Positions 1 to 34,880 of a stretch of DNA of 34,880 nucleotides are shown one piece after another (the stretch's first letter is position 1; every line of letters starts with the position of its first letter). A model generated the notes under the pieces. That model did not search any database and was not told the origin of the DNA. It was given only the letters and a program-made list of their open reading frames with translations. The stretch covers positions 1-34,880 of the forward strand of contig CAMKGX010000015.1 of the NCBI GenBank assembly GCA_946412355.1, written 5' to 3'. The stretch is from an uncultured Clostridia bacterium. GTDB lineage: Bacteria; Bacillota; Clostridia; Oscillospirales; Oscillospiraceae. The translations under genes were made by a program, and so were the position numbers.

Positions 1-7
1 AGAATAT

Positions 8-92
8 GGGGGATTTCCCGAGTGGCCAAAGGGGACAGACTGTAAATCTGCTGGCAACGCCTTCGGTGGTTCGAATCCACCATCCCCCACCA
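8..92 (+). tRNA. tRNA-Tyr (anticodon GTA)
   Basis: The seven-base acceptor stem (8-14 with 82-88), an encoded CCA end (90-92), the T-arm TTCGAATC and a long variable arm typical of class II tRNAs are all visible. The anticodon loop places GTA at 42-44, so it reads tyrosine codons. At 85 bases it has the expected size for tRNA-Tyr. It is followed within three bases by a perfect terminator, so it ends its transcription unit. Confidence 0.96.
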
Positions 93-94
93 AG

Positions 95-124
95 AAAAAA
101 GCACTGCGTAAGCAGTGCTTTTTT
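95..124 (+). terminator. Rho-independent terminator of tRNA-Tyr
   Basis: A perfect stem GCACTGC/GCAGTGC with a four-base loop is preceded by six A and followed by six T. The symmetry makes it able to work in both directions. Confidence 0.9.
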
Positions 125-130
125 CAATGA

Positions 131-293
131 TGTTTGCCCTTTCGGGCAAATGATGTGCGCTTCGCACATGATGTTGCCTGCGGCAATGATGTGTGCCTGG
201 CGGCACGTGGGCAAACATCGCATCACTGCGCGTGTAACGCGCAACATCACTTTGCGGCGGCAGACGCAATGCATCACTATGCCGTGAGGCATA
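131..293. repeat. Array of seven mini-hairpins with TGATG/CATCA spacers
   Basis: Seven short perfect hairpins stand in a row: stems at 133-139/144-150, 154-159/163-168, 174-178/182-186, 193-197/202-206, 227-232/238-243, 252-256/265-269 and 278-283/288-293. Stem sequences all differ. In the left half the spacers read TGATG, and in the right half CATCA, the reverse complement, so the whole array is a larger inverted repeat. A further unit of the same kind lies at 737-760. No coding region is convincing here. Confidence 0.75.
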
Positions 294-299
294 ACAGTA

Positions 300-720
300 T
301 AAAAAGCGGGCAATCATCGCCGGGTACAGCGACGCAGAGGGGCGGACAGCGCCAGCGACACCCCGCGAAGAATGAGCGGACGGTGGAGCCAGTGCCCTTG
401 GGGTAAGTCGTCCGCTCCTACGGAGGGAGACGGTGCCGTTTGCCATTCAACCGGCCGTGGTGCTCCATCGCCCGCCTACCGTAAGCTGCTGCAAAATCTC
501 GTGCTCTCGTTGCGGCAAACCGATTTCCAGACCCTTCGGGCCATGAAAATCGGGCCGCTGCCTTGCGGCGGGCACGCTGCATCCGCCATACCCCAAGGGC
601 ACTGGCTCCACAAGCCGCTCGTACCTCGCGGTGTGTCGCTGGCGCCGGCGGCGCTGTGCCCGCACGCCCCCTCATCCGTCACGGCCTGCGGCCGTGCCGC
701 CTTCTCCCCAAGGAGAAGGC
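300..720. repeat. Composite palindromic repeat block
   Basis: This gene-free stretch holds repeat modules found elsewhere in the window. Positions 497-650 contain a long imperfect palindrome (GTTGCGGCA ... GGGCCGCTGCC) followed by a conserved tail ending near CCCTTGGGG. Positions 666-720 contain the CCCCTCATCCGTCACGG module. Together, 497-720 matches 14564-14795 inside mutL in the same order and orientation, and part matches 24834-24916 inverted. Positions 330-402 carry a reverse-oriented version of the tail. Small overlapping open frames exist on both strands, but none has a recognisable product. Confidence 0.8.
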
Positions 721-759
721 GGTGACGGGGGTTTCTATGATGTGTGCCTTCGGCACGTG

Positions 760-786
760 AAAAAACCGCCCGGTGGGCGGTTTTTT
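760..786 (-). terminator. Terminator of the MATE gene (likely bidirectional)
   Basis: A 12-base-pair A/T-flanked stem AAAAAACCGCCC/GGGCGGTTTTTT with a GGT loop overlaps the MATE stop codon at 785-787. Confidence 0.85.
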
Positions 787-2209
787 ATTCCCCCTGCGGC
801 GGGTCCTTTTTGCCGGCGGCGGTGAGGCCGTATTGCTTTTTATACCGCCGGATCACTGCCGCGCCGATGGCGGCCGCCAGCAGGCCAGAGGACAGGTTGC
901 TCACCAGCATCACCACGCCGGCGCTGGCCTCGCCCAGGGTGGTGCAGTGCTGCAGCAGCCAGAACACCGGGATGCGGAACACGAACACCCGGGCGAAGTT
1001 CAGCAGCAGCGTCAGCCGGGTCTTGCCCAGGCCGTACAGCAGCGCCAGCACCGCCGCGTTCACCCCCAGGGGCACCGCGCCCAGGGCCTCGTAGCGGTAG
1101 ACGGTGACGATCTCCCGGTGGAAGGCCGGGCTGCCGCTGTCAAAGAGCCGTGCCAGCACGTCAAGCTGCCACAGCTCCAGAGACGACACCACGCCGCCGA
1201 TGATCACGTTGATGACCAGCGCGGCGTAAAACGCCTGCAGCACCCGGGCATACCGCCCGGCGCCGTAATTCTGGCCGATGATGGCCGCCGTGCCCTCCTG
1301 GAAGCCGTTTTGGGGATTGGTGGTGACGCCGCCCAGGTTGTTGGACACCCCCATGGCCCCCACCAGCGTGGGGCCGTAGACGGTGCTCATGGCGTTGACC
1401 ACCGTTTTGCCGAAGGCGAACAAGGCCTTTTCCGCCACCACCGGGGCCGACTGCACCAGCATGGGCCGGACGGTGCGCCTGTCCATGGTCACGGCGGCGG
1501 GGGAGAAGCTGAACACCCCGTCGCCGGAGGCAAGGCTGTTTTTCACGCCGCAGGCGAACATGGCCAGCTGTGACGCCAGGGACGCTACCGCGATCATCAC
1601 CAAGTCCCCCTCCAGCACGTAGACGAACAGGGCCGTCAGCGACAGCTTCACGGCGATGACCAGGAAGTTCAGCCCCATGATGCGGCGGGAATTGCCCCGG
1701 GAGCGCTCCACGGCGATGTATACATTATTGAGGAACTTCACCACCAGCACCAGCAGCTCCACCGCGAAATAGGGCCGGCCCACGGCGATCAGCTCCTCCG
1801 GCGTGCCCGCCAGGCGGAGAAAGCCGTCGGTGAAGGGCAGGATGGCCAGCAGCATCACCAGCCCCGCCGCCAAACAGATGACGTACAGGCTGCTGACCCG
1901 GCGGCGCACCAGGGCGAAATCCCCCTGGCCGTAAGCCAGGCTGATCTGAATGCCGGCGCCCACCGCCAGGCCGCCCCCCAGGGCCGACAGCAGCAGGCTC
2001 ACCTGGGACAGGTACGCCACCGCCGACACCGACTCCTTGCTGATATGGGCGGCCATCATGGTGTCTAGGATGGTGAACACCATGTTCAGCCCCTGGTACA
2101 GCGCCAGCGGCGTGCCTACCGCCAGCACCACCTTCCACATAGTGTCGTTGAGGCTGCGCTGCAAAAACCGCCGGTCCCGTTCTGTCAGGCCCGTCTTACT
2201 TTCCGCCAT
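785..2209 (-). CDS. MATE family multidrug/sodium antiporter
   Basis: A 474-residue integral membrane protein with about twelve hydrophobic segments, the normal size for MATE transporters, which export drugs or metabolites in exchange for sodium or protons across the cytoplasmic membrane. The N-terminal half carries the family pattern TPLALYQGLNMVFTILDTMM and a Gly/Ala-rich GGGLAVGAG loop; the second half repeats the fold with GAMGVSNNLGG. The ATG at 2209 is preceded by AAAGGAG at ten bases. The substrate cannot be deduced. It is transcribed alone, convergent with the tRNA-Tyr region, and its stop lies inside a strong terminator. Confidence 0.9.
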   Translation of the reverse strand: MAESKTGLTERDRRFLQRSLNDTMWKVVLAVGTPLALYQGLNMVFTILDTMMAAHISKESVSAVAYLSQVSLLLSALGGGLAVGAGIQISLAYGQGDFALVRRRVSSLYVICLAAGLVMLLAILPFTDGFLRLAGTPEELIAVGRPYFAVELLVLVVKFLNNVYIAVERSRGNSRRIMGLNFLVIAVKLSLTALFVYVLEGDLVMIAVASLASQLAMFACGVKNSLASGDGVFSFSPAAVTMDRRTVRPMLVQSAPVVAEKALFAFGKTVVNAMSTVYGPTLVGAMGVSNNLGGVTTNPQNGFQEGTAAIIGQNYGAGRYARVLQAFYAALVINVIIGGVVSSLELWQLDVLARLFDSGSPAFHREIVTVYRYEALGAVPLGVNAAVLALLYGLGKTRLTLLLNFARVFVFRIPVFWLLQHCTTLGEASAGVVMLVSNLSSGLLAAAIGAAVIRRYKKQYGLTAAGKKDPPQGE

Positions 2210-2320
2210 GGCTTCACCACTCCTTTCTCTCGCTTTAGGCCAGAAGCATACTCCAAATAAATCTGTTTTTCTACGGATAAACCACTCTTTTTACCGTAAA
2301 TAGTACCGTTTTTTCAACAC

Positions 2321-2404
2321 TGCGGGCTTTGCGAGAAAAACTGCCCCCAGCACATCGCCATTCGGGAGATGCCGGAGGAATTCGCCGGGCTGTATGAGGG
2401 GTAA
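2321..2404 (+). pseudogene. 3' remnant of an aldo/keto reductase with C-terminal ferredoxin tail
   Basis: Twenty-seven in-frame codons read CGLCEKNCPQHIAIREMPEE and then FAGLYEG before a TAA stop. This is the characteristic C-terminal iron-sulfur tail of the clostridial aldo/keto reductase family (CGxCxxxCPQHI followed by an IRE-type helix). The reading frame upstream of 2321 has no similarity and no start, so only the last part of the gene survives. A terminator follows at once (2421-2459), as expected for the 3' end of a former gene. Recognised from motif alone. Confidence 0.65.
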
Positions 2405-2420
2405 TTTCTATTTTTTCGCC

Positions 2421-2459
2421 AAAAAATCCGCCGATTTTTCGGCGGATTTTCCTTTTTTT
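2421..2459. terminator. Terminator downstream of the reductase remnant
   Basis: A perfect stem AAAATCCGCCGA/TCGGCGGATTTT with T-runs on both sides; it separates the remnant from the galactanase promoter. Confidence 0.85.
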
Positions 2460-2460
2460 C

Positions 2461-2491
2461 TTTGTGCGATTACACAAATGTATGGTATAAT
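2461..2491 (+). promoter_or_regulatory. Promoter of the galactanase gene with overlapping palindrome
   Basis: A perfect -10 box TATAAT lies at 2486-2491, with TTGTGC at 2462-2467 as a weak -35 (18-base spacer). The inverted repeat TTTGTG-N6-CACAAA at 2461-2478 covers the -35 and spacer. This is a good position for an operator bound by a dimeric repressor, but the regulator is unknown. Confidence 0.6.
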
Positions 2492-2562
2492 AAAGTGTTG
2501 ATTTCTGTGGGGAATCCACAAAAGGAAATTGCGTAAATCACAGTGAGAAAAGAGGAACGCCC

Positions 2563-5500
2563 ATGAGACGAGGATGGCAAAAATGGCTGGCGACGGCCCT
2601 GGCGCTGGTGATGGTGTTTTCCATCATGCCCAGGGTCAGCTTCGCCCAGGACGACAACCTGCTGACCAACGGCAGCTTTGAGACCGACTTCTGGCACGAC
2701 GACGGAAAATCCTGGTCTGTGGCCGTGGAGAGCTGGACCGACACCACCACCGAGTGGAAGGAGGCTTCCGCCGCCGACGGCACACATTATTTTAACTACT
2801 GGTCGAAGAGCGCCCAGGTGCTGACCATTTCCCAGACCGTGACCCTGACGGCGGGCAGCTACACCCTGTCCTTTAAGAACCAGGGCGCCAGCGCCACGGT
2901 GCAGGGCTTCATCGGCACCATGGACGGCCGGAGCGTCACTCCCACCGCCTGGGACGTGTGGGACAAGGTCAGCGATACGTTCACCGTCACCGCCGACGGC
3001 GATTACACCGTGGGCGTGCGTCTGAACCTGTCCGACGGCGGCTGGGGCCATCTGGACGACCTGCGTTTGGCGAAGCAGTCCGGCCAGGCCACCCCTACCG
3101 ACGGCCTTTACGTCACCCCCAGCACCGTTTCCGCCGAGGCGGGGGACACTCTCACCTTTACCGCCCGGTGGGTGCAAAACGGCGTGGCGGCGGAGGCCGT
3201 GCCGGAGGGGTATTCCCTGTGGTGGTGGCTGGATTACTATGCAGACAACGGCCACGCCGACGGCAACAGCGACGGCGCACTGTCCAACTACGACAACAAC
3301 AGCGGCAAGACCCTGACCTGCGGCCTCACCGTGCCCAGCGAGGGCACCTATTATCTGGCGGCGGAGCTGAAGCAGGGCGACACCCAGGTGGCCATCACTT
3401 ACGCCACCGTCACCGTCACCGCCGCCGCGGCCGCCGTGGAGGACAATTTGAACGTGAGCCGCATCAAGTTCCAAAACAGCGATTTCATCCGGGGCATGGA
3501 CGTGTCCTCGGTGCTGGCGCTGGAGCAGAGCGGCGTGAAATTCTACGATGAAAACGGCGCCGAAGGCGATCTCTTCAAGATTCTGGCGGATAACGGGGTG
3601 AATTACATCCGGGTCCGGGTGTGGAACAACCCCTACGACAGCCAGCACAACGGCTACGGCGGCGGCAACAACGACGTGGCCAAGGCCGCCGCCATCGGCA
3701 AGCGGGCCGCGGACAACGGCATGAAGCTGCTGGTGGACTTCCACTACTCCGACTTCTGGGCCGACCCCAGCAAGCAGAAGGCCCCCAAGGCCTGGGAGAA
3801 CCTGGACGTCGACGCCAAGGCCGCCGCCGTGCAGGCCTTTACCACCGACGCCCTGACCGCCATCAAGGCCGCCGGGGCGAACGTCGGCATGGTGCAGATC
3901 GGCAACGAGACCACCGGGGGCATCTGCGGCGAGAGCACCTGGGCCAACATGGCCAAGATCTACAACGCCGGGGCGGCCGCCGTCCGGGCCTTTGACGAAG
4001 ACGTGCTGGTGGCAGTGCATTTCACCAATCCGGAGAAGACCGCCACCATCAAGGGTCTGGCGGACAAGCTCCATGAGAACAACGTGGATTACGACGTGTT
4101 CGCCACCTCCTATTACCCCTACTGGCACGGCAGCCTCACCAATCTCACCGCCGTGCTGGACTACGCCGCCACCACCTACGGCAAGTACGCCATGGTGGCG
4201 GAGACCTCCTACGCCTACACGCTGGACGATTCCGACGGCCACGAAAACACCGTCAGGCGCGGCAACAACGACACCAGCGACAACCTGAAGTGGCCCTTCA
4301 CCCCCCAGGGGCAGGCCACCGAGGTCCGCGAGGTGATGAACGCCGTCAACAACGTGTCCGGCGGCAAGGGCCTGGGCGTGTTCTACTGGGAGGGCGCCTG
4401 GGTCACCGTGGGGGACACCACCGGCCTCACCGGCGACGATCTGGCGGGCAAGCGCAAGGCCAACAGCGCCCTGTGGGAGCAAAACGGCGCCGGCTGGGCG
4501 GCCAGCTACGCCGGCGAATACGACCCTGACGACGCGGGCAAGTGGTACGGCGGCAGCGCCGTGGACAACCAGGCCTTCTTCGGCTCCGACGGCGTGATGC
4601 TCCGGTCGCTGAAGGTGTTCAAATACGTGAAGACCGGCGCGGTGAACACCCTGCTGTCGGTGGAGAGCGTGGAGGCGCCCGTCCTCACCGTCACCGAGGG
4701 CCAGGCCGTCACCCTGCCCGGCACCCTGGCCGTCACCTACTCTGACAGCCAGGAGCCTGTGGCGGAGACGGTGGTGTGGAACGCCGATGATGTGGCAGCC
4801 CTGGCCGACGCCAAGGGCGGACAGAGCTGCACCGTACACGGCACGGTGACCCTCAGCCGCACGGCGGAGGACGGCGACTACAAGGGCCTTACCTCCGCTC
4901 CCGTCACCTGCACCGTCACGGTGAAGCACGTGAACCTCCTCATCGGCGACGACGTCAGCTTTGAGGGCGGCAGCGGCCGCTTCACCCTGCAAAACGCCGC
5001 CATTACCACGGACGATCCCTTTGAGGGCGCCCACGCCGTCCACTGGTATCTGAAAAACGGCGGCACCGGCACCGTTACCTACAAAGGCCCCCAGGGGGCG
5101 GGCGTCACCCTGCCGGAGGGCACCTATACCTTCGCCGTGAAGGCCCAGGGCAACAGCGGCGAGGCCGTCAGGCTGTCCGTCACCGACGGCAGCGCCACCC
5201 TTGCCACCGGCACCGATACGGCGCTGACGGGCTGGGCGGCGTGGCAGGAGAGCACCGTCACCTTCACCCTGACCCGGGAAACCGCCGTGTACCCCACCAT
5301 GACCATCGCCATCCAGCCCGGCGGCTGGGGCACTCTGGACGCCATGGAGCTGTACGCCGTGGCCGCGGAAACTGCGGCGGACAATCAGCGGCCCACCGCC
5401 CGGGAGAACCTGATGTACACCGGGCAGGCCCTGGCGCTGGTGAACCCGCCCAAGGAGGCCCTGCCGGGCTACGCCATCCGGTACAGCCTGGACGGCACCA

Positions 5501-7086
5501 CCTGGACGGAGACCGTTGCCACCGCCACCGACGCCGGAGACTACACCGTTCACGCCCGGTATGAGGGCAACAGCACCCATCCCGGCACCCTGGCTCTGGA
5601 GGATATAAGCGTTACCATCGCCAAGGCCCCCGGACAGGTGACGGCGCCGGAGCTGCGCTGGAGCATGCCCGGCAGCACGGAAGTCCAGGGTGAAGAGCGG
5701 CAGTGCTACACCGTGGGCATCGAGGGAACAGAGGGACAGGTCTACGTCATCGCGCCCCAGGGACAGGAGCCCGACTGGAGCGCCGCCGCGACCCCGGATG
5801 AGGACGGCCTGGTGGCATTCAGCGGTCTGGACGCCGCCACCACCTACGATATTTACACCCGGACAGCAGGCGACGGCAACCACGCCGAAGCCACCGCCAA
5901 GCTCACCTACACCACCGGTCTTTACAGCGTCAGCAAGGCGGGCTACGACTACGTAGGCGAGACCATCACCGTCACCCCCGAGCCGGAGGACGCCTCGGGC
6001 CTCACCTACCGCTGGTACCACGCAAAGGAGTCGGAGGAATTCGGCATGGTGCGGGAGGAGACGCCCATCTCCGGCGCGGAAAGCGCCTCCTACACCATCA
6101 CCCAGGAGGATCTGGGCTGGTATCTCTGTGTGGAGATCCGTAAGAACGGCGCCTCCCTGATGGAGAGCGAGTTCGGCCCCGTTACCTACTGGCCCGCCCA
6201 GTTCCTCACCGTCACCCTGTCCGCCGACGCCCTCACCGGCGACGGCACCAAGGCCGTGGGGCCTGCCGTCACCGTGAAAGCCGACGAGCTGGTGCTGACC
6301 CAGGGCAAGGACTACACCCTGTCCGGCCAGCTTACCTCCACCGCCTTCGGCACCCACACCATCACCGTCACCGGCTGCGGGCGCTTTGAGGGCACCCATG
6401 ACATCACCTGGACCCTGTCCGCCGCCGAGAGCCGGAAGGAAACGCGGGAGGATGCGTGGGGCAAGCCCATCGTCACCGACACGGTTTCCGCCCCCGGCGC
6501 TCCCGCCGCAGCCGTCAGCGCCATCACCCCCGCCAAGGCCCTGGCCCTGCTGGGGGAGGACAGCTATTACATGAGCCCGTCGCTCCTCTTCTACCTCCAG
6601 GCAGAGAGCAGAACCCACGCCCAGCTCTCCGCCGCCGAGGTCAACGCCCTGGCGGACCTGCGCAGAGCCGGCGCCGGGTTGCAGATGGGGCAGTATATGG
6701 CCCTGAGCTTCTATTGCCGGGAGGGCGACGGCGCCGCTCAGGCCCTGACGGAGCTGAATGAAAGCGTCACCGTCTCCGTGACCATCCCGGAGGCGCTGCG
6801 CAACGCCCCCACGGGCTTCCGCCGCACGTTTACCCTGGTGCGCGTCCATGACGGCGTGGCCACGGCCCTGCCCACCACCCGCAGCGGCAACGTGCTCACC
6901 GCCGCCACCGACCGGTTCTCCACCTATGTCATCGCCTACCGGGATTCCCCGCTGTGGACCCCCGCCGCCGATGCGCCCGTGAACTCCGCCGCCACCGGCG
7001 ATCACGGCGTGGTGCTGTGGAGCCTTCTGGTGCTGGCCAGCGCCCTGGCGCTGCCTGTGGTCACCCGCCGCAGACGGGCGGAGTAA
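2563..7086 (+). CDS. Secreted multidomain arabinogalactan endo-beta-1,4-galactanase (GH53)
   Basis: 1507 residues. GH53 enzymes cut beta-1,4-galactan side chains of pectin. Residues 1-28 form a signal peptide. A jelly-roll-like carbohydrate-binding domain follows (about 32-168, starting NLLTNGSFE), then an Ig-like domain (178-298) and the catalytic domain (about 305-690). The acid/base is E449 in QIGNE and the nucleophile E547 in VAETSYAYT. Next come a bacterial Ig-like domain (700-790), a second CBM-like domain (790-945, ending GGWGTLDAMEL, compare GGWGHLDDLRL in the first), and several Ig/Fn3-like modules to about 1290. The C-terminus has TGDHG, a hydrophobic segment and RRRR, resembling a sortase-type or membrane anchor without canonical LPXTG. 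The start has AGAGGA upstream. No transporter or regulator genes sit beside it. Family assignment is firm; binding-domain types are inferred. Confidence 0.93.
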   Translation: MRRGWQKWLATALALVMVFSIMPRVSFAQDDNLLTNGSFETDFWHDDGKSWSVAVESWTDTTTEWKEASAADGTHYFNYWSKSAQVLTISQTVTLTAGSYTLSFKNQGASATVQGFIGTMDGRSVTPTAWDVWDKVSDTFTVTADGDYTVGVRLNLSDGGWGHLDDLRLAKQSGQATPTDGLYVTPSTVSAEAGDTLTFTARWVQNGVAAEAVPEGYSLWWWLDYYADNGHADGNSDGALSNYDNNSGKTLTCGLTVPSEGTYYLAAELKQGDTQVAITYATVTVTAAAAAVEDNLNVSRIKFQNSDFIRGMDVSSVLALEQSGVKFYDENGAEGDLFKILADNGVNYIRVRVWNNPYDSQHNGYGGGNNDVAKAAAIGKRAADNGMKLLVDFHYSDFWADPSKQKAPKAWENLDVDAKAAAVQAFTTDALTAIKAAGANVGMVQIGNETTGGICGESTWANMAKIYNAGAAAVRAFDEDVLVAVHFTNPEKTATIKGLADKLHENNVDYDVFATSYYPYWHGSLTNLTAVLDYAATTYGKYAMVAETSYAYTLDDSDGHENTVRRGNNDTSDNLKWPFTPQGQATEVREVMNAVNNVSGGKGLGVFYWEGAWVTVGDTTGLTGDDLAGKRKANSALWEQNGAGWAASYAGEYDPDDAGKWYGGSAVDNQAFFGSDGVMLRSLKVFKYVKTGAVNTLLSVESVEAPVLTVTEGQAVTLPGTLAVTYSDSQEPVAETVVWNADDVAALADAKGGQSCTVHGTVTLSRTAEDGDYKGLTSAPVTCTVTVKHVNLLIGDDVSFEGGSGRFTLQNAAITTDDPFEGAHAVHWYLKNGGTGTVTYKGPQGAGVTLPEGTYTFAVKAQGNSGEAVRLSVTDGSATLATGTDTALTGWAAWQESTVTFTLTRETAVYPTMTIAIQPGGWGTLDAMELYAVAAETAADNQRPTARENLMYTGQALALVNPPKEALPGYAIRYSLDGTTWTETVATATDAGDYTVHARYEGNSTHPGTLALEDISVTIAKAPGQVTAPELRWSMPGSTEVQGEERQCYTVGIEGTEGQVYVIAPQGQEPDWSAAATPDEDGLVAFSGLDAATTYDIYTRTAGDGNHAEATAKLTYTTGLYSVSKAGYDYVGETITVTPEPEDASGLTYRWYHAKESEEFGMVREETPISGAESASYTITQEDLGWYLCVEIRKNGASLMESEFGPVTYWPAQFLTVTLSADALTGDGTKAVGPAVTVKADELVLTQGKDYTLSGQLTSTAFGTHTITVTGCGRFEGTHDITWTLSAAESRKETREDAWGKPIVTDTVSAPGAPAAAVSAITPAKALALLGEDSYYMSPSLLFYLQAESRTHAQLSAAEVNALADLRRAGAGLQMGQYMALSFYCREGDGAAQALTELNESVTVSVTIPEALRNAPTGFRRTFTLVRVHDGVATALPTTRSGNVLTAATDRFSTYVIAYRDSPLWTPAADAPVNSAATGDHGVVLWSLLVLASALALPVVTRRRRAE

Positions 7087-7214
7087 ACGAAGCTCCGCCG
7101 GGATCAACGCAAGATGACAGTATCGCCGAAAGGAGGCGGGCCGTGAGGCGGATGCCCATAAGAAAGTTTCAAAGCTAACAATGATTTGAGCATCTGTCTG
7201 ACGGAATTGGCCGC

Positions 7215-7257
7215 AACAAGACCCGGACTGTATTTGCAGCAGCCCGGGTCTTGTTTT
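7215..7257. terminator. Terminator between the galactanase and the HTH-SdpI gene
   Basis: Inverted repeat AACAAGACCCGG/CCGGGTCTTGTT with a 17-base loop and a TTTTG tail, lying between convergent genes. The 7087-7214 stretch before it holds only a possible 11-codon frame (GTG at 7143). Confidence 0.75.
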
Positions 7258-7265
7258 GTCGTATT

Positions 7266-8135
7266 TCATTTTTTATAGGCATAGAGGAAAGACACCAACC
7301 CCGGCACCCCTATCCAGATAAGCACTACCATTAGTGTCAGCGTTTCCATGTTGTTGACGAAAAAAGTCAGGGACATATATGCCAGTCCGAGCGGAATTGA
7401 AATAATCCCCAAAATCTTATGCGCAATATTCCATGCGCCTTCGTTTTGGACAGTCCACGGTAATCGCAACCCTGTGTGCCTGTTATACGGCAATCTCGGG
7501 GCTATGATACCTACAAAAACCATGAATACCGTAATAAGGGCGGAAGCAAATAAAGCCTCCTGATTTTCAGATAGATGGATCTTGGCAGTTTTGACGAGGA
7601 TCCCAAATATCGATATGATTACGATCAATACGATATCAAATACTGTGACCACTTTAATACTCCCTGTCTTTCCCGTAGTATCAAAGCCTACTGAAAGCAA
7701 AGAAATATTACGACATAAAATGATCAACACTGCTACCAGCAGTATCGATGAGATAGCAATCGCCAAAACCTCATTCCTGATAGTTTGCATGAGAGCAATC
7801 GCGATAATTGTCAGCCACAGAATCAAACCGCGAACCCTGCCCGCTTCCAGGCGAAGCCGTTCGTTTTCCGCATATCGCGCAATCTGTTCGTTTGCTTTTG
7901 CAAGCTCTGCCGCGACGTCTTTGTGATCGTACGGATCTTCCAAGGTCGTTCCGAGAAGATCATTTACGCTCACATTCAATATTTCAGCAAGGGCAATCAG
8001 CTGATCCGCATCCGGAACAGAAAGATTGTTTTCCCACTTTGACAATGTTTGCCGCACAACACAAAGCTTTACTGCCAGTTCTTCCTGATTGAGCTTCCGA
8101 TCTTTTCTATACTTCCTAATATTCTCTGATAGCAT
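7266..8135 (-). CDS. HTH (Xre) regulator fused to an SdpI-like membrane domain
   Basis: 289 residues from the ATG at 8135, chosen because AGGAGG lies eight bases upstream; a GTG three codons earlier would sit against that site. Residues 1-62 are an Xre/Cro-type helix-turn-helix (LNQEELAVKL, RQTLSKWE). A charged linker follows, then about six membrane helices. The segment RLPYNRHTGLRLPWTVQNEG matches the SdpI immunity family signature, where SdpI protects cells against the SdpC toxin and signals to a repressor. A membrane-tethered DNA-binding protein that senses an envelope signal is therefore plausible, but this is inference. The gene is clearly richer in A+T than its neighbours, suggesting transfer. 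Confidence 0.85.
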   Translation of the reverse strand: MLSENIRKYRKDRKLNQEELAVKLCVVRQTLSKWENNLSVPDADQLIALAEILNVSVNDLLGTTLEDPYDHKDVAAELAKANEQIARYAENERLRLEAGRVRGLILWLTIIAIALMQTIRNEVLAIAISSILLVAVLIILCRNISLLSVGFDTTGKTGSIKVVTVFDIVLIVIISIFGILVKTAKIHLSENQEALFASALITVFMVFVGIIAPRLPYNRHTGLRLPWTVQNEGAWNIAHKILGIISIPLGLAYMSLTFFVNNMETLTLMVVLIWIGVPGLVSFLYAYKK

Positions 8136-8222
8136 GCCAGCCACCTCCTGCTATCAGCATATTTGCCGTACTGTGCAAAAGCAAGCAACGGGTTTTAACA
8201 TTTCCCTATAGGGCTGGTAATC

Positions 8223-8450
8223 TCAGGTGTTATCCTTTTTGTTTTGTTCCAAATAGTATCTATGAGAAGCAACTATACAGAGAATCAGCCAAATTATAAT
8301 TATTACCGTCATTAAAAGGATATTCCACATACCCGGGACAAACAGTGCCAGTATGATCATAACCAACCCGGAAATCACAGAGGCAATGTCGCCGAAACGC
8401 TGGCTTTTCTGCCAGACAGTATCATTTGCCATGCTCCATGCGGTATGGGC
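8223..8450 (-). pseudogene. 5'-truncated SdpI-family membrane protein
   Basis: The frame reads HTAWSMANDTVWQKSQRFG and then two hydrophobic helices and ends NKKDNT. SdpI proteins carry a similar RTxxSM...TW...RFG stretch in their middle, so only the C-terminal half is present. The frame is cut off exactly at the stop codon of the HAD gene (8451), leaving no N-terminal half. An ATG at 8432 could initiate a 69-residue two-helix protein, but it has no convincing ribosome site (GGAG one base away). Its A+T-rich composition matches the HTH-SdpI gene downstream, so both probably arrived together. Confidence 0.6.
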
Positions 8451-9332
8451 TCATTCAAACAAGCTCTGCTGGAAGGGGACTTCCCGGTGGCCGATGGCTT
8501 TCATCTGGGCGGCGTTTTCCGCCGTCAGGGCGTCGGCGATGGCCATTTTGCGGATGATGTTGCCCACGGTCTGCATCAGCTCGCCGCCGGCGCGGTAGTC
8601 GGCGGGGAAGATGAAATCCACCCGGCCCCGGCGCAGCAGCTCCTCCACGCCGGCGCGGTTGCTCTCCTGGTAGACGGCGATGGAGTGGCCGCCGTAGGCC
8701 TGCATCATCTTCATGCAGGGCACGTCGCTGAGGCCGTCGCCGATGTAAATCATGTTGGTGAAGGGCACCCGCTTGCTGTCGTCGGGCATGGAGGCGTTTA
8801 ATTGCTTATCCTCCGCCACGTTCAGCACGCCCTTGTTGATGCGGTAGACAAACTGGGTCTTGTTGGTGAAATTCACGTCCAGCTTGGGCCAGGCCGCCAG
8901 GCCGGCGGCGTCATAAAAGAACTCGCAGGCGTAGATCTCCCGGAACCTGTCGCCGATGGCGGTGCCCTCGATGATCTCTTTCAGGCCCGAGGAGAGGACG
9001 TAATGCTCCACCGCCACGCCTAAGCTCTCGCCCAGGGCGTTGATATGGGCAAACCACTCCGCCACGCCGGGGAACAGCTCCACCGCGTGGCCGCAGCGCA
9101 CCAGATAGTCCCGGGTGAGGGGGATGCCCTTTTCCCGGCACTGCCAAATCATGGTGTACATATAGGCCAGCAGCCCGTCCATCCGGTTCTCCCGGCCAAA
9201 GTCATTGGCGATGGCCCAGAACTCCCGGGGCGTCAGCCCCAGGCCGGGGATGAAGGTATAGTCCTCCATGTCGGTGGTGCAGAGGGTTTTATCGAAGTCG
9301 TACAGCAGGGCGACAATGGGTTTTTCACTCAT
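8451..9332 (-). CDS. HAD-superfamily phosphatase
   Basis: 293 residues. Motif I is YDFDKTLCTTD near the N-terminus (nucleophile Asp and general acid Asp), motif II is VLSSG, and motif IV is IGDGLSDVPCM, all characteristic of haloacid dehalogenase-type phosphatases close to the phosphoserine phosphatase group. A cytosolic phosphomonoesterase is likely, with unknown substrate. The start codon lies three bases after the divIVA stop and has no strong ribosome site of its own, so translation is probably coupled. It is the last gene of the long miaB-to-HAD run. Confidence 0.85.
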   Translation of the reverse strand: MSEKPIVALLYDFDKTLCTTDMEDYTFIPGLGLTPREFWAIANDFGRENRMDGLLAYMYTMIWQCREKGIPLTRDYLVRCGHAVELFPGVAEWFAHINALGESLGVAVEHYVLSSGLKEIIEGTAIGDRFREIYACEFFYDAAGLAAWPKLDVNFTNKTQFVYRINKGVLNVAEDKQLNASMPDDSKRVPFTNMIYIGDGLSDVPCMKMMQAYGGHSIAVYQESNRAGVEELLRRGRVDFIFPADYRAGGELMQTVGNIIRKMAIADALTAENAAQMKAIGHREVPFQQSLFE

Positions 9333-9335
9333 GGG

Positions 9336-10064
9336 TCACTTATTGTTGCCGTAGTTGCGGCCAAACTTCAGCTCGTCCAGGCTCAGCTTGAAGTCGCTGG
9401 GGAAGGCGTCACGCTCCGGCTCCTTCTCCGGCTCCTTCTCCGCCTCCGGCTCCACCTCCCCCTCCACCTCCGACGCCAGACGGGAGGGCTTGCTCTCCGC
9501 CACAGGGGCAGGGCTGGCCGCGGGGGCCACAGGGGCGGCAGGGGCAGGGCTGGCTGCAGGGGCGGCAGCGGGAACGGCTACGTTGGCGGCAGCAGCGGCA
9601 GCGGCAGCGGCGGCCTGGGGCAGCTTGGCAAGAAACGCCTCCTGCTGGGCCAGCACCTTGCGGCTGTCGGCGATGAACCGGGCCAGGGCATCCTGGGCCT
9701 GGGTCAGCTTGCGGCGGTGGGCCTCCGTCTCGGCGTCCAGCCGGGCGATCTCGTCGGCGGCGTCACGGCGGGCCTTGGCCACCATACCGTCCCGCTCGCG
9801 CTCGGCATCCTTTACCATCTTGTCCGCCATGCGCTGGGCCGTGAGCAGGGTGGCGCGCATGGAGTCCTCGGTGGCGCGGTATTCCTCCACCTTCTCGGCC
9901 AGCACTTTCAGCTTGGTCTTCAAGGTGACGTTTTCTTTATATAATGAGGTGTAGTCCTCCGTCAGCGCGTCCAGAAATTCATCCACGGCGGACATCTGAT
10001 AGCCGCCGCTGAAGCCGGACGCCTTGGGGAATACTTTATCGGATACTTCCTGAGGTGTGAACAT
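9336..10064 (-). CDS. divIVA: DivIVA-domain cell division/polarity protein
   Basis: 242 residues. The N-terminal 35 residues contain the membrane-binding DivIVA signature (KASGFSGGYQMSAVDEFLD). A coiled coil follows (about 40-150, rich in KVLAEKVEEYR and ARRDAADEIARL heptads), then a run of about ten alanines, an Ala/Pro linker and a strongly acidic tail of EPEKEPE repeats. DivIVA proteins bind curved membrane at poles and septa and recruit division or wall-synthesis proteins. GGGAGG precedes the ATG. It sits directly after sepF, the usual order in Firmicutes. The low-complexity linker is longer than in Bacillus. Confidence 0.92.
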   Translation of the reverse strand: MFTPQEVSDKVFPKASGFSGGYQMSAVDEFLDALTEDYTSLYKENVTLKTKLKVLAEKVEEYRATEDSMRATLLTAQRMADKMVKDAERERDGMVAKARRDAADEIARLDAETEAHRRKLTQAQDALARFIADSRKVLAQQEAFLAKLPQAAAAAAAAAANVAVPAAAPAASPAPAAPVAPAASPAPVAESKPSRLASEVEGEVEPEAEKEPEKEPERDAFPSDFKLSLDELKFGRNYGNNK

Positions 10065-10087
10065 GGTTTTTTCCTCCCGCTATGTTA

Positions 10088-10558
10088 TTACAGATACAGA
10101 CCGCTGCTCTCCAGCTCGTCGATGAGATCGCCCATAATGTCCACGCTGTACGGCGTGATGATGTAGGTGTTGGCGGAGACCTTCTTGATCTTGCCCTCGC
10201 CGGCATAGGCCACGCCGGAGAGGAAGTCCAGCAGCCGCCGGGCCACGTCCTTGTTGGTGGACTCCAGGTTCAGCACCACGGTGCGCTTTTCCCGGAGATG
10301 GTCGGCAATCTCGCTGGCGTTTTCAAACCGCTCGGGCTTCACCAGCACCACTTTCAACGCGGCGGTGGCGTGGATATTCACCACCTTGCTGCTGCGGCGT
10401 TCGTCGGCCTTGCGGTCGTCACGGCGGTCATCCCGCCGGTCGTCAAAAGCGGGGCGGGCGTCGGTGCGCTCGGCCTCGTCCAGCGGCTCTTCCTCGTAAT
10501 CGTAATCCTCATCATCATAGGGGTGGATGATCTTCTTCAGCTCGTCCATCAAACTCAT
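10088..10558 (-). CDS. sepF: Cell division protein SepF
   Basis: 156 residues. The N-terminus MSLMDELKKII is the amphipathic membrane-binding helix. An acidic and then DDRR-repeat linker (about 14-58) leads into the globular SepF domain (VVNIHATAALKVVLVKPERFENASEIADHL ... KKVSANTYIITP). SepF anchors FtsZ to the membrane and aligns the Z-ring filaments. GGAGGG lies before the ATG. The gene is in the standard ylmE-sepF-divIVA context. Confidence 0.95.
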   Translation of the reverse strand: MSLMDELKKIIHPYDDEDYDYEEEPLDEAERTDARPAFDDRRDDRRDDRKADERRSSKVVNIHATAALKVVLVKPERFENASEIADHLREKRTVVLNLESTNKDVARRLLDFLSGVAYAGEGKIKKVSANTYIITPYSVDIMGDLIDELESSGLYL

Positions 10559-10573
10559 TATGCGTCCCTCCGA

Positions 10574-11269
10574 TCAAATCTGATAGTGCCGCGCACCGAA
10601 AATGGCCGTGCCCACACGGACCATATTGCTGCCGCAGCGGATGGCGTCGGCGTAATCCCCCGACATGCCCATGGATAAATACTTCATTTCATTATGGAAC
10701 ATATTTCGATTCATGTCAACATAAAGGCGATACATTTTCTCAAAATATGGGATGTTTTGCCCCGGCGCCACCGCTACGGGTGGTATGGTCATCAGCCCCA
10801 GCACCGCCACGTGGGGCAGGGCCAGGGCCGCGGCGGCGGCCTGCTCCACCGCCTCGGGGGCAAAGCCGGACTTGGCCGCCTCGCCGCCGATATTCACCTC
10901 CAGCAGCACCTGCTGGCGGATGCCCAGGGCGGCGGCGCGCTTGTCGATCTCCTGCAGCAGCTCCTCCGAGGACACGGAGTGAATCAGCTCCGCTTTGCCC
11001 ACCACCTGGCGCACCTTGTTGCGCTGCAGATGGCCGATGAAGTGGAGCGGGGCGCCGTCGTAGGCGTGTTCCTCCCACTTCTCCACCAGCTCCTGGACAC
11101 GGTTCTCCCCCAGGGCGTCGATGCCGGCGGCAATGGCCTCACGGCAGCGGGACGCGTCGTTCATCTTGCTGGCGCCCACCAGGGTGATCTCCCGGGGGTC
11201 CCGGCCCGCCTCGCGGCAGGCGGCGGCGATGCCGTCACGGACGGCAGCGATATTCTCCGAAATGGACAT
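10574..11269 (-). CDS. yggS: YggS/YlmE family pyridoxal-phosphate homeostasis protein
   Basis: 231 residues from the ATG at 11269 (MSISENIAAV), preferred over an ATG seven codons upstream because AGGAAAGGAAG sits seven bases before it. Family motifs are complete: the PLP-binding lysine in LVGASKMND, GENRVQE, HFIGHLQRNK, LMTIPP and LSMGMSGDY followed by the phosphate loop GSNMVRVGTAIFG. The protein is a single-domain TIM barrel that binds and buffers PLP without known catalysis. Position beside sepF is conserved in Gram-positive bacteria. Confidence 0.95.
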   Translation of the reverse strand: MSISENIAAVRDGIAAACREAGRDPREITLVGASKMNDASRCREAIAAGIDALGENRVQELVEKWEEHAYDGAPLHFIGHLQRNKVRQVVGKAELIHSVSSEELLQEIDKRAAALGIRQQVLLEVNIGGEAAKSGFAPEAVEQAAAAALALPHVAVLGLMTIPPVAVAPGQNIPYFEKMYRLYVDMNRNMFHNEMKYLSMGMSGDYADAIRCGSNMVRVGTAIFGARHYQI

Positions 11270-11290
11270 AGGGCCACTTCCTTTCCTCAA

Positions 11291-12502
11291 TCATCCGATG
11301 ACCTTGCCGTCAAACAGCTCCCCGGCGGTGGCGATGACCTGGTCGCCCAGGCGCAGCACGCCGGTGCCGGTGGCGTCCTCGGCCGGCCGCACCAGGGCGT
11401 AGCCGTCGCCCTGGTACACCACCTGCACCGCCTTGAACCGGGCCACCGCGCCCACCACGCAGTAGACGCCGGAGACGCCGTCCTCCCGCAGGCGCAGGGC
11501 GTTGGCGGGGATGCGCAGGCCCTCGTAGCGATGCAGCACCAGGTCGGCGGCCTGGTGGCGCAGCGCCGTGGTCTGGGCGATCAGGCGGTCACATTGGAGC
11601 ACCAGCAGCCGCCGGCCGTCCTCGTCGGGGCCCAGACGGGACACCGTCATGGTCACGTCCTGCTCCATGCCCTTGGTGAAGCGGAGGGTGACGGCGGCGC
11701 GCTTTTGGAGCTGCGCCGCCTCCGCGTCGGTGATGGCGGAGACGTAATACCAGGTGTCGCCGTCGATGAGCTTGCCCACGTTGCCCCGCTGCTCCGTGGG
11801 GCTCACGGCGTCCAGGGAGGCCACGGTGGCCGTGGCCACCCAGTCGGGGGTGAGCACCGTCTCGTAGCCGTCACACACGCCGGAATAGGTGCCGCTATAA
11901 GGGGCGGTGACGTCCTGGGCGGCGGAGAGGCCCGAGCGGGCGGTGTTGATGTCGTTTTGCAGCGCGGCGATGGCCTGCTCCACCTGCTCCCGGGTTTCAA
12001 AGCGGGTATCCCGCTTCATGACGGCGGATTTCAGCGTGGCGGCCAGGGGCGCGGCGGTGCCGTAGTCGCCCAGCGCCGTCTCCCGCCGCAGGGCGATGAC
12101 GTCCTGGGCGATGTCGCCGTCCAGCTTCAAGGCGGCGTCGGGGTCCAGAAAGGCCCCCAGAGCGAACTGGAGCTGCTCCATGCGCTGCTCCATGTCGTCC
12201 AGGGCCTGGGCTTTCTCCATGGCGGCCTGATCGGGGTACACCGTGGCCAGCACCTGGCCGGCGCCCACCCGGGCCCCCTCGCTGCGGCGGTGGGACAAGG
12301 TGCCGGAGGGGGAGGAGAAGGTCTCCTCGTCCCGGACCACGTAGCCATAGACGGCGATAGTATCCTCCTTCACCATGCGATACACCGGTGTGGTGACCAT
12401 GGGGTCGGCAAAGTAGGCATTGAGCTGGGCGGCGAAGTAGACCACCACCGCCAGCAGCAGCGCCACAGACAGGATTTTCACAATGGGGGAGGAAGATTTC
12501 AT
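11291..12502 (-). CDS. HlyD/RND-type membrane-fusion adaptor-like protein
   Basis: 403 residues. One N-terminal membrane helix (about 8-28) anchors an extracellular part. Residues 60-90 resemble a biotinyl-lipoyl half-domain (SPSGTLSHRRSEGARVGAGQVLATV), a helical hairpin follows (100-200), the second half-domain starts near APYSGTYSG, and a beta-barrel part ends with IPANALR and VYCVV. Such adaptors usually pair with an ABC exporter, but none is adjacent; in Clostridia this gene often sits between hfq and ylmE. Its role is therefore open, probably envelope-related. AAAGGAG precedes the ATG. Confidence 0.8.
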   Translation of the reverse strand: MKSSSPIVKILSVALLLAVVVYFAAQLNAYFADPMVTTPVYRMVKEDTIAVYGYVVRDEETFSSPSGTLSHRRSEGARVGAGQVLATVYPDQAAMEKAQALDDMEQRMEQLQFALGAFLDPDAALKLDGDIAQDVIALRRETALGDYGTAAPLAATLKSAVMKRDTRFETREQVEQAIAALQNDINTARSGLSAAQDVTAPYSGTYSGVCDGYETVLTPDWVATATVASLDAVSPTEQRGNVGKLIDGDTWYYVSAITDAEAAQLQKRAAVTLRFTKGMEQDVTMTVSRLGPDEDGRRLLVLQCDRLIAQTTALRHQAADLVLHRYEGLRIPANALRLREDGVSGVYCVVGAVARFKAVQVVYQGDGYALVRPAEDATGTGVLRLGDQVIATAGELFDGKVIG

Positions 12503-12512
12503 GGTGACTCCT

Positions 12513-12734
12513 TTACGGCGTCATCTCCAGGGGCTGCAACGGCGCCACGGTGGAGATGGCGTGCTTATAAATCATCTGGCACCGGCCCTCCACCTCCAAC
12601 AGCACCACAAAGCTGTCGAAGGCGGCCACCACGCCCCGCATCTGAAAGCCGTTGATGAGATAGACGGTGACGGGGGTGCGGCGGCGCTGGGCCTGGGTCA
12701 AAAACGTGTCCTGATAATTGTGATTGATTGGCAT
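12513..12734 (-). CDS. hfq: RNA chaperone Hfq
   Basis: 73 residues, the normal short Gram-positive length. The Sm1 motif ([23 protein letters not shown]) and the Sm2 motif ([12 protein letters not shown]; the usual YKHAIST core) are both present. Hfq forms hexamers that bind U-rich small RNA ends and A-rich mRNA. It lies just downstream of miaA, the arrangement conserved from proteobacteria to Firmicutes. Confidence 0.97.
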
Positions 12735-12789
12735 GTGTTCCGCTTCCTTTCTTTCTTTTCACAGCGGATACCCATGCATCCGCCTGGGC

Positions 12790-13725
12790 TTATCCTAATC
12801 CACAGGCGGTGAGATAATCTGTCGCATCCTGTAAGGCGGCGGGGAAATTTGGCTCGCTGCCCCAGTGGATCCAATGGATGGCGGTGTTGCGCCGCAGCCA
12901 GGTAAGCTGCCGCTTGGCGTACTGGCGGGAGCGGAGCTTCACCTCCGCCACGGCCTCGTCCACCGTGGCACGGCCCTGCTCCACCGCCAGAAACTGCTTG
13001 TAGCCGATGGCCTGGAGGGCGGTGGCGTCGGGGGAGAGGCCGGAGGAGAGCAGGGCCTCCACCTCCTGCAAAAGGCCGTGGGCCACCATGTCGTCCACGC
13101 GAGCGTCGATGCGGCGGCGGAGATCGTCACGGTTTGCAAAGTCCAGGCCGATGTAGGCCGCCGCATAGCGGGGCGGGCGGGCGGCCTGGGCGGCGCACTG
13201 CTCGGTAAAGGTGCGGCCGGTGGTCTGGTAGACCTCCAGGGCCCGGAGGATGCGCTTTTCATCTTTGCTATGGAGCTTGGCCGCGGCGGCGGGGTCAATC
13301 CGGGCCAATTCCGCCAGCAGCGTTTCCGCCCCTTCGGCTTGCAGGCGCTGCTGCAACGCCCGCCGCACCGGCTCCCCCTGGGCGCCGGGGGCAAAGTCCA
13401 TGCCCTGCACCAGGGCGTCCAGCCAGAGGCCGGTGCCGCCCACCAGGACGGGGGTCTTGCCCCGGGAGAGGATGTCCTGCACACACTGATCCGCCATGGC
13501 CACGTACCGGGCCACCGACCAGCTCTCGGAGGGGTCGGCCACGGCGACCATGTGGTGGGGCACGCCCTCCCGCTCCTCCGCCGTGGGGGCGGCGGTGCCG
13601 ATGGTCATGCCGCGGTAAATCTGCATGGAGTCCACCGACACCACCTCGCCGCCGAAGCGGCGGGCCAGGGCCACGCCCATTTTCGTTTTTCCGCTGGCGG
13701 TGGGGCCAACGACACAAAGCAACAT
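12790..13725 (-). CDS. miaA: tRNA dimethylallyltransferase MiaA
   Basis: 311 residues from the ATG at 13725. The longer frame starting at 13785 is rejected because the protein family begins with MLLCVVGPTASGKT and GAGG lies upstream of this ATG. It transfers a dimethylallyl group to A37 of tRNAs reading UNN codons. The P-loop GPTASGKT, the DSMQIYRGMTIGTA region, GGTGLWLDAL and the C-terminal RQYAKRQLTWLRR stretch are all present. MiaB in the same operon methylthiolates the product, so both steps of ms2i6A37 synthesis are encoded here. Confidence 0.97.
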   Translation of the reverse strand: MLLCVVGPTASGKTKMGVALARRFGGEVVSVDSMQIYRGMTIGTAAPTAEEREGVPHHMVAVADPSESWSVARYVAMADQCVQDILSRGKTPVLVGGTGLWLDALVQGMDFAPGAQGEPVRRALQQRLQAEGAETLLAELARIDPAAAAKLHSKDEKRILRALEVYQTTGRTFTEQCAAQAARPPRYAAAYIGLDFANRDDLRRRIDARVDDMVAHGLLQEVEALLSSGLSPDATALQAIGYKQFLAVEQGRATVDEAVAEVKLRSRQYAKRQLTWLRRNTAIHWIHWGSEPNFPAALQDATDYLTACGLG

Positions 13726-13740
13726 AGCAAATCCTCGAAT

Positions 13741-13916
13741 CGTAAAAAAGCATCGCAGATTTCGCGCCCGCAGGCGCGAACCCATCTAATCAAAATTTCT
13801 GGCGGCGTGTACGTCAGAAATTTTACTTCTCAGACCACGCAGTGTGCGAGCGCAGCGAGTGCGCGGAGTGGGCTGCCATCCTATTATCAGAAAACGGCTT
13901 TGCCGTTTTCTGATAG
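13741..13916. repeat. Cluster of intergenic hairpins between mutL and miaA
   Basis: The 200-base gap holds at least three palindromes: 13761-13780 (TTCGCGCC/GGCGCGAA, perfect), 13792-13824 (AAAATTTCTG/CAGAAATTTT) and 13885-13915 (TATCAGAAAACGG/CCGTTTTCTGATA, perfect). None ends in a T-run in the minus direction typical of a strong terminator, so transcription may pass, but RNA processing or partial attenuation is possible. They are unlike the G+C-rich palindromes elsewhere in the window. Confidence 0.7.
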
Positions 13917-13925
13917 GCGCAAGCC

Positions 13926-16094
13926 TTACGCTCTTTTAAAGAATTTTTCGATTTCGTAGCGGCTCAGGCGGTATTTCACCGGGCGGCCGTGGGGGCAATA
14001 CTGGATGGCGCCGGACTGTACCTTGTCCACCAGCACCCGCCACTCGGCGGGGTCGGTGGTCATGCCGGCCTTGATGGCGCTCTTGCAGGCCATGGTGTGC
14101 AGCAGCTCGTCCCGGGCGGCGGCGGGGTCGGCACGGCCGACGGCCAGCTTGTGGGCCAGCTCCTCCACTGTGGCGGCAGCGTCCTCCATGCGGATGTCCG
14201 CCGGGATGGCCCGGAGCAGGATGGTGCCGCCGCCGAAGTCCTCACACTGGAAGCCGAACTGCTCCAACGCGGGGAGGTTTTGCAGCGCGGCGTCGTAGTC
14301 GTCGGCCTCCAAGGTGACGGTGAGGGGCAGCAGCAGCGTCTGGGCCATCAGGGGCTGGGGGTTTTCTTTCAGGGCGTCGAAGCGGATGCGCTCGTGGGCG
14401 GCGTGCTTGTCGATAAGCCAGACGCTGCCCGCGTCGTCCTCGCAGATGATGTAGGTTTTCAGCACCTCGCCCACGATTCGCCAGGGGGCGGGAGCGGGGG
14501 GCTCTATGGGGAGTTGGGCGGGGGTCTCGTGCTCTGTTGCTATGTTCTCCTGGGCTTGGGTGGGCATCTCGCGCTCTCGTTGCGGCAGCCGATTTTCACT
14601 CCCGTTGGTCGTGAAAATCGGGCCGCTGCCTTGCTGCGCCCTCGCTGCATCCGCCATACCCCAGGGGCACTGGCTCCACAATCCGCTCGTGTCCTCGCGG
14701 TGTGTCGCTGGCGCCGGCGGCGCTTCGGGCGCAGCCCCCTCATCCGTCACGGCCCGTTGGGCCGTGCCACCTTCCCCCCAAGGAGAAGGCTGGGGGTGTT
14801 CTATCGGCAGTTGGGTGGTTGTCGCCCCCTCATCCGCTTCGCTTCGCTCAGCACCTTCCCCCCAGGGGGAAGGCTGGGCACTATTTTCCGCCGGGGGCGG
14901 GGTGATGACGTACTGTTTGCCCTGGGGGGCCGGGGCGGTGAAGGCTTGGCCGGGGGCGGGGGCCACGTCGCGCAGGGGCAGGGCGGCGGACTTGGCGCCG
15001 TAGCTGCCCAGGGGCTTTTTGGCCTGCTCCACCGCGGCAGCCCGGTATTCCTCCGCCGTCATGGTGCGGTAAAACTCCCGCTGGGGGGCGGGGGCGGCGG
15101 GGCGGTTTTCGGCGTCCAGGGCGTCCTTGACGGTGTAATACACCGCGTCGAACACCGGCTTTTCCGCCGCGAACTTCACCACCGTCTTGGCGGGGTGGAC
15201 GTTGACGTCCACCATGTCGTGGGGCAGCGACACATGGATGACGCAGCCGGGGAACTTGCCCTTTAAGAGCCGATTGCGGTACGCCTCCTCCAGCGCCGCC
15301 TGCAAAAGCTGGGACTTCACCAGACGGCCGTTGACGAAGAAAATCTGCCGGGCCCGGGTGCCGTGGCCGGCCAGGGGGGCGGTGATGAAGCCGTGGGCGG
15401 ACACGTCGCCGCCGGCGCCGTGGATGGGCAGCAGCGACTTTGCGAAATCGCGGCCCAGGGCGGCGTAGACGGCGCTCAGAAGCTGGCCGTCGCCGGGGGT
15501 GTGCAGCGCCTCCTGGCCGCTGCGCAGCAGCTTGAAGGAGATGTCCGGGTGGCTCAGGGCCAGGTGGGTGACCACGTTTGCTACCGCGGTGGCCTCGGCG
15601 GTGTCCTTTTTCATAAACTTCATGCGGGCGGGGGTGTTGTAAAACAGGTCCCGGACGCAGATGGTGGTGCCCTCCGGGCAGCCGGCGGCCTCCACCTTGC
15701 CGGGGACGCCGCCCTCCAGATGGAGCATGGCCCCCTCCAACCCGCCGGGGGTGCGGGAGTAGATATCCACACGGCTGACGGCGCTGATGGCGGCCAACGC
15801 CTCGCCCCGGAAGCCCAGGGTGCCGATGGCGGCCAGGTCCTCCGCCGTGCGCAGCTTGGAGGTGGCGTGGCGCAAAAAGGCCACGGGCAGCTGCTCCGGC
15901 GTCATGCCGCAGCCGTTGTCGGTGATGCGCAGATACGTAAGGCCGCCGTTTTCCAGCTCCACCACCACGGCGGAGGCGCCGGCGTCGATGGCGTTTTCCA
16001 GCAGCTCCTTGGCCACGCTGGCGGGGCGCTCCACCACCTCTCCGGCGGCGATCAGCTCGGCGGTATGGCGGTCTAATTGTCGGATTTCAGGCAT
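13926..16094 (-). CDS. mutL: DNA mismatch repair protein MutL with repeat-built linker
   Basis: 722 residues, longer than most clostridial MutL. The GHKL ATPase domain occupies about 1-330 (ELLENAIDAGA, DNGCGM, GFRGEAL). The C-terminal dimerisation/endonuclease domain (about 530-722) has DKHAAHERIRFD near 561, ACKSAIKAGM and CPHGRP, marking the nicking type; the first motif ends in Asp where Glu is usual. Between them, residues about 405-511 are translated from palindromic repeats found between genes elsewhere in this window, giving duplicated PSPWGEG strings. AAAGGAGGG precedes the ATG and overlaps the mutS stop region. MutL links mismatch recognition by MutS to strand nicking. Confidence 0.95.
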   Translation of the reverse strand: MPEIRQLDRHTAELIAAGEVVERPASVAKELLENAIDAGASAVVVELENGGLTYLRITDNGCGMTPEQLPVAFLRHATSKLRTAEDLAAIGTLGFRGEALAAISAVSRVDIYSRTPGGLEGAMLHLEGGVPGKVEAAGCPEGTTICVRDLFYNTPARMKFMKKDTAEATAVANVVTHLALSHPDISFKLLRSGQEALHTPGDGQLLSAVYAALGRDFAKSLLPIHGAGGDVSAHGFITAPLAGHGTRARQIFFVNGRLVKSQLLQAALEEAYRNRLLKGKFPGCVIHVSLPHDMVDVNVHPAKTVVKFAAEKPVFDAVYYTVKDALDAENRPAAPAPQREFYRTMTAEEYRAAAVEQAKKPLGSYGAKSAALPLRDVAPAPGQAFTAPAPQGKQYVITPPPAENSAQPSPWGEGAERSEADEGATTTQLPIEHPQPSPWGEGGTAQRAVTDEGAAPEAPPAPATHREDTSGLWSQCPWGMADAARAQQGSGPIFTTNGSENRLPQREREMPTQAQENIATEHETPAQLPIEPPAPAPWRIVGEVLKTYIICEDDAGSVWLIDKHAAHERIRFDALKENPQPLMAQTLLLPLTVTLEADDYDAALQNLPALEQFGFQCEDFGGGTILLRAIPADIRMEDAAATVEELAHKLAVGRADPAAARDELLHTMACKSAIKAGMTTDPAEWRVLVDKVQSGAIQYCPHGRPVKYRLSRYEIEKFFKRA
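14564..14879. repeat. Palindromic repeat modules inside the mutL coding sequence
   Basis: Positions 14564-14795 match 497-720 module for module: the GTTGCGGCA...GGGCCGCTGCC palindrome (14577-14630), the conserved tail with GGCGCCGGCGGCGC, and the CCCCTCATCCGTCACGG module (14734-14795). A second, diverged copy of the last module follows at 14824-14879. The open frame of mutL on the minus strand is kept throughout. Confidence 0.9.
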
Positions 16095-16106
16095 GGTGGC
16101 CCTCCT

Positions 16107-18701
16107 TTACGACAGTTTATTTTTCAGCTCGTACAGCAGATTCAAAGCCTCGATGGGGCTCAACGTGTCCACCTGGCAGCGGCGCAGGGCGTCCAGCGCC
16201 TCCGCCTCCGCCATGGCGGTGAGAGACATCTGGTCGCTCTCCGCTATCGGGGCGCGGGGCTTGCCGGACTCCGCCTCCAGCTCCGTGAGAATGGCCCGGG
16301 CCCGGCGCACCACCTGGGCCGGCAGGCCCGCCAGCCGGGCCACCTCGATGCCGTAGCTGCGGTCGGCCCCGCCGGGGATGATTTTCCGCAGGAAGATGAT
16401 GTCCTCCCCCCGGGTGCGGACGGCGATGTTGTAATTCTTCACGCCGGGAAGGTCGTTCTCCAGGGCGGTGAGCTCATGGTAATGGGTGGCGAACAGCGTC
16501 TTGGCCCCCAGCTTGGCGGCGCAGTATTCCACCACCGCCCGGGCGATGGACATGCCGTCGAAGGTGGAGGTGCCACGGCCGATCTCGTCCAGAATCAGCA
16601 GGCTGCGGGAGGTGGCGGACTTCAAAATGTCGCTGACCTCCGTCATCTCCACCATGAAGGTGGACTGGCCGGCGGAGAGATCGTCGCTGGCGCCGATGCG
16701 GGTGAAGATCCTGTCCACCACGCCGATGCGGGCGGAGCGGGCGGGGACGAAGGAGCCGATCTGGGCCATGAGGGTAATCAGCGCCACCTGCCGCATATAG
16801 GTGGACTTGCCCGCCATGTTGGGGCCGGTGATGATGCTGATGCGGTTCTCATTCTCCCCCATATAGGTGTCGTTGGGCACGAACAGGGCCTTGTCCAGCA
16901 TCTGCTCCACCACGGGGTGGCGGCCCTCCAAAATCTCGATGACGCCGCCGTCGTCCACCACGGGGCAGCAGTAGTGATGCTTCACCGCCACCGCCGCCAG
17001 GGAGCACAGCACGTCCACCTCCGCCACGGCGGCTGCCGCGGCCTGGATGCGCTGGGCCTGGTCGGCCACGGCGCGGCGCAGCTCGTCAAAGAGGGAGAAT
17101 TCCAGCGCCGTCACCCGGTCGGAGGCGGAGAGGATATCGTGCTCCAGATCCTTCAGCTCCTGGGTGATGTACCGCTCGCCGTTTACCAGCGTCTGCTTGC
17201 GGATATAGGTGTCGGGCACCTGGTCCCGGAAGGAGTTGGACACCTCGATGTAGTAGCCAAACACCTTGTTGTAGCCGATTTTCAGCGTGCGGACGCCGGT
17301 GCGCTCCCGCTCGGCGGCCTCCATGTTCACAATGACGTCCTTGCCGCCGTGGAGGATGGTGCGCAGCCGGTCCACCTCCGGGTGGAAGCCGGTACGGATC
17401 AGCTCCCCCTCCCGGACGGAGAAGGGAGGCTCGTCCACCAGCGTGGCGGCGATGCGGCTGCCGATGTCGGATAAATCGTCCAGCGCCTCGTCCAGCTCAT
17501 GCAAACGCCCCTTGCCAAAGGCGGCAAGCTGCTGCTTCACCTGGGGGAGCTGCTCGATGGCGGCCCGGAGGGACACCAGATCCCGGCCCCCGGCGGTGCC
17601 GTAGACGATGCGGCCGATGAGCCGCTCCATGTCGGCGACGCCGGAAAGGGCCACCATCAGCTCCTCCCGGGCGATGGTGCTGTCCACCAGGGCGGACACG
17701 GCGCCGCTGCGGCGGGCGATGGCGGCGCAGTTCAAGAGGGGCCGCTCCAGCCAGGACCGGAGAAGGCGGCCGCCCATGGCGGTTTTCGTCTTGTCCAGCA
17801 CCCACAGCAGGCTGCCCTTTTTCTCCTTGGAGCGCAGCGTCTCCGTCAATTCCAGATTCCGCCGGGCCGTCAGATCCAGCTCCATGAACTGGCCCTGCTC
17901 GTAGTATTCCAACTGGTCGATGTGGCTCAAATCCGTTTTCTGGGTGTCGTGGAGGTAGCCTAAAAGGGCCCCCACCGCCGGCAGCAGGGCCGGGTTATGA
18001 CGGGGAAGCCGGGCCACGGCCTCGTCGCCGAACTGCTGCCGGGCCAGCCTTTCGCACCCCTCGGCGCGGAAGGACGCGGCGGGCAGCTTTTCCCGGTGGC
18101 AGGAGAGTTTATCCCCCAAAAGGGCGGTCAAGTCCTCATTTTCATAGGCACTTTCGTTCATCACCGCCTCGGCGGGGGCGAAGCGGCCCAGCTCGTTGCA
18201 CAGGTGAGACAGCCGCTCGGGGCCGGAAAAGGCGGCGGCGTGAGCCTTGCCGGTGGAGATGTCGCAGACGCACAACGCGGCGTTCTGCTCATCCAGAAAC
18301 ACGCCGGCGCAGAAGTTGCTGCGGCTGGCCTCCAAGCTGGCGCTGTCGATGACGGTGCCGGGGGTGACCACCCGGATGATGTCCCGCTGCACCAGGCCCT
18401 TGGCCTGGGCCGGGTCCTCGGTCTGCTCGCAGATGGCCACCTTGTAGCCCTTGGCGATGAGCCGGGCGATGTAGCTGTCGGCGGCGTGGTAGGGGATGCC
18501 GCACATGGGGATGCGCTCCTCCGCCGTCTTGGTCTTGTCCTTGTCACGGGAGGTGAGGGTCAGCTCCAGCTCCCGGGAGGCGGTGCGGGCATCGTTGCCG
18601 AACATCTCGTAGAAATCGCCCAGGCGGAAAAAGAGAATGGAATCCGGGTTGTCGGCCTTGATTTCCAGATATTGGCGCATCATGGGGGTCAGCTCAGCCA
18701 T
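16107..18701 (-). CDS. mutS: DNA mismatch repair protein MutS
   Basis: 864 residues, full length for MutS1. The N-terminal mismatch-reading domain has the Phe-x-Glu motif in GDFYEMF; connector, lever and clamp domains follow. The ATPase has Walker A GPNMAGKSTYM, Walker B/D-loop LLILDEIGRGTSTFDG and the ATHYHELT switch. It detects mispairs and recruits MutL. AAAGGAG begins inside the miaB stop codon region (TAAGAAAGGAG), eight bases before ATG, so the two genes are tightly linked. mutL follows after 12 bases. Confidence 0.98.
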   Translation of the reverse strand: MAELTPMMRQYLEIKADNPDSILFFRLGDFYEMFGNDARTASRELELTLTSRDKDKTKTAEERIPMCGIPYHAADSYIARLIAKGYKVAICEQTEDPAQAKGLVQRDIIRVVTPGTVIDSASLEASRSNFCAGVFLDEQNAALCVCDISTGKAHAAAFSGPERLSHLCNELGRFAPAEAVMNESAYENEDLTALLGDKLSCHREKLPAASFRAEGCERLARQQFGDEAVARLPRHNPALLPAVGALLGYLHDTQKTDLSHIDQLEYYEQGQFMELDLTARRNLELTETLRSKEKKGSLLWVLDKTKTAMGGRLLRSWLERPLLNCAAIARRSGAVSALVDSTIAREELMVALSGVADMERLIGRIVYGTAGGRDLVSLRAAIEQLPQVKQQLAAFGKGRLHELDEALDDLSDIGSRIAATLVDEPPFSVREGELIRTGFHPEVDRLRTILHGGKDVIVNMEAAERERTGVRTLKIGYNKVFGYYIEVSNSFRDQVPDTYIRKQTLVNGERYITQELKDLEHDILSASDRVTALEFSLFDELRRAVADQAQRIQAAAAAVAEVDVLCSLAAVAVKHHYCCPVVDDGGVIEILEGRHPVVEQMLDKALFVPNDTYMGENENRISIITGPNMAGKSTYMRQVALITLMAQIGSFVPARSARIGVVDRIFTRIGASDDLSAGQSTFMVEMTEVSDILKSATSRSLLILDEIGRGTSTFDGMSIARAVVEYCAAKLGAKTLFATHYHELTALENDLPGVKNYNIAVRTRGEDIIFLRKIIPGGADRSYGIEVARLAGLPAQVVRRARAILTELEAESGKPRAPIAESDQMSLTAMAEAEALDALRRCQVDTLSPIEALNLLYELKNKLS

Positions 18702-18716
18702 GGGGATGCTCCTTTC

Positions 18717-20132
18717 TTAGTCTGCAAGCTCGCCGAACAGTGCCCAGGTGTTGCTGTCGGTGATTTTAATATTGTGGAAGTCGCCTATGGCGCCGGTATC
18801 GCCGGTGAGGTGTACCAGGCGGCCGCCGGCAGTGCGGGCGCTGAGGGGCCAGCGGCTGTCGCCGGTCTCGCCGTCCACCAGGCAGCGGAGGGTCTGACCC
18901 ACGTAGCGGCGGTGGATGGTCTCGGAGATGGCGTTCTGGGCGTCGCACAGGCGGTCGAACCACTTTTGCTTCTCCTCACGGGGCACCGGGTCCTCCATTT
19001 TGGCGGCGGGGGTGCCGGGCCGGGGGGAGAAGATGAAAGTAAAGAGGGCGTCGAACTGCACCTCCTCCACCAGGGACACCGTCTCCATGGCCTCGGCCTC
19101 CGTCTCGCCGGGGAAGCCGATGATCACGTCGCTGGTCAGCACCAGGTCGGGCATGACGGCGCGGGCGTAGGTGATGAGCTCCAGATATTGGGCCCGGTTA
19201 TAGGGCCGGTTCATGGCCCGCAGCACCCGGTCGCTGCCGGACTGCACCGGCAGATGGAGCTGGGGGGCCACGTGGCGGCAGCGGGCCATGGTGTCGAACA
19301 GCTTATGGGTGGCGTCCTTGGGCTGGGAGGACATGAAGCGGATGAGATAGTCGCCGCGGATTTCGTCGATGGCGGCAAGCAGGTCGGCAAAGTCCCATTT
19401 CTCCGGCAAGTCCTTGCCGTAGGAGTTGACATTCTGGCCCAGGAGGGTAATCTCCTTATACCCCTCGGCGGCAAGCTGCCGCACCTCGGAGAGAATGGCC
19501 TCCGGGTCACGGCTCCGCTCCCGGCCCCGGACGTAGGGGACGATGCAGTAGGAGCAGAAGTTGTTGCAGCCATACATGATGGACACCCAGGCGCGGGTGC
19601 GGCCCTCCCGCACCACCGGCATACCCTCGGCAATGGCGCCATGCTCGTCCTCGATGGAGAACACACGGCCGCTGCGGGAATAGACCTGATATAAAAGCTC
19701 CGGGAAGCGCCACAGCGCCTGGGGGCCGAACACCAGGTCCACGTGGCGGTAGGACCGGCGCACCCGGTCGGCCACCTCCTTGCGCTGGGCCATGCAGCCG
19801 CACAGGCAGATGATCTGCCGGGGGTTGGCCTTTTTGGTGTGGGTCAGGGTGCCCAACGTGCCGAAGACACGCTGCTCGGCGTGGTCACGGATGGCGCAGG
19901 TGTTCAGCACCACGATGTCGGCCTGGTAGGGGTCGTCGGTAAAGGCGCAGCCCATGGCCTCCAGCATGCCCATGATATTCTGGCTGTCGGCCACGTTCTG
20001 CTGGCAGCCGTAGGTGTCCACCAGGGCCTTGGGGTGCTGGCCCCGCTGGTCGTGGATGGCTTTGATTTTGGCGGTGAAATCCTGCTGCTTCGCCATGTCG
20101 GCGGCGGACACCAATACGTTTTCTCTTTCCAA
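18717..20132 (-). CDS. miaB: tRNA-2-methylthio-N6-dimethylallyladenosine synthase MiaB
   Basis: 471 residues. It adds the methylthio group to i6A37 in tRNA, the step after MiaA. The N-terminal cluster-binding cysteines are in DTYGCQQN, NTCAIRDHAEQR and CGCMAQRKEV; the radical-SAM cluster is in YGCNNFCSYCIVPYVRGRERSR; a TRAM domain ends the protein. The frame opens with TTG at 20132, and GGGAGG six bases upstream supports this unusual start. It is the first gene of the ten-gene minus-strand run, with its own promoter at 20192-20220. Confidence 0.96.
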   Translation of the reverse strand: MERENVLVSAADMAKQQDFTAKIKAIHDQRGQHPKALVDTYGCQQNVADSQNIMGMLEAMGCAFTDDPYQADIVVLNTCAIRDHAEQRVFGTLGTLTHTKKANPRQIICLCGCMAQRKEVADRVRRSYRHVDLVFGPQALWRFPELLYQVYSRSGRVFSIEDEHGAIAEGMPVVREGRTRAWVSIMYGCNNFCSYCIVPYVRGRERSRDPEAILSEVRQLAAEGYKEITLLGQNVNSYGKDLPEKWDFADLLAAIDEIRGDYLIRFMSSQPKDATHKLFDTMARCRHVAPQLHLPVQSGSDRVLRAMNRPYNRAQYLELITYARAVMPDLVLTSDVIIGFPGETEAEAMETVSLVEEVQFDALFTFIFSPRPGTPAAKMEDPVPREEKQKWFDRLCDAQNAISETIHRRYVGQTLRCLVDGETGDSRWPLSARTAGGRLVHLTGDTGAIGDFHNIKITDSNTWALFGELAD

Positions 20133-20191
20133 AGGGTACCTCCCGGGGCGCCGAAGATGCTATGACGCCATTTTTTACTGTTAACTGATTG

Positions 20192-20220
20192 ATTATAGCA
20201 CAATTCCCCTGCGGCGTAAA
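20192..20220 (-). promoter_or_regulatory. Promoter of the miaB-to-HAD operon
   Basis: On the minus strand, TTTACG and a perfect TATAAT are separated by 17 bases; the -10 lies 60 bases upstream of the TTG start. No other convincing promoter was found in the short gaps of the operon down to 8451. Confidence 0.75.
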
Positions 20221-20243
20221 GATTTTTCCCGGGCAAAGGACGG

Positions 20244-20272
20244 TTGCAAATTCCACCGCCATGCAGTATGAT
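20244..20272 (+). promoter_or_regulatory. Promoter of lspA-rluD
   Basis: TTGCAA, a 17-base spacer and TATGAT, ending 33 bases before the lspA start. It is divergent from the miaB promoter, with the two -35 boxes about 24 bases apart, so a regulator bound between them could affect both. Confidence 0.75.
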
Positions 20273-20305
20273 AGTGGCACTATGGATGAAAAAGGAGCGC
20301 AATCT

Positions 20306-20791
20306 ATGTGGTGGATGATGGCGGTGCTGGCGGCGCTGATCGGCGCGGACCAGGCCCTGAAATACTGGACGGTGGCCCACCTGGACCTGGGGCAGAGTGC
20401 GCCGCTGCTGCCGGGGGTGGTGCAGCTCACCCGGCTGCACAATTACGGCGCCGCCTGGAGCAGCCTCTCCGGGCGCACCGCGGTGCTGCTGGTGGTCACC
20501 ACGGCGCTGATGGCGGCGGTGGCCTGGCTGCTCGTCCGCCGGGTGGTACGGCACCCCCTGGGGGTGTGGGCCTGCCTGCTGGTGCTGGGCGGGGGCCTGG
20601 GCAACTACATCGACAGGCTGTGGCACGGCTACGTGGTGGATATGTTCGACCTGCAGTTTATGACCTACCCCATCTTCAACCTGGCGGACTGCTTCGTGGT
20701 GGTGGGGGTCATGCTGGGGGCCGTGTACTACCTTTGGTTTTATGAAAAATACGACAGGGTGACGAAACATGACGCTGACAGCCACCATTGA
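20306..20791 (+). CDS. lspA: Lipoprotein signal peptidase LspA
   Basis: 161 residues from the ATG at 20306, chosen because AAAAGGAG sits eight bases upstream; an ATG at 20282 is the alternative. LspA cleaves the signal peptide of diacylglyceryl-modified prolipoproteins in the membrane. Four membrane helices are visible, and the catalytic aspartates are in NYIDRLWHGYVVDMFD and FNLADCF. Its 3' end overlaps the following pseudouridine synthase gene by 23 bases, indicating coupling; this pair is conserved in Firmicutes. Confidence 0.96.
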   Translation: MWWMMAVLAALIGADQALKYWTVAHLDLGQSAPLLPGVVQLTRLHNYGAAWSSLSGRTAVLLVVTTALMAAVAWLLVRRVVRHPLGVWACLLVLGGGLGNYIDRLWHGYVVDMFDLQFMTYPIFNLADCFVVVGVMLGAVYYLWFYEKYDRVTKHDADSHH

Positions 20792-21680
20792 GGACGCCGG
20801 GAAGCGGCTGGACGCCTTTGTGGCGGAGCGGGCCCAGGGCGTCAGCCGCAGCGCGGCGGCCCGGCTCATCGCCGGGGGCAACGTGACGGTGAACGGCGCC
20901 GCGGCGGATAAGAATGACCGGTTGGCCGCCGGGGATACTGTGAAAGTCATCATCCCGGAGGCGGCGGACACGGCGGTGACGGCCCAGGAGATCCCGCTGG
21001 ACGTGGTGTATGAGGACGAGGACGTAATCGTGGTGAATAAGCCCGTGGGCATGGTGGTGCACCCGGCGCCGGGCCACCCGGACGGCACGCTGGTGAACGC
21101 CCTGCTGCACCACTGCGGCGACAGCTTGAGCGGCATCGGCGGGGAGAAACGGCCCGGCATCGTCCACCGCATCGACCGGGACACCAGCGGTCTCATCATC
21201 GCCGCCAAGAACGACGCCGCCCACCTGGCCCTGTCCGCCCAGCTGGCAGACCACACCCTGGCCCGGACGTACGAGTGCATCGTGACGGGCACGCTGCGAG
21301 AGGACAGCGGCACCGTGGACGCCCCCATCGCCCGCCATCCCAAGGATCGGAAGAAGATGGCGGTGGTCATGGGGGGCAAGCGGGCCGTGACCCACTGGGA
21401 GGTACTGGGCCGCTACCGGGGTGCCACCCACGTGCGCTGCCGCCTGGAGACGGGCCGCACCCACCAGATTCGCGTCCACATGGCCAGCATCGGCCACCCC
21501 CTGTTGGGAGACACGGTGTACGGCAATCATAAGCCGGTGCCGGGGCTGGAGGGCCAATGCCTCCACGCGGTGGGCCTGGCCTTTGTCCACCCCCGGACGG
21601 GGGAGAAGGTCAGCCTCAGCTGCCCGCTGCCGGAGTGGTTCACCCGGCAGCTCCGCCGCCTGGGCGCGGAAGCGGAATAG
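20769..21680 (+). CDS. rluD: RluA-family large-subunit rRNA pseudouridine synthase
   Basis: 303 residues. An N-terminal S4 RNA-binding domain (RLDAFVAERAQGVSRSAAARLI ... VNG) is followed by the catalytic domain with the active-site Asp in GIVHRIDRDTSG and the conserved RTYECIVTG and LETGRTHQIRVHMASIGHPLLGD stretches. RluD-type enzymes modify helix 69 of 23S rRNA; the exact target of this member is inferred from family and from its position after lspA, so the symbol is tentative. Confidence 0.9.
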   Translation: MTLTATIEDAGKRLDAFVAERAQGVSRSAAARLIAGGNVTVNGAAADKNDRLAAGDTVKVIIPEAADTAVTAQEIPLDVVYEDEDVIVVNKPVGMVVHPAPGHPDGTLVNALLHHCGDSLSGIGGEKRPGIVHRIDRDTSGLIIAAKNDAAHLALSAQLADHTLARTYECIVTGTLREDSGTVDAPIARHPKDRKKMAVVMGGKRAVTHWEVLGRYRGATHVRCRLETGRTHQIRVHMASIGHPLLGDTVYGNHKPVPGLEGQCLHAVGLAFVHPRTGEKVSLSCPLPEWFTRQLRRLGAEAE

Positions 21681-21744
21681 CGGACGGGGGAGGGGTTTTG
21701 CCCCATCGCCCATCCGCCGGGGCGCAAAAATTTTCGGAAAAGTG

Positions 21745-21773
21745 TTGACAAACCGGCACGAGTGCGGTAGTAT
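21745..21773 (+). promoter_or_regulatory. Promoter of tRNA-Val
   Basis: A perfect -35 TTGACA, 17-base spacer and TAGTAT lie 13 bases before the tRNA. It keeps the tRNA expressed despite element integration at its 3' end. Confidence 0.8.
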
Positions 21774-21786
21774 AGTACCGCTGTCC

Positions 21787-21862
21787 GCGCGGTTAGCTCA
21801 GCTGGTAGAGCACATGCTTGACGTGCATGGGGTCACAGGTTCGAGTCCTGTACCGCGCACCA
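21787..21862 (+). tRNA. tRNA-Val (anticodon GAC), integration target
   Basis: 76 bases with acceptor stem GCGCGGT/ACCGCGC, encoded CCA, D-loop TAGCTCAGCTGGTAGAG, and anticodon loop TTGACGT giving GAC (valine). Its 3' 48 bases are repeated exactly at 24666-24713, the far end of an integrated element, so the tRNA was restored on insertion. Confidence 0.96.
21815..21862 (+). other. attL of the tRNA-Val element
   Basis: 48 bases from TGCTTGACG to the CCA end, identical to 24666-24713; together with the intact tRNA 5' part this end restores the functional tRNA. Confidence 0.88.
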
Positions 21863-21866
21863 TCAA

Positions 21867-21905
21867 AAAAGCCCTGTATCCATCAAGGATACGGGGCTTT
21901 CGTTA
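21867..21905 (+). terminator. Terminator after tRNA-Val (carried by the element)
   Basis: Stem AGCCCTGTATCC/GGATACGGGGCT with one mismatch pair, a five-base loop and a T-rich tail. It lies just inside the element's left end, so the element appears to supply the tRNA with a new terminator; the apparent original one is at 24714-24750. Confidence 0.8.
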
Positions 21906-21970
21906 TTTTGACGAAAAAGGGCCCATTTACCCGCCCCATGAAAAGGCCCAAACAGGCCGAAAAGTTGCAA

Positions 21971-22010
21971 AAATCCCCTGTGCAGAAAAAAGGCTGCACA
22001 GGGGATTTTG
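21971..22010. terminator. Terminator of the element's Xre gene
   Basis: A perfect 16-base-pair stem (AAAATCCCCTGTGCAG and its complement) ends exactly at the Xre stop codon, with A/T tracts on both sides. An identical copy exists at 25058-25097. Confidence 0.88.
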
Positions 22011-22388
22011 TCATTTCTCGGCGTCGCTGCGACACGTGAGGTAGTCCAGGCTGACGCCATAGCAATCCGCCAGGCGCACCAGTGCCTCCACGTTGGGCTC
22101 GTTGCGTCCGATTTCGTACCCGGACAGGGTAATCACGTTGAGGCCGGTTTTCTCCGCCACCTCCTGCTGCTTCAACCCCCGGGCCTTGCGAACAGCCTTC
22201 AACCGTTCCGCCACGTCTTTCTTGCGCTGCGCTCTGGCAGCGGAATAGCCGGCTATGGTGTTGTAGTCCGCCCGGATGCCGTCCAGCACCAGGCTGACGG
22301 CTTCGCCTACCGGGATGGACTTGTCCGCCCCCAGGCGCTCCGCCTCCCGGAACTTCTCGCCCAGCGCCTCCTTGACCTCTTTCTCCAC
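22011..22388 (-). CDS. Xre-family repressor of the integrated element
   Basis: 125 residues from the GTG at 22388, chosen because AAAGGAGG lies seven bases upstream; a longer frame to 22490 would run through this site and the promoter. The N-terminal half is helical without a known domain (EKEVKEALGEKFREAERLG). The C-terminal half (59-118) is a clear Cro/C1-type helix-turn-helix (RGLKQQEVAEKTGLNVITLSGYE, then LVRLADCYGVSLDYLT). It is divergent from rep-int, and palindromic operators overlap the promoter between them. It probably represses rep-int and possibly itself, keeping the element quiescent. Confidence 0.88.
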   Translation of the reverse strand: MEKEVKEALGEKFREAERLGADKSIPVGEAVSLVLDGIRADYNTIAGYSAARAQRKKDVAERLKAVRKARGLKQQEVAEKTGLNVITLSGYEIGRNEPNVEALVRLADCYGVSLDYLTCRSDAEK

Positions 22389-22465
22389 GGCTCTCCCTCC
22401 TTTGTGTGGAAAACTACAAGGCCATTCTATACCACCTCCCGGAATGGCGCAAGTATTTTTTATCT

Positions 22466-22538
22466 GTTTTGAATACTTTTCCCTTGACAATATTCAAAAC
22501 GAATAGTATTATACTTCCAGACTATTCAAAACGAATAG
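22466..22538 (+). promoter_or_regulatory. Rep-int promoter with repeated operators
   Basis: A near-perfect promoter reads TTGACA (22484-22489), 17 bases, TATTAT (22507-22512). The 16-mer TATTCAAAACGAATAG occurs at 22491-22506, filling the spacer, and again at 22523-22538, just past the likely transcription start. Its outer bases TATTC/GAATA form an inverted repeat, as expected for an Xre dimer site. A half-site in the opposite orientation (GTTTTGAATA) lies at 22466-22475. Confidence 0.85.
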
Positions 22539-22539
22539 T

Positions 22540-22938
22540 TGTGCAACTCCTTTCTTGCCAGCGGCAGGGCGGCGCGCCAAAGCGCCGACCTGTCGCGGCG
22601 GAGGGTAGGCGCAGGCGGCGGCCGCGAGGAAATGCGAGAGCAACTTGCGCCGAAGGCGCAAAGCGGCTCGCATCAAAGGCCCGGAAATACCAGTCCGCAG
22701 ACTGGTATTTCATCGGGCCGGGCCCTCCTCTTGCTCGCCGCTGCGCCTGCGTCCCGACGACCTCCCCGCCTCGTCCGTCGGCGGCCACCCACGTCCCGAC
22801 ACGGCAGCACGGCCCCTTGTCTGCCCCTGGACCTTGTTGCTGCCGTTTCCGGCGTCGCAAGGCGGCGGCAAGGCCCGCAGCCAAGGAGCGGCTACTTGAT
22901 GTATCAACAAATCGGTCTCACTTTGGGAGGGTTGCTTC
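22540..22938 (+). other. Structured non-coding segment, candidate replication origin/leader
   Basis: About 400 bases between promoter and rep with no convincing gene. It holds TTGCGCC/GGCGCAA (22644-22660) and a striking hairpin at 22678-22719: GGCCCG, then the perfect 12-base stem 22684-22695/22700-22711 with loop CGCA, then a two-base bulge and CGGGCC. Rolling-circle origins often place the nick site in such a loop next to rep. It could also be a regulatory leader RNA. Inference from position and structure. Confidence 0.5.
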
Positions 22939-23736
22939 GTGCTGTTTGGTGCTTCTGCCTGTGATATTTCCTCCAACGCCCGGGTGTTGGAGTACCCCTA
23001 TGCCGACGCCATGTTGCAGGTTTCCAATACCCCCATTTTCCGCGCTGCCGGGTGGGAGTGCCGCCAACGGCCCTACACCGTGCCGCCCAAGGGACAGGCC
23101 GCAGACCCGGAACGCGCCGCCGCCAGCAGCCGCTGCCGGGCCAAGCGGGAAGTGCGGGACATCGCCATGTGCAACCGCTTCTCCCACTTCCTCACCTGGA
23201 CATTGAACGGCGCGGTCATTGACCGCTACGGCACGGACGCCGTTCGCAAGGCCGTTTTAACGTGGCTGAAAAACGCCTCCCATCGCAAGGGCTTTCGGTA
23301 TCTTATCATCGCAGAGCGCCACAAGGACGGCGCCATTCACTTCCACGGCCTGTGCAATCCCGGCCTTGTCCGCATGGAACGGGCCACCCATCCCCGCACC
23401 GGTGCGGCCCTATCTACGGACAGGGGACAGCCCATTTTCAATATGCCGGAGTGGCGCTATGGCTTCTCCACCTGCATACCCATAGACGAGCATTACGAAC
23501 GCACCTGCCAATACCTCACCAAGTATTTTGAAAAGGACTTCACCAAGATTTTCGGCAAGTGGTATTTCGCCTCCCGCGATCTGGTGCGCAAGCCCCAAAT
23601 CTCGCTGATTGACGGCGGAATCCCCTTTGATGTATTTGTAGCCGACCACCCGGAAGCCTATGTTGTGCCTGTGTTCGGTGATGTGAAAATCGCCGGCACG
23701 TCGCTGCCGAGCCCCGAGAAAGGAGGGACACCATGA
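22939..23736 (+). CDS. HUH-type rolling-circle replication initiator
   Basis: 265 residues from a GTG at 22939 with GGGAGGG eight bases upstream. HUH Rep proteins nick one strand at an origin through a tyrosine and stay covalently attached. Visible motifs are FLTWTLNG (84-91, motif 1), [10 protein letters not shown] with the metal-binding H134-x-H136 (motif 2), and [11 protein letters not shown] with candidate catalytic Tyr192 or Tyr196 (motif 3). No helicase domain follows, so host helicase would be needed. The stop overlaps the integrase start by four bases (ATGA). The same protein could also act as a transfer relaxase; this is not testable here. Confidence 0.85.
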
Positions 23737-24659
23737 CATTGGGAGAATGGATTCCCCTGTATCTCACCGCCTACAAGCTGGACACCATCCGGCCCGATTC
23801 CTATTACACCCTCCAACTGGTGGCGGGTCACATTCCGGAGGAGCTGCTGTCCATGGAGCTGGACACCGTCAAGCCCATGCATTTGCAGCGGTTTTTCAAT
23901 CAGTTTGCAAGTGCATTTTCAAAATCCTATGTGGACAAAATGCGGGTGCTGGTGAACGCCCTCTTTGCCGCCGCCATCGACAACGACCTTTGCGCCAAGA
24001 ATCCCGCCGCCCGCTTGAAGCTGCCCCACATGAAGGAGACGCCCCGGGAGGCGTACACCATGGAGGAGGTGCGTACCATCCTACGCTACGCGGTGACGTA
24101 TGAGAATCAGCGAATCGGCGTCGCCGTGATGGTGCTGCTGCTGACGGGCATACGCCGCGGGGAACTGCTGGGGCTGAAAGAGAGCGACATCACCGACACC
24201 ACCCTGACCGTCAACCGGGCCGTGTACCTGGTGCATAACCGCCCCTGCGTCATGGAGCATGAGGCCAAGACGGAACGCAGCCTCCGCACCGTGCCCCTGC
24301 TGCCGGAACTGGCCTACCGGCTGCAAAAGCTGCCCCACAAGGGGGAGTTTCTCTTCGGCACACGCAACGGCACGTTAATGAGCCCCCGGAACTTTTCCCG
24401 GGACTATGACACCTTCTTCCGCCATCTCCACGAGGACGAGCCGGACGTGCGCCGCCTGTCGCCCCACTGCTGCCGCCACACCTTTGCCACCCTCACAAGG
24501 GAGAGCGGCGCGGATATTCGGGTGGTGCAGGAGCTGCTGGGCCATTCCGACATCAAGACCACCGCCCGCTATTCCCACGCCACCATGGGCAGCATGCAGA
24601 ACGCCGTGGAGGGCTTGAAATCCGCCATCTTGTTGCAAAGTCCGCCCTTGCGCCATTGA
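23733..24659 (+). CDS. int: Tyrosine recombinase/integrase
   Basis: 308 residues, phage-integrase family. An N-terminal SAM-like core-binding domain (about 1-100) precedes the catalytic domain, which contains Arg141 (TGIRRGE), His245-x-x-Arg248 ([10 protein letters not shown]), His271 ([15 protein letters not shown]) and the nucleophile Tyr280. AAAGGAGG precedes the ATG, and the gene overlaps rep by four bases. Its stop is six bases from attR, the usual placement. No typical arm-type N-terminal domain or excisionase gene is recognisable, so excision control may fall to Rep, Xre or a host factor. Confidence 0.95.
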
Positions 24660-24665
24660 GCCTGT

Positions 24666-24713
24666 TGCTTGACGTGCATGGGGTCACAGGTTCGAGTCCT
24701 GTACCGCGCACCA
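24666..24713 (+). other. attR of the tRNA-Val element
   Basis: 48 bases identical to the tRNA-Val 3' end. It lacks the D-arm and 5' acceptor strand, so it is not a functional tRNA. Confidence 0.88.
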
Positions 24714-24750
24714 AAAAGAAGACCACCCTTCGGGGTGGTTTTCTTTTTGG
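24714..24750 (+). terminator. Terminator following attR
   Basis: An A/T-bounded stem AAAAAGAAGACCACCC/GGGTGGTTTTCTTTTT with a TTCG loop. It begins at the CCA end of attR and was probably the original terminator of the tRNA-Val gene. Confidence 0.85.
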
Positions 24751-24797
24751 TATGTGACATAGGCCCCAACCTGCGACCCTGCCGGACGGCAAACATC

Positions 24798-24949
24798 GCT
24801 TGACGGGCATGGGGTTTATCGCCGAAGCGCTGCCTGTGGCGGATGAAGCGAGGCGATAAAAAGGCAGCGGCCCGGTTTCCACGGCCCGAAGGGTCTGGAA
24901 ACCGGCTGCCGCAACGTGGACACAGGTTCGAGTCCTGTACCGCGCACCA
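24798..24949 (+). repeat. Third tRNA-Val att copy split by a 105-base palindromic insertion
   Basis: GCTTGACG-GCATGGGGT (24798-24815, one mismatch to the tRNA) and CACAGGTTCGAG to CCA (24921-24949, identical) are adjacent in the intact tRNA but separated here by 24816-24920. The insert contains TTTATCGCC/GGCGATAAA and a palindrome GGCAGCGGCCCGGTTTCCA with its partner, homologous to 508-600 and 14577-14660 in opposite orientation. Confidence 0.78.
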
Positions 24950-24953
24950 AGAG

Positions 24954-25120
24954 AAAAGCCCTGTATCCATCAAGGATACGGGGCTTTCGTTATTTTGACG
25001 AAAAAGGGCCCATTTACCCGCCCCATGAAAAGGCCCAAACAGGCCGAAAAGTTGCAAAAATCCCCTGTGCAGAAAAAAGGCTGCACAGGGGATTTTGTCA
25101 TTTCTCGGCGTCGCTGCGAC
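24954..25120. repeat. 167-base direct repeat, copy 2 (remnant of a second element)
   Basis: Identical to 21867-22033, including the Xre 3' end without the rest of that gene, and directly downstream of the third att copy. It is best read as the left tip of a second integrated element whose body was lost. Confidence 0.88.
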
Positions 25121-25990
25121 GGCGTTGGGGACGTGGGGCTCGGGCGATTCGTGAATCGCCCCTACGGTGGAAACGGCGTCGGTGTTCTTTGTAGGGACGC
25201 TTCATGAAGCGCCCGTTTGCGCGGACGGATTGTGATGGTGGGGGAGGGGGCGTTTACCATTCAGCCGTCCCGGGCGGTGGGCGGGGTCTGGGGTGCGGGC
25301 CGCCGGGTCGTCGGCCCCTACGGTGGGGCGATGCCGTTTGCCGTTTATCCGGCGTGGTCGGTGGGTGGTGGCGGGGTGGGCGGAGCAGAGCCCCGCCCCT
25401 ACGGACGGTTATCGTTTCCGTGTGCCATTCAACCGAGCCTTGGCGGGTGTCGTTATCTGGTTCGGGCCGCCTGCGCCAGCGACACACCGCGAGGACACGA
25501 GCGGATTGTGGAGCCAGTGCCCTTGGGGTAGGCGGCGGCCCCTACGGTGAAAAAACACAGATGTCGGTTCTCGCCGTAGGGCGCGACGACCCCGGCGCGC
25601 CGTGACCCGGCGGCGGGGGTGATAAACGGCATCGTTGGTTGCGGGGGGTGCGATGTTGTGGTGTAGGGGCGGGGCTCTGCTCCGCCCTTTCTGCGTCACC
25701 GAACCCAGGCTGGGGCGGACAGAGTCGTCCGCCCCTACGGATGGTTGCCGTTACCGTTTGCCATTCATCCCGGCGGGGCGGGCATCGCCCCCTCATCCGT
25801 CACGGCCCGATGGGCCGTGCCACCTTCCCCCCGTGGGGGAAGGCTGGGGCGGAGATTTGTTTCCATTTGCCATTTGACCGGGAGGGGCGGGTGTCGTTAC
25901 CGGGTTCGGGCCGCCGGGTCGTCGGCCCCTACGGTGGATTGCGATGCCGTTTTCCGTTTATCCGGGCTGGGCGGCTGGCGATTTTTTTGG
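25121..25990. repeat. Palindromic repeat mosaic, block 1
   Basis: Gene-free stretch made of G+C-rich palindromes with CCCCTACGG-type flanks joined by short recurrent connectors. Units: 25142-25167 (core GATTCGTGAATC), 25191-25214 (GCTTCATGAAGC), 25297-25323 and 25908-25934 (GGGCCGCCGGGTCGTCGGCCC), 25378-25404 and 25663-25687 (GCGGAGCAGAGCCCCGC, both orientations), 25575-25610 (GGCGCGACGACC), 25707-25740 (GGCGGACAGAGTCGTCCGCC) and 25787-25850 (CCTCATCCGTCACGG). 25468-25541 matches the tail seen at 330-402. Open frames in it are all products of repeat translation. Confidence 0.88.
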
Positions 25991-26021
25991 CGTCGGGGTG
26001 GCTATTGGGGACGGATTATGG

Positions 26022-26027
26022 TACAAT
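26022..26027 (+). promoter_or_regulatory. -10 box of the DUF3592 gene
   Basis: TACAAT preceded by TATGG, giving an extended -10 (TGG before the box). The same ATGGTA-AAT pattern occurs before the galactanase. No good -35 is visible. Confidence 0.5.
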
Positions 26028-26074
26028 ACTAACTATCCCATCCACACATTATTTCAGAAAAGGAGCGTGGCGTT

Positions 26075-27121
26075 ATGATTTCACTGCGCGGGCCCAGATT
26101 GAAGATTTTTGCGGCGGTTTTGGCGGTCATCTGCCTGGCCGCGGGGATTTATTTCACCTTTTTCCAGTCCCGGGGCTTTGAGAAAACCACAGCGGAGATC
26201 GTGGACATTGAGTCCAATTACGATGGCGACAGCACCACCTACACCCCCACGGTGCGGTACACGGTAAACGGCGTGATCTACACCGAAACGCTGGACCAGT
26301 CCAGCGGCTCCTACAAGGTGGGCAAGACCATCACCATCAAATATAACCCCAAAGACCCCTCCATCATCCACGGGAGCGGCGGCTTCGGCATCTATCTGAT
26401 GGTGGTCAGCGCCGCCATTCTGGCGGTGGTGATCGTGACCAGCGTGCGGGAAAAGCGGGCTATGACCGAGCTCCACGGCAAGCGGGAGATGGGCGCCCGG
26501 CGGGGCTACCGGCCCTCGGAGCAGGGGGAGGAGCGGGAGCTCTACTTCCTCACCGACCTGGGCACGGCCAAGTACGGCCACCGGCTGGAGGACGGCCGGC
26601 GGCGGGTGCTGTATGAGGCCAAGATGACCAAATTCACCCTCATCACCCCCTTCGGCTTCGACTTCATCGACCACGAGCACGGCACCACCACCCCCCATCT
26701 GGTGGGCCACAGCGAGGAGAGCCACTGGAACTCCCTGCTGCTGGACAGCCATTACACCTTTGAGCTGGACGGCGTGGACGTGTTCAAGCATTTGCAGGAA
26801 AACGGCATCACGGTGGAATCCAGCCTGGGGGGCGGCAGCGGCAAGCTGCTGGGCGACAACTACCGGATTTTCCGGGACGGCACGGAGATCGCCCGGGCGG
26901 AAAGCACCGGCCAGTACCCCCACGAGGAGGACATGGAAAACCACAAGGTGGCCTCCGCCCTGGGCGGACAGGGCTTCTACCGGGTGTGGACCACGGAGCG
27001 GAACCTGGACCTGCTGTTTATGACCCTGATGGCCTTTGCCCGCACCGGGGCCATGGATGGCAAGGGCGGCACCTTCGGGGCCATTGCCGGCACCATCAGG
27101 AAAAACCTTCGGGACGAATAA
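26075..27121 (+). CDS. DUF3592-domain membrane protein
   Basis: 348 residues. An N-terminal membrane helix (about 9-30) is followed by an extracellular beta-rich segment with the DUF3592 pattern (TTAEIVDIESNYDGDSTTYTPTVRYTVNGVIYTETL ... GKTITIKYNPKDPS), a second helix (about 105-123), and a long cytoplasmic C-terminal domain of about 225 residues that I do not recognise. AAAAGGAG precedes the ATG. It is a single-gene unit with its own promoter and terminator, isolated between two blocks of palindromic repeats. Function unknown. Confidence 0.8.
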   Translation: MISLRGPRLKIFAAVLAVICLAAGIYFTFFQSRGFEKTTAEIVDIESNYDGDSTTYTPTVRYTVNGVIYTETLDQSSGSYKVGKTITIKYNPKDPSIIHGSGGFGIYLMVVSAAILAVVIVTSVREKRAMTELHGKREMGARRGYRPSEQGEERELYFLTDLGTAKYGHRLEDGRRRVLYEAKMTKFTLITPFGFDFIDHEHGTTTPHLVGHSEESHWNSLLLDSHYTFELDGVDVFKHLQENGITVESSLGGGSGKLLGDNYRIFRDGTEIARAESTGQYPHEEDMENHKVASALGGQGFYRVWTTERNLDLLFMTLMAFARTGAMDGKGGTFGAIAGTIRKNLRDE

Positions 27122-27130
27122 CACCCCACG

Positions 27131-27159
27131 GGGAGGACGGAGACGTCCTCCCTTTTTTT
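27131..27159 (+). terminator. Terminator of the DUF3592 gene
   Basis: Perfect stem GGGAGGAC/GTCCTCCC with a six-base loop and seven T, ten bases after the stop. Confidence 0.92.
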
Positions 27160-27990
27160 GAGAGAAGAGGGAGGAGAGAAAAGGGCGGAGCAGCGCCCAG
27201 GCTGGGGCGGACAGAGTCGTCCGCCCCTACGCACGGTGCCGATGCCGTTTTCCATTTATCCGCCTTTGGCGGTAAGCGTTACCTGGTTTGGCGGGACACA
27301 TAGGTCCCGCCCTACGGACGGTTATCGTTTCCGTGTGCCGTTTATCCGGCGTGGGCGGGTGTTGTTACCGGGTTCGGGCCGCCGGCGCCAGTGACGGCCC
27401 GCGAGGTACGAGCGGCTGCCGGAACAAGTGCCCTTGGGGTAGGCGTCGGCCCCTACGGTGGTTTGCGATACCGTTTGCCATGCAACCGGGCGGGGCGGGC
27501 GTCGCCCCCTCATCCGTCACGGCCCGATGGGCCGTGCCACCTTCCCCCTGTGGGGGAAGGCTGGAGCGGGGATTTGTTTCCGTGTGCCGTTCAACCGGCC
27601 GAGTGGGTATCGTTACCCGGGCGACGGGCGATTCGTGAATCGCCCCTACGGTGTAATCGTGGCGGCATCGGTTTTTACGTAGGGGCGCTTCATGAAGCGC
27701 CCATTTGCCGGTTGGCGGGGTTGCGTGGGCAGGATTTTGTTCGTAGGGGAGGACGACTCTGTCCTCCCCAGCCCAAGGTTGTTGACGCACAGGGGGCGGA
27801 CAGGGTCGTCCGCCCCTACGGTGGTTGTCGTTACCATTTTTCATCCACCCGGCCTAGGTGGTTTTCGTTACCTGGGCGACGGGCGATTCGTGAATCGCCC
27901 CTACGGTGGGAACATAGGTGGCGGTTCTCTTTGTAGGGGCGATTCATGAAGCGCCCCTACGGTCTTCCCGGTTGCCTCTTCCTTTCACAA
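27160..27990. repeat. Palindromic repeat mosaic, block 2
   Basis: No gene. Units of the same families as block 1: 27199-27231, 27747-27770 (inverted) and 27792-27821 (GGACAGAGTCGTCC type), 27292-27319 (GCGGGACACATAGGTCCCGC), 27380-27441 (long tail type), 27504-27567 (CCTCATCCGTCACGG), 27626-27651 and 27881-27906 (GATTCGTGAATC), and 27679-27702 and 27933-27962 (TTCATGAA). Connectors such as TATCGTTACC and CCATTCAACCGGCC recur between them. Confidence 0.88.
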
Positions 27991-27991
27991 C

Positions 27992-28019
27992 AAAAAACCG
28001 CCCTTGCGGGCGGTTTTTT
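27992..28019 (-). terminator. Terminator of the rnf operon (bidirectional)
   Basis: Perfect 12-base-pair stem AAAAAACCGCCC/GGGCGGTTTTTT with loop TTGC, 15 bases past the rnfB stop. The stem arms are identical to those of the MATE terminator. Confidence 0.9.
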
Positions 28020-28034
28020 TGATTTTATGGACGT

Positions 28035-28919
28035 TTACTCCGCCTTTGCTTCGGCGGCGGCTTTGGCAGCGGCGGCCTTTTTCTCGGCGGCGGCCTTCTG
28101 GGCGGCCTTGAACTTCTCCTTCTCCTCGGGGGTGGGGATGGGCTCGATGGCGTTGCGGGGGCAGGCCTTGGCGCACATGGTGCAGTTGCGGCACTTTTCG
28201 TAGTCGATGACGGCCACGTTATCCACCACGTGGATAGCGTCGAACTTGCAGGTGCGCTCGCACATGCCGCAGGCGATGCAGCTTGCCGCGCAGACCTTGG
28301 CTACGGCGGGACCCTTATCCTTGTTGGAGCAGTTGACGAACACCTTCTGCTTGTAGGGCACCTCGTGGATCAGCTTGCGGGGGCAGGCCTCACGGCAGGC
28401 GCCGCAGTTGGTACACTTCTCCTTGTCCACCACGGCCACGCCGTCCACCACGTGGATGGCGTCGAACTTGCAGGCGGCCACGCAGGAGCCGAAGCCGAAG
28501 CAGCCGTTGCGGCAGGCCACGGCGTCGCCGCCGCAGACCTTGGTGGCGGCGATGCAGTCGGTGACGCCGCGATACTCGAAATTCTTATTGGCGTTGCAGC
28601 CGCCGTTGCAGGCCACGTGGGCCACCATTTTCTCGCCGGAGGGGGCTTCCATGCCCATGATGGCGGCGATCTTGGCGGCGCCCTCGGCACCGGCGGGGGC
28701 GCAGGCCGTCACAGGGGCCTTGCCCGCCAGGATGGCCTCGGCGCAGCCGGCGCAGCCGGGATAGCCGCAGCCGCCGCAGTTGGCGCCGGCCAGGGCGGAC
28801 TGAATCTGGGGCAGGCGGGGGTCCACCTCCACCTCGAACACCTTGGCGGCCACGGCCAGGATCAGGCCGAAAATCACCGCCAGGGCGCCCAGCATCAACA
28901 CGGGAAATACGATACTCAT
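28035..28919 (-). CDS. rnfB: Electron transport complex subunit RnfB (multi-cluster ferredoxin)
   Basis: 294 residues. RnfB takes electrons from ferredoxin. One N-terminal membrane helix is followed by the four-cysteine domain CGGCGYPGCAGCAEAI and a third cysteine-rich region (CNGGC, CIAATKVCGG). Two 2[4Fe-4S] ferredoxin units follow (CFGFGSCVAACKFDA...CTNCGACREACP and CIACGMCERTCKFDA...CRNCTMCAKACP). These units are near duplicates (CKFDAIHVVDGVAVVD against CKFDAIHVVDNVAVID). The C-terminus is an Ala/Lys-rich tail. It is longer than the proteobacterial protein (about 190 residues), as in acetogens and clostridia. AAGGAGG precedes the ATG. Last gene of the operon. Confidence 0.96.
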   Translation of the reverse strand: MSIVFPVLMLGALAVIFGLILAVAAKVFEVEVDPRLPQIQSALAGANCGGCGYPGCAGCAEAILAGKAPVTACAPAGAEGAAKIAAIMGMEAPSGEKMVAHVACNGGCNANKNFEYRGVTDCIAATKVCGGDAVACRNGCFGFGSCVAACKFDAIHVVDGVAVVDKEKCTNCGACREACPRKLIHEVPYKQKVFVNCSNKDKGPAVAKVCAASCIACGMCERTCKFDAIHVVDNVAVIDYEKCRNCTMCAKACPRNAIEPIPTPEEKEKFKAAQKAAAEKKAAAAKAAAEAKAE

Positions 28920-28933
28920 TCTCTTCTACCTCC

Positions 28934-29518
28934 TTACCACACCTTCAGGCCGCTGAAGCCCATGAAGGCCAGGGCCATGAGGCCGGCGGTAATCAGGGCG
29001 ATGGGGAAGCCCTGGAAGCACTTGGGATGATCGGCAAACTCCAGCTGCTCCCGGACGGCGGCGAACAGGAAGATGGCCAGCAGGAAGCCCAGGCCGCCGG
29101 TGATGCCGTAGACCACGGACTCGATGAAGTTATAGTTATTCTGCACGTTCAGCAGGGCCACGCCCAGCACGGCGCAGTTGGTGGTGATCAGGGGCAGGTA
29201 CACGCCCAGGGCGGTGTACAGGGTGGGGACGTTCTTCTTCAGGAACATCTCCACGAACTGCACCAGGGCGGCGATGACCAGGATGAAGGCCACGGTCTGC
29301 ATGTACTCCAGGCCCAGCTTCACCAGCACCTGGTTCACCAGGTAGGCAAAGGCGGAGGCCAGGCCCATGACGAAGGTGACGGCGGCGCCCATGCCCACGG
29401 CGGTGTCGATCTTCTTGCTGACGCCCAGGAAGGGGCAGATGCCCAGGAACTGGGCGAAGATAAAGTTATTGGTAAGGATGGCACCCAGAGAGATGGCCAG
29501 CAGCGTTGTGATGCTCAT
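28934..29518 (-). CDS. rnfA: Electron transport complex subunit RnfA
   Basis: 194 residues with six membrane helices, typical of RnfA. Signature strings are [22 protein letters not shown] and [15 protein letters not shown]. RnfA and RnfE form the inverted pair in the membrane that holds a shared iron-sulfur cluster and passes electrons across it; the conserved cysteines (GICPF, NCAV) fit this. The start is four bases after rnfE, with AGGAGGCGAAG inside the end of rnfE. Confidence 0.97.
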
Positions 29519-29521
29519 ACT

Positions 29522-30148
29522 TTACTTCGCCTCCTTTGCCTTGTTGGCCTTGCGCTCCTCGGCCTTGTTCAGAGCCCACTGCATCACGGCGATCAGCGCG
29601 CCCAGGCACAGGAAGCCGCCCACGGGCAGGATCAGCATACCGGCGGGGGTGTAGCCCGCGGGCATGACCTGGTGATCCAGCAGCTTGCCGGCGCCCAGCA
29701 GCTCGCGGAAGAAGCACATCACCAGCAGCACCAGCGTGTAGCCGATGCCCTGGAAGATGCCGTCCAGGGCGGAGGCGCCCACGGAGTTCTTGGAGGCGAA
29801 GGCCTCGGCCCGGCCCAGGATGATGCAGTTCACCACGATGAGGGGGATGAACACGCCCAGGCTCTTGTCGATGTCCGGCAGGAAGGCCTTCAGCAGCAGC
29901 TGGACCATGGTGACGAAGCCGGCGATGACCACGATGTAGCAGGCGATACGGACCTCGTTGGGGATGATTTTCCGCAGCAGGGAAATGAAGATATTGGACA
30001 GGGTCAGAATGATGATGACGCTGACGCCCATGCCCAGGCCGTTCTTGATGGAGGTGGTGATGGCCATGGTAGAGCACATGCCCAGCAGCTGCACCAGAAC
30101 GGGGTTCTGGGTAATCAGACCCTCTTTGAATTGTTTACCGACATTCAT
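29522..30148 (-). CDS. rnfE: Electron transport complex subunit RnfE
   Basis: 208 residues, six membrane helices. It carries the RnfE counterparts of the RnfA motifs: NPVLVQLLGMCSTMAIT near the N-terminus and VVNCIILGRAEAFASKN in the fourth helix region, each with the conserved cysteine. The C-terminus is a charged Lys/Ala tail (NKAEERKANKAKEAK). It pairs with RnfA. GGGGGA precedes the ATG. Confidence 0.97.
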   Translation of the reverse strand: MNVGKQFKEGLITQNPVLVQLLGMCSTMAITTSIKNGLGMGVSVIIILTLSNIFISLLRKIIPNEVRIACYIVVIAGFVTMVQLLLKAFLPDIDKSLGVFIPLIVVNCIILGRAEAFASKNSVGASALDGIFQGIGYTLVLLVMCFFRELLGAGKLLDHQVMPAGYTPAGMLILPVGGFLCLGALIAVMQWALNKAEERKANKAKEAK

Positions 30149-30169
30149 TGTTCTGTTGTCCCCCTTTCA

Positions 30170-30751
30170 TCAGGCGATGGTGGCCACGGCGGCCAGGGCG
30201 GCGTTGGCGCCCATGGTGATGCCGCGGGTGGAAACGGTGGCGCCGGAGACCTCGGTGATGGTCTTGCCCACGGCAAGAGATCCGGCACCGCTGAGGCCGA
30301 TGAACTGATCCAGCACGGGCACGCCGGCCTTGTTGGGCTCGTTGCCCATGACCTTGGAGCCGATGCCGGCGGTCTCGGCGTTGGACACCACGGAGATGCC
30401 GGTGATGGCGCCGGACTCGTCCACGCCCACGATCATCTCGATGATGCCCTGGGAGCCGGAGGCCTCCACCTTGCAGGCGTAGCCGCCGGTGGACATGGTG
30501 TAGATCTCCGTCAGCTTGCCGCCCTGGGCGGCAGCGGCGGCGGTCATATCCTCGGTGAGCTCCACCGGCTGGAACTCGGCGCCCTCGGGGGCCACCTGGG
30601 CCAGAGCTTCTTTGGTGGCGGCGAAATTCAGCTCGGCAATACGGTCCTCGGTGACCATGTTCACCAGGCCCAGCAGGGCGGCCACCACCAGGGAGATGGC
30701 GGTGAGGGTGCCGGCGACCTTGAGAATAAACTTGGCGTTGAGATTTTTCAT
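30170..30751 (-). CDS. rnfG: Electron transport complex subunit RnfG (flavoprotein)
   Basis: 193 residues. One N-terminal membrane helix (about 11-29) anchors an extracytoplasmic FMN-binding domain. The flavinylation motif SGATVST (169-175, Thr172 as acceptor) is intact, so an ApbE-type flavin transferase must be encoded elsewhere. RnfG and RnfD carry electrons on the outer side of the membrane. The start codon overlaps the rnfD stop (ATGA), so the two are translationally coupled. Confidence 0.96.
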   Translation of the reverse strand: MKNLNAKFILKVAGTLTAISLVVAALLGLVNMVTEDRIAELNFAATKEALAQVAPEGAEFQPVELTEDMTAAAAAQGGKLTEIYTMSTGGYACKVEASGSQGIIEMIVGVDESGAITGISVVSNAETAGIGSKVMGNEPNKAGVPVLDQFIGLSGAGSLAVGKTITEVSGATVSTRGITMGANAALAAVATIA

Positions 30752-31764
30752 TTCGCAGCAGCCTCCTTCTTCTCCTTTTTGGGGGCACCGTAAATGGTGG
30801 GCCGGATGTACTTATCCAGCAGCCAGGTGGTGCAGTTCATAATGAGGATGGAGTAGCACACGCCCTCGGGGTAGGAGCCGAAGCGGCGGATGAAGCAGGT
30901 CAGCAGGCCGCAGCCGATGCCGAAGATAATCTGGCCGGGCTTGGTGACGGGGGAGGTGGCGTAGTCGGTGGCCATGAAGATGGCGCCCAGCATCAGGCCG
31001 CCGCCGAACAGGTTGTACACCAGATAGTCGGCAGCAGAGATGCCTGCGGGGGCGGACACCAGGCAGATGACGGCCACGGTGGCGATATAGGCCACGGGGA
31101 TATGCCAGGTGATGACCTTGCGGATCAGCAGGTACACACCGCCCAACAGCAGCAGCAGCGCGCTGACCTCGCCCAGGGAGCCGCCGGTGCGGCCCAGGAA
31201 CATATCCCAGGCGGAATAGCTGTTTTTAAGGGTGGCGAAGGCGGCGCCGTCCTCCAGGCCGGACTTCATGATGGCCATGGGGGTGGCGGAGGAGGTGATA
31301 ACGTCCGCCTTGGTGGCGGGGATGGCCCAGGCGGTCATGGCGGTGGCGTAGCAGGCCAGCAGCGCGGCGCGGCCCGCCAGGGCGGGGTTGAGGAAGTTGC
31401 AGCCGATGCCGCCGTAGAGCTGCTTCACCACCACGATGGCGAAGAAGTCGCCCACAACAATCATCCACAGGGGAAGATCCACGGGGCACACGAAGGCCAG
31501 CAGCATACCGGTGACCACAGCGGACAGGTCGCCGATGGCCTGGGGCTTTTTCAGCACGGCCCGGTAGGCCCACTCCCAGAACAGGCAGCCCACCACGGAC
31601 ACGACGGTGAGCAGCAGAGCCTTCCAGCCGAAGTTATACACGCTCCAGCACAGGGCCGGCAGCATGGCGATGATCACGTCCAGCATAATGGAGCGGGTGT
31701 TGTCCGGGGCGTGGATGTGGGGGGAGGAGGACGCGATCAGCTTGAGATTCTTGTAGTCAGTCAT
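30748..31764 (-). CDS. rnfD: Electron transport complex subunit RnfD
   Basis: 338 residues from the ATG at 31764, chosen because GGAGG lies seven bases upstream; the open frame continues to 31902 inside rnfC. Membrane protein of about nine helices. The covalent flavin site is SSATPMA with Thr161. The NFLNPALAGRAALL motif typical of RnfD/NqrB is at about 123-136. Together with RnfG it forms the flavin path and part of the sodium or proton channel. The start lies two bases after the rnfC stop. Confidence 0.97.
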   Translation of the reverse strand: MTDYKNLKLIASSSPHIHAPDNTRSIMLDVIIAMLPALCWSVYNFGWKALLLTVVSVVGCLFWEWAYRAVLKKPQAIGDLSAVVTGMLLAFVCPVDLPLWMIVVGDFFAIVVVKQLYGGIGCNFLNPALAGRAALLACYATAMTAWAIPATKADVITSSATPMAIMKSGLEDGAAFATLKNSYSAWDMFLGRTGGSLGEVSALLLLLGGVYLLIRKVITWHIPVAYIATVAVICLVSAPAGISAADYLVYNLFGGGLMLGAIFMATDYATSPVTKPGQIIFGIGCGLLTCFIRRFGSYPEGVCYSILIMNCTTWLLDKYIRPTIYGAPKKEKKEAAAK

Positions 31765-31766
31765 GG

Positions 31767-33125
31767 TTACGCCTCCTTCTTCGCGGCAGCCTCGGCGGCG
31801 GCCTTGGCCTTCATTCTGGCATTGTTCACCTTTTGCTTGCCCAGGCGGAAGGCGTGGGTCAGCGGCAGGCGGGCGGGGCAGGTGTAGGTGCAGGCGCCGC
31901 ACTCGATGCAGTCCATGCCGTGGAGCTGGTTCTGCCAGGCGTCGATATCGCCCTTCATCAAATACTTATACATAAAGATGGGCTCGAGGCGGATGGGACA
32001 TACGCCCACGCACTTGCCGCAGCGGATGCACTGGGGGTTGGCCTCGTGCTTCTCCTCGTCGCCGGCGAAGGCCAGCATGGCGCCGGTGCCCTTGCCCACG
32101 GTGACGTCGGTATCATACTGGGCCATGCCCATCATGGGACCGCCCATAATCAGCTTGTAGGTCTCGTCCTTCAGGCCGCCGCAGGCGTCGAACAGCTTGG
32201 CAATGGGGGTGCCGATGGGGCACTCGATGTTCTTGGGCTCGATGACGCCGGAGCCGGACACGGTGACGATCTTGCTCACCACGGGCATGCCCTCGTACAC
32301 GGCCCGGTAGATGGCGCAGGTGGTGTTCAGGTTGAAGATGCAGCAGCCGGCGTCGGCAGGCAGCTTGCCGGAGGGCACCTGGCGGCCGGACACGGCCTGG
32401 CAAAGCTGCTTTTCCGCGCCCTGGGGATACCGGGTGTGGAGCACCTCCACCTTGACGGGGGCCTTCAGCTCGGCGATCTTGGCGTTGAGCACGTCGGCGG
32501 CGTTCTGCTTGTTGGCCTCGATGCCGATGTACACCTTGTCCACGCCGAAGCACTTGGCCAGCAGCGTGGCGCCCTTGATGACCTGGTCGGGCCGCTCCAG
32601 CATGGTGCGGTGGTCGCCGGTGATGTAGGGCTCGCACTCGGCGGCGTTGATGATGACGTAATCCACCTTGCCAAGGCCGGAAGAAATCTTCACGTGGGTG
32701 GGGAAGGTGGCGCCGCCCTGGCCCACGATGCCGGCGTTCTTCACGATGTCCACCAGCTCCTCGGGGGTGAGGCTGTCGGGATTCTCCACCGGCTTGACGG
32801 CGTCGCAGACGGTGTCCTGGAAATCGTTTTCGATGACCACGGACATCATTTTACCGCCCATGGAGAAGGGGCGGGGCTCCACAGCCTTCACCGTGCCGGA
32901 CACGGAGGCGTGGATGGGGGCGGAAACGAAACCGCCGGGCTCACCGATGCGCTGGCCGATGGTGACGTGGTCACCGGGGGCCACAATGGGCTTGCAGGGC
33001 GCACCGATGTGCATAGACATGGGAATGACCACCTCCGCCGGCGGAGCCAGCTTCTCGATGGCCTTTTCATTGGTAGCGGCCTTCATGTCATTGGGATGAA
33101 CGCCGCCAAAGAAAGCTTGTGCCAT
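31767..33125 (-). CDS. rnfC: Electron transport complex subunit RnfC (NAD-binding)
   Basis: 452 residues from the ATG at 33125; a GTG three codons earlier lies inside the ribosome site GAGGTGA and is rejected. RnfC exchanges electrons with NAD. An N-terminal barrel-sandwich domain (VAPGDHVTIGQRIG...SVSGTV), the NADH/FMN-binding Rossmann part (GQGGATFPTHVK, INAAECEPYITGDHR), a SLBB-like segment and two [4Fe-4S] motifs (CIRCGKCVGVCP, CIECGACTYTCP) are seen in order. First gene of rnfCDGEAB, the usual order. Confidence 0.97.
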   Translation of the reverse strand: MAQAFFGGVHPNDMKAATNEKAIEKLAPPAEVVIPMSMHIGAPCKPIVAPGDHVTIGQRIGEPGGFVSAPIHASVSGTVKAVEPRPFSMGGKMMSVVIENDFQDTVCDAVKPVENPDSLTPEELVDIVKNAGIVGQGGATFPTHVKISSGLGKVDYVIINAAECEPYITGDHRTMLERPDQVIKGATLLAKCFGVDKVYIGIEANKQNAADVLNAKIAELKAPVKVEVLHTRYPQGAEKQLCQAVSGRQVPSGKLPADAGCCIFNLNTTCAIYRAVYEGMPVVSKIVTVSGSGVIEPKNIECPIGTPIAKLFDACGGLKDETYKLIMGGPMMGMAQYDTDVTVGKGTGAMLAFAGDEEKHEANPQCIRCGKCVGVCPIRLEPIFMYKYLMKGDIDAWQNQLHGMDCIECGACTYTCPARLPLTHAFRLGKQKVNNARMKAKAAAEAAAKKEA

Positions 33126-33207
33126 TGTCTTCACCTCATCTTACTACTTGGCAGCATGGCTGCCGCCTGGTTGTCAGGCGGCGCTATGCCACCTCATACT
33201 GCTCATT

Positions 33208-33236
33208 ATCATAGCGCAAAAAGGGCCTCTTGTCCA
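33208..33236 (-). promoter_or_regulatory. Promoter of rnfCDGEAB
   Basis: On the minus strand TGGACA, a 17-base spacer and TATGAT, 83 bases before rnfC. The leader contains two hairpins that share bases (stems 33150-33155/33159-33164 and 33162-33169/33175-33182). No Rex-type site was recognised. Confidence 0.72.
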
Positions 33237-33316
33237 GTGCGGGACGGCAAAAATCGGGGCGAAGCCCTATTTTTCCTTCAATTTCCACCATCTGCCCCCG
33301 CCTTTTGCCGGGGCTC

Positions 33317-33345
33317 TTGCGTTTTACGGCGGAGTATGCTATACT
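33317..33345 (+). promoter_or_regulatory. Promoter of the DUF975 gene
   Basis: TTGCGT, 17 bases, TATACT, with TG one base before the -10 (extended -10). It ends 80 bases before the start codon. Confidence 0.75.
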
Positions 33346-33425
33346 TTTTCGCCGTAGAAGGATTATCCCGCGCTCTATTATTTATATTGTACCGTGCTGC
33401 CCCGTCAGCACAGAAAGGACCGAAA

Positions 33426-34178
33426 ATGCTGTTAGATCGCAAAGGCATCAAGGCCGAGGCCAAGGGCATCGTCAAGACCGCCCGGGTGTCCGCCTATACG
33501 TTCACACTGGTTTATCTGCTAATCATCGCGGCCCTGACGGTGGTGGGCAACCTGTTCGGCGCCGAGACCACCGTGGACCCGGAGATCGAGCTGCAATTGC
33601 GGCAGATGGGCATCGTGGTGGTGGAGATCCCCCACCTCATCACCGTGCCCGCCTCCATCGCCGCCTTTATCTCCCTGGTGGTGGGCTTTGCCGAGGTGGT
33701 GTTCGGCTGCGGCTACAACCTGTATCACCTGGGCGTGCGCCGGGGCCGTGAGATGGGCTACAACACCCTCACCGAGGCCTTCACCTTTGCCGGCAAGGCC
33801 ATTTTGCTGGCGGTGGTGATGGAGATTTTCGTCTTCCTGTGGTCCCTGCTGTTCGTCATCCCCGGCATTATCGCCGCCTACCGTTACCGCTTCGCCATGC
33901 TGAACCTGTGCGAGAACCCCGACATCGGCATCATGGACGCCATCCGTATGTCCAAGGTGCAGACCGCGGGGTACAAGTGGCAGCTGTTCGTGGTGGACCT
34001 GAGCTTCCTGGGCTGGCTCATCCTCAGCGCCTGCACCGCCGGCATCCTGCTGATCTGGGTGGAGCCCTACATCTGCCAGACCAATATCGGCTGCTTCCAG
34101 GTGTGCAAGAAGGCCAGCGGCGTGGGCTCCTTCCCCAATGACAACCCGGGGGATCACTTCCAGAGCTGGAACGTGTGA
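33426..34178 (+). CDS. DUF975 family membrane protein
   Basis: 250 residues from the ATG at 33426, with AAAGGA eight bases upstream; the much longer open frame running back to 31833 is rnfC antisense. Six or so hydrophobic segments are present. The family features KAEAK near the N-terminus, GYNLYHLGVRRGREMGYNTLTEAF and VIPGIIAAYRYRFAMLNLCENP are clear. DUF975 proteins are integral membrane proteins without a proven function, related to the YesL/YciC-type glycerophosphoryl-linked families. Single-gene unit divergent from rnf. Confidence 0.87.
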   Translation: MLLDRKGIKAEAKGIVKTARVSAYTFTLVYLLIIAALTVVGNLFGAETTVDPEIELQLRQMGIVVVEIPHLITVPASIAAFISLVVGFAEVVFGCGYNLYHLGVRRGREMGYNTLTEAFTFAGKAILLAVVMEIFVFLWSLLFVIPGIIAAYRYRFAMLNLCENPDIGIMDAIRMSKVQTAGYKWQLFVVDLSFLGWLILSACTAGILLIWVEPYICQTNIGCFQVCKKASGVGSFPNDNPGDHFQSWNV

Positions 34179-34234
34179 GTTTTCCACATGAGGTGTGGAT
34201 ACATAATAGTATAGTATCGCAGAATGATATCGCA

Positions 34235-34270
34235 GACCGCGGCGTCCGAAAGGGCGCCGCGGGTTTGTTT
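34235..34270 (+). terminator. Terminator of the DUF975 gene
   Basis: Perfect stem CCGCGGCG/CGCCGCGG, extended by TCC/GGG around a GAAA loop, followed by a T-rich tail. Confidence 0.85.
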
Positions 34271-34279
34271 TACATTTGT

Positions 34280-34880
34280 TGCCGCTCACCATCCACCCAG
34301 CCCATGTGGTTTTCGTTACCGGGGTACGGGCCGCCGAGTCGTCGGCCCCTACGGTGGGAAGGGTGATGCCGTTTGCCATTCAACCGGCCGGGCGGGTATC
34401 GTTACCCGGGCGGCGGGCGATTCGTGAATCGCCCCTACGGTGTAATTGTGGCGGCATCGGTTTTTTCGTTCCGTAGGGCGGGACCTGCGTGTCCCGCCTT
34501 GCCGGTTGGCGGGGTTGCGGGGGGCAGGGGCTGCGTAGGGCGCGACGACTCGGCGCGCCGTGACACGGGGCGGCATTGATAAAGGGCGTCGTTGGTTGCG
34601 GAGGGGCATGGTTTTGTCCGTAGGGGCGGGGCTCTGCTCCGCCCGAGGTCTGGGCGATGGACGAGAAAAGGGCGGAGCAGAGCCCCGCCCCTACGCATGG
34701 TTGTCGTTACCCATGTACCGTTTAACCAGCTTTGGCGGTCATCGTTACCCGGCCGCGGGCCGCCGAGTCGTCGGCCCCTACGGTGGGATCGATGCCGTGT
34801 GCCATCCACCCGGCCTGGGTGGGTATCGTTACCTGGGCGGCGGGCGATTCGTGAATCGCCCCTACGGTGTAATCGTGGCG
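34280..34880. repeat. Palindromic repeat mosaic, block 3 (runs past the window)
   Basis: No gene. Units: 34328-34354 and 34757-34783 (GGGCCGCCGAGTCGTCGGCCC), 34415-34440 and 34842-34867 (GATTCGTGAATC), 34483-34501 (GCGGGACCTGCGTGTCCCGC), 34534-34644 (a GGCGCGACGAC unit, a connector and a GGGGCTCTGCTCC unit in the same order as 25575-25687), and 34670-34695 (inverse of the last). The array is cut by the window end. Confidence 0.88.

Follow-up and report, generated by a model that had tools for sequence, protein, structure and literature searches.

Palindromic repeat modules in the linker of MutL in one clade of gut Clostridia

In one small clade of gut bacteria, the conserved mismatch repair protein MutL has been lengthened by about 100 residues by repeat DNA, and the sister species of the clade provide natural variants of it. 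We consider it likely that a permissive, disordered linker was invaded by palindromic repeats, which recombination then reshuffled, with selection keeping the reading frame rather than the peptide. The analysis starts from the window, that is, the whole stretch of 34,880 nt, whose species we call W, and extends to three sister species, G003, G023 and G044.

The insert and its modules

The mutL gene (13926..16094, minus strand) adjoins mutS and miaA in the window and encodes a protein of 722 aa, with an N-terminal ATPase, a long linker and a C-terminal MutL_C domain. Pfam matches are DNA_mis_repair, HATPase and MutL_C, the NCBIfam model TIGR00585 scores 500.8 bits (cut-off 180), and a GHKL ATPase at the N-terminus shares one chain with the MutL C-terminal domain, as expected of the MutL family. 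Between mutL and miaA, other palindromic repeats fill about 190 bp (13725-13925); they are absent from G003 and G023, where only about 13 bp lie between the aligned blocks at this gap.

MutL chains in the PDB match both domains; toward the N-terminus their alignments cover at most residues 2-392, and toward the C-terminus residues 540-721. Because the domain alignments end at 392 and resume at 540, residues 407-510 fall between the domains, which is where the initial annotation had placed the insert. By charge-hydropathy, the linker and the insert are on the disordered side, and the N and C domains on the folded side.

The insert spans 14566-14876 (MutL residues ~407-510) and is composed of modules A, B, C and C', which appear in the W linker in the coding order C', a 31-nt spacer, C, B, A. 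Module A (14566..14655, 90 nt) is on the plus strand, the coding strand being the minus, and so are B (14651..14722, 72 nt), C (14734..14792, 59 nt between anchors, giving PSPWGEGGTAQRAVTDEGA) and C' (14824..14876, 53 nt, giving PSPWGEGAERSEADEGA). Among the four linkers of the clade, A is found in W and G023, and B in W only. The spacer (14793..14823, minus strand, 31 nt, TTTQLPIEHP) is 81% identical over 26 nt to the tail of the native linker, and it also resembles, by eye, the spacer of tandem intergenic C copies in contig C57.

That this linker stretch comes from repeat DNA, in which the terminal module is present twice, once in diverged form, was already proposed from the window alone, and both points hold. 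The insert matches positions 496..720 (plus strand) at 87% identity over 225 bp, with the same module order and an E-value of 3.5e-70 in a search of one genome, which rules out chance similarity; the diverged second copy is real, and it is C'. The 496-720 stretch is an A-B-C composite that lies outside known genes, between a tRNA (8-89) and an ORF (785-2209), and it is the closest copy to the insert in the W genome. The description of this stretch as gene-free stands as far as known genes and a negative coding test go, but a mechanical ORF of 117 codons (372-725) does overlap it.

The reading frame through the insert is indeed open in W, as first described, but of 2000 dinucleotide shuffles 12% also have that frame open. 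Taken alone, the open frame across the insert is unremarkable! The intergenic twin at 496-720 hits a stop when read in the PSPWGEG frame. Judging by the sequence, the insert is probably translated. For its RNA the folding energy is -158.2 kcal/mol (z -4.0), a value that none of 100 shuffles equals.

With a genome in 92 contigs and modules that occur many times, repeat-rich contigs could have been misjoined inside mutL. But identity between the insert and the nearest other copy in its own genome is no more than 87%, and three further assemblies have modules at the same place in different layouts, which makes an assembly artefact very improbable.

Modules inside and outside genes

Other module copies in the window are of B at 349..405 (minus) and at 25466..25535 (minus, 96% identical to the mutL module B), and of C at 25787..25846 and 27504..27563 (both plus). 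For the insert compared to all 92 contigs of its own genome, we find at least 75 matches with E up to 1e-5, the best 40 of 97 candidates having been scored; the three sisters have at least 77, 72 and 67.

To call a module copy coding, we use a test that combines an open frame with codon usage over the whole flanks, applied to the fetched loci of the W genome with contig C36 left out. Just 4 of 87 non-redundant copies are coding, all in mutL, and none of the 83 outside mutL; in the matched control, 1218 of 2400 random 60-mers from the same genome's loci pass. An alternative test, in which the flanks are 100 codons, passes 0 of 87 copies at its first threshold, mutL copies included (1103 of 2220 random 60-mers pass), and at looser thresholds one and two copies, in mutL. 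Our coding count is based on the whole-flank version. In the sisters, where the counts cover part of each genome's matches, the copies called coding are 0 of 52 in G003, 0 of 50 in G023 and 1 of 63 in G044, the one being the mutL copy, with controls of 427/820, 383/740 and 489/1040. The mutL copies of G003 and G023 are not called coding, perhaps because of their divergence from the query modules and of a TAG codon (see below). In this clade, the modules lie almost wholly outside genes, and no gene other than mutL has a copy that the coding test recognized, a point that the initial annotation had missed.

Some further observations concern repeats near genes and tRNAs. A C' copy in contig C70 of the W genome (G000, 6149-6202) is in the open frame on the start side of a coding-like ORF of 472 codons, with 6 codons beyond the copy, and there the module may have a role at the gene's edge. 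In G007 (locus L039, ~2795-2941), an A-B composite lies shortly before the start codon of mutL and shares its open frame. Rfam at gathering thresholds reports two tRNAs in the window and nothing else. Palindromic repeats of other kinds are densely arrayed at 25089-27956 and 34276-34869, many of them showing a GTAGGGGCG...CGCCC pattern, and the alignment to the sister species breaks up at both. A block of 203 nt is duplicated at 21831-22033 and 24918-25120, about 3 kb apart and 98% identical, beside copies of the 3' part of a tRNA.

Which relatives have modules in the linker? We used one genome per species, mostly fragmented assemblies, for a total of 32 in the genus, and left out of the linker reading G008, whose mutL matched in three pieces, and G041, which had no match. 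Modules are present in 4 of the 30 remaining MutL loci (W, G003, G023 and G044), and the other 26, one of them interrupted by N (G012), keep the flanking linker without an insert. The four form one clade with support 0.994 in a two-domain tree of 32 sequences (4 of 36 loci, without usable domains, were dropped). A BLAST of the modules against 116 MutL loci, with E up to 1e-4, found no linker copy beyond these four, save L065, whose contig equals that of the G023 locus (L032) both in length and in the layout of its hits.

Beyond mutL, 15 of the 32 same-genus genomes have some module match at E up to 1e-6, and the number of matches peaks in the four genomes of the clade, followed by G011 with 21. 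In a shallow scan of the family, in which the best two candidates per genome were scored, a match occurs in 49 of 300 genomes and, counting the own genus, in 30 of 106 genera, and among the matches listed from outside the genus, all are in the C-type part of the query. These data bear on the possibility that mutL was the source of the repeats found in other places, the direction that was named at the outset as the one to refute insertion. The genus has modules at other places too, the family has those of C type, and 26 same-genus linkers have no module; we found nothing in favor of the gene-to-intergenic direction, we disfavor it, and we consider a mutL origin extremely improbable.

Four layouts and one frame

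The domain DNA of the sisters is 92-97% identical, and that of W is closest to G003 (95.0% and 97.1% nt). The linker of G003 is 84 residues shorter than that of W. Measured from VHPAK to DKHA, the span is 263 residues in W, 233 in G023, 179 in G003 and 194 in G044; in 25 other same-genus proteins it goes from 157 to 194, so that only W and G023 are outside the range of the others. Measured from ITPP to PWRI, the spans are 140 (W), 110 (G023), 57 (G003) and 71 (G044), and 18 others have 25-67, 17 of them at most 44.

A longer linker could be adaptive, if the length or composition of the disordered segment alters the movement of the MutL clamp or its reach to the cleavage site, and the repeat-derived segment was favored for it. 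The span of W, far outside the range of its relatives, speaks for this, and so do the reports that shortening the E. coli MutL linker abolishes roadblock bypass (PMC6902014), and that yeast Mlh1-Pms1 loses mismatch repair when its linkers are shortened or scrambled (PMC6393296). But the sisters vary widely, two having spans that other same-genus proteins also reach, the insert has kept neither its peptide nor even the reading frame of that peptide, and an E. coli linker cut by 40% shows no mutator phenotype (PMC6902014), which suggests tolerance. We find the adaptive explanation unlikely.

The linker layouts are C'-spacer-C-B-A in W, C'-spacer-C-A in G023, one C in G003 and C-spacer-C in G044; the G003 copy has a different hairpin, and a hairpin of the G003 type is found in the second C of G044. 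The initial annotation had described an insertion into a pre-existing linker. The direction is supported by the 4 of 30 loci, but a single insertion is not sufficient for four layouts among sisters; that the sisters differ from each other, that G003 holds one C element, and that the history is serial, was missed there. W and G023 have the C'-C-A layout in common even though the domains of W are closest to those of G003, which fits linker versions having been exchanged or sorted.

Across the four mutL genes there are seven C-type copies, with the same entry codon position and the same exit frame, and different frames in the middle. C elements in MutL read either as PSPWGEGGTAQRAVTDEGA or as PSPTGGRWPSAHTGGNEGA, two unrelated peptides! 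The anchor-to-anchor length is 2 modulo 3 for all 7 MutL copies, versus 15 of the 83 other copies in the loci analyzed; with loose anchors the class has 35 of 129 copies elsewhere, with looser ones 37 of 141, and MutL stays at 7 of 7 throughout. The p-value for the strict pattern, 6.3e-6, presumes independence, and the seven MutL copies are not independent. As far as sequences can tell, the same kind of element in different internal frames in orthologous genes is a clean sign that the frame is kept, and not the peptide.

W and G003 differ in the C domain by 16 synonymous and 0 nonsynonymous changes, and in the N domain their dN/dS is 0.094; the C-domain dN/dS is 0.095 for W-G044 and 0.114 for G003-G044. 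These low C-domain ratios indicate that the part downstream of the insert is under purifying selection in W, G003 and G044. G023, represented by one assembly, appears to have an in-frame TAG shortly before its insert, and its C domain, with a dN/dS of 0.18-0.25, is less constrained; the N-domain ratios are 0.12-0.14. The repeats might have landed in a decaying MutL, whose gene had lost its strong constraint. The stop codon and the C-domain ratios of G023 would agree with that; however, in W, G003 and G044 the frame runs open across the linker, the C-domain changes in pairs without G023 are those of a constrained protein, and the module lengths suit the frame. We give decay little credence.

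The spacing of the two C-type copies is 84 nt in W, 84 nt in G023 and 90 nt in G044, and thus a contraction between them would keep the frame. Such a spacing in multiples of three might also let recombination resize or disrupt the linker, and one could imagine the MutL linker as a contingency locus, in which recombination between C-type copies lengthens, shortens or disrupts the linker and thereby switches mismatch repair within populations. If so, recombination and mutation rates would be turned on and off, and G023 would have been caught in the off state. We hold this to be quite improbable.

Under the reading we prefer, a permissive linker invaded by repeats, elements that are otherwise almost wholly outside genes would have entered the MutL linker on the stem of the four-species clade, once or a few times. 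C-type elements would have come first, on that stem, and the linker would then have been remodelled as modules were gained, lost and exchanged. The route was probably recombination, in which C-type copies of mutL paired with each other and with copies at other places, and some of the latter may have brought B and A along. Outcomes that kept the frame would survive because of the C-terminal domain downstream. The inserted peptide would be mainly filler that lengthens the linker, and is presumably near-neutral. An extragenic parallel exists beside the ORF at 785, where W has A-B-C, and G023 has another C-type copy next to the orthologous C.

For the modules themselves, we identified no transposase, terminal repeat or target duplication. 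Seven A copies have the outer end GCCGCAACGAGAGCACGAG in common and then diverge, which establishes neither a terminal repeat nor a duplication of the kind that marks a MITE. A Y1 transposase (PF01797) was considered as the driver, on the model of REP elements with a RAYT partner; its presence does not follow the repeat copy number: there are 3 matches in G000, 1 in G003, 1 (weak) in G044 and 0 in G023, all four repeat-rich, and 3 in G008 and 2 in G019, with 1 and 0 repeat matches respectively. Two exact-pattern scans of viral contigs for phage carriage came back empty, and exact patterns would miss diverged copies.

Relation to known repeats and linkers

Among the titles and abstracts listed in searches of the open-access literature, none deals with palindromic repeats in a MutL linker, or with this repeat set. 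That MutL of E. coli and Mlh1-Pms1 of yeast have a long unstructured linker between the N- and C-terminal domains is established (PMC6902014, PMC6393296); those linkers are likewise disordered, and passages on them in the first paper and the abstract of the second do not mention repeats as their source. The repeat-built linkers described here provide a natural series for testing how far the length of a MutL linker matters.

Changes in repeat number inside mutL have been reported for Salmonella, where small tandem repeats slip and switch the allele (PMC2955026); the modules here are palindromic units of 53-90 nt in the linker. The enterobacterial RU-1/ERIC, RU-2 and RU-3 and the 107-bp Correia element are small repeats too; they have open frames and occur as in-frame fusions with genes (PMC2229807, PMC2759123). 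The modules are alike in being small and in frame, but terminal inverted repeats, listed for most of that group in a table of PMC2229807, and target duplications, listed for several, are not established for them. The main text of PMC2759123 has 0 occurrences of mutL.

A further close likeness is to the Rickettsia palindromic elements (RPE), which are found between genes and also in frame in genes for conserved proteins, where the protein tolerates them; they are counted in 19 reading frames (PMC2229807). The initial annotation drew this parallel, and it holds for behavior and not for membership: our modules also occur both between genes and in frame in a conserved protein gene, and they are palindromic with strong stem-loops. 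By analogy, then, the relation is one of likeness in behavior. In-frame palindromic repeats in Rickettsia and other bacteria are already known (PMC2229807). Unlike RPE, which are in many genes, the modules are in one gene, mutL, among the copies examined; they are mosaic, they differ among sister species, and one element is read in different internal frames. As far as the literature searched goes, the novelty lies in the repeat set itself, in the gene that holds it and in the apparent exclusivity of that gene, and also in the series of sister species and the change of internal frame.
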